Shown here in pieces: positions 1 to 40,885 of a stretch of DNA of 40,885 nucleotides (its first letter is position 1; every line of letters starts with the position of its first letter). Below the pieces are notes generated by a model. That model did not search any database and was not told the DNA's origin. It was given only the letters and a program-made list of their open reading frames with translations. The stretch covers positions 1 to 40,885 of the forward strand of contig JAUNVU010000008.1 in assembly GCA_030537525.1 (NCBI GenBank), given 5' to 3'. The stretch is from Eubacteriales bacterium (GTDB taxonomy: Bacteria; Bacillota; Clostridia; Saccharofermentanales; DTU023). A program made the position numbers and the translations under genes.

Positions 1-1
1 A

Positions 2-1393
2 ACCCCTGCTACTACTAAGACTGTAGTCTATCGCTTTATCTTCGAAAACACAGGCAACACAGAGCTTAGCAAGTTTGTTCTGAACGATGAGAAACTTGGC
101 ATAGTAAACAAGACTGTGCTTGAAAATGTTATCTTGCAACCAGGTGATCGAGCGATACATGAAGAAACTGTAGAAATTCCTGTTTCAGGTGATAATCTGG
201 GCGAGAACTTCATTAATACTGCCAGTGGCTTCGCTACAAGTAGTACAGGACAGGAGGTTTTCTCGGAGGGTAGTTGGACTATTGCTTACGGTGATAAGGA
301 TATTCCAGTACCAGAGGGCGAAGAGCTAAGTAGCTATACCTTCCAGAAGAGCAGTCGAGAAAAAACTGCGAAAGTGGGTGAAAAGGTACATTTCCTCTTT
401 ACCTATGAGAACACGGGTACAGTTACCATCCAGAATCTAACCCTAACGGACGTATTCTTAGGCATTGAAGATCAGATCATCTTTGCGGAGTTAAAGCCTG
501 GGGAACGCATGACGTATATGGTTGAGCATACTGTAAGCGAAGATGATGTGAAAAAACCTGAAACAGGAGCTGATGGCAAACCTAAAATTTACAATATAGC
601 AACTAGTAATGGTAAGGTGCCGGAGGATCCCAATGATCCCAATAACCCACCACCTCTAACACCTCCACCACCATCAGAACATGAGATTCCTCTGGATGAT
701 CCTGATGATGGAACGACAATTGAAGATCCTGTGGCCAAGTTGGAGTTTGAAAAGACTGCAAAATGCGACACCTTGAAAATTCAAACGCCCACGCCCACTA
801 TTACCAAAGACGATATTGGTAAGAGCATAATCTATCGCTTTATATATACCAACAGCGGTAACGTAGAATTGTTTAATCTAGAATTGCTCGATCCTAAGTT
901 AAAACTTCATGTAATAGCTTTCGAATCGATTCTACCGGGCGAGGTCAGAATATATGAGTATCCATATCAGATCACAGAGGCTGACCTCAAACAGGATCAA
1001 TTGAGTAACATTGCCTCAGCCGATGCTGACTTACCTGAAGGAACTAAGATACCTGATAGTGGAAATGATATACCAGTAATTCCGATCCCCGATCCCGATC
1101 CTGTTCCTGAGGACCCTGTTGATGTTCCAGAGGAACCCACGCCGACAATTCCTCAAGAGGAGGACACGGGCATTGGTGAAGAGTTCCCGTATTGGTTAGA
1201 CCACGGTCACGGGTACGATTACAGTGTGGTTATGCCAAAGGCAAAAACAGAGACAGCTAGCAAAACAAGCGATCCGAAATGGTCGTCGGTAGCTGTTCCA
1301 ATAACGGGAGAGAATAGAGAGATTACCGTAGGCATTAGTCTCATGGCTTTATTGGCTGCCGCCTGTTTGATGATGCTGAGGAAACGTCATTAG
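2..1393 (+). CDS. Wall-anchored surface protein, 3' part (5' end outside window)
   Basis: The reading frame is open from base 2, so the gene starts upstream of the window. The visible protein has about 463 residues. It holds at least three copies of a beta-rich module of the DUF11 or isopeptide-adhesin type. Each copy carries a phrase like YRF.(F/Y).N(T/S)GN, then a leucine-rich strand, then L.PGE/D; they begin near bases 35, 395 and 830. Acidic, proline-rich linkers separate them (bases 610-730 and 1080-1150). The C-terminus has VPITGE, a hydrophobic segment and the tail RKRH, which is a sortase sorting signal of LPXTG type with V at the first position. The protein is therefore predicted to be covalently attached to peptidoglycan and exposed at the surface. 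Its ligand is unknown. A terminator follows, so it is transcribed separately from the str operon. Confidence 0.85.
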   Translation, partial: TPATTKTVVYRFIFENTGNTELSKFVLNDEKLGIVNKTVLENVILQPGDRAIHEETVEIPVSGDNLGENFINTASGFATSSTGQEVFSEGSWTIAYGDKDIPVPEGEELSSYTFQKSSREKTAKVGEKVHFLFTYENTGTVTIQNLTLTDVFLGIEDQIIFAELKPGERMTYMVEHTVSEDDVKKPETGADGKPKIYNIATSNGKVPEDPNDPNNPPPLTPPPPSEHEIPLDDPDDGTTIEDPVAKLEFEKTAKCDTLKIQTPTPTITKDDIGKSIIYRFIYTNSGNVELFNLELLDPKLKLHVIAFESILPGEVRIYEYPYQITEADLKQDQLSNIASADADLPEGTKIPDSGNDIPVIPIPDPDPVPEDPVDVPEEPTPTIPQEEDTGIGEEFPYWLDHGHGYDYSVVMPKAKTETASKTSDPKWSSVAVPITGENREITVGISLMALLAAACLMMLRKRH

Positions 1394-1426
1394 GCGAGCA
1401 GGTATAGAGCAGATTTGCTAATACAG

Positions 1427-1467
1427 GAGCTACCTCAAAGCGCAATTGTGCGCAGAGGTAGCTCTTT
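1427..1467 (+). terminator. Rho-independent terminator after surface protein gene
   Basis: A 10-bp stem, GAGCTACCTC with GAGGTAGCTC, encloses a second stem GCGCA/TGCGC and is followed by TTT. It lies 34 bases after the stop codon of the surface protein gene. The T-run is short, but the stem is long. Confidence 0.75.
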
Positions 1468-1481
1468 AGTTTAAAAAATAC

Positions 1482-1510
1482 TTGATAAGTGAATTTTGTT
1501 TTGCTATTAT
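1482..1510 (+). promoter_or_regulatory. Promoter of the str operon
   Basis: The -35 is TTGATA (1482-1487) and the -10 is TATTAT (1505-1510), 17 bases apart, with an extended -10 TGC just before. Transcription should begin near 1517, giving a leader of about 124 bases before rpsL. That leader contains a weak interrupted hairpin (GCTT/AAGC and AAAC/GTTT, 1581-1608), which may or may not be regulatory. Confidence 0.75.
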
Positions 1511-1640
1511 TAATTGCCTTGCCAGATTTAGGCGTTTTTTTGTGAGCTTAATTTGCTCCTTAAAATCAAGACTAATAAGTGCTTAAACTATATGAGTTTA
1601 ACTTAAGCGGCAAGAGTTTAAAATGAAGGAGGAGTACCGG

Positions 1641-2063
1641 ATGCCAACTTTCAACCAATTGGTGAAGCAAGGGCGCCACAGCAAGGTCGAGAAATCGAAG
1701 TCACCAGCTCTCGGCGTGGGCATGAACACACTAAAGAAGCGTCGTTCATATTATAATTCCCCGCAGAAGCGCGGTGTCTGCACAGTCGTTAAGACCGAAA
1801 CCCCGAAGAAGCCGAATTCAGCTCTTCGAAAGATTGCTCGTGTGCGACTGACCAACCAGGCAGAAGTATCAGCCTACATCCCCGGTATCGGCCACAACCT
1901 ACAAGAACATAGCGTTGTCCTGATTCGCGGTGGACGTGTTAAGGACCTGCCAGGTGTTCGTTATCACATCGTACGTGGTACCTTAGATGCTGCTGGCGTT
2001 ACAGATCGTAAGCAGGGCCGCTCTAAGTACGGCGCCAAGAGACCCAAGAGCGCAACGCGCTAA
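1641..2063 (+). CDS. rpsL: 30S ribosomal protein S12
   Basis: A 140-residue S12 protein, part of the decoding centre of the small ribosomal subunit. The block [11 protein letters not shown] and the block [20 protein letters not shown] are nearly identical to known S12 proteins. The lysine in PKKPNS, where streptomycin-resistance substitutions occur in other species, is wild type. I chose ATG at 1641 because AAGGAGGAG (1626-1634) sits just before it; an in-frame ATG at 1623 lies upstream of that site and would add six non-conserved residues. It is the first gene of the rpsL-rpsG-fusA-tuf operon. The call is very safe. Confidence 0.98.
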
Positions 2064-2095
2064 AGTCAGCTCACGATCGGTTGCCACGAATATCA

Positions 2096-2126
2096 GAAGA
2101 CCGGACTCCTAAATTCCGGCCTCTTC
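2096..2126 (+). promoter_or_regulatory. Hairpin in the rpsL-rpsG intergenic region
   Basis: GAAGACCGGA pairs with TCCGG-CC-TCTTC, making two 5-bp stems with a CC bulge and a 9-base loop. No T-run follows, so it is not a simple terminator. In E. coli, S7 binds the rpsL-rpsG spacer and represses translation. This hairpin is a candidate for such a site or for RNA processing; that role is inferred from position only. A second small hairpin (CGGC/GCCG, 2161-2172) lies closer to rpsG. Confidence 0.4.
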
Positions 2127-2196
2127 TAGTGTGACACATATAAGTGAGTACCTTTGATTTCGGCAAGAGCCGCATAATCAAGAAAGGAGGGAAGCA

Positions 2197-2667
2197 ATGC
2201 CAAGAAAAGGCCGTGTCGCGAAACGCGAAGTTCTTCCAGATCCCAAATACCATGATGTAAAGGTCGCCAAGCTGATCAACAATGTCATGCTTGACGGCAA
2301 GAAGGGCTTAGCCCAGAAGATCGTCTATGATGCCTTCGACTTAATTCAAGAGAAGGCTAGTCAGGATGCCCTGGAAGTATTTGCTAAGGCTATGGAAAAT
2401 GTCATGCCACAACTTGAAGTTAAAGCACGTAGAGTTGGTGGTTCAAACTATCAGGTGCCGATGGAAGTCCGCCCTGAACGTCGACAGACCCTAGCATTCC
2501 GCTGGCTTGTCAATGCTGCAAGAAATAGAAGTGAGCGTTCCATGAGTGAACGTCTTGCCAATGAACTCTTAGATGCAGCTGAAGGCAATGGTGCAGCTTT
2601 CAAACGTAAAGAAGAAATGCATAGAATGGCCGAGGCCAACCGTGCCTTTGCCCATTTCCGCTGGTAG
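2197..2667 (+). CDS. rpsG: 30S ribosomal protein S7
   Basis: A 156-residue protein, the usual S7 length. It begins [16 protein letters not shown] and carries the conserved block [17 protein letters not shown], followed by a basic C-terminal half ending [16 protein letters not shown]7 binds the 3' major domain of 16S rRNA and starts assembly of the 30S head. AAAGGAGG (2183-2190) precedes the ATG at a good distance. It is the second gene of the str operon, 133 bases after rpsL and 47 bases before fusA. Confidence 0.98.
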
Positions 2668-2714
2668 TTATCAAACGAACAGCGCGAGTTTAAGAAAAGA
2701 AGGATAAGAAATTT

Positions 2715-4784
2715 ATGCCCAGAGAATTCTCATTAGAGAATACGAGAAATATCGGTATCATGGCCCACATCGATGCCGGCAAGACTACTACCACAGAGCG
2801 TATCCTCTACTACACCGGTAAGATCCATCGCCTCGGTGAAACGCACGAGGGTGCGGCTACCATGGACTGGATGGAGCAGGAGCAGGAGCGTGGTATTACC
2901 ATTACCTCCGCAGCAACCACAGCCCAGTGGAAGAAATGCCGGATTAATATTATCGATACCCCAGGCCACGTTGACTTTACGGTTGAGGTTGAGCGTTCAC
3001 TGCGCGTCTTGGATGGTGCAGTGACGGTTTTCTGTGCCAAGTCAGGTGTTGAGCCGCAGACGGAAACTGTCTGGCGTCAGGCCGATACCTACAAGGTACC
3101 CCGCCTAGCCTATGTCAATAAGATGGACATTACAGGTGCCGATTTCTTCCGCGCCGTGCAGACTATGAAGGATCGTCTCGGCTGTAATGCCGTGCCCATT
3201 CAACTGCCAATTGGTAAAGAAGACAATTTTACAGGCATCATCGACTTAATCGAGATGAAGGCCGACCTCTATCATGACGAGGATCTGGGTAAGTCAATTA
3301 CTGAAGCTGAGATTCCCGAGGATATGATGGAGCTTGCTCAGGAGTATCACGAAAAAATGGTCGAGGCAATAGCCGAGACTGATGATGCTCTATCTGAGAA
3401 GTTCATCATGGAAGAAGAGATTACCATTCCAGAGTTAAAGGCTGCCCTACGACGCGCCACTTTGAGCACTGAAATTATCCCAGTGACCTGTGGTTCATCT
3501 TACAAGAACAAGGGCGTTCAGCTCTTGCTTGATGCTGTTGTAGACCTCATGCCTTCACCTCTAGATATCCCACCAATTGAGGGTATCAATCCCGATAATG
3601 GTGAGGAAGATGTCCGCCGCGCCTCGGATGAGGAGCCGTTCTCGGCTTTGGCCTTCAAGATTGCAACAGATCCATACGTCGGTAAATTATGTTTCTTCAG
3701 AGTTTATTCAGGCGTCTTGGAATCAGGCTCCTATGTACTTAATAGCAGTACTGGTAAACGCGAGCGCATCGGTAGAATTCTGATGATGCACGCCAACCAC
3801 CGTGAAGAGGTGCAGAGTGTCAACGCAGGCGATATTGCCGCCGCTGTTGGCCTGAAGGAAACCTCTACTGGCGATACTCTCTGTGACCAGAAAGCACCAA
3901 TTATTTTGGAGTCAATGGAATTCCCAGAACCCGTCATCTCCGTCGCTATTGAGCCGAAGTCGAAGGCTTCACAGGAGAAGATGGTCATCGCCTTGGCTAA
4001 GTTGGCCGAAGAGGATCCCACCTTCAAGACTCACACTGATGCCGAGACAGGCCAAACCTTGATCTCTGGTATGGGTGAGTTACACCTCGACATTATTGTT
4101 GACCGCCTCTTCCGTGAGTTTAAGGTTGAGGCCAATGTCGGCAAGCCCCGTGTCGCCTATAAAGAGAGCATCACTAAGCCAGCGAGAGCCGAAGGCAAGT
4201 TTGTCCGCCAGTCTGGTGGTCATGGCCAATATGGTCACGCCGTTATCGAAATCGAGCCTCTAGAATCTGGTGAGGGCTACGAATTTGTCGACAAGACAAT
4301 CGGTGGTTCAGTACCTAAAGAATTTATCAAGGCTGTAGACGAAGGTATTCAAGAGGCTATGAAGGGTGGCGTCATTGCTGGTTATCCAGTTGTGGACATC
4401 AGAGTCACCCTGGTCGATGGTTCATCGCATGAAGTTGACTCCTCAGAAATGGCCTTCAGAATCGCTGGTTCAATGGCACTCAAGAATGCTATGCGCTTAG
4501 CAGGTCCCGTTCTCCTCGAGCCAATCATGAAGGTCGACGTAGTCGCACCAGAAGAGTACCTCGGTGATGTTATGGGTGACCTCTCAGCTCGTCGTGGTCA
4601 AATCCAAGGTAACGAGCTACAAGGCAAGAGCATGGCTGTGGAAGCCTTCGTGCCACTTTCAGAGATGTTTGGTTACGCAACAACCCTGCGTTCAAATACC
4701 CAGGGACGCGGCACCTTCGTCATGCAGATATCACATTTCGACCAAGTGCCAAAAGGCATGATGGAAGATTTGGCAAGCAACTAA
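2715..4784 (+). CDS. fusA: Translation elongation factor G
   Basis: A 689-residue EF-G, the GTPase that drives translocation of tRNA and mRNA on the ribosome. The G-domain has [10 protein letters not shown] (residues 17-26), RGITI (58-62), DTPGH (80-84, with the catalytic His84) and NKMD (134-137). The C-terminal domains include [11 protein letters not shown] and the [12 protein letters not shown] region typical of domain V. The length is normal and no key residue is missing. AGAAGGA (2697-2703) precedes the ATG. It is co-transcribed with rpsL, rpsG and probably tuf. A second, diverged EF-G-like gene lies at 13582-15663. Confidence 0.98.
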
Positions 4785-4806
4785 AATATCTATATAATTA
4801 AGAAGA

Positions 4807-4835
4807 TTGCCAATAATTGCTCTCTGTGCCAAAAT
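4807..4835 (+). promoter_or_regulatory. Possible internal promoter for tuf
   Basis: TTGCCA (4807-4812) and CAAAAT (4830-4835) are 17 bases apart, with an extended TGC before the -10. It lies in the 120-base fusA-tuf spacer. Separate extra transcription of tuf is known in other Bacillota and would fit the high demand for EF-Tu. The -10 matches only four of six bases, so this is moderate support. Confidence 0.45.
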
Positions 4836-4904
4836 GGCCATTGAGCATTGACAGTGCAAAAGCTCTCAAAGAGAAGCTTAAAAATCCTAAGGAGGATTAA
4901 ATCA

Positions 4905-6104
<1,200 letters not shown>

Positions 6105-6125
6105 TTAGACTAAAACTTAAAATAC

Positions 6126-6158
6126 AAGCCTCTCAGCCTAGAGTTGAGAGGCTTTTTT
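6126..6158 (+). terminator. Rho-independent terminator of the str operon
   Basis: A perfect 10-bp stem, AAGCCTCTCA with TGAGAGGCTT, is followed by a T-run, 21 bases after the tuf stop codon. Confidence 0.92.
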
Positions 6159-6177
6159 CCGCTTAATGGAGTCAATT

Positions 6178-6186
6178 TGTGATAAT
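6178..6186 (+). promoter_or_regulatory. Possible extended -10 promoter for fprA
   Basis: TGT followed by GATAAT (6181-6186) forms an extended -10 site 41 bases before the fprA start codon. No good -35 is seen at the usual distance, where the DNA is the tail of the tuf terminator. It is the best promoter candidate in this gap. Confidence 0.35.
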
Positions 6187-6227
6187 CTAAAAGGGCAATT
6201 AAAACTCGGAGAAAGCGAGGTAAATAT

Positions 6228-7439
6228 ATGAATCAAGTTTATAAAGTTCAAGAAGGTCTCTATTATATTGGCGGTATTGACCGCCGATTACAACGTTTTG
6301 AGAATATCCATCCTGTGCCTCAGGGCGTCACCTACAATTCATATTTGATCAAGGATGAGAAGAACTGCCTGATGGATGGCGTCGATAAGGCAATAGGCGA
6401 GCTCTTCATTGAGAATATCGATGCCGTTTTAGATGGGGAACCTCTAGATTACATGGTAGTCAACCATGTCGAACCAGATCATTGTCAGACAATTCGTCTG
6501 GTATTAGATCTTCATCCAGAAGCCGTCTTGTTAACCAATGCCAAGGCGATTAAATTTCTCGAACAGTTTTATCCCTATGACTTTGCAAGTCGTGCCCAGC
6601 TGATCAAGGACAAGGATGTCATAGATCTCGGCAAGCACAAATTAGAGTTCGTCCAAGCTGCTAATGTCCACTGGCCAGAAGTTACGATGGTCTACGAGCA
6701 GACGGAGAAGTGGCTGTTCTCAGCTGATGCCTTTGGCTCTTTTAAGGCGTTCGACGGTGCTCTCTTTGCCGATCAGACCAATTGGGAGCGTGACTGGCTT
6801 GACGAGTTCAGACGCTATTATGTCAATATCGTTGGTAAATTCGGCGGTCCAGTTAATAAGCTATTAGACAAGCTCAGTGACCGAGAGATCAAGATGATCT
6901 TGCCTCTACACGCTCTGATGTTCAGGACAGCTGAAACTATTGGTAAGGCTATCGATAAGTATCGTCACTGGGCTAGCTACGAAGCCGAGGAACAAGGTGT
7001 AGTCATCGTCTACGGCTCACTCTACGAGAATTCTATGATGACTGCCGACCGCCTAGCGCGTGAACTGGTTGACCGTGGTGTCAGGGAAGTCAGAGTATTT
7101 GATGTCTCGGGTACAGACTATTCAAGCATCATTGCGCAGTGCTTCCGCCTGTCTAATGCAGTTTTTGTCTGTAATAACTACAATACTGAGCTCTTCCCCA
7201 ATATGGATGCCTTCCTGCGTGAGCTAGTCATGCTGAACTGGGACAATCACAATTTCTCCTTGATTGGCAATGGTAGCTGGGGCGGCAAGGGTATTAAGAT
7301 TGCTGAAGAGATACTCGCCAGAGCGAAGAAACTTGAGAAGGTTGGTGAGACGGTCCAAACGCTTGGTTCTCTATCTGAAGAAACTCTGCCAGAGCTCGAG
7401 AAGCTCGCTGATGACATTGTTGCCAGCTTAAAGAAGTAA
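6228..7439 (+). CDS. fprA: Flavodiiron protein (A-type flavoprotein, FprA/NorV-like)
   Basis: A 403-residue two-domain protein. The N-terminal metallo-beta-lactamase-like domain has the diiron motif H80-x-E82-x-D84-H85, then further likely ligands in VHWPE (about 149), SADAF (about 167) and PLHALMFR. The C-terminal third is flavodoxin-like and starts VVIVYGSLYENSMM, an FMN phosphate-binding loop. Family members reduce O2 to water or NO to N2O using electrons from rubredoxin or a reductase, and protect anaerobes from oxidative or nitrosative stress. No rubredoxin domain is fused and no rubredoxin gene is next to it. It stands alone between two terminators, so it is probably monocistronic. Which substrate it prefers cannot be read from the sequence. 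Confidence 0.92.
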   Translation: MNQVYKVQEGLYYIGGIDRRLQRFENIHPVPQGVTYNSYLIKDEKNCLMDGVDKAIGELFIENIDAVLDGEPLDYMVVNHVEPDHCQTIRLVLDLHPEAVLLTNAKAIKFLEQFYPYDFASRAQLIKDKDVIDLGKHKLEFVQAANVHWPEVTMVYEQTEKWLFSADAFGSFKAFDGALFADQTNWERDWLDEFRRYYVNIVGKFGGPVNKLLDKLSDREIKMILPLHALMFRTAETIGKAIDKYRHWASYEAEEQGVVIVYGSLYENSMMTADRLARELVDRGVREVRVFDVSGTDYSSIIAQCFRLSNAVFVCNNYNTELFPNMDAFLRELVMLNWDNHNFSLIGNGSWGGKGIKIAEEILARAKKLEKVGETVQTLGSLSEETLPELEKLADDIVASLKK

Positions 7440-7500
7440 GACGGAAGAACAAGCAGTCTGATAGAGATTCAGTAATTAGCTTTAGTAGACTGAAATTAAG

Positions 7501-7528
7501 AGACCCGCAGATTTGTGCGGGTCTTTAT
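7501..7528. terminator. Terminator between convergent genes
   Basis: AGACCCGCA pairs with TGCGGGTCT, followed by TTATTA on the plus strand. It lies between fprA and the minus-strand PLP enzyme gene. The plus-strand T-run is modest and the minus-strand one weaker, so it serves fprA mainly and perhaps both. Confidence 0.75.
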
Positions 7529-7540
7529 TACTGTGTTTAA

Positions 7541-8776
7541 CTAGATTTTAATAGAGTCGAAATCGAGATTTGGATCTGCGTCTAATTTGGCAAAAGTAGT
7601 ACCGATAATGGCCGCGGCTTTTGCCAATATTTCCTTGGACTGTGTAGCGGAATAAGAGCTGCGTAGGAGGCAGGAGTTCTCGTCGACGGCGGGCGGCAGC
7701 ACGGGATTGACGTAGACACCAGCGGTGAGGAGGGCCTGTGCCGAATAGAGGGTGCGAGCGGGGTTGCCGCTGAGAATGGCGATAATGGGGATGATGTCGT
7801 TGCCCTTGTCTAGGAGTTTGACGGCTGGGTATTTCTGAAGTTCTGCCCACATGAAGCGGCTATTTTCTTGCACCTGAGTTACTCGCTCAGGTTCGCTGGC
7901 GAGGATCTCTTGGGCGGCGAGGGCGCTGGCGGCCATGGCTGGCGAGATGCTTGCACTGAAGATGAAAGGACGCGAAACGTGCTTGATATAGTTTATGACG
8001 TCGGCGCTTCCCGCCACGCAACCACCGAGCGAGGCATAAGATTTGGAGAAAGTATTCATGATGAGGTCAACCTCAGCCTCAAGGCCGAAGTGCTCCGCCG
8101 TACCAGCGCCGCTGGCACCGAGAACGCCGAGTCCGTGGGCGTCATCGATCAGGATGCGGGCATTGTACTGGCGGGCGAGGTCGACGATCTCGGGGAGCTT
8201 GCAGATCTCACCTTCCATGCTAAAAACGCCATCACTGACGATGAGGATGCCAGCTTCCTTGCTTCCACTTCCACGGATCCTCCTCAGAAGTCGCTCGAGT
8301 TCACCCATATCGCTGTGGGCGTACTTATAGGTCTTGGCGAAGGATAGACGGCAGGCATCGTTGATGCTAGCGTGGTTGAGTGCGTCGGAGAGAATATAAT
8401 CGTTGCGACCAGCAATGGCAGAGATGATGCCGAGGTTGGACTGGAAGCCCGTCGAAAAGCAGAGACAGGCCTCTTTCTTGAGGAAGCGAGCCTGGGCTTC
8501 TTCAAGTTTCCTGTGTAGATCGAGATTACCGTTGAGGAAGCGAGAGCCAGAGCAACCAGTACCGTAATGCTCAATACTGGCGATGGCAGCCGCCTTGACT
8601 CTGGGATCGGAGGTCAGCCCTAGGTAATTATTGGAACCGAGCATAATGACCTCATGCCCCTCCATGGTGACGACATTATCCTGGGCGGAGCTAATCTCGT
8701 GAAAATAAGGGTAGATGCCATATTGCTTGGCAATTTCCACGCGTTTATAAAGACGACACTTCTCGAAAATATCCAT
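7541..8776 (-). CDS. PLP-dependent alpha-oxoamine synthase, serine-palmitoyltransferase-like
   Basis: A 411-residue member of the alpha-oxoamine synthase family, whose members condense an amino acid with an acyl-CoA or acyl-ACP and release CO2. The PLP lysine is K245 in NTFSKSYASLGG. This TFSKS form, together with YPYFHEI (22-28), GTGCSGSRFLNG (72-83) and CFSTGFQSN, resembles what I recall of serine palmitoyltransferases such as the Bacteroides enzyme more than Kbl or BioF. A catalytic Asp/His pair is present in LIDDAHGLGV. The start codon lies 9 bases after the stop of the upstream reductase gene, with AGGAT overlapping that stop, so the two are translationally coupled. An automatic annotation would probably say glycine C-acetyltransferase. 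The family is certain; the acyl substrate and amino acid are not. Confidence 0.85.
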   Translation of the reverse strand: MDIFEKCRLYKRVEIAKQYGIYPYFHEISSAQDNVVTMEGHEVIMLGSNNYLGLTSDPRVKAAAIASIEHYGTGCSGSRFLNGNLDLHRKLEEAQARFLKKEACLCFSTGFQSNLGIISAIAGRNDYILSDALNHASINDACRLSFAKTYKYAHSDMGELERLLRRIRGSGSKEAGILIVSDGVFSMEGEICKLPEIVDLARQYNARILIDDAHGLGVLGASGAGTAEHFGLEAEVDLIMNTFSKSYASLGGCVAGSADVINYIKHVSRPFIFSASISPAMAASALAAQEILASEPERVTQVQENSRFMWAELQKYPAVKLLDKGNDIIPIIAILSGNPARTLYSAQALLTAGVYVNPVLPPAVDENSCLLRSSYSATQSKEILAKAAAIIGTTFAKLDADPNLDFDSIKI

Positions 8777-8785
8777 AAAACAATC

Positions 8786-9595
8786 CTATCTAGCGTAGAT
8801 GCGCCCGATTATATAATTGCTAAGTCGTACTGGCAAGATCTTTGCAAGTAGGAGTACCGCTCGGTATTTTAGTTCGAAGCCTCTCAAGGCTTTAGGTCGG
8901 CATCGCCGCTCTGAGAGCTTGACAATAGTCTGGGCTAGACCTTCTGGACTGCTGCCGCCGAGCTCGTCAGCAGCCATTTTAGCGATTGCACGGGCCGGCA
9001 TGTCGCCATATAAAACTTCTTCCTCGGGTCGCTTGGGATAGTCGCGGACGGCGGTGAAGCCCGTTGCCAGATCACCTGGCATGATCGCTGTAAACGACAG
9101 TCCTGCCGCCCTGAGCTCGTTATTCAAAGCGAGGGCCAGCTGATTGATCGCGGCCTTCGACATGGAGTAGAAGGCCTGGAATGGCAGTGCCAATTCGGCC
9201 GCCACTGAAGAAATGAAGAAGGTGCGGCCGCGGCTTATACGCAGCAGGGGGAGGGCAGCTTGAACCGTCCGCACTGCGCCAAAAAGATTGACAGCAAATT
9301 GCTGTTGCATAGTGGCATCGTCTGTACACTCGATGGCGCCTGCGATTCCGTAGCCTGCGCTGACGACCAAGACGTCAATTCCAGTCATTCCGTCAAGTTC
9401 AGCCGTCAATTGGGCAAAAGCCGCACGCACACTCTCCACTTGACTGACGTCTGCTGTGATATGCCGAATTCCTGGCTGATCTTCACCACTACGACTGAGT
9501 TCGAATACCTGATAGCCCGCCTGGGTGAAGGCTAGGGCGCAAGCGCGCCCTATACCCGAGGAACCACCCGTAATGACAGCAACTTTTCTCGACAT
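8786..9595 (-). CDS. Short-chain dehydrogenase/reductase, possible 3-ketosphinganine-type reductase
   Basis: A 269-residue classical SDR. It has TGGSSGIG (9-16) for NAD(P)H binding, a DV pair at 49-50, SAGYG at 79-83 in place of NNAG, and the catalytic residues S130, Y143 and K147 (YSMSK). The C-terminus has an amphipathic or hydrophobic stretch (LLLAKILPVRLSNYIIGR) of the kind found in SDRs that act on lipids. It lies between uraA and the serine-palmitoyltransferase-like gene, with 14- and 9-base gaps. A reductase of this class follows serine palmitoyltransferase in sphingoid-base synthesis, so the pair makes chemical sense. The substrate assignment is inference from that context. AGGAG (9602-9606) precedes the ATG. 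Confidence 0.8.
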   Translation of the reverse strand: MSRKVAVITGGSSGIGRACALAFTQAGYQVFELSRSGEDQPGIRHITADVSQVESVRAAFAQLTAELDGMTGIDVLVVSAGYGIAGAIECTDDATMQQQFAVNLFGAVRTVQAALPLLRISRGRTFFISSVAAELALPFQAFYSMSKAAINQLALALNNELRAAGLSFTAIMPGDLATGFTAVRDYPKRPEEEVLYGDMPARAIAKMAADELGGSSPEGLAQTIVKLSERRCRPKALRGFELKYRAVLLLAKILPVRLSNYIIGRIYAR

Positions 9596-9609
9596 ACAAA
9601 GCTCCTCGT

Positions 9610-11238
9610 CTATAGCTGATCGTGCGGGATATTGTCAGCGTCTTGGAGCTTCTCATTGAGGGATTCTGAGATTTCTTTTTTCAACTGATGATAGAGATCA
9701 TAGTTGATCTCGTCTTTGACCTTCTGGGAGATGTCGGCCTGAATCTTACTGTCGAGTTCCTCGTGGATCAGCTCGCGGATCTGCTGTTTCAAGCTTGTAC
9801 GGAGCGCTCCCTCGTCCTCCTTAAGGAGCTTGGCGCCAGCCAACCTGGCCTCTTCTTCGCTCAGATCGTAGTGAGGGCGATGGCCATAGTAGGTGGTATC
9901 TGTACCAGAGAAGTTGACGCCTGTTGACTGTGGATCGTCAACGTCAAATTCATAGTCCTTGCCTGGCAGAACGGCATTCAAGAAGATACCGACTAATGCG
10001 GCAATGGCGATACCTGAGAGAGTAAGTGGACCGAAGGTCAGTCCAGATTTGAAACCTAGAGCACAGACCAAGATGGCGGCAGCAACAATTAGATTTCTCG
10101 ACTTTGTAAAATCAACTTCATTCTCAACGACATTTCTCAGACCGATGGCGGAAATCATACCGTAGAGGATGAGGGAGACGCCGCCGATGATGGCAGTAGG
10201 CATGGTGCGAATGACTTCAGAAAGAATGGGGAAGAATGATAGAGCAATGGCGAAGAGGGCCGCAATTCTCGTGACCTTGGCATCGTAGACCTTCGTGAGG
10301 ACAAGGACGCCTGTGTTTTCACCATAGGTGGTATTGGCAGGTGCGCCAAAAGCTGCAGCCATGATAGTCGCCAGTCCGTCACCGGCAAGCGTTCTGTGTA
10401 GACCAGGCTTAGCAATATAATTCTGACCTGTGGTCGCGGAAATCGCCGAGATATCACCGATGTGCTCCATGATGGTAGCAAGGGCGATTGGGGCGATGGT
10501 TAAGATAGCGCTCTTATCGAAGGTGGCAAAACTAGCTCTGTGAATGGGGATCTCTAGCCAACGGCCAGACTCGATCAAGAGCTGCACGCCGCTGAAGTCG
10601 ACTCTGGCAAGGAAGAGGGCCAGCACATAAGAGACCAAGAGACCCATCAGGATGGGGATGATCTTCAACATGCCGCGTGCCCAGATATTGCAGATGATAA
10701 TTGTACTGAGAGCAACAATGGCCAGCAGCCAGTCTTGGCTTGCTGAAGCGATGGCAGTTGGGGCCAAGATCAAACCGATCGAGATAATGATCGGGCCAGT
10801 GACCACTGGCGGGAAGAAGCGCATTACACGGCGTACACCGAAGACCTTGATCAAACCGGCAAGTAGCAAGTAGATCAGACCGGCGACGATGATACCGCCC
10901 CCTGCTTTGGCCAAGGCATTTACATCTGCAGATCCGTCAGCGCCCAGTGGTGCCACCATAGCGTAACCACCGAGGAAGGCGAAGGAAGAGCCGAGGAAGG
11001 CGGGAATTTTACCACCTGTAACCAGGTGGAAGAGCAGGGTTCCAAGACCTGCGAAGAGCAGAGTGGTTGAAATTGATAGGCCAGTTAGCAGCGGCACCAA
11101 TATGGTTGCGCCAAACATGGCAAAGCAGTGCTGGAGGCCGAGTATTAGGCGGCGTGAAACTGGAAGCTCACGCAAGTCCCTTATGGGCTCGAGACCTACT
11201 TCTTTGGATTTCTCGATTGCAGAATGATTCTCTTTCAT
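9610..11238 (-). CDS. uraA: Uracil permease with long C-terminal extension
   Basis: A 542-residue NCS2-family nucleobase:H+ symporter. The N-terminus has LQHCFAMFGATILVPLLTGL; the substrate-site glutamates lie in IMEHIGD and in ANTTYGENTG, as in E. coli UraA. About 12-14 hydrophobic segments end near residue 420. After that comes an extension of about 115 residues, highly charged and largely helical (KQQIRELIHEELDSK, then QKVKDEINYDLYHQLKKE), probably a coiled coil in the cytoplasm; typical UraA proteins stop near 430. ATG at 11238 fits the AGAGGTG upstream; a GTG at 11244 overlaps that site. A terminator sits directly upstream, leaving little room for a promoter. It is the first gene of the group with the SDR and PLP enzyme. 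Confidence 0.88.
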   Translation of the reverse strand: MKENHSAIEKSKEVGLEPIRDLRELPVSRRLILGLQHCFAMFGATILVPLLTGLSISTTLLFAGLGTLLFHLVTGGKIPAFLGSSFAFLGGYAMVAPLGADGSADVNALAKAGGGIIVAGLIYLLLAGLIKVFGVRRVMRFFPPVVTGPIIISIGLILAPTAIASASQDWLLAIVALSTIIICNIWARGMLKIIPILMGLLVSYVLALFLARVDFSGVQLLIESGRWLEIPIHRASFATFDKSAILTIAPIALATIMEHIGDISAISATTGQNYIAKPGLHRTLAGDGLATIMAAAFGAPANTTYGENTGVLVLTKVYDAKVTRIAALFAIALSFFPILSEVIRTMPTAIIGGVSLILYGMISAIGLRNVVENEVDFTKSRNLIVAAAILVCALGFKSGLTFGPLTLSGIAIAALVGIFLNAVLPGKDYEFDVDDPQSTGVNFSGTDTTYYGHRPHYDLSEEEARLAGAKLLKEDEGALRTSLKQQIRELIHEELDSKIQADISQKVKDEINYDLYHQLKKEISESLNEKLQDADNIPHDQL

Positions 11239-11263
11239 AGTCACCTCTTATTGAATTTAATTC

Positions 11264-11291
11264 TAAAAAAAGGCCGATCCCACGATCGGCC
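11264..11291 (-). terminator. Terminator after the lipoprotein gene, directly before uraA
   Basis: On the minus strand GGCCGATC, loop GTGG and GATCGGCC are followed by seven T residues. It lies 12 bases after the lipoprotein stop codon. The uraA start codon is only about 25 bases further on, so it may also control read-through into uraA. Confidence 0.9.
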
Positions 11292-11303
11292 AATTATTGC
11301 AAT

Positions 11304-12404
11304 TTAATTGTCCGCCTCTTCGGCAGAGGCTAATTTACCTTCAACATCTACGGTTAAAGGGATTTCAGGATGATCAGCAGTCGCCTTGATCGTAGCTGTC
11401 AGATGAGCTAGGTCCACAGTAAAGTAGTGTTGACCGTTCTCGTCTGGACCCTGGATTGAAGCCATGGCGTTGGTGTCGAAGTATTCAGGCACCATGAAGG
11501 AACGGCGCAGAGGATAGAAGATCGCCAAGAGATCGTTAAAGGGGTTCATCTCATTGGGTCTGAACTCATACTGCACCTTGTATAGCTGATCGTACTCATT
11601 GAAGAAGTACTTGCGCACGCCCTTATAGACGTAGACCTCACAGTTATATTCTAATTTTTCGAGCTTGTCATAATCGGGAATCAGACCCTCGACGCCCATG
11701 ACCTCGGCGCGCGTACTGCCGAAGTTTAGGCCAAAATCAGCGATATCGAAAGTCGAAGACAAGGTGCGTTCGATTTCTTGTTCGGCGGCCCAATCTACTG
11801 GGGCAATCAAGCCTTGTGCGGCATTAATGCCCTGACTCTGAATCGTGGCAATATAATTCTTGGCGCTAGCTGCATAGTTGTTGAGCTCGCCTAAGATGGT
11901 GTTATACCTCTGCGGTAAGTCTGTAGCATTAGTGCGGTCAATTTGGTAAATCATCTGACGGCAGTGATTGGCCAGGCGGAAGTTCTGATCATAGAAGTTC
12001 TTCAGATTCTCAGGTACAGTCGACAGCGGAATAGTCTCTAACTTGTGACAAGCATCGAGTAGCTTCAGTCTGGTCTCCTTGTAAATCTTGATCTTCTTGA
12101 GCTCTTTACCCTCGTTAATCACTTGGTTCTGATAGGACTTGCTGGCTTCACCGAATTCGTTGAAGGCAGTGATGAGCTCCGCTAGGCGCTCCTCACCAAA
12201 TTTCAAGAAGTCTTCTTCTCGCTTATTCAGTCCTTGTTCATTCTTCTTATCATCTAATTGCTCATCCTGCTGTATAATATCAGCAGCTTCGCGATCAATC
12301 TCTGAATCCTTGTTGCCCTTCTTGAACAAAGAGCAAGCAGATAATAGAGATAGTGCTAAACAGAGCACAATTAGCAAGCTGAGTTTAGGGAATTTCTTTA
12401 GCAT
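11304..12404 (-). CDS. Lipoprotein of unknown function
   Basis: A 366-residue protein with a signal peptide ending in the lipobox LLSAC, lipidated at Cys24, so it is attached to the outer face of the membrane. Residues 25-75 are highly charged, with many D, E, K and Q. The next 150 residues look helical. The last 120 or so look like a small alpha/beta domain (phrases FGLNFGSTRAEVMGVEG and YVYKGVRKYFFNEYDQLYKVQYEF). I do not recognise the family. GGGAGGAC precedes the ATG. It has its own strong promoter and a terminator, so it is a single-gene unit, divergent from dus. Confidence 0.8.
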   Translation of the reverse strand: MLKKFPKLSLLIVLCLALSLLSACSLFKKGNKDSEIDREAADIIQQDEQLDDKKNEQGLNKREEDFLKFGEERLAELITAFNEFGEASKSYQNQVINEGKELKKIKIYKETRLKLLDACHKLETIPLSTVPENLKNFYDQNFRLANHCRQMIYQIDRTNATDLPQRYNTILGELNNYAASAKNYIATIQSQGINAAQGLIAPVDWAAEQEIERTLSSTFDIADFGLNFGSTRAEVMGVEGLIPDYDKLEKLEYNCEVYVYKGVRKYFFNEYDQLYKVQYEFRPNEMNPFNDLLAIFYPLRRSFMVPEYFDTNAMASIQGPDENGQHYFTVDLAHLTATIKATADHPEIPLTVDVEGKLASAEEADN

Positions 12405-12447
12405 TGTGTCCTCCCGAATCTAGGGAGCCCGTGGGCTCTAAAGATAT

Positions 12448-12475
12448 ATTATAGCGATAAAAGGCGCTTTGTCGA
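12448..12475 (-). promoter_or_regulatory. Promoter of the lipoprotein gene
   Basis: On the minus strand the -35 is TCGACA (12470-12475) and the -10 is TATAAT (12448-12453), 16 bases apart. Just downstream, at the expected transcript start, lies the inverted repeat GAGCCC-AC-GGGCTC (12425-12438), which could be a 5' stem or an operator. Confidence 0.75.
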
Positions 12476-12502
12476 CTGTGAATTGTCATATGAAAGGTGA
12501 AT

Positions 12503-13513
12503 GTGTTGGATCTTCCAAAGGATAAAATTGAGACCCCTTTACGCCTGAGTACAGAGCTGGAATTAGCAAATAGGCTCGCCTTGGCACCACTTGCAGGTAC
12601 TACAAATGCCGCCTTCCGCCCTCTGGCAGCACGCTACGGCGCAGCTCTTGCTGTGACTGAGCTGGTTTCAGCAAGAGGCCTGATTTATCCAGGAGGACTT
12701 GAGCGGGCTAGACCCTATCTGCATCTCAATCCAGGAGAGGTGGTGGCCATCCAGCTATTTGGTAGTGAGCCATCAGACTTCTCCCAGGCGATCAAGATCC
12801 TTCTCAATCACTCAGAATACGGTTATGCTCAGATGATTGACTTAAATCTCGGCTGTCCGGTGCCGAAAGTCGTTAAAACTGGTGCCGGCTCAGCTCTGCT
12901 CAAGACGGCCGAGCTTGCTACTGAGATAATAGCTGCTAGTGTGGAGGCCGCAGCTGAGTTTCACAAGCCAGTTTCCGTGAAAATTCGCCTATCCTGGTCA
13001 GGTGAGGCGGGCACGGCTAGTAAAATAATTGAAGGGGCAAAGGCCGCAGGAGCTAAAATGCTCACAGTTCATGGCAGAAGTCGCGAGCAATTTTACGCTG
13101 GAAAAGCAGACTGGGAAGGCATTGCAGAGCTTGCGAAGAAGTATGGGCAAGACTTTGCCGCCTTCTACGGAAATGGAGATATTGACTCAGAGAGTAGGGC
13201 TATTTCCGCGATGCAAATTCCAGGCATCTCTGGATTGATGATCGGGCGGGCGGCGAAGGGAGCACCATGGATTTTTGCCACTCTCCGTGGTTGTCCAGAA
13301 CCATCTAGACAAGAGAAAATAGAAGTAATTCGGGAGCATTATGCAGGAATGCAGAAATTATTTGGCCCGGATAGGGCCAGTCGGGAATTTCGCTCAGCAT
13401 TACTTGCTTATATCAGAGATTTCCCTGGGGCTGCGAACTTTCGAAGGGCAGCATCGGGAATTTCATCGGCAGAGGAACTTGACTCATTTTTGTATAAATT
13501 AGCTAATATTTGA
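12503..13513 (+). CDS. dus: tRNA-dihydrouridine synthase (DusB-like)
   Basis: An FMN-dependent TIM-barrel enzyme that reduces uridines in tRNA to dihydrouridine. It has LAPLAGTTNAAFRPL near the start, NLGCPVPKV with the catalytic Cys at about residue 118, SVKIRLSW, TVHGRSREQFYAGKADW, and the phosphate-binding end FYGNGDI then GLMIGRAAKGAPWIF. Its length of 336 residues is normal. The start is uncertain. No in-frame ATG exists near the beginning; GTG at 12503 has GAAAGG five bases upstream, while GTG at 12497 overlaps that site. It lies upstream of the second EF-G gene, which has its own promoter. Many Bacillota carry dusB-type genes singly. Confidence 0.9.
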   Translation: MLDLPKDKIETPLRLSTELELANRLALAPLAGTTNAAFRPLAARYGAALAVTELVSARGLIYPGGLERARPYLHLNPGEVVAIQLFGSEPSDFSQAIKILLNHSEYGYAQMIDLNLGCPVPKVVKTGAGSALLKTAELATEIIAASVEAAAEFHKPVSVKIRLSWSGEAGTASKIIEGAKAAGAKMLTVHGRSREQFYAGKADWEGIAELAKKYGQDFAAFYGNGDIDSESRAISAMQIPGISGLMIGRAAKGAPWIFATLRGCPEPSRQEKIEVIREHYAGMQKLFGPDRASREFRSALLAYIRDFPGAANFRRAASGISSAEELDSFLYKLANI

Positions 13514-13517
13514 GAAC

Positions 13518-13546
13518 TTGCCCCCAGATATACTGATAGATATAAT
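13518..13546 (+). promoter_or_regulatory. Promoter of the EF-G-like gene
   Basis: TTGCCC (13518-13523) and a perfect TATAAT (13541-13546) are 17 bases apart. The start codon of the EF-G paralogue lies 35 bases downstream. Confidence 0.8.
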
Positions 13547-13581
13547 AAGAGCTACGCAATAAACCAGAGAGGGGACGAAGG

Positions 13582-15663
13582 ATGAAAATCTATCCCGCAA
13601 AAGACATTAAGAACATCGCTTTCATGGGCCACAGTGGCTCTGGTAAGACCTCTGTGATCGAGGCCATGCTGTTTAATGCCAAGGTTATTAACCGCATGGG
13701 TAAGACACAAGATGGTAATACGGTGACCGACTTTGACCAGGAAGAGCAGCGCCGCGGTTCCTCAATTGGAACGAGCTATGCCGCCATGGAGTGGAAGAAG
13801 AATAAATTCAATTTGATTGACATTCCAGGTGACTTCGACTTCCTTGCAGAACAGCGACTCGGCATGAGAGTTGCTGACAGCGTTATTCTCGTTGGCTCGG
13901 CCAAGGATGGCCTGTCTGTTGGCGCTGAGAAGACTCTGCGTCTAGTCGAACATGCCAATAAGCCAGCAGCATTATTGTTGAATAAGGCTGACGAGCCCAA
14001 TGCTGACTTCGCCAAGACAGTCGCCGCCTTCCGTGAGGAATACGGCAATAAGCTAGTTCCCCTCATGATACCTATTAAAGATGGCGATAATTACTTAGGC
14101 TATGTAGATATTCGCAATGGCAAGGCTTACCACTATGAGAAAGATGGCCAGGTGAAGGAGGTTGACGCACCTGCAGAGCTAGCCGCAGAGATTGAACAAT
14201 ATCACAGTGAATTGCAAGAGCAGATCGCTGGTGTAGACGAAGAGCTAATGATGAAATACTTCGATGGCGAGGCATTTACACCAGAAGAAGAGGAAAGAGG
14301 TCTTTCTCAGGCCATGGCGGAGGGGAATCTCATCCCTATCTTCAGCTCTTCTGCACTTAATAATCAGGGAATTGCCCAGTTATTAGACTTTGCAGCTAAG
14401 TTCTTCCCATGTGCTGCAGATGCTCCACCAGTTAAGGCTAAGAATGAGGCTGGCGAAGAGATTGAACTGACTCAAGATCCAGATGGCCCGCTTGCGGCAT
14501 ATGTCTTTAAGACGATTGTCGATCCATTTGTCGGCCGTATCTCTCTATTTAGAGTCTATAGTGGCACCTTCACTACAGAGAATAATGCCTATAACCCACA
14601 GAAGCATATTGAAGAGAGGATTTCTGCCCTCTTCGCTATGCAAGGTAAGAAGCAGATCGAGGTCAATGAGATTAGGGCTGGTGACATCGGTGCCATTGCC
14701 AAGCTGAGTGAAACTGTCACCAATGATAGCCTCTGCCTGAAGGACGAACCAATCTTCATCAAAGCAGTTAAGATGCCAATACCTTGTCTGTCGATGGCCA
14801 TCGTCCCCGCCAAACGTGGTGAAGAGGACAAGATCATGCAGGGTATGCAGCGCCTAATGGATGAGGATCCCTCATTTGAGATCAGGAGTGATAGAGAAAC
14901 TGGTCAGCTTCTACTTTCAGGTCAGGGTGAGGTTCAGCTAGAGGTTCTGAGAGCTAAGCTCAAGGGCAAATACAATGTTGAATCTGTCCTCGAAGAAGCT
15001 AGAGTGCCCTATCGTGAGACCATCAGGAAGAAGGTCAAGGTACAAGGTAGACATAAGAAGCAGTCCGGTGGTCACGGTCAGTACGGTGATGTTTGGATTG
15101 AGTTTGAACCTTGTGATTCTGAGGAGCTGGTCTTCGAAGAGAGCATCTTCGGTGGTGCTGTTCCGAAGAACTACTTCCCAGCAGTTGAGAAGGGATTACA
15201 AGAAGCAGTTGTTGAAGGCGTCTTAGCAGGTTACCCGGTCGTCAATCTCAAAGCGACCTTAGTCGATGGTTCATATCACGATGTTGACTCAAATGAGATG
15301 AGCTTTAAGCTCGCTGCTAGACTGGCTTATAGAAACGGCTTGCCACAGGCGGATCCAGTCCTCTTAGAGCCAATCGCCTCCGTCAAGGTCCACATTCCAG
15401 ATAATAACCTCGGTGATATCATGGGTGATATCAGTAAGCGTCGTGGCCGTATTCTCGGCATGGGTGCAGACGAGGATCGCGGTTATCAGGTGGTTGAGGC
15501 CGAGGCGCCAATGAGCGAATTAACCAAGTATGCAACCGACCTTAAATCAATGACCCAGGGTCGAGGTTGGTTTACAGTTGAATTTGCGCGATACGAGCAG
15601 GCTCCTTCAGATGTAGCAGAGAAGGTAATAGCTGCAGCAGCTAGGGACGCTGAAGAAGAATAA
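13582..15663 (+). CDS. EF-G-like GTPase, second paralogue
   Basis: A 693-residue protein that lines up with EF-G over its whole length. It has GHSGSGKTS (16-24), NKAD (135-138), [14 protein letters not shown] and GDISKRRGRILG. It is not a second standard EF-G. Switch I reads RGSSIGTSY instead of RGITITSAA, and the DTPGH motif is D80-I-P-G-D84, with Asp exactly where fusA has the catalytic His84. Family knowledge: EF-G-like paralogues in Bacillota often lack this His, commonly having Tyr. Such proteins bind GTP and ribosomes but their role is poorly defined. It has its own near-consensus promoter and a terminator, so it is regulated apart from the str operon. Tetracycline-protection proteins are also EF-G relatives, but I see no reason to choose that label. 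Confidence 0.88.
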   Translation: MKIYPAKDIKNIAFMGHSGSGKTSVIEAMLFNAKVINRMGKTQDGNTVTDFDQEEQRRGSSIGTSYAAMEWKKNKFNLIDIPGDFDFLAEQRLGMRVADSVILVGSAKDGLSVGAEKTLRLVEHANKPAALLLNKADEPNADFAKTVAAFREEYGNKLVPLMIPIKDGDNYLGYVDIRNGKAYHYEKDGQVKEVDAPAELAAEIEQYHSELQEQIAGVDEELMMKYFDGEAFTPEEEERGLSQAMAEGNLIPIFSSSALNNQGIAQLLDFAAKFFPCAADAPPVKAKNEAGEEIELTQDPDGPLAAYVFKTIVDPFVGRISLFRVYSGTFTTENNAYNPQKHIEERISALFAMQGKKQIEVNEIRAGDIGAIAKLSETVTNDSLCLKDEPIFIKAVKMPIPCLSMAIVPAKRGEEDKIMQGMQRLMDEDPSFEIRSDRETGQLLLSGQGEVQLEVLRAKLKGKYNVESVLEEARVPYRETIRKKVKVQGRHKKQSGGHGQYGDVWIEFEPCDSEELVFEESIFGGAVPKNYFPAVEKGLQEAVVEGVLAGYPVVNLKATLVDGSYHDVDSNEMSFKLAARLAYRNGLPQADPVLLEPIASVKVHIPDNNLGDIMGDISKRRGRILGMGADEDRGYQVVEAEAPMSELTKYATDLKSMTQGRGWFTVEFARYEQAPSDVAEKVIAAAARDAEEE

Positions 15664-15684
15664 TTCTACAAATAATGTACAATT

Positions 15685-15720
15685 AGACTTCGGGTTGCGA
15701 AAGTGACTCGAAGTCTTTTT
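15685..15720 (+). terminator. Rho-independent terminator after the EF-G-like gene
   Basis: AGACTTCG pairs with CGAAGTCT across a 16-base loop region and is followed by a run of T. The HAD phosphatase gene begins only 30 bases later. Confidence 0.85.
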
Positions 15721-15749
15721 AATGGAAACATATTGATTTAGGAGAAAAG

Positions 15750-16403
15750 ATGAAAAAATTAAGGTCGGTCTGCTTTGACTTCGATGGAACTCTTATTGAC
15801 ACAATACCTCTCATCATCGAGAGCTACCAATATGTATATCGAGAAATCGGCAAATATGTGCCTACTGAAGATGAAATAATTTCAGGCATTGGTCTTCCGC
15901 TGGAGACAATTTTTGCTCAGGATTTCCCAGCTGAGCAGATCCCAGAGGCCTTGGAGATGTATCTGGATTACAACAGGCCGCGATTGGCCAGCCATGTAGC
16001 CATTTACCTAGGGATAATTCCGCTGCTTGAAGCCCTGTCAAGCTTGGATCTCAAGCTTGGCATAGTGACGGCCAAGCGCGGATCAGATATGGTGCCGACG
16101 ATGCGTGCTTTTCGTCTAGAGAAATACTTTGACACCATTGTCAGCAAATTTGATACAGAAGAACACAAGCCGAAGCCGGCGCCCTTGTATCTGGCAATGG
16201 AGCGGTTGGAGATAAGTGATCCCCAGGAGTTGCTCTATATTGGCGATGCCATCTACGATATCCAATCCGCCAATAACGCAGGCTGTCTTTCAGGAGCTGT
16301 AGCTTGGTCGAATACCTCAAGAGAGAAATTACAGGCTCAGTCACCTACAGTATTCTTCGATCAATGGCAAGATATCTTGGAATTTGTCAAGAAAAGAATT
16401 TAA
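15750..16403 (+). CDS. HAD-superfamily phosphatase (PpaX/Gph-like)
   Basis: A 217-residue HAD hydrolase. Motif I is FDFDGT with the nucleophile D10 and the acid D12; motif II is in GIVTAK; motif III is the Lys in EEHKPKPAP; motif IV is IGDAIYDIQSA. An alpha-helical cap follows motif I (residues 15-80). This layout fits pyrophosphatase PpaX and phosphoglycolate phosphatase, which are hard to tell apart by sequence. AGGAG precedes the ATG. No clear promoter lies between the upstream terminator and this gene, so it may depend on read-through from the EF-G-like gene. The exact substrate is unknown. Confidence 0.8.
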   Translation: MKKLRSVCFDFDGTLIDTIPLIIESYQYVYREIGKYVPTEDEIISGIGLPLETIFAQDFPAEQIPEALEMYLDYNRPRLASHVAIYLGIIPLLEALSSLDLKLGIVTAKRGSDMVPTMRAFRLEKYFDTIVSKFDTEEHKPKPAPLYLAMERLEISDPQELLYIGDAIYDIQSANNAGCLSGAVAWSNTSREKLQAQSPTVFFDQWQDILEFVKKRI

Positions 16404-16477
16404 GATTAATAGAATTGTTTTTACAGAAGAGCGGTGAGGAGAAAGTCTAGCATATTTGGGATTTTTTGTGTAAAATA

Positions 16478-16540
16478 GCCCTCAGCGTAATGCGTAATTA
16501 AGCTGGCGGAGACTACAGAGGGCAACCTCTGTTTTTTCTG
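16478..16540 (+). promoter_or_regulatory. Terminator-like hairpin before the foldase genes, possible attenuator
   Basis: ACAGAGG, loop GCAA and CCTCTGT are followed by a T-run (16515-16537), only 22 bases before the foldase start codon. Upstream, GCCCTC (16478-16483) is complementary to GAGGGC (16518-16523), and that pairing would break the terminator stem. A second CCTCTG also follows the T-run. A possible -10, TAAAAT (16471-16476), would put the transcript start at or just after GCCCTC, so the antiterminator would work only on longer transcripts. It may simply be the terminator of the HAD gene. Confidence 0.5.
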
Positions 16541-16559
16541 CCTCTGGAAAAGGTGAAGC

Positions 16560-18269
16560 ATGTCTAATAAACAAAATGAGAATCTCTGGAAAGCTGACCA
16601 AAGAAAACAGGAGCGTCAAGCTCGTCTACAGAGTCAGAAGACCCGCTCAGGCAAGAAGAAGCCAGTTAAGCAGAAGATCAAGCTTGGCAATCTCATCTTG
16701 ATTGCTATCTTGGTTTTGGCCATTCTCGGCCTAGCTGCCAACACATTAATGCAAAACGGCTATAGAGAGCGCCATACGACCGCAGTAATCGTTGATGGTG
16801 AAGAAATTCCTGCTAACGAATTGAATTTCTACGCTTCACTCTCGGGTCAGGCTCTCGGACAGCTGTTTCCAAACGGCCTTTTTGCACCAAATGCAATAGA
16901 GAGTCTAAACTCACCTAGCTTCTCTGGTGAGGAAGGTCGTACGGTTCGTGACGATGTCATCAATCTGGCGAAGAATCAGTTAGTCAATGATCATATCAGC
17001 CTGAAAGAAGCAGCTGCCGAAGCCAAGCTCGACTCTGCTGAGGGTGAGCGCACAGCGGATGAATTAATTAAGAATCTGCGCAATGCCGCTGCTCAAAATG
17101 GCGTCTCATTGAATAAATTGATCGAACTCCAGTACGGGCCAGGCAATAATGAGAAGACAGTCCGCCAGCTGATCAGCAATTTCGTTCAAGCCGAAGCCTA
17201 TCGCAAGAGCAAATTAGAGAGTTTCAAACCGAGCCCCGAAGAGGCTGCTAAAATTTATGAAGAAGATCCCAGCGAATATGATGAAGTTAGCTTCAGAATT
17301 GTTCAGCTAATGGCCACTGAAGCTGAAATGCACGACTTCTCTAAGGGCCCAGTCTTTGAAGGTACTGCTGAAGAAGCCAAGAAGATGGATCTGGAAGCAT
17401 ACTTAGAGCAGAGAAAACAAGAACTGCCTGCAGAAGACGAAGTGGGAGAACTGCCGGATGAAACAGCAGATACAGAAACTTCCGAAGAAGAAGAAAAGAC
17501 TGCAGAAGAAGAACAGCGCGAGCAGGAATTATTAGAAAACGCGAAATTACGTGCAGAAGAAATGGCTTCGAAGATTGAGAAGGAAGAAGATTTCGTAAGC
17601 CTGCAGGGACTATACTGCCCAGTCGACAATCTGAAACAAGTAATCGACAATCCAGACATTAGCCTGCAGAAGGGCAGACAAGGGACGCTCACCCCAGAGC
17701 TTGCTGAAGTCATCTTTGACGAAGGTGTTGTGCCAGGAGATGTTAAGGTCTTCGAGGCTAAGGGCTCATACTGGGTAGTTTACATCGTAGGATCTGGACG
17801 TAATGAAGAGCGCGCCTACTCAGCTCGTCATATCCTATTCACAGTTAATCCAGATGCAAGCGAAGCTCAAAAGAGCGAGGTTAAGGCGCGTGCTGAAGAG
17901 GTTCTAAACGAATTTAAGTCAGGCGAGCAGAGCGCAGAACGCTTTGCTGAACTAGCTGAGGAATATAGTGAAGATCCAGGCTCTAAGAATAACGGCGGAC
18001 TATATGAGAACGTCAAAGCAGGAGAGTTCGTGCCAGAATTTGAGGCTTTTGCCCTCGATCCCAATACCAAGCCCGGTGACGTTACAATCGTCGAGAGTCA
18101 GCACGGCTACCACATTATCTATTTTGTGGGCCTAGAGGAAGAGAGCTGGGTCAAAGAAATTCAAGACAACGTTGCCAGAGAAGCGTTCCGTGAATGGCTA
18201 GAGGAGAGCCAAGACAAGGTAGAGGTGAAAGAAGCTAAGGGCATTAAATATGTCCTACCCATCTATTAG
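16560..18269 (+). CDS. Membrane-anchored parvulin-type peptidyl-prolyl isomerase (foldase)
   Basis: A 569-residue extracytoplasmic foldase related to PrsA and SurA. The N-terminus is basic and cytoplasmic (residues 1-40), then one membrane segment (about 41-63, LGNLILIAILVLAILGLAAN). A SurA-N-like helical region follows. A Glu-rich insert lies at about 288-325. The parvulin domain (about 418-520) has SARHILFTV with the conserved His and ends HGYHIIYFVG. It has no lipobox, so it is anchored by the transmembrane helix. It helps exported proteins fold outside the membrane. AAGGTG precedes the ATG. The next gene, 18 bases downstream, is a paralogue, so the two form a tandem operon. Confidence 0.88.
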   Translation: MSNKQNENLWKADQRKQERQARLQSQKTRSGKKKPVKQKIKLGNLILIAILVLAILGLAANTLMQNGYRERHTTAVIVDGEEIPANELNFYASLSGQALGQLFPNGLFAPNAIESLNSPSFSGEEGRTVRDDVINLAKNQLVNDHISLKEAAAEAKLDSAEGERTADELIKNLRNAAAQNGVSLNKLIELQYGPGNNEKTVRQLISNFVQAEAYRKSKLESFKPSPEEAAKIYEEDPSEYDEVSFRIVQLMATEAEMHDFSKGPVFEGTAEEAKKMDLEAYLEQRKQELPAEDEVGELPDETADTETSEEEEKTAEEEQREQELLENAKLRAEEMASKIEKEEDFVSLQGLYCPVDNLKQVIDNPDISLQKGRQGTLTPELAEVIFDEGVVPGDVKVFEAKGSYWVVYIVGSGRNEERAYSARHILFTVNPDASEAQKSEVKARAEEVLNEFKSGEQSAERFAELAEEYSEDPGSKNNGGLYENVKAGEFVPEFEAFALDPNTKPGDVTIVESQHGYHIIYFVGLEEESWVKEIQDNVAREAFREWLEESQDKVEVKEAKGIKYVLPIY

Positions 18270-18287
18270 ATAAGTCAAGGAGAAATA

Positions 18288-19916
18288 ATGAATTTATTTT
18301 CTAAGAAATTACTAGCAGCCGTAATGGCTCTACTCTTAATGCTGCCTCTAGCTGCCTGTCAAAAAGGCGTTCGAGATGGCAAGGTAGAAGGAACAACAGA
18401 AACTGAAACGCAAAATGACGAGCAGGGAGCTGAATCTGCAGTCGATCCGATAGCTGGTCTCAAGGAATCAATGGAACAGACCTATGAACTAGGTCAGCCA
18501 TTCATTGATGAGCCAGCGCTTGAGGTCAATGGCGAAGTCTTAGCTGTTAAGGTGCTGAATTTTTACGCTGCATTGGCAGCTAAGGCCGTCAGAGCCGATT
18601 TAAATGGCAATCTATTTAGTGCAGAAGGTCAAGAAATACTCGCTCAACCTCTGGAGAAGGATTCAGAAGAAACCGTAAGAGACAAGGTTCTCGAGTACAG
18701 CATTCGTCAAGCAATCATGGATAAGGTTTGCATAGAAATGGCGAAAGCCGAAAATTATACTTCTGAGGATGATGCTCAAGCCGTTGTCGATCAGATTTTA
18801 GGGCAAGTTACCATGTTAGCTCTCCAAAATGACTTCGAACCTGAAAAACTCTTGAGCTATAACTATGGCTGGGGTGTGGATACAGAGCTATTTGCCGAGC
18901 TTATTAAGAATTACTTCTATGCCGAACAATACCGTAATTCCAAGGCTAAGGAGTACAAGTTCACTGATGCAGATTTAAATCAGGAATACGAAGAAAATAA
19001 GGACAAGCTTGAACAGATTACCTTCCGCGCCCTGCGTTTTGGCCCAGACAGTGCCGACTATTTCTCGCCAGAGACATTGGCCAAGATTGAAAAGGCGGAC
19101 GAATTCAAGCCAGAACTCTTCAAGGATCAGGCGGAGAATGCGGAGCTTTCAGCAGAAGAATTGGCTGATAATGCTAAGCTGAGAGCAGAGTCTATGCAGA
19201 AGCGAATCAAGAGTGAAGATGACTTTGTTAAACTGCAGGCGCTGTATGCCACTGCTATGATTCGCGAAGAGCTTGCCAAGAATCCCGAGGCCAGTTTGCA
19301 GAAACTCGTCGTTGAACAGGTGCCTGAAGAAATGCGCAGCTTCCTCACAGACAAGGACAGAAAGTCTGGCGACAGCGAAATTATCGAGAGCGACTTCGGC
19401 ACTTGGTTATTACTCTATGTAGATAAGGGTCGGAACAAGGATAAGACCTACACCACCCGTCAAGTTTTGATCTCTCCCACTGATCCAGAGTCAGACGAAG
19501 CCTGGGAAGAAGCCGAGAAGAAGGCTGAAGAACTCTTAAAAGAGTTCAAGAAGAATGATCCTAGTGAAGAGAAATTTGCAAAACTAGCGAATGAAGAGAG
19601 CATGGATCCAGGCAACCAGGGAGGAAAGGGTGGACTATATGAACAAGTTCAAGTAGGACAATTTGTACCAGAATATGAGGCCTGGGCGCTAGATCCTAAG
19701 CGTCAGAAGGGCGATGTGGAAATTGTCAAGACGACGCACGGTTACCATATAATCTACTTTATCGGCCTAGATGAGGAAGTTTGGAAACTACAAGTTAAAA
19801 GAGGTCTAGAATTAAAGAAGACAAAGGAATGGCTAGATGAATTGATCGAAGAGCAAGAGTATAAAGAGCTTGAAGGTATGAAATACGTAGCACCACTAGC
19901 AGACAGCTTTAAATAG
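18288..19916 (+). CDS. PrsA-like foldase lipoprotein, parvulin paralogue
   Basis: A 542-residue lipoprotein; the signal peptide ends LPLAAC with the lipidated Cys24. The body has the same plan as the gene before it: a helical N-domain (EVLAVKVLNFYAALAAK), a charged middle and a parvulin-like domain (about 385-490). In this domain the usual ARHIL is TTRQVLI, so the conserved first His is Gln, while the closing HGYHIIYFIG is kept. Isomerase activity may be reduced and a holdase-type chaperone role is possible. AAGGAG precedes the ATG. It is co-transcribed with the membrane-anchored paralogue, which suggests an old tandem duplication with different membrane anchors. Confidence 0.88.
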   Translation: MNLFSKKLLAAVMALLLMLPLAACQKGVRDGKVEGTTETETQNDEQGAESAVDPIAGLKESMEQTYELGQPFIDEPALEVNGEVLAVKVLNFYAALAAKAVRADLNGNLFSAEGQEILAQPLEKDSEETVRDKVLEYSIRQAIMDKVCIEMAKAENYTSEDDAQAVVDQILGQVTMLALQNDFEPEKLLSYNYGWGVDTELFAELIKNYFYAEQYRNSKAKEYKFTDADLNQEYEENKDKLEQITFRALRFGPDSADYFSPETLAKIEKADEFKPELFKDQAENAELSAEELADNAKLRAESMQKRIKSEDDFVKLQALYATAMIREELAKNPEASLQKLVVEQVPEEMRSFLTDKDRKSGDSEIIESDFGTWLLLYVDKGRNKDKTYTTRQVLISPTDPESDEAWEEAEKKAEELLKEFKKNDPSEEKFAKLANEESMDPGNQGGKGGLYEQVQVGQFVPEYEAWALDPKRQKGDVEIVKTTHGYHIIYFIGLDEEVWKLQVKRGLELKKTKEWLDELIEEQEYKELEGMKYVAPLADSFK

Positions 19917-19930
19917 AATTTAAGAAAATG

Positions 19931-19967
19931 AGAATGGCGGGAGGATGAGAACCGCCATTCTTATGCT
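19931..19967 (+). terminator. Terminator after the foldase operon
   Basis: AGAATGGCGG pairs perfectly with CCGCCATTCT across an 11-base loop and is followed by a weak T-rich stretch. The stem is strong, the T-run poor. Confidence 0.7.
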
Positions 19968-20001
19968 TAAAAAATTTAAGCGAGAAGAGAAAATGTTTAA
20001 G

Positions 20002-20021
20002 TTTAAGTGAATTTAAGTGAA
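20002..20021 (+). repeat. Tandem 10-bp repeat in AT-rich DNA upstream of the rpoB promoter
   Basis: TTTAAGTGAA occurs twice in a row, inside an AT-rich stretch (19973-20035) ending 15 bases before the -35. It could act as an UP element that recruits the alpha C-terminal domain, or as a regulator site. The rest of the 320-base gap holds the promoter and leader listed separately. Confidence 0.5.
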
Positions 20022-20049
20022 TTAAATTGATGAATGGAGTTAGAGGTCC

Positions 20050-20079
20050 TTGACAGACCTATCTTAATGCTGCTAGAAT
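20050..20079 (+). promoter_or_regulatory. Promoter of rpoB-rpoC
   Basis: A perfect -35, TTGACA (20050-20055), an 18-base spacer and TAGAAT (20074-20079), with an extended -10 TGC. This is the best promoter in the window. Transcription should start near 20086. Confidence 0.9.
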
Positions 20080-20085
20080 TCATAA

Positions 20086-20236
20086 ATGCGCCAATATCTC
20101 TTCAGGGCGAAATTTCGCCTAGATGCGATGGCGCAAAATACAGCAATTACGCTGTAATTATAGCAGCAGAGCCAGCATCGTCAAGTGGCGCGAGGCGGTG
20201 TTTAGGCAGAGAGCGTCAATCGTGAGGTGATCATTG
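20086..20236 (+). promoter_or_regulatory. Structured 5' leader of rpoB mRNA
   Basis: The leader is about 150 bases. TGCGCCA (20087-20093) pairs with TGGCGCA (20129-20135), enclosing the 14-base palindrome at 20106-20119 (GGCGAAA/TTTCGCC). A second hairpin follows: TACAGC, loop AATTAC, GCTGTA (20139-20156). No terminator is evident. An autogenous or stability role is possible. It is not an L10 leader in the usual place, since rplJ is absent here. Confidence 0.5.
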
Positions 20237-23200
20237 ATGGTAAAACCGGTTCAATACGGCCGCACTGAGCGGATGTCGTATTCGAAGATCGAGGAAGTTC
20301 TAGATATTCCCCATTTAATGGAGATTCAGAAGGCCAGTTATAAGTGGTTTTTGGATGAAGGGTTGATGGAAGCCCTACACGACATGTCTCCAATCAGAGA
20401 TTTTTCAGGGGATATAGAGCTTTCTTTTTTAGAGAAAGAATTCGATATAGAACACCCCACACACTCGATTGCCGAGTGTAAGGAGCGTGACAGCAACTAT
20501 GCTGCTCCCCTACGTGTTAAGGTGCGCTTGCATAATAAGCGTGATGACGTAGTTAAGGAGCAGTTAATCTACATTGGCGAGTTCCCCATCATGACAGAAA
20601 CAGGCACCTTCATCATTAATGGTGCTGAGCGGGCAGTTGTTTCTCAACTTGTACGCTCGCCAGGAGCATATTTTGATAGATCTAAGGATAAGAATAATAA
20701 CAATATTTACAGCGGCCAGATTATTCCAAACCGTGGAGCTTGGCTAGAGTACGAGAGTGATGGTAACGGCTTATTTTGGGTCCGCGTAGATCGTAATCGT
20801 AAATTCCACCTATCCATTTTCTTAAGGGCTCTAGGTTATGGTCAAGATCAAGAGATCATCGATCTTCTGGGTAAGGAAGAGAGACTACTTGCGACCATGG
20901 AGCGCGATGGTTGTCGCAATATTGATGAGGGTTTACAAGAGCTCTTTAGGAAATTGCGTCCAGGTGAGGTCTATACAGCAGAAGGTGCCAGTAATTATCT
21001 GCGCAATCTATTCTTCGATCCAAATCGCTATGACTTGGCTCATGTCGGTATATACAAACTCAATAAGAAGTTATCACTGGCATTACGTCTAATCGGTCAT
21101 GAAGCAGCCGAAACTGTTGTTTCTCCTAGTGGTGAGATTTTAGTCGAAGCAGGCCAGGTAATTAAGCGAGAAGAGGCTTTTGCCATTCAAAATGCTGGAG
21201 TCAACTCGGTTTTAGTCAGACCCCTAATTCTCATCGGTGATCAGTTACAACGTGGTGAAGAAGAGATCAAGGTGGTCGGCAATAATCGTGTAAATCTTGC
21301 TATTTGGCTTGAGAATCACTTTGGTGAGAAAGAGCTCAAGAGCTTCGACTTAGACTCCTTGGACATCAAGGAAGATGTTTATCTACCTGTTCTTGAGGAA
21401 TTGGTCAAGGAGGCCGAGAGTCAGGCCAAGCCTATGCAGGTTCTCCACAGATTACTCAAGGATAATAAGAACTCGCTGTTGCCGAGAAGCTTAACGGTTG
21501 AAGATATTGTCGCGTCAATCTCTTATTTCATCGGCATTGAACACGGGATTGGTCATATTGATGATATAGACCACCTCGGCAACCGCCGTATTCGCTCTGT
21601 TGGCGAGCTGATGCAGAATGCGGTGCGGACTGGTTTTGCGAGAATGGACCGCTCAGTTCGTGAGCGCATGCAGTCTACAGACATGGCGACTGCGACTCCA
21701 CAACAGATTATCAATACTAGACCGGTATCTGCGGCAATTAAGGAATTCTTCGGCTCTTCGCAGCTATCGCAGTTCCTTGACCAGCCAAACCCACTGGCTG
21801 AATTGACCCATAAGCGCCGTCTGTCTGCTCTTGGTCCAGGCGGTCTATCTCGAGAACGGGCCAATTTCGAAGTTCGTGACGTCCACGCTTCTCATTACGG
21901 CAGAATGTGTCCCATTGAGACGCCAGAGGGACCGAATATCGGCCTGATTGTCTCCCTTGCGACTTATGCGAGAGTCAATCACTATGGTTTCATTGAGACT
22001 CCCTACCGCGTCTACGACAAGAAAAAGGGTATTGTCACTGATGAAATTCGCTATATGACAGCTGACGAGGAAGACTATTTCTACATTGCCCAGGCCAATG
22101 AGCCCCTCGATGAAGAGGGTCACTTCCTAAATAAGCGCATTGTCTGTCGCTATATTGACCAATTTGTCGAAGTAGATCCAGAAGATGTCGATCTAATGGA
22201 CGTCTCTCCGAAACAGCTAGTTTCTGTGGCAACTTCACTCATTCCCTTCCTCGGCAACGACGACGCTTCTCGGGCCCTAATGGGTTCTAACATGCAGCGT
22301 CAGGCCGTGCCTGTCATCCGCCCAGAAGCGCCAATTGTTGGTACAGGCATGGAGTACCGTGTGGCTAAGGACTCTGGTATTTGCGAAGTAGCTAAGCGTG
22401 ATGGAACAGTCAAGTTTGTCGCTTGTGATGAAATAGTTGTTGACTGTGGTGATGGCGAAACCGATACCTATAAACTTACGAAGTATCGTCGCTCTAACCA
22501 GGGCACATGTGATAATCAGCGGCCTCTAGTGAGAGCGGGCCAGAAGGTCAAGGCTGGTGATATTATCGCTGACGGTCCTTCTACTGATAATGGCGAATTG
22601 GCTCTAGGCAGAAACGTCTTAATCGGCTTCATGACCTGGGAAGGGTATAACTACGAAGACGCCGTCTTGATCAGTGAGCGTCTAGTCAAGGATGACGTCT
22701 ACACCTCGATCCACATAGAAGAATACGAGTGTGAGGCCAGAGATACCAAGCTGGGTCCAGAGGAGATTACAAGAGAAATCCCCAACGTTTCCGATGATAT
22801 GCTCAGAGATCTCGACGAAAATGGCATCATCCGTATTGGCGCAGAAGTCAATGCAGGCGATATTTTGGTTGGTAAGATCTCGCCAAAGGGTGAAACTGAG
22901 CTGACTCCAGAAGAACGTCTCTATAGAGCTATCTTTGGCGAGAAGATTCGCGAAGTCCGTGACACCTCTACCAGAGTGCCTCACGGAGAGTCTGGTATCG
23001 TTGTCGAGGTGCGCGAATTTACCAGAGATAATGGTGATGAGTTGAAACACGGCGTCACTCGCTTAGTTCGTGTCTATGTCGCAAAGAAGCATAAGATTTC
23101 AGTTGGTGACAAGATGGCGGGACGCCACGGTAACAAGGGTGTTATCTCCAGAGTTCTACCAGAAGAGGATATGCCCTTCATGCCAGACGGTACTCCCCTC

Positions 23201-23968
23201 GATATTGTTTTGAACCCGTTGGGTATTCCCTCACGTATGAACCTCGGTCAGCTACTTGAAGTTCATCTGGGACTGGCTGCGAAGAAATTGGGCTGGAAGG
23301 TTGCAACCCCGATCTTTGACGGTGCAAGTGAGGAAGATATCTCTGAAGCCTTTAAGCTGGCTGGCATGGATCCAGACGGCAAAACCATCCTCTATGATGG
23401 ACGTACGGGCGAACCTTTCGAATCCAGAGTAACTGTCGGCATCATGTACTACTTGAAGCTGATCCATCTGGTCGATGATAAGATCCACGCCAGATCCATT
23501 GGCCCATACTCATTAGTCACTCAGCAGCCCCTAGGCGGTAAGGCCCAATTTGGTGGTCAGCGCTTCGGTGAAATGGAAGTTTGGGCTCTAGAGGCTTATG
23601 GTGCAGCTAATACACTGCAAGAAATTCTCACGGTCAAGTCTGATGACATCAAGGGCAGAACAAGAACCTACGAGTCCATAGTCAAGGGTGAAAATATACC
23701 AGAACCAGGTGTACCCGAGGCATTCCGTGTACTAGTTAAGGAGCTGCAGTCACTCGCTTTGGATGTCGACCTATATGAAGACGATCAGAAGATTCAAGAT
23801 ATGCAAAAACGGCTTGAAGCCGCGGAGACCGAAGGTGGGGATAGCAAATTAGACCCCGAATCCTTCAGCGACTTCTTCGACGAGGGAGTATCAGAAGCCT
23901 TCGAAGCAGCTGGTTTCTCGACTACAGATCTCGCTACTGAAGCTCAAAAGGCTAATCAGGAAGACTAA
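20237..23968 (+). CDS. rpoB: RNA polymerase beta subunit
   Basis: A 1243-residue beta subunit. The rifampicin-binding region (about bases 21750-21930) has [23 protein letters not shown] and ends [13 protein letters not shown]; the residues most often changed in rifampicin resistance (D in LDQ, H in THKRR, S in RRLS) are the sensitive type. The C-terminal region has [11 protein letters not shown], the [24 protein letters not shown] block, and an acidic tail. ATG at 20237 is preferred over a TTG three bases upstream; GAGGTGA (20224-20230) is well placed for it. It begins the rpoB-rpoC operon without rplJ or rplL in front, so it stands apart from the L7/L12 genes. Confidence 0.98.
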
Positions 23969-23985
23969 GAAAGTTCAGGTGTCAA

Positions 23986-26900
23986 ATGTCAGAAATCAAT
24001 AATTTTTCAGCCATTGGAATTAGTCTGGCCTCCCCAGAGACCATTTTGGAGTGGTCGCGCGGCGAAGTTAAGAAGCCTGAAACGATCAACTACCGTACTT
24101 TGAAGCCAGAACGTGACGGCCTCTTCTGTGAGCGAATTTTCGGTCCAACGAAGGACTGGGAATGTCACTGTGGCAAGTACAAGAAAGTACGATACAGAGG
24201 CATAGTCTGTGACCGCTGTGGTGTTGAAGTCACAAGAGCCAATGTTCGCCGCGAGCGCATGGGTCACATTCAATTGGCAGCTCCTTGTTCGCATATTTGG
24301 TACTTCCGGGGCATACCCTCGAGAATGGGTTTAATCCTCGATATGAAGCCAAGAGATATCGAGAAGGTGCTCTACTTCGCTTCTTATGTCGTGCTCGACC
24401 CAGGCGATACGAAATTTGAATACAAGGAGATTATCTCCGAACAGCAATATCGTCTGGCCCGAGAGGAATTTGGTCGACACAATTTCGATGCCAGAATGGG
24501 TGCTGAGGCTATTAAGGTACTGTTAGAACAGATTGATATAGATACCCTGGCAACGGATTTGAGAGCCGAGCTGCGTGAATCTCGTGGTCAGAAGCGCGTC
24601 CGCCTGATCAAACGATTAGAAGTAGTCGAGGCCTTCAAGAAGAGCAAGAACAAGCCCGAGTGGATGGTCCTAGACGTCTTACCAGTTCTGCCACCTGAGC
24701 TCAGGCCTATGGTTCAGCTGGATGGCGGCAGATTCGCCACCTCAGACTTAAATGATCTCTATAGAAGAGTTATTAATAGGAATAATCGTCTATCGAAGCT
24801 CCTATCCCTAGGTGCTCCCGATATCATAATCAGAAATGAGAAACGCATGCTGCAAGAGGCGGTAGACGCACTCATCGACAATGGTAGACGTGGCCGTCCT
24901 GTCACTGGTGCCTCAAACCGCGCGCTGAAATCTCTTTCAGACTTGCTAAAGGGTAAGCAGGGTCGTTTCCGTCAGAACCTACTTGGTAAGCGTGTTGACT
25001 ACTCTGGTCGCTCCGTCATCGTAGTCGGTCCAGAGCTCAAGCTGCACCAATGTGGTCTGCCGAAGGAAATGGCGCTTGAGCTATTCAAGCCATTTATCAT
25101 GCGTGAAATTGTCAAGGCAGGTCATGCCCACAATATTAAGACAGCTAGAAGATTAGTTGAGCGTGGTACTGATTTAGTCTGGGACATCCTAGATGAGGTT
25201 ATCGAAGACCATCCCGTTCTCTTGAACCGTGCACCTACACTGCATAGACTGTCTATCCAGGCTTTTGAACCTATCCTCGTAGAAGGGCGTGCGATCAAAT
25301 TACATCCACTAGTCTGTAATGCTTACAACGCCGACTTCGACGGTGACCAGATGTCGGTCTATGTACCACTTTCAGTGGAGGCACAGGCTGAGGCCCGCTT
25401 CCTGATGCTCTCGAGCAATAACCTCTTGAAGCCGCAGGATGGCAAGCCGATTACTGTTCCGACACAGGATATGGTCCTGGGTGTTTACTACATGACTATG
25501 CTGAAAGATGGAGCCGTAGGTGAGGGTCGGGCCTTCTCTTCATTGGATGAGGCCATCATGGCCTATCAGCAGCACGAATTGGCCCTCCACGCTCGTATTA
25601 AGGTTCGCATGGACCGTGAGTTTAATGGTGAGCCTCGTCGTGGCATAGTCGAGTCTTCACTAGGTAGATTGCTCTTCAACCAGATCATTCCGCAGAATCT
25701 CGACTTCGTCGACAGAAGTGATGAAGGCAATATCTTCAAGCTAGAATGCGACTTCATCGTTGGTAAGAAGCAGCTGGGACAGATTATTGACCGCTGCATA
25801 CAGAACAACGGCATGAGCTATACGGCTGAGATGCTAGACAGAATCAAGGCGCTTGGCTACCACTATTCTACAGTCGGTGGTATTTCGCTCGGTATTTTCG
25901 ACATGGTCATTCCCGATATTAAGGAAGATCTGATTCGCGAAGCTGATGAAAAGGTTGATTTTATCAATATGCAACATCAGCGCGGTATCTTAAATGACGA
26001 TGGTCGCTACCGTGCAGTCGTCGAGATCTGGCGCGTTGCTACAGAAGAGATTACCGAGGCTCTGAAGAATAAACTGGATGAGTTTAACCCCGTCTACATG
26101 ATGAGTCAGTCTGGTGCTCGTGGTAATATCAACCAGATCAAGCAGCTCGCAGGTATGCGTGGTAATATGGTCGACACCTCTGGTAAGACACTTGAGATCC
26201 CGATCAAGTCAAACTTCCGTGAAGGTATGAACGTCCTCGAGTTCTTCATCTCCTCCCACGGTGCAAGAAAAACGCTTTCCGATACTGCTTTGAAGACAGC
26301 TGACTCTGGTTATCTGACTCGTCGTCTAGTCGACATCGCCCAAGACGTCGTCATCCGTGAAGAAGACTGCGGTACCGAGGACTATATCGAGGTCTCCGCG
26401 GTCACCGTTGGTGGTGGTAGGAAGCGCCGTGTTGTAGAGCGTTTAGCCGACAGAATTACTGGCCGCTACCTGGCAAAAGATATCTTCGATCCAGAAACTG
26501 AAGACTTAGTCTTGGCCAAAGGCGGAGTGATTAAGCGTCGCGAAGCTGAGAAGATTGAAGCTCTTGGCATCAATAAGGTGGCAGTAAGATCCAATCTCAC
26601 CTGTGAATCGCACCTCGGTGTCTGCGCCAAGTGCTATGGTAATAACCTCGCAACCAATGGTCCTGCAACTATTGGTGAAGCAGTTGGTATCATGGCTGCT
26701 CAATCCATCGGTGAACCTGGTACGCAGCTGACAATGAGAACCTTCCACATGGGTGGTATCTCCTCGTCCGATGACATCACGCAGGGTCTCCCACGTGTTG
26801 AAGAGCTCTTCGAGGCCAGGAAGCCCAAGGGTTCCGCTGTCATCTCTGAGCTTGCGGGTGTGGTTAAGATTGACGATACCGACCGCAAGAAGCATCGTGT

Positions 26901-27540
26901 GTCTATCACTAATGCGGAAGGTGAAGTAGCAGGCTACGAGATCCCCTTCTCAACCCCCTTGCTAGTAGAAGATGGTGAGGAAATAGAAGCAGGTGATCGC
27001 CTGACAGAGGGTTCTGTCAATCCCCACGACATCATGCAAATCATTGGTGCGAGAGGCGTTCAGAACTACATTATCAATGAGGTCTTGAAGGTCTATAAGA
27101 ACAACGGTGTTGATATCAATGACAAGCACATTGAAATTATCGTTCGCCAGATGCTCAGAATGGTTAAGGTCACCGATCCAGGTGATACCGACCTGATGAC
27201 TGGTTCTACAGTCTCCCTCTTCGACTTTACAGAAGCAAATAAGCGAGCCGAGGAGCGCGATGAGCTCAAGGCTTCCGGTGAACGTGTACTACTTGGTATC
27301 ACCAAGGCTTCCCTGGCAACTGAATCATTCCTCTCTGCAGCCTCCTTCCAGGAGCAGACGAGAGTCTTGACGGATGCGGCAGTCAAGGGCAAGATCGACG
27401 GCCTCTACGGATTGAAAGAGAACGTCATCATCGGTAAGCTCATTCCAGCTGGTACAGGCCTAATGCGCTATAGAAATATCACAGCCGCACCACGTACCGC
27501 TGAAAATGAGGAAATCATCAAGCAGTACGAAGTTAAGTAA
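23986..27540 (+). CDS. rpoC: RNA polymerase beta' subunit
   Basis: An 1184-residue beta' subunit. The N-terminal zinc site is C60, C62, C75 and C78. The catalytic Mg-binding motif NADFDGDQM is at about residues 448-456. The C-terminal half has the second zinc-type region ([13 protein letters not shown]) and the trigger-loop area [15 protein letters not shown]. No large insertion or split is present. It follows rpoB after 17 bases with only a weak ribosome site (CAGGTG), which suggests translational coupling to rpoB. The operon ends at the terminator just downstream. Confidence 0.98.
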
Positions 27541-27575
27541 GAATAACTAGATATATAGATAGCTAGTTTTAATCA

Positions 27576-27611
27576 AGCAGCCAGGTCCTCTGATCTGGCT
27601 GCTACTTTTTT
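27576..27611 (+). terminator. Rho-independent terminator of rpoB-rpoC
   Basis: AGCAGCCAG pairs with CTGGCTGCT across a 10-base loop; a T-run (27606-27611) follows. Confidence 0.9.
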
Positions 27612-27666
27612 AGATGGCTCGGTCTTCCAGTAAAAAGTCAATAAGTGATTTATGGATAATTCCATC

Positions 27667-27733
27667 CTGACCGAATTCACTATATCGACTATAGTCGAAA
27701 CCAACTCAAGAAAGAAAAATATATCGACTGTAG
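27667..27733 (+). other. Palindrome and direct repeat in the rpoC-ctsR gap
   Basis: The 403-base gap between rpoC and ctsR has no gene. TCGACTATAGTCGA (27685-27698) is a perfect 14-base palindrome. The word ATATCGACT recurs at 27721-27729, about 38 bases on. The palindrome overlaps a weak promoter-like pair, CTGACC (27667-27672) and TATAGT (27690-27695), 17 bases apart. It could be a second ctsR promoter with an operator, or the start of a small RNA. Function unknown. Confidence 0.35.
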
Positions 27734-27827
27734 CCCAAGCTAATTTTCTAATTCTATGATCTCCCGCGAAGAGCTATAAATGTCATAAAAGTCCATCTAT
27801 ATTTCACTTTTCCATCACAATTTACCC

Positions 27828-27856
27828 TTGCCAGTAGCAGCAGTGCTTCCTATAAT
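27828..27856 (+). promoter_or_regulatory. Promoter of ctsR-clpC
   Basis: TTGCCA (27828-27833), a 17-base spacer and a perfect TATAAT (27851-27856). A CtsR box follows directly, covering the transcript start. The mRNA leader is about 80 bases. Confidence 0.85.
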
Positions 27857-27873
27857 AGTCAAGAAAGGTCAAA
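27857..27873 (+). promoter_or_regulatory. CtsR operator
   Basis: AGTCAAGAAAGGTCAAA matches the known CtsR heptad repeat (RGTCAAA-NAN-RGTCAAA) at every defined position but one. It begins directly after the -10 hexamer, so bound CtsR would block transcription start. This predicts autorepression of ctsR-clpC, relieved by heat or protein stress. Confidence 0.88.
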
Positions 27874-27943
27874 TAGTAAAGGAAGAGCAGAAGGTTCACT
27901 TTAGACAAAGAACATATTAATAAACAGAGGAAGGAGGGAGTGT

Positions 27944-28405
27944 ATGGAACTTATCAGTGATCTCATAGAAGCGAAAATTCTCCAATTACTAGACGAAGCA
28001 GAAGGGCTTGCCCGCTTTAGTCGAAGGGATCTCGCAGATGAAGTTGGCTGCGCACCCTCGCAAGTATCGTACGTCTTACAGACAAGATTTCGCGAGAGTC
28101 CTAATTTCACTGTTTATAGCAGAAGAGGACTAGGCGGCTTCGTCGTAGTGGAGAGAAGGGGCGAGAGCCAGGCTTTGGCCAAGGTTATTGCCGAAATGCC
28201 AGAAACGCTTGCTGAAACTGAAGCTGAACAACTCTTCTCTGCCCTAGATATATTGGACAAGAATTTACTGCAGTTGATGAGGGCGGTTAGTTGTGAACTA
28301 GCTAGTCCAGAGACAAGATTTAGACAACACGAACTCAGGGCTCAATTAATTGGAGCCATGCTCAAGGCGATCCTAGGTGATGCGCCGAATATGAAAGAAG
28401 ATTAA
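27944..28405 (+). CDS. ctsR: Stress-gene repressor CtsR
   Basis: A 153-residue dimeric winged-helix repressor of clp genes. The DNA-binding helix region reads GCAPSQVSYVLQTRF, and the beta-wing is SRRGLGGFVVV, close to the Gly-rich RGGGGY wing of B. subtilis CtsR that senses heat; here one Gly is Leu. The C-terminal dimerisation domain is helical. AAGGAGG (27931-27937) precedes the ATG. In B. subtilis the operon is ctsR-mcsA-mcsB-clpC; here clpC follows directly and mcsA and mcsB are absent from the operon, so control by arginine phosphorylation cannot be assumed. The operator at 27857 fits autorepression. Confidence 0.92.
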   Translation: MELISDLIEAKILQLLDEAEGLARFSRRDLADEVGCAPSQVSYVLQTRFRESPNFTVYSRRGLGGFVVVERRGESQALAKVIAEMPETLAETEAEQLFSALDILDKNLLQLMRAVSCELASPETRFRQHELRAQLIGAMLKAILGDAPNMKED

Positions 28406-28415
28406 GGAGGCAAAA

Positions 28416-31043
28416 ATGTTAATTAGACTATCTGAAAGATCTGCTGAGGTTCTAGCCAATGCAGTTAAGTTGGCAAAAGCCTACCGCGTCAGTTACGTAG
28501 GTACGGAGCATATGCTCCTAGCAATTTTAAGAGAGGACGGCAGTGTGGCCAGGCACTCACTTGAGGCGCAAGGTCTCGATGCCGATAGAGTGACGGAAAT
28601 TCTCAATAACTACTACGGTAGGCAGCCAGTTGAAGGCTTAGTTGAGGGACAAGTCGATATTGAAAAGAGTATTAAGAATTTCACGCCACGAACGGCACAG
28701 ATACTGCAGAGCGCCAGTCGTGAGGCAGAACTCAGGCGAGCTGAATCAATTGAGCCAGAGCATCTGCTGCTGGCGAGCTTGCGTCAGAGTTCTAGCCTGA
28801 CTGCGAAGATTCTAGAGGCGATGGGGATCAATCCCAGAAACGCCTACCTAGTTCTGCACAAGGCACTGATGGAGGCCGAAGAGACCACTGGGGGTGAGCT
28901 GAATATGGAAAATAAAAAGAAGGTAAATAAAGATAGCAAGACCCCGACGCTGGATCAGTTCTCCCAGGATTTCAGCCAAGAGGCCAGAGAAGGTAATTTC
29001 GACCCAATCATCGGCCGTGACGCTGAGGTACTAAGAGTGATGCAGATCCTCGGACGTCGGACGAAGAACAATCCCGTCCTAATCGGTGAACCCGGTGTCG
29101 GTAAGACAGCAATCGTCGAAGGACTAGCCCAGAAAATTGAAGCTGGCGATGTCCCAGAGCTGCTTCAAGGTAAGCGTCTGGTCTCACTAGATCTCTCGGG
29201 CATGATCGCTGGTGCAAAGTACCGCGGTGAATTTGAAGAACGTCTCAAGAAGGGTCTCGATGAGGCCGACGAGGCAGGCAATATCATTCTCTTCATCGAT
29301 GAGCTCCACACGATCATTGGTGCTGGTGCCACCGAAGGTGCGATGGATGCCGCCAACATTCTGAAACCCATGTTGGCCCGTGGCAAGATGCAAGTCATCG
29401 GCGCTACAACGATCAATGAGTACAGAAAGCATATCGAGAAGGACGCCGCCCTAGAGCGTCGTTTCCAGCCCGTCATGGTCAGTGAACCAACACAGGCCGA
29501 CAGTGTACAGATTCTGCTTGGTCTGCGTCCGAAATATGAAGAACACCACCAGGTCCAGATCTCAGATGAGGCGATCGAGGCCGCAGTTGAGCTCTCCAGC
29601 CGCTACATTGCCGACCGCTTCCTGCCCGACAAGGCAATCGATTTAATCGACGAAGCAGCGTCCAAGATGCGTCTGAGACGAGTCAGCCAGCCCGACAATA
29701 TCCGGGATCTCGAGACTGAATTGGCAGATGTCGTCGCGAAGAAAGAGGCGGCAGCTAGCGAGGAAAACTTCGAAGAAGCTGCGAAACTCCGTCAACGCGA
29801 GTGTCAAATTGACGAAGAGCTGCAGGCAGCCCGTGCCGAGCAGAGACAGACCAATCAGGAAAACAGCGAGCTCACGGCTGAAGAAATTGCCGACGTCGTG
29901 GCTCAGTGGACAGGAGTTCCCGTCCGCAGGTTGACCGAAACCGACAATGAGCGCTTGAAGAATCTCGAAGCAGAACTCAAGACTCGTGTCATCGGTCAGG
30001 ATGAGGCAGTAGAAGCCGTGGCAAAAGCCATCCGTCGTGGTCGACTCGGTCTCAAGGATCCTAAGCGGCCAACCGGTAGCTTCATCTTCCTCGGTTCCAC
30101 AGGTGTGGGTAAGACTGAATTGGCGAAGGCCCTGGCCGAAGAAGTATTCGGTGACAAAAACGCCCTCATTCGAGTTGACATGTCCGAGTACATGGAAAAA
30201 TTCGATGTCAGCAAGCTAATCGGTTCGCCCCCAGGCTATGTTGGCTACGACGAGGGCGGTCAGTTGACGGAAAAAGTCAGAAGACGCCCGTACTCAGTAG
30301 TGCTCTTTGACGAAATCGAGAAGGCTCACCCCGACGTCTTCAACACCCTCTTGCAGGTACTAGACGACGGTCATCTGACAGATGCCCAGGGTCGCACGGT
30401 CGACTTCAAGAATACGATCATCATCATGACTTCAAACCTCGGTGCACGTCTAATCTCCGCACGTGATAGTCAATTTGGCTTCCAGGTTGAGACCGGTGAC
30501 GAAGGCGAGAAGAGTCGTCCAGAACTATATGGCGGCAAGAGCTATGAAGAAGCGAAGAAACAGGTCATGGGTGAGCTCAAGCGCTCCTTCCCACCTGAGT
30601 TCCTGAACCGTATCGACTCGGTAATCTTCTTCCACATGCTCGACAATGAGGCCATGCTGGAGATCTCCGACATCATGCTCGACGAGCTCGGCAAGCGCAT
30701 TCAGGATCTAGGTTATCAATTATCGGTAACTGATGATGCCAGACAGTTCCTAGCGGAACATGGCTATGAGCCAGAATATGGTGCTAGACCACTGCGTCGC
30801 TTGATTCAAACCGAAGTCGAAGATCGCTTCTCTGAAAGCATTCTCGCAGGTGATCTCCTAACAGGAGATGAGGCCGTGGTTGACCTGGCAGCAAATGGTG
30901 AAGAGCTAGAAGTCAGAAGAGGCGAGTCGAAGCTCAGTCTCGAAGAAGCGGCGAAACTACCTGAGAAGGAAGCAGAGCCGAGAGCTCCTGAAACTACAGA
31001 GGATCAGGAAGACTTGAAAGAAGATATAGAAATTGAAAAATAA
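28416..31043 (+). CDS. clpC: ATP-dependent Clp protease ATPase subunit ClpC
   Basis: An 875-residue HSP100 ATPase that unfolds proteins for ClpP. It has two N-terminal Clp repeats (residues 3-145), AAA domain 1 with GEPGVGKTA (about 224-232) and [13 protein letters not shown], a middle region with a UVR-like motif ([12 protein letters not shown]), and AAA domain 2 with GSTGVGKTE (about 560-568) and [10 protein letters not shown]. The C-terminal D2-small domain is followed by an acidic tail of about 50 residues (rich in E, D and K), longer than usual. AAGGAGG overlaps the ctsR stop codon, so the two are coupled. It belongs to the CtsR regulon. Confidence 0.97.
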
Positions 31044-31055
31044 TTAGCTAAAACG

Positions 31056-31094
31056 AGCCCCGGTAATTGGCAGGTCCAATACCGGGGCTTTTTT
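31056..31094 (+). terminator. Rho-independent terminator of ctsR-clpC
   Basis: AGCCCCGGT and ATTGG pair with CCAAT and ACCGGGGCT (one A bulged), followed by six T. Confidence 0.93.
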
Positions 31095-31136
31095 AATTAT
31101 AAGTTTGTAATTGTTGTCTTGGTAAAATTAGATCAT

Positions 31137-31715
31137 TTAGTCTAATAGGTCATATTGCTCATAGAACTTTTCTCGTTCTCCAGGGTGAGAGTCAAAGTAT
31201 CTGTAGACGGCCTGGGAGCGGATAAGATATGCCTTCCACTGCTTCTCCTTTTCTGGTTGATCTAGACCGTATTGGTGATAGAGATCATCGTATAACTTGC
31301 GTATATGTGGACGAAGATCATTTAAACCGATTTTCGCGATTCTGCGTAACTTCCATAATTGATAGCGGGTTAATCTATCGATTTTATTTTCATTGGCTTC
31401 GAAGAAAGATAATATTGCGGCAGATCTTTTACATTCGCGTTTTATGCCAGGTTCACCGTATTGGTTCTGAAATTTTGCTGGTAGGCCTTCACCTCTAACT
31501 TCTCCTGGATTATCTAATTGGAAAGCCTGTTCATCGAAGTCATCAAAGAATCTATGCCAGTCGAGGACAACCGCAGGAATTTTCACACCTCCATACTCGA
31601 CAATTTCTTCGAGTTCACCAAGTGGCGCAGGTAGTACGAAGTAGTAGATCCCCCCTACTAGCAGCAGTAGAAATAGGATGGCAGCTCCAATTCTGATCTT
31701 TTTCTGCTTTGTCAT
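31137..31715 (-). CDS. Small membrane-anchored protein of unknown function
   Basis: A 192-residue protein with a short basic N-terminus and one hydrophobic segment (about residues 8-29, IGAAILFLLLLVGGIYYFVLP), with the rest outside the cell. The outer part is charged and rich in Y, R, D and E; phrases such as RYQLWKLRRIAKIGLNDL suggest helices. There is no lipobox and no recognised domain. GGGAGA precedes the ATG. It converges on clpC and diverges from the cyclophilin gene, with its own promoter. Its reading frame is well preserved, so it is probably a real gene. Confidence 0.7.
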   Translation of the reverse strand: MTKQKKIRIGAAILFLLLLVGGIYYFVLPAPLGELEEIVEYGGVKIPAVVLDWHRFFDDFDEQAFQLDNPGEVRGEGLPAKFQNQYGEPGIKRECKRSAAILSFFEANENKIDRLTRYQLWKLRRIAKIGLNDLRPHIRKLYDDLYHQYGLDQPEKEKQWKAYLIRSQAVYRYFDSHPGEREKFYEQYDLLD

Positions 31716-31752
31716 TTCTATCTCCCTTCCTCAATAATTCCCTGTTATCATG

Positions 31753-31780
31753 AGTATAGTCAAAATTTTGGAAAAGTTAA
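31753..31780 (-). promoter_or_regulatory. Promoter of the small membrane-anchored protein gene
   Basis: On the minus strand TTAACT (31775-31780) and TATACT (31753-31758) are 16 bases apart, 38 bases before the start codon. Agreement with the consensus is moderate. Confidence 0.55.
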
Positions 31781-31837
31781 GATGAGTGTAAAAATGGAAA
31801 ACAACTTAACTATCTAATAGAAGTCAGAGAGGGAACA

Positions 31838-32509
31838 ATGAGCAAATTCAAGTTATTCACCAGCTTACTAGCATTTTGTATTTTGATCGGTTGTTTGTCG
31901 GCTTGCGACAAAAATGATCAAGCGCCAACTGAGACCACTGAGGATACTGTCGTAGATAATGCTGAAGCTCCCGTAGATGGTGCTGCCGAATCCACATACG
32001 TTAAAAGTGCAGAACCTACCGATTTCATCTGCATCAAGATGGACAGCGGTGCAGAGATTGTCATTCAGCTGCTGCCAGATAAGGCTCCAATCACGGTAGA
32101 GAACTTCAAGAAATTGGTGGCAAATAAATTCTATGACGGCCTGATCTTCCATCGAGTGATTGACGGCTTCATGATCCAAGGTGGTGACCCCGAAGGCACA
32201 GGTATGGGTGGTGCTGAGGAGAAGATTAAAGGTGAATTTGAGAGCAATGGCGTCAGTAATGATCTACAGCATGGTCGCGGTGTCGTCTCTATGGCGAGAT
32301 CTAGCGATCCTAACTCTGCCAGCTCACAATTCTTCATCTGTCAGGCAGACAGTTTCTTCTTGGACGGTGATTATGCGGCATTTGGCCAAGTCCTAAGTGG
32401 AATGGACGAAGTCGATCGTATCGCGAATTTACCTAAGGATTCCAGTGATCGTCCTGAGAACCCGCCGGTGATGGAAGAAGTTTACTTCATCGAAGAGCCA
32501 CAGCAATAA
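31838..32509 (+). CDS. Cyclophilin-type peptidyl-prolyl isomerase lipoprotein
   Basis: A 223-residue lipoprotein; the signal peptide ends CLSAC with the lipidated Cys23, followed by a Thr/Glu-rich spacer to about residue 60. The cyclophilin domain has the catalytic Arg in FHRVIDGFMIQGGDPEGTG, then ARSSDPNSASSQFFI and FLDGDYAAFGQV. The position of the cyclosporin-contact Trp of human CypA holds Phe (FFLDG), as in many bacterial cyclophilins. It probably works on exported proteins beside the two parvulin foldases at 16560-19916. GAGAGGGA precedes the ATG. Confidence 0.93.
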   Translation: MSKFKLFTSLLAFCILIGCLSACDKNDQAPTETTEDTVVDNAEAPVDGAAESTYVKSAEPTDFICIKMDSGAEIVIQLLPDKAPITVENFKKLVANKFYDGLIFHRVIDGFMIQGGDPEGTGMGGAEEKIKGEFESNGVSNDLQHGRGVVSMARSSDPNSASSQFFICQADSFFLDGDYAAFGQVLSGMDEVDRIANLPKDSSDRPENPPVMEEVYFIEEPQQ

Positions 32510-32655
32510 ATAGTACAGATATTAGCTCCGAAGGCTAAACTCAACCACTGCTATACTACGAATACAACCAGCAGTTAAGAAATTTCACCGTTTCCAACGG
32601 CTGATCCCTGTTCTGGTGGTTTCCTGCCAGGAATAATGAAGGCGTAGAAAAAGCA

Positions 32656-32671
32656 GATGGTTAAAACCATC
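32656..32671 (+). promoter_or_regulatory. Inverted repeat upstream of the XRE gene, possible operator
   Basis: GATGGT-TAAA-ACCATC is a perfect 6-bp inverted repeat ending 22 bases before the XRE start codon. XRE regulators commonly bind such repeats at their own promoter; a 5' RNA hairpin is the alternative. No convincing promoter was found in the rest of this 184-base gap. Confidence 0.45.
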
Positions 32672-32693
32672 ATAGTTAGCAAAGGAGCTAAAC

Positions 32694-33188
32694 ATGGACT
32701 ATCAAGCACTAGCAAATAATATTCAGAGATTTCGTAAGAGCAAGAACCTGACTCAGGATCAGTTGGCAGAGCAGATCGGCGTATCTTCACAGGCTGTCTC
32801 CAAGTGGGAAAATGGTGCGTCGTGCCCCGATATCGCGCTTTTGCCAGAATTGGCGAAAATTTTCGAGGTCAGCATTGACGAGATCTTCAGTCAGCCGAAT
32901 TTCGAAGTAGTGACTTATCAGCAGGAGGGCATGCGCAAGAATATCGACGAGATGTTCTTCCGAGTTCGTATACTCAGCAGTGACGGTGACAAGGTCAATG
33001 TCAATCTGCCAATGGCTCTCTTGCGCGTAATGCCCGCAGAGTCGATGGGCATCAATATCGGTGGTGTTAACCTGTCGGACAGCATCGATTTCAAGATGAT
33101 CATGGATCTGGCTGAGAAAGGGGCCATGGGTAAACTTGTAGAAATTGAATCGGCAGACGGCGATCACATCCAAGTCTTCGTCGACTAG
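32694..33188 (+). CDS. XRE-family regulator with C-terminal sensor-like domain
   Basis: A 164-residue protein. Residues 6-62 are a Cro/CI-type helix-turn-helix (LTQDQLAEQIGVSSQAVSKWENG). Residues about 83-164 form a separate beta-rich domain (VRILSSDGDKVNVNLPMALL, then LVEIESADGDHIQVFVD) of a type often found after such HTH domains or in small stand-alone proteins. AAAGGAG precedes the ATG. The next gene, 15 bases later, resembles this C-terminal part. Probable autoregulation through the inverted repeat at 32656. The signal it senses is unknown. Confidence 0.85.
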   Translation: MDYQALANNIQRFRKSKNLTQDQLAEQIGVSSQAVSKWENGASCPDIALLPELAKIFEVSIDEIFSQPNFEVVTYQQEGMRKNIDEMFFRVRILSSDGDKVNVNLPMALLRVMPAESMGINIGGVNLSDSIDFKMIMDLAEKGAMGKLVEIESADGDHIQVFVD

Positions 33189-33203
33189 CCCTGGTATGTA
33201 TTC

Positions 33204-33518
33204 GTGAAAATCATTATTGAACACAATTCAGAAGGTAAGTCCCGTAGAATCTGGCTGCCCATCCCCAATTTTCTCTTCAGTCTCGGCAGGGTTATTAAAT
33301 TTGCTCCTGGCAACATGCTGAGAGTAGACAGTAAGCCAAACTATGATGCAGGCAAGATCAAGCTGGAAGATGAAAATGGCTCAGGTGATCTAAAAATCAC
33401 GAAAGAGCAGATCAAGGTTTTCAAGAGGGAGTTGAAGAAAATGCGCAAGCAGTATCCTGGTGTCCCACTAGTCGAGATCAGAGAGTCAGGTGGCAATGGG
33501 GTGTCGATCTATCCATAA
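33204..33518 (+). CDS. Small protein resembling the C-terminal domain of the preceding XRE regulator
   Basis: A 104-residue protein starting at GTG; the ribosome site is poor, so translation may depend on coupling to the XRE gene 15 bases upstream. It begins MKIIIEHNSEG and has RIWLPIPNFLFSLG, which parallels VNVNLPMALLRV in the XRE protein. It ends LVEIRESGGNGVSIYP, which parallels LVEIESADGDHIQVFVD. The region between is charged (KITKEQIKVFKRELKKMRK), likely helical. There is no signal peptide or long membrane span. Probably a partner that pairs with or competes with the XRE tail; this is inference. Confidence 0.65.
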   Translation: MKIIIEHNSEGKSRRIWLPIPNFLFSLGRVIKFAPGNMLRVDSKPNYDAGKIKLEDENGSGDLKITKEQIKVFKRELKKMRKQYPGVPLVEIRESGGNGVSIYP

Positions 33519-33562
33519 ACCCAACCCTGTCAGACGATACTAAAACAGGTTAGTATATAACC

Positions 33563-34354
33563 ATGCAGATAGCCTATCTTGAAGATCGTCCATTGGATCA
33601 AGAGCAGATGCTCATTCTGCTCAGGGCTTGGATCGAGGAACGCTCACCGCAGTCCGCGGTGACCATTTTTCCCGATGCCGAGTCCTTCCTCTTTGCCTTG
33701 GAAGACCAGCATTTTGACCTCTATCTCTTCGACATTTTGATGCCCGGCCAAGATGGACTGAGTCTGGCGCAGGAGCTGAGAGCTCAGGGCAATGAGAGTC
33801 CGATCGTCTTCGTCACTTCCGAAATTGACTACGTCCTTGCTGGCTACAAGGTCGCCGCGACCGACTACCTCTTGAAACCTATAGAGAAGGCAGAACTCTT
33901 CCAAGTCCTAGATCGCGTGGCAAAAGCCCTGAGTAGCAACAGACCAGCTCTTGTCCTCGACCATGTAGAGGGTCTAGAGACGATATTTATAGATCAAATT
34001 CTGGCGGTAGAAGCTGCTGATAAAGAGGTGATTTACAGCCTTAAGACTCCCAAGAAGAGCCGCCAGATTCGTCTGCGTGATAGTCTCCAAGCAGTTGAAG
34101 AGCGGCTTGCTGACCTGGGCTTTGGCCGTCAATTTCAGCGAATCCACAGGGCGGTTCTTGTCAATCTTTCCTTCGTCCAGCGCATTGAGCAGAGTACGGT
34201 CCTCATGCAGGATGGACAAACCTTCCCATTAGCACGCAATCGACGTCGCGAGGTCATGGCCCAATATTTGGCCTACCGCAAGGCGCGTGCTGCTGAGCGC
34301 AGCGGTCGTGCTTCAGAAGCAGGGAAGCTGGGACAGCCAGGAGGGGCAAAATGA
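33563..34354 (+). CDS. LytTR response regulator (AgrA-like)
   Basis: A 263-residue response regulator. The receiver domain (1-125) has acidic residues E7 and D8, the phosphoacceptor D57 in FDILMPGQDG, T85 (FVTS) and K107 (LLKPIEK). A LytTR DNA-binding domain follows (about 140-240) with FQRIHRAVLVNLSFVQRIE. A basic, low-complexity tail of about 25 residues ends the protein. It overlaps the histidine kinase gene by four bases (ATGA), so the pair is translationally coupled. Agr-type regulators control peptide quorum sensing, bacteriocins or competence, but no AgrB or AgrD gene is seen in this window. Confidence 0.92.
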   Translation: MQIAYLEDRPLDQEQMLILLRAWIEERSPQSAVTIFPDAESFLFALEDQHFDLYLFDILMPGQDGLSLAQELRAQGNESPIVFVTSEIDYVLAGYKVAATDYLLKPIEKAELFQVLDRVAKALSSNRPALVLDHVEGLETIFIDQILAVEAADKEVIYSLKTPKKSRQIRLRDSLQAVEERLADLGFGRQFQRIHRAVLVNLSFVQRIEQSTVLMQDGQTFPLARNRRREVMAQYLAYRKARAAERSGRASEAGKLGQPGGAK

Positions 34355-35496
34355 GTTATTACGCCATCTTGCCCATACTTGCCGTCTGTCTCTTATCAAC
34401 ACTTGAGTTTCGACGGGGCAAGGTCCAATACCTCGTCACAGCGGCCATAATCGGCCTCGCAGCCGCCGCAGGAGAGTATTTTCAACTTGCCTGGTTATTT
34501 CCCGCAATTGCCATCCCCACGGCCTTCATCAGCCTACTCTTCTATGCAACTGCCGCCCGCCACCCTGTGTATTTTGACAGGCCTTGGCAGTTTCTCGTTC
34601 TCCTCTTCATTTTCTACGCACTGCTCGGTCTCCTGCCACTGCGCCTAGCCCTGAGCCTCGCCGCATCGCTCGCCATAGTTTTCCTCTGGCTCAGCCAGAA
34701 GATACTAATTTTCTGGGGTATAGCGGGCTATATCCTGCTCCAAATTGCAATTTATTTTGTCCCCGCAAAGCCCCTATTCCTGATCCTTTGCTACCTCAGC
34801 TTTGCCCTGATTTACGCGCTATCGATCTTCACGAGAGAGAAACAAGCGAAGGAAGCGGAAGCTCGCCTCGAGAGCGTGCTTGCCGCTTATGCGGAAGAGG
34901 TCCAGGCCAGTCATCTCCAGATGCGGGCCTGGCGCCATGACTTTCACAATCACCTACAGAGCATGCGCTATTATCTCCAAGAGGACCGGACAGCCGAGCT
35001 CACTACTTATCTCACTGAGCTGCAAAGCGATTTGGCTTCTGTCTACACCATGGTCAAGACGGGGCACCTCTCACTCGATGCCGTGCTCAATAGTAAATTA
35101 ACCTTGGCAAAAGCCGCGGACATCGCCCTAGACATTACGGTTTTCCCCTTGCCGAAAATTTCGATTTCAGACGTCGATTTGACGGCCCTAATCGGGAATT
35201 TGCTCGACAATGCCATAGAGGCTTGTGAGAAGATCCCCAAAGAACGGCGGTTTATCAGGCTCTACCTCGACAGTGAGGGAGAGCAACTCTATTTGTCTAT
35301 TCACAATGCAGCGAAGGAGAACCTGTCGTTCAACGAGCGCAATTACATCTCAAACAAGCGAGGCAGGCACGGTCTAGGTATGAAGCGGGTGGCCATGTTA
35401 GTTGAAAAATACGGTGGCTTCCTGAACTTGCAAAATGAAGCAGGTGTCTTTGCCGCTGAATTGACCTTCGCACTGCCATCTGAGATTGAAAAATGA
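34351..35496 (+). CDS. GHKL sensor histidine kinase (AgrC-like)
   Basis: A 381-residue membrane kinase. Residues 1-160 hold about six hydrophobic segments. The dimerisation helix has the phosphorylated His at H196 in WRHDFHNHLQ. The GHKL ATPase domain has the N-box LTALIGNLLDNAIEAC and the G-box GRHGLGMKRV. The architecture matches AgrC/ComD-type kinases that detect extracellular peptides. Its partner is the overlapping LytTR regulator. A terminator-like hairpin follows, before two ABC exporter genes that it may control. Confidence 0.92.
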   Translation: MSYYAILPILAVCLLSTLEFRRGKVQYLVTAAIIGLAAAAGEYFQLAWLFPAIAIPTAFISLLFYATAARHPVYFDRPWQFLVLLFIFYALLGLLPLRLALSLAASLAIVFLWLSQKILIFWGIAGYILLQIAIYFVPAKPLFLILCYLSFALIYALSIFTREKQAKEAEARLESVLAAYAEEVQASHLQMRAWRHDFHNHLQSMRYYLQEDRTAELTTYLTELQSDLASVYTMVKTGHLSLDAVLNSKLTLAKAADIALDITVFPLPKISISDVDLTALIGNLLDNAIEACEKIPKERRFIRLYLDSEGEQLYLSIHNAAKENLSFNERNYISNKRGRHGLGMKRVAMLVEKYGGFLNLQNEAGVFAAELTFALPSEIEK

Positions 35497-35514
35497 GATT
35501 TGCTTTCTGACAGT

Positions 35515-35542
35515 CGAGTTTAGAGACTCAAGCTCGGCTTTT
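35515..35542 (+). terminator. Possible terminator after the histidine kinase gene
   Basis: CGAGTTT pairs with AAGCTCG (one G-T wobble) across an 8-base loop, then GCTTTT. The T-run is short. The remaining bases before the ABC genes hold only a 5-bp hairpin (AGACT/AGTCT, 35647-35664). Confidence 0.5.
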
Positions 35543-35680
35543 GCCATTTTATGCTAAAAATTAATTATTACCGTCAGTCATCTGCCATTCACGGCTAAAT
35601 TTTGACTTTTCGCGCCAATTTCTGCCACGGACTTGCTGCAGCGGCTAGACTCTTTTTGAAGTCTATTTTAGGGAGGGTCT

Positions 35681-37489
35681 ATGTTAAGAGTTTTTCACAG
35701 ACTAAGATTTATCTTAGGAAAATATAATGAGTCGATGCCAGGTGCACTCGGGGCTTATTTTTTCTATCATCTCTTCTACCTCGTCTTGGCAGCAGCTTCG
35801 AGTATTCTCGGAGTAATCTTGCCGGCGCGTATCGTTGCGGTGGTTGCCAATCAAGGTTCCCTCTATCAGCTGCTCGCTGTGGCGGGGCTCTTGGCTGTCG
35901 TTGACATTCTTGTGACCTATTACAGTAATGCTAGCTACTTCGCTGATATGGTGATGCGGGCAATGCAATTTCCCGTTGCTTCCACGCACCTCATGCATCT
36001 TCCCGCAGAGAAGATGGAGGGTAGCTATGGGCAGCGGGTGACGGGTAGCGTCCTTAGCGCACTTTATCGAGGTAATGACGTTGGAGTTGAGGCGTATATT
36101 AGAGGGGCCTGGGAGCTGATTGAGGAGCTTCTGATCTCGGGCATATTACTTCTAATCAGTGCTAGACTCAGCTTCTGGTGGATGTTGCTACTGATCGTGA
36201 CTTCACTGCTTAAAGAGTGGGCAAAGAAGCCCTATCATAAGTACTTAGAAGAGAGCGATGGAGAATTCGTCGAAAGCTTCTATGAAAAACGCTACTTCGA
36301 GCAGATGGCCTTTTCTAATGAGGCGGCGAAGGACCTACGCATCTACCACTTGATAGACCTCTTCCGCCTTGGGCATTGGCGGAATATTAAGCGGGAAATG
36401 ACCCTCTACTTAAAGCTCTATCGGAAGGATCTATTCTACGGCTTGACGGGAGTTTTCGTCTTCTTATTCCGGGACTGTCTCTCGATACTAATCTTAATTC
36501 GGAGCTTAAAAAATGGCCTGCCCGTGACCGAATTCATCCTCTATCTCAGCATTTTGCCCGTTGTGGGGAAGACACTTGCTGGAGTCCTTTTTGCACTGAT
36601 GCAGATGAAGGGCAACAGGAAGTCCGTAGACGCCTATATCCAAGTCTACTCTGAACCCCATTATGATAGTGGAAACTATTCTGCAAGGCTCCCTGAGGGG
36701 ACGGCGGGAATTCGCTTCGAGCACGTCCGCTTTGCCTATCCGACAAAGGATGACCAAGACGCTAAGCCAGTTTTCGAAGACTTATCCTTCGAGATCAAGC
36801 CAGGTGAGAAGCTTGCCCTTGTCGGGGCTAATGGTGCAGGTAAGACGACAATTGCTAAATTGGCCTGCGGCCTCTTGACTCCAGAGTCTGGTGAGATTCA
36901 GATCGGCGGTGTAAACATTCACGATGTAAATCCTAAAGAACGCTATGAGTACTGCACACTCGTCTTTCAGGACATCTTCATCATGGCGATGACGATTGCG
37001 GAAAATGTGGCAGGAAAAGAGAGTGAAAGCTGTGATCGCGAGCGTGTGCGCTGGGCACTTCATGAAGCTGGTCTAGCCGAGTTTGTCGAGGGTTTGCCAG
37101 AAGGCATTGATACTATGCTGACGACCTATGTCGAGGAGACTGGGCTTGAGCTCTCGGGAGGGCAGAAGCAGAAGCTCCTACTGGCCAGAGCCCTCTATAA
37201 GGGCGGTGAGTTACTCATTCTAGATGAACCAAGCTCAGCTCTCGATCCTCTGGCGGAGGCTGCGCTCTATCGCCATTACCTTGATTTCAGTCAGGAGAAG
37301 ACGACTATTTTCATCTCTCACCGGCTCTCTTCAACGCAGTTTTGTGATCGTATCTTCTACATCGAAGACGGAAAGATCGCGGAAGTTGGCGACCATCAGA
37401 GCCTGATGGCTAAACAAGGTGGCTATTACGAGATGTTTGAAACACAGGCTAAGTACTATAGAGAGGAAGCAGAGAATGAAGAAAAATAG
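35681..37489 (+). CDS. ABC exporter half-transporter 1
   Basis: A 602-residue protein with an N-terminal membrane domain of about six helices and a C-terminal ATPase. The nucleotide-binding domain has Walker A GANGAGKTT (about 382-390), Q-loop VFQDIF, signature LSGGQKQK, Walker B LLILDEPSSALDP and the switch His in ISHRLSS; all are canonical. There is no C39 peptidase domain at the N-terminus, so it does not itself trim leader peptides. GGGAGGG precedes the ATG. Its end overlaps the next ABC gene by 14 bases, and the two most likely form a heterodimer. The cargo is unknown; the Agr-like genes upstream hint at a peptide. Confidence 0.92.
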   Translation: MLRVFHRLRFILGKYNESMPGALGAYFFYHLFYLVLAAASSILGVILPARIVAVVANQGSLYQLLAVAGLLAVVDILVTYYSNASYFADMVMRAMQFPVASTHLMHLPAEKMEGSYGQRVTGSVLSALYRGNDVGVEAYIRGAWELIEELLISGILLLISARLSFWWMLLLIVTSLLKEWAKKPYHKYLEESDGEFVESFYEKRYFEQMAFSNEAAKDLRIYHLIDLFRLGHWRNIKREMTLYLKLYRKDLFYGLTGVFVFLFRDCLSILILIRSLKNGLPVTEFILYLSILPVVGKTLAGVLFALMQMKGNRKSVDAYIQVYSEPHYDSGNYSARLPEGTAGIRFEHVRFAYPTKDDQDAKPVFEDLSFEIKPGEKLALVGANGAGKTTIAKLACGLLTPESGEIQIGGVNIHDVNPKERYEYCTLVFQDIFIMAMTIAENVAGKESESCDRERVRWALHEAGLAEFVEGLPEGIDTMLTTYVEETGLELSGGQKQKLLLARALYKGGELLILDEPSSALDPLAEAALYRHYLDFSQEKTTIFISHRLSSTQFCDRIFYIEDGKIAEVGDHQSLMAKQGGYYEMFETQAKYYREEAENEEK

Positions 37490-39323
37490 AGAAAAATCAG
37501 CAGGCATCTACCTCTGGGTCCTAAAGAAGATCCATGAACTCAGTCCGCACTGCATCCCCCTCCATATCATCAAGCTCTTGCTCTCGCTTGCAGTCACCTA
37601 TTTACCGATTATCGGAATGCGCTATCTCTTGGCTGCCGCACTAGGGCAAGAATGGCAGCGGCTTTTGACCCTTGGTCTGGGAATCTACTTGACGCTTGGC
37701 GGCTTGAATGCGCTCTTAAAATACATCGCCTATAAGCTTAAATTGATTGGCTATCGGATGAACCGCGAACTAATTGCAGAGATGACTCTTCATAGCCTAG
37801 AAATCGACTATGAGACGATGACTAGCGGCAAGCAGAAGGAGGGTTTCCGCCGCGCGCTTGAGAATATGAGTTTTGAGATGGGTAACTTCAACACCTTTAT
37901 TTCAAGGGTGATGGGCATGACAGAGAATCTACTCAGCATCATCTTGGCCTCGACCATCAGTTATTACCTGATCACTAGTGTGGTGACGAAACCCGTGGCC
38001 GACCCTTTCATAGCTTGGTTCGTCACACCGTTTGCCAGCTTTATGATTGCCCTGGGGAGTGTCGTGCTCGGTCTACTAATTCAAAAGTTCTTGAGTAGGT
38101 CAGCTAGCGAAAGTCAGCGTAAGTACTTCAAAGGACATGCCAAGGTGGAGGCTGTCTTATCCTATTACCTCATTGAACTCGCTAATTCGACCTCGAAATA
38201 TGGACTCTTCCAAAACTACAATATGCTCCCCCTACTTTCAGCGCGTCTGAATCAATACAATCTCGAGGCACTTAAATTCTTTAGTAAGCAGGGTCACGCT
38301 CAGCGCATGATTACGACTTCCACAGCGATTTTCTCAGGTGTTGTCTTGGTTGCGGCCTATGCGTTAGCAGGTGTCAAAGCGCTCTATGGCGCCATTCCAC
38401 TGGCCTCCCTGATAACCTATGCGCAAGCCTTCGTGCAGCTTAATACCTCACTAGCCAGACTGATGGAACGCAGGGTTCACTTGAAAGCTTCCAAGCTCTA
38501 TTTCAACGACATTCGAGAATATGTGACTCTCGAAAACAAGCTCGCAACGGGTACGCTCCCAGTCGAGAAGCGCCGCGACCACAAATTGACCTTAGAACTC
38601 GAAAATGTCAGCTTCCACTACCCCGGCTCAGACGAAATGGTCCTAAAAGACATCAATTTGACCCTGGATATGAACAGAAGACATGCGTTAGTTGGACCGA
38701 ATGGCGCAGGCAAGAGTACACTCATCTACCTAATCTGCCGTCTCTACGACCCGACTGCTGGACGTATTCTCCTGAACGGAGTGGATATCCGCAAGTACGA
38801 CTATGACGAGTATCTGAGTCTCTTCTCAGTAGTCTTCCAAGATTTCCAACTCTTTGCACTGCCCCTTGCCGAAAATGTCGCAAGCCAAGCTGACTATGAG
38901 GAAGAAGAAATCGTACGAACCTTACAGCGCGCAGGCTTTGACCAAGAAGCTCTTGAGGGCAAAAGCCTCACGAAACAAGTTGTCGAATATGAGAGCGGTG
39001 GCAAGAGTTTCTCTGGCGGTGAGCAGCAAAAAATTGCGATTGCCAGAGCTCTTTATAAGGATGCGAGTTTCGTCATCCTCGATGAGCCGACGGCAGCTCT
39101 GGATCCTAAGTCCGAAGCTGAGATCTATGAGCGCCTGCAAGAGCTGATCGAGAATAAGACGACTATTTTCATCTCGCATCGCATGAGTTCATGTCGCCTC
39201 TGTGAGGACATCATTGTGCTCGACAACGGCGAAATTGTGGAACAGGGCAGCCACGCTGAACTCTTAGCCAAAGAGGGCCTCTACCAAGAGATGTGGCAGG
39301 CCCAGGCACAATATTATGCCTAA
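37476..39323 (+). CDS. ABC exporter half-transporter 2
   Basis: A 615-residue half-transporter with an N-terminal membrane domain and ATPase. It has Walker A GPNGAGKST (about 407-415), Q-loop VFQDFQ, signature FSGGEQQK, Walker B VILDEPTAALDP and ISHRMSS. ATG at 37476 is chosen because the protein then begins MKKNREKSAG and GAGAGG (37461-37466) lies upstream; an in-frame ATG 57 bases earlier lies inside the previous gene. It overlaps half-transporter 1 and is probably its heterodimer partner, with both ATP sites apparently intact. Its stop codon lies 17 bases from the end of a convergent gene, with no obvious terminator. Confidence 0.92.
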   Translation: MKKNREKSAGIYLWVLKKIHELSPHCIPLHIIKLLLSLAVTYLPIIGMRYLLAAALGQEWQRLLTLGLGIYLTLGGLNALLKYIAYKLKLIGYRMNRELIAEMTLHSLEIDYETMTSGKQKEGFRRALENMSFEMGNFNTFISRVMGMTENLLSIILASTISYYLITSVVTKPVADPFIAWFVTPFASFMIALGSVVLGLLIQKFLSRSASESQRKYFKGHAKVEAVLSYYLIELANSTSKYGLFQNYNMLPLLSARLNQYNLEALKFFSKQGHAQRMITTSTAIFSGVVLVAAYALAGVKALYGAIPLASLITYAQAFVQLNTSLARLMERRVHLKASKLYFNDIREYVTLENKLATGTLPVEKRRDHKLTLELENVSFHYPGSDEMVLKDINLTLDMNRRHALVGPNGAGKSTLIYLICRLYDPTAGRILLNGVDIRKYDYDEYLSLFSVVFQDFQLFALPLAENVASQADYEEEEIVRTLQRAGFDQEALEGKSLTKQVVEYESGGKSFSGGEQQKIAIARALYKDASFVILDEPTAALDPKSEAEIYERLQELIENKTTIFISHRMSSCRLCEDIIVLDNGEIVEQGSHAELLAKEGLYQEMWQAQAQYYA

Positions 39324-39340
39324 AAAGAATTAAGTTAAGA

Positions 39341-39556
39341 CTATGCTTCCTCATCTGGGCGATATTCGAGAATGTCGCCTGGCTGGCAGTCGAGGGCCTC
39401 GCAGATCGCATTTAAAGTCGTGAAGCGGATGGCCCTCGCCTTGCCAGTTTTCAAGATGGAAAGATTGTTGATATTGATGCCGACCGCATCACTTAGTTCG
39501 CTTAATTGCATTTTGCGTTGAGCGAGTACTACATCCAAATTGACAATAATCGCCAT
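39341..39556 (-). CDS. Small XRE-family regulator
   Basis: A 71-residue Cro/CI-type regulator consisting of the helix-turn-helix only (MQLSELSDAVGININNLSIL, then LNAICEALDCQPGDILEY). ATG at 39556 lies one base after the stop codon of the DUF2975 gene, with GGTGG upstream, so it is translationally coupled. Pairs of DUF2975 membrane protein and small XRE regulator are widespread in Bacillota; the regulator is presumed to control its own operon, possibly through the TGATACG boxes upstream. Confidence 0.88.
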   Translation of the reverse strand: MAIIVNLDVVLAQRKMQLSELSDAVGININNLSILKTGKARAIRFTTLNAICEALDCQPGDILEYRPDEEA

Positions 39557-39557
39557 C

Positions 39558-40040
39558 TTATACCACCAAATCGCTTTCTTCCTTGTAGGCAACGGAGCGC
39601 GCAAAGAGGTTTGCGAGGAAGTAGATGATGTTCATCGCGGCGAAGATACAGGCTGAAAAGAGCAGCACTTGGGCACCGACCAGGCCGACCTCCCTGCCCA
39701 TTTGGCTATAACCATAGATGTAGATTGAAAGACAGGAGACAAAGGAGAAGAGGGTGGCGTGTCCCATGAGTTGGAGATGCTTAACTGTTCTCCTTGAGAA
39801 AATTTTCGTGTCTTGGCTGATATATACGAGCCTGATTGCTGTGCCGATTGTCACAATGAAGCCGAGAAGCATCAGGTAGCAGAGTGTGAGGATGGGATAT
39901 TGCATGTAGTCAAAGCCAGCTTTGGCGACGTCATCGGCCATAATGACCGAGGATTGGTAGAAGTAATAGTAGCCAGACAGGCAGACAATAAGGGCTCCCG
40001 TAAGTGAGAGCAAGACTAAGATATAGTTCAGTTTTTTCAT
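39558..40040 (-). CDS. DUF2975-family membrane protein
   Basis: A 160-residue protein with four predicted membrane segments (about residues 3-25, 48-70, 92-112 and 120-145), matching the DUF2975 layout. ATG at 40040 is preferred over an ATG 39 bases upstream because AGGAGG stands just before it. The function of the family is not known. It is the first gene of a two-gene operon with the small XRE regulator. The promoter at 40061-40089 and the box cluster further upstream are described separately. Confidence 0.82.
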   Translation of the reverse strand: MKKLNYILVLLSLTGALIVCLSGYYYFYQSSVIMADDVAKAGFDYMQYPILTLCYLMLLGFIVTIGTAIRLVYISQDTKIFSRRTVKHLQLMGHATLFSFVSCLSIYIYGYSQMGREVGLVGAQVLLFSACIFAAMNIIYFLANLFARSVAYKEESDLVV

Positions 40041-40060
40041 GCTGACCTCCTTTTTCAACG

Positions 40061-40089
40061 AAGATAACATAAGATTCAACGATAATCAA
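40061..40089 (-). promoter_or_regulatory. Promoter of the DUF2975-XRE operon
   Basis: On the minus strand TTGATT (40084-40089), a 17-base spacer and TATCTT (40061-40066), with an extended TGT before the -10. The start codon is 20 bases downstream of the -10. Confidence 0.6.
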
Positions 40090-40126
40090 TGAATTTATTA
40101 AGATATTTTCGAGGTCAGTATTATTT

Positions 40127-40219
40127 ACGTATCATTAATGGCGAATTTTCAGCCTGATTGATACGCAAAGTGATACGAAAGGCGATTTTACGTATCAATT
40201 TGATACGCAAAATGATACG
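40127..40219. repeat. Cluster of six TGATACG boxes
   Basis: TGATACG occurs at 40159, 40171, 40201 and 40213, and its complement CGTATCA at 40128 and 40191. Two pairs are direct repeats with exactly 12-base spacing (TGATACGCAAARTGATACG at 40159-40177 and 40201-40219). The second pair is preceded by an inverted copy, giving the palindrome-like CGTATCAATTTGATACG (40191-40207). The cluster begins 38 bases upstream of the DUF2975-XRE -35. It looks like an operator array for a dimeric regulator that binds cooperatively on one face of the helix; the identity of that regulator is unknown. Confidence 0.8.
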
Positions 40220-40263
40220 TATTTTGCTTTCGTTGCAGTAATTGATTGAAATTTACGAATAAA

Positions 40264-40298
40264 AGCCAGATCCGAGCGATTGAAGGATCTGGCTTTCT
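40264..40298. terminator. Terminator after rpiB, working on both strands
   Basis: AGCCAGATCC pairs perfectly with GGATCTGGCT. On the minus strand it is followed by TTTTATT, serving rpiB; on the plus strand by TTCTTTT. Confidence 0.88.
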
Positions 40299-40324
40299 TT
40301 TACACAAAAAATTAGTCAGAAGAC

Positions 40325-40759
40325 TTATTCGAGATCCATGATCTTCTTAACGCGTCTCTCATGGCGACCACCTTCAAAGTCGGTGCTGACGAAGGTGCTG
40401 ACAAGTCGCTTGGCGATTTCTTCGCCCACGACTCGCGCGCCAAAGGCTAGAGCGTTAGCATTATTGTGTCTGCGAGACATCTCAGCAGAGAAGGTCTCTG
40501 AACATGCACAGCAGCGGATCCCCTTAACCTTGTTGGCTGCAAGGCTCATGCCGATGCCAGTACCACAGATGAGAATAGCAAGATCTGCTTCTCCATTGAC
40601 GACTGCTTCACAGGCGGGAATGGCAAAATCAGGGTAGTCACAAGACTCTTCTGTATCAGTGCCGAAATTAAGGATCTCATGTCCTAGGTTCTTGAGTTCA
40701 GCGGTCACAACTTCTTTCATTTGGACGGCGGCGTGGTCATTTGCGATGGCGATTTTCAT
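40325..40759 (-). CDS. rpiB: Ribose-5-phosphate isomerase B
   Basis: A 144-residue RpiB/LacA-LacB family enzyme that interconverts ribose 5-phosphate and ribulose 5-phosphate in the pentose phosphate pathway. It has IAIANDHAA at the start, CDYPDFA, the active-site Cys in LICGTGIGMS, CSETFSAEMSRRHNNANALAFGARVVG, and a basic C-terminus. Galactose-6-phosphate isomerase subunits look similar, but the single gene and the GTGIGMS motif favour RpiB. ATG at 40759 is chosen over a TTG at 40771, because that TTG is part of the GGAGG ribosome site region. The upstream repeats suggest it is regulated. Confidence 0.92.
   Translation of the reverse strand: MKIAIANDHAAVQMKEVVTAELKNLGHEILNFGTDTEESCDYPDFAIPACEAVVNGEADLAILICGTGIGMSLAANKVKGIRCCACSETFSAEMSRRHNNANALAFGARVVGEEIAKRLVSTFVSTDFEGGRHERRVKKIMDLE
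40394..40410. repeat. 17-nt word inside rpiB, repeated upstream of the gene
   Basis: GGTGCTGACAAGTCGCT occurs here, in the part encoding RLVST near the RpiB C-terminus, and again at 40808-40824 upstream of the rpiB start, in the same orientation. Confidence 0.85.
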
Positions 40760-40807
40760 CTCTTCCTCCAAGTGGTTATTCTTGACTCTAGTATCTCGAT
40801 ATTTGTT

Positions 40808-40824
40808 GGTGCTGACAAGTCGCT
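40808..40824. repeat. Second copy of the 17-nt word, in the rpiB upstream region
   Basis: Exact copy of the word at 40394-40410, 414 bases away. It lies in the rpiB leader, between the putative -10 and the start codon. It may be the trace of an old tandem duplication. Confidence 0.85.
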
Positions 40825-40837
40825 ATGTTTAAAAACG

Positions 40838-40846
40838 ATTTTACCA
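40838..40846 (-). promoter_or_regulatory. Possible extended -10 promoter of rpiB
   Basis: On the minus strand TGGTAAAAT is a good extended -10. No clear -35 is present; that region is covered by the 23-bp repeat. Confidence 0.5.
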
Positions 40847-40885
40847 AATACATCAACAAAAATCGGCCAAATACATCAACGAAAA
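40844..40885. repeat. 23-bp tandem direct repeat at the window edge
   Basis: CCAAATACATCAAC followed by RAAAA occurs at 40844-40862 and 40867-40885, a period of 23 bases. The second copy ends at the window edge, so more copies may lie outside. The repeat overlaps the extended -10 and the -35 region of the putative rpiB promoter, which suggests an operator. Confidence 0.75.

Follow-up and report, generated by a model that had tools for sequence, protein, structure and literature searches.

A linked pair of genes for a serine palmitoyltransferase-type enzyme and a KdsR-type reductase, a probable sphingoid-base module, in a Clostridia bacterium

The stretch of DNA analyzed here (the window, 40,885 nucleotides) belongs to a metagenome assembly of 1.0 Mb, estimated to be about 69% complete, and carries a compact pair of genes on its minus strand (Table 1). 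The gene for a short-chain dehydrogenase/reductase (SDR) comes first and is followed, after a gap of 9 nt, by the gene for a PLP-dependent condensing enzyme of the serine palmitoyltransferase (SPT) type. Both open reading frames lie where a first-pass annotation had placed them, and the sequence elements that it singled out were all found, namely TFSKS around K245, YPYFHEI (residues 22-28) and GTGCSGSRFLNG in the PLP enzyme, and a ribosome site of the second gene that overlaps the stop of the first. Read along the minus strand, the sequence across the junction is ATC TAC GCT AGA TAG GATTGTTTT ATG. Because the SDR stop overlaps an AGGA that stands 7 nt before the SPT ATG (at 8776), translational coupling is plausible, and to judge from this junction the two genes are probably coupled. 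A uracil-permease-type gene lies upstream and ends 14 bp before the SDR gene, with a strong terminator-like site (11291-11272) between it and the gene that precedes it. The permease gene may share the SDR transcript; it is placed outside the module because it is not adjacent to the pair in the relatives that were read.

Table 1. Coordinates of the gene pair and its features in the window, and of the fusion genes of sister genera
Feature	Position	Strand	Size	Basis or remark
SPT-type alpha-oxoamine synthase, PLP-dependent condensing enzyme	7541..8776	-	411 aa	NCBIfam, PDB sequence and fold, tree, active-site residues
KdsR-type short-chain dehydrogenase/reductase, predicted 3-ketosphinganine reductase	8786..9595	-	269 aa	best NCBIfam model NF049977, invariant Ser130-Tyr143-Lys147, SPT adjacency
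Codon of the PLP-binding lysine K245 (TFSKS)	8042..8044	-		invariant in the family alignment and in every alpha-oxoamine synthase compared
Codons of GTGCSGSRFLNG, SPT-type motif	8528..8563	-	residues 72-83	motif comparison with SPTs, Kbl, BioF and ALAS
Overlap of the SDR stop (8788-8786) with the AGGA (8787-8784) that serves the SPT gene as ribosome-binding site	8784..8788	-		sequence
Codons of the hydrophobic/amphipathic C-terminus of the SDR	8789..8893	-	residues 235-269	LP...Y pattern in SPT-linked SDRs; helices in the model
Intrinsic terminator-like hairpin just 3' of the SPT gene	7501..7524	-	9-pair stem	pattern match only
Fusion ORF, sister genus	L241:3482-6814	-		similar long ORFs in G001-G004, G012-G014, G016 and G018-G030
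Fusion ORF, sister genus	L242:3006-6491	-		as above

Sequence comparisons support the assignment of the PLP enzyme, at the level of family, to the SPT type. Among NCBIfam models it scores 475.7 bits with SPT, 358.9 with BioF, 350.0 with Kbl, 224.6 with ALAS and 182.7 with the CqsA-type model, and against PDB sequences the Sphingobacterium SPT 3a2b gives 371 bits and the next family 251; such a likeness to SPT goes far past what chance would give, and the original suggestion that the enzyme is closer to SPT than to Kbl or BioF is thereby upheld. The structure predicted with AlphaFold (a monomer, mean pLDDT 89.9) has 3a2b as its top fold match, with TM scores of 0.91/0.95 and 46% identity. In a tree of 123 proteins, the enzyme falls inside a 103-row SPT clade (SH-aLRT 98) that contains the SPTs of Sphingobacterium multivorum (3A2B), of Parabacteroides and of S. 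paucimobilis, the last represented by the PDB entry of its N100C variant. Kbl, BioF, ALAS and CqsA lie outside this clade, CqsA and ALAS as long branches in a quick tree search, with the CqsA reference shortened by trimming and its branch very long. The first-pass annotation had set a place in a Kbl or BioF clade as a refutation of its reading; the tree instead puts the enzyme among SPTs, with the SPT-diagnostic residues present.

The active-site positions agree with this placement. The PLP lysine K245, the stacking histidine H135, D211, H214 and the carboxylate arginine R372 are all present, and the SPT references match the enzyme at N82, A275 and N357, where E. coli Kbl, E. coli BioF and an ALAS differ; S. 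multivorum SPT (3A2B) is the same as the window enzyme at all eight positions. At the GTGCSGSRFLNG motif, SPTs including 3A2B show (S/T)GxxGSRxLNG, and Kbl, BioF and ALAS differ. Identity as Kbl and identity as BioF were each rejected on tree placement together with the residues at 82, 275 and 357, and ALAS and CqsA were likewise rejected on tree and residues. The SPT equivalog model NF047600 (SerpalmtaseCFB) has a cut-off of 640 bits, which the enzyme, at 475.7, does not reach, and which no homologue reached in the samples of the order or of the phylum.

The SDR is a classical adh_short protein (PF00106) with a TGGSSGIG motif, and not epimerase-type; its sequence supports a KdsR-type assignment, again at the level of family. 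The best NCBIfam model is NF049977, 3-ketodihydrosphingosine reductase (KdsR), with 167 bits against 144 for the next, and the same model was best for 8/8 SDRs tested elsewhere, seven of them SPT-adjacent and one a second copy nearby. The score lies well under the equivalog cut-off of 400, and the Bacteroidales genomes that were searched likewise fall short of it. Because both scores are below their cut-offs, neither protein of the pair is filed in its NCBIfam equivalog. In an alignment of SPT-linked SDRs, the TGGSSGIG motif, S130, Y143 and K147 are conserved, with the Ser130-Tyr143-Lys147 set invariant, and R35, the arginine after the second strand, is also invariant and would suit NADPH as cofactor. 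The hydrophobic C-terminus remarked on in the first reading reappears as a conserved amphipathic/hydrophobic stretch with an LP...Y pattern, which the model folds into two helices (residues 242-253 and 256-268). In the fold comparison, human 17-beta-HSD1, an enzyme that reduces bulky hydrophobic ketones, came out on top, and the matches included no solved KDSR structure.

A profile of the SPT family was run against 84,980 genomes, one per species, and from a larger set of loci the 80 best were retained. The window SPT falls in a clade of 55 proteins (support 98) drawn mainly from Clostridia-type Bacillota and Acholeplasmataceae, which also includes a few Bacteroidota, Spirochaetota and Kiritimatiellota assemblies. 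A KdsR-type SDR gene lies within 1.5 kb of the SPT gene in 34 of these 55 loci, upstream on the same strand in 15, downstream on the same strand in 14, upstream and opposed in three, and downstream and opposed in two; among the SDR-bearing loci, the arrangement of the two genes changes at least seven times on the tree. Within this clade, SDR homologues account for 35 of the 105 ORFs within 400 bp of SPT and for 3 of the 489 farther away (Fisher p ~1e-25, a descriptive value, as the loci are related). No recurrent neighbour besides the SDR was found in the Bacillota SPT loci. A bCerS-like (375-aa) neighbour within 1.5 kb was found in 0/55 loci of the clade and an epimerase-type reductase neighbour in one, and the other 44 SPT loci include 20 with a conserved 375-aa neighbour, 14 with an epimerase-type reductase and 8 with an SDR. 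No Pfam or NCBIfam model names the 375-aa family; to judge from context and size, this protein and the epimerase-type reductase are probably bCerS and CerR. A linked SPT-KdsR unit is thus the usual arrangement in the Bacillota/Mollicutes clade, without a bCerS neighbour, and this is what is new here.

Several single loci in this collection have features of their own. At L028:4101-9518 (minus strand), the SPT gene is the last in an apparent operon with FeoB, small methyltransferase-like, LPG_synthase_TM and CDP-alcohol phosphatidyltransferase genes, and a convergent SDR gene adjoins it; speculatively, the CDP-alcohol phosphatidyltransferase and LPG-synthase-type genes of this operon hint at a phospho-headgroup. 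At another locus, the ORF directly 3' of SPT (L160:7956-9368, minus strand) fuses classical SDR and nitroreductase domains, and at its sister locus only an 81-aa ORF was called (L147:9249-9494, minus strand), which is related to the end of that fusion. L076 and L090 (records named Paludibacteraceae), L102 and L122, which come from Bacteroidota, Spirochaetota and Kiritimatiellota assemblies, have SPTs that branch within the Bacillota-type clade, and a matching SDR accompanies those of L076 and L090; such non-Bacillota SPTs would reflect either transfer or mis-binning.

Comparison with systems already described brings out what the window pair shares and where it departs from them. In the tree neighbourhood of the S. 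multivorum SPT (Sphingobacterium and Mucilaginibacter, both Bacteroidota), SPT stands beside the 375-aa protein and the epimerase-type reductase, whereas its partner in the window is a KdsR-type SDR. The Caulobacter model has N-acylation first and then reduction by CerR (PMC11087976), and genes for Spt, bCerS and CerR are often clustered (PMC11334938). The Caulobacter condensing enzyme is homologous to the window SPT (PMC11087976, PMC11334938), but that pathway uses bCerS and CerR where the window clade has a classical SDR and no bCerS-like neighbour. A functional parallel is seen in Bacteroides thetaiotaomicron, in which the SPT BT_0870 and the 3-ketosphinganine reductase BT_0972 carry out the same two steps as predicted for the window pair, in the same order, and the reduction-first order has been shown for BT_0972 (PMC9278070). 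Judged by their locus numbers, the two BT genes are separated by about 100 genes; the window pair, by contrast, is a bicistron. The reduction-first (KDSR) logic appears to persist in one lineage, where the genes for SPT and reductase adjoin each other and bCerS is not seen.

We consider it quite probable that this pair is a minimal module for sphingoid bases, in which serine and a long acyl thioester would be converted to 3-ketosphinganine and then to sphinganine. The PLP enzyme would join a long-chain acyl thioester (CoA or ACP) to an amino acid, for which L-serine is the likeliest candidate, losing CO2 and yielding a 3-ketosphinganine-type amino-ketone. The SDR would then use NADPH to reduce this 3-ketone, giving a long-chain base of the sphinganine type, probably while docked through its hydrophobic C-terminus on the membrane that holds the substrate. 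The first-pass annotation had already proposed condensation followed by ketone reduction. The SPT clade and the linked KdsR-type SDR bear out that scheme, and the substrates and products, like the cofactor and the membrane docking, are ones that we infer. A single-query search with the bCerS candidate found none in the host or in the SPT-bearing relatives of its family, and a profile of the candidate gave three weak partial matches and no full-length match in 38 host-family genomes, including 8 other SPT carriers. Because no bCerS candidate was found in the host or in these relatives, the product may not be ceramide.

Other readings of the pair differ in the amino acid used or in the whole pathway. 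The same chemistry with alanine or glycine would give 1-deoxy-sphingoid bases or other long-chain amino alcohols instead of sphinganine. Spt can alternatively take alanine, yielding 1-deoxyceramides, according to the Black Sea study (PMC11334938), and sequence alone gave no serine/alanine discrimination for the PLP enzyme; the active-site residues compared are, however, those of the serine-bound S. multivorum SPT, and we regard this outcome as unlikely. A start enzyme for sulfonolipids (SulA/CFAT type) would use cysteate to make capnine-type lipids, and the structures of SulA, the cysteate acyl-ACP transferase of Alistipes, are homologous, with fold and PLP chemistry common to the window enzyme (PMC9304779). 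We find this reading barely credible, since the PDB cysteate transferase 28eh gives only 203 bits against 371 for SPT, and since Lys281 of SulA, which is Ala in SPT and is a mark of cysteate transferases (PMC9304779), corresponds to Ala275 when matched by position relative to the PLP lysine. SulA identity was rejected on this published diagnostic residue.

Two further roles were also weighed against the sphingoid-base reading. In threonine catabolism, the PLP enzyme would be glycine C-acetyltransferase (Kbl) and the reductase threonine dehydrogenase; Kbl is homologous, with its 350 bits, and a relative of the same family (G031) has an alpha-oxoamine synthase beside an epimerase-type oxidoreductase (L029:8472-10623, plus strand), as expected of a Tdh-Kbl pair. 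That synthase, however, sits on the Thermus BioF/Kbl branch, whereas the window enzyme is in the SPT clade with SPT residues, and the window SDR is of the classical adh_short KdsR type and not epimerase-type as in the Tdh-Kbl layout, which makes this role very improbable. A place in biotin synthesis, as a divergent BioF, is as hard to credit as the sulfonolipid role: BioF is the second-best NCBIfam model (359 bits) and the host assembly, itself incomplete, yielded no alpha-oxoamine synthase besides the window enzyme, but tree and residues contradict BioF, none of the other window ORFs was recognised as a biotin gene, and the conserved partner of the enzyme is a KdsR-type SDR.

Sphingolipids are usually credited to animals and Bacteroidota. 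Scores at the level of the order are bimodal, with 459-534 bits for the SPT type and 412 or less for others, and in the phylum, of which 398 genomes were sampled, 19 genomes other than the host's score 534-571 bits, with the next at 430. The SPT-type enzyme is therefore present in about 5% of sampled phylum genomes, a patchy trait, and a genus-mate of the host (G008, 96% complete) is without SPT and without the SDR. The suggestion that such a trait would be new in Bacillota must be softened to this extent; the enzyme is indeed there, but some other members of the phylum have it already. Both enzymes are of known kinds, and the finding is not categorically new. Spt-like proteins were already listed in 38 phyla by the Black Sea survey, which also raised the replacement of bCerS/CerR by non-homologous proteins (PMC11334938). 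A literature search returned no paper combining sphingolipid, Bacillota, SPT and genomes.

Contamination or mis-binning of the window is unlikely, because rpsL, rpsG, fusA, tuf, rpoB and rpoC (named from their translations) share it with the pair. The host RpoB is closest to Bacillota: it shares 60-68% identity with complete or almost complete RpoB from assemblies named Clostridiaceae, Firmicutes and Lachnospiraceae, and 54%, over the main piece, with that of a Bacteroidota genome. The window also has two elongation-factor-G-like genes (2715-4784 and 13582-15663, both on the plus strand), one of them within the rpsL-rpsG-fusA-tuf cluster and the other a divergent paralogue ahead of rpoBC.

Effects on host immunity and metabolism have been reported for bacterial sphingolipids, for instance those from gut Bacteroides, and in work on gut sphingolipids the producers are counted mainly as Bacteroidota. 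If Clostridia-type and cell-wall-less Bacillota make sphingoid bases, lists of producers and metagenome-based attributions would need revising, and the SPT-KdsR arrangement is also relevant to the dispute over whether reduction or N-acylation comes first. Among cell-wall-less Acholeplasmataceae, the SPT-SDR pair is present at three loci (L065, L078 and L081), the second from the type strain of Peloplasma aerotolerans. Hydroxylated fatty acids of the 3-hydroxy C18:0 and C16:0 kind are otherwise odd for a mollicute, and another mollicute, Acholeplasma axanthum, was reportedly found in the 1970s to have sphingolipids with amide-linked 3-hydroxyhexadecanoate. P. aerotolerans, which has no cell wall, contains 3-OH C18:0 (4.1%) and 3-OH C16:0 (1.8%) (PMC11122141). 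These acids would fit the amide-linked chains of a sphingolipid, a consistent though indirect sign, and as a cultured carrier this species makes the sphingoid-base claim directly testable by lipidomics.

A different arrangement is seen in the sister genera g2, g5 and g6 of the host family, which are without a standalone SPT. Many of their genomes encode a protein of 1110-1170 aa that joins AMP-binding, phosphopantetheine and alpha-oxoamine-synthase domains (checked in two), and many hold an unlinked SDR of the same clade as the window SDR. A hand count over 38 family genomes, taking the SDR against either synthase, gave 26 with both, three with the SDR only, four with a synthase only and five with neither (p = 0.01, for genomes that are related and in some cases incomplete). 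Standalone SPT and fusion synthase occur together in 0 genomes of the host family, and the fusion is apparently an alternative to standalone SPT; its synthase domain scores better with BioF than with SPT. Because KdsR-like SDRs occur unlinked in sister genera that are without standalone SPT, the SDR may serve other ketones. As a conjecture that could well prove wrong, we suggest that a substantial minority of monoderm Bacillota/Mollicutes may use a two-gene SPT-KdsR route to sphingoid bases without bCerS/CerR, with either an unrecognised N-acyltransferase or free or headgroup-bearing bases, and that in the sister genera the AMP-ligase/ACP/alpha-oxoamine-synthase protein would replace SPT and feed the same kind of SDR. 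The SPT of Rhodobacteria acts together with AcpR and AasR, each a protein of its own (PMC9386255), and the fusion would package these three roles in one protein.
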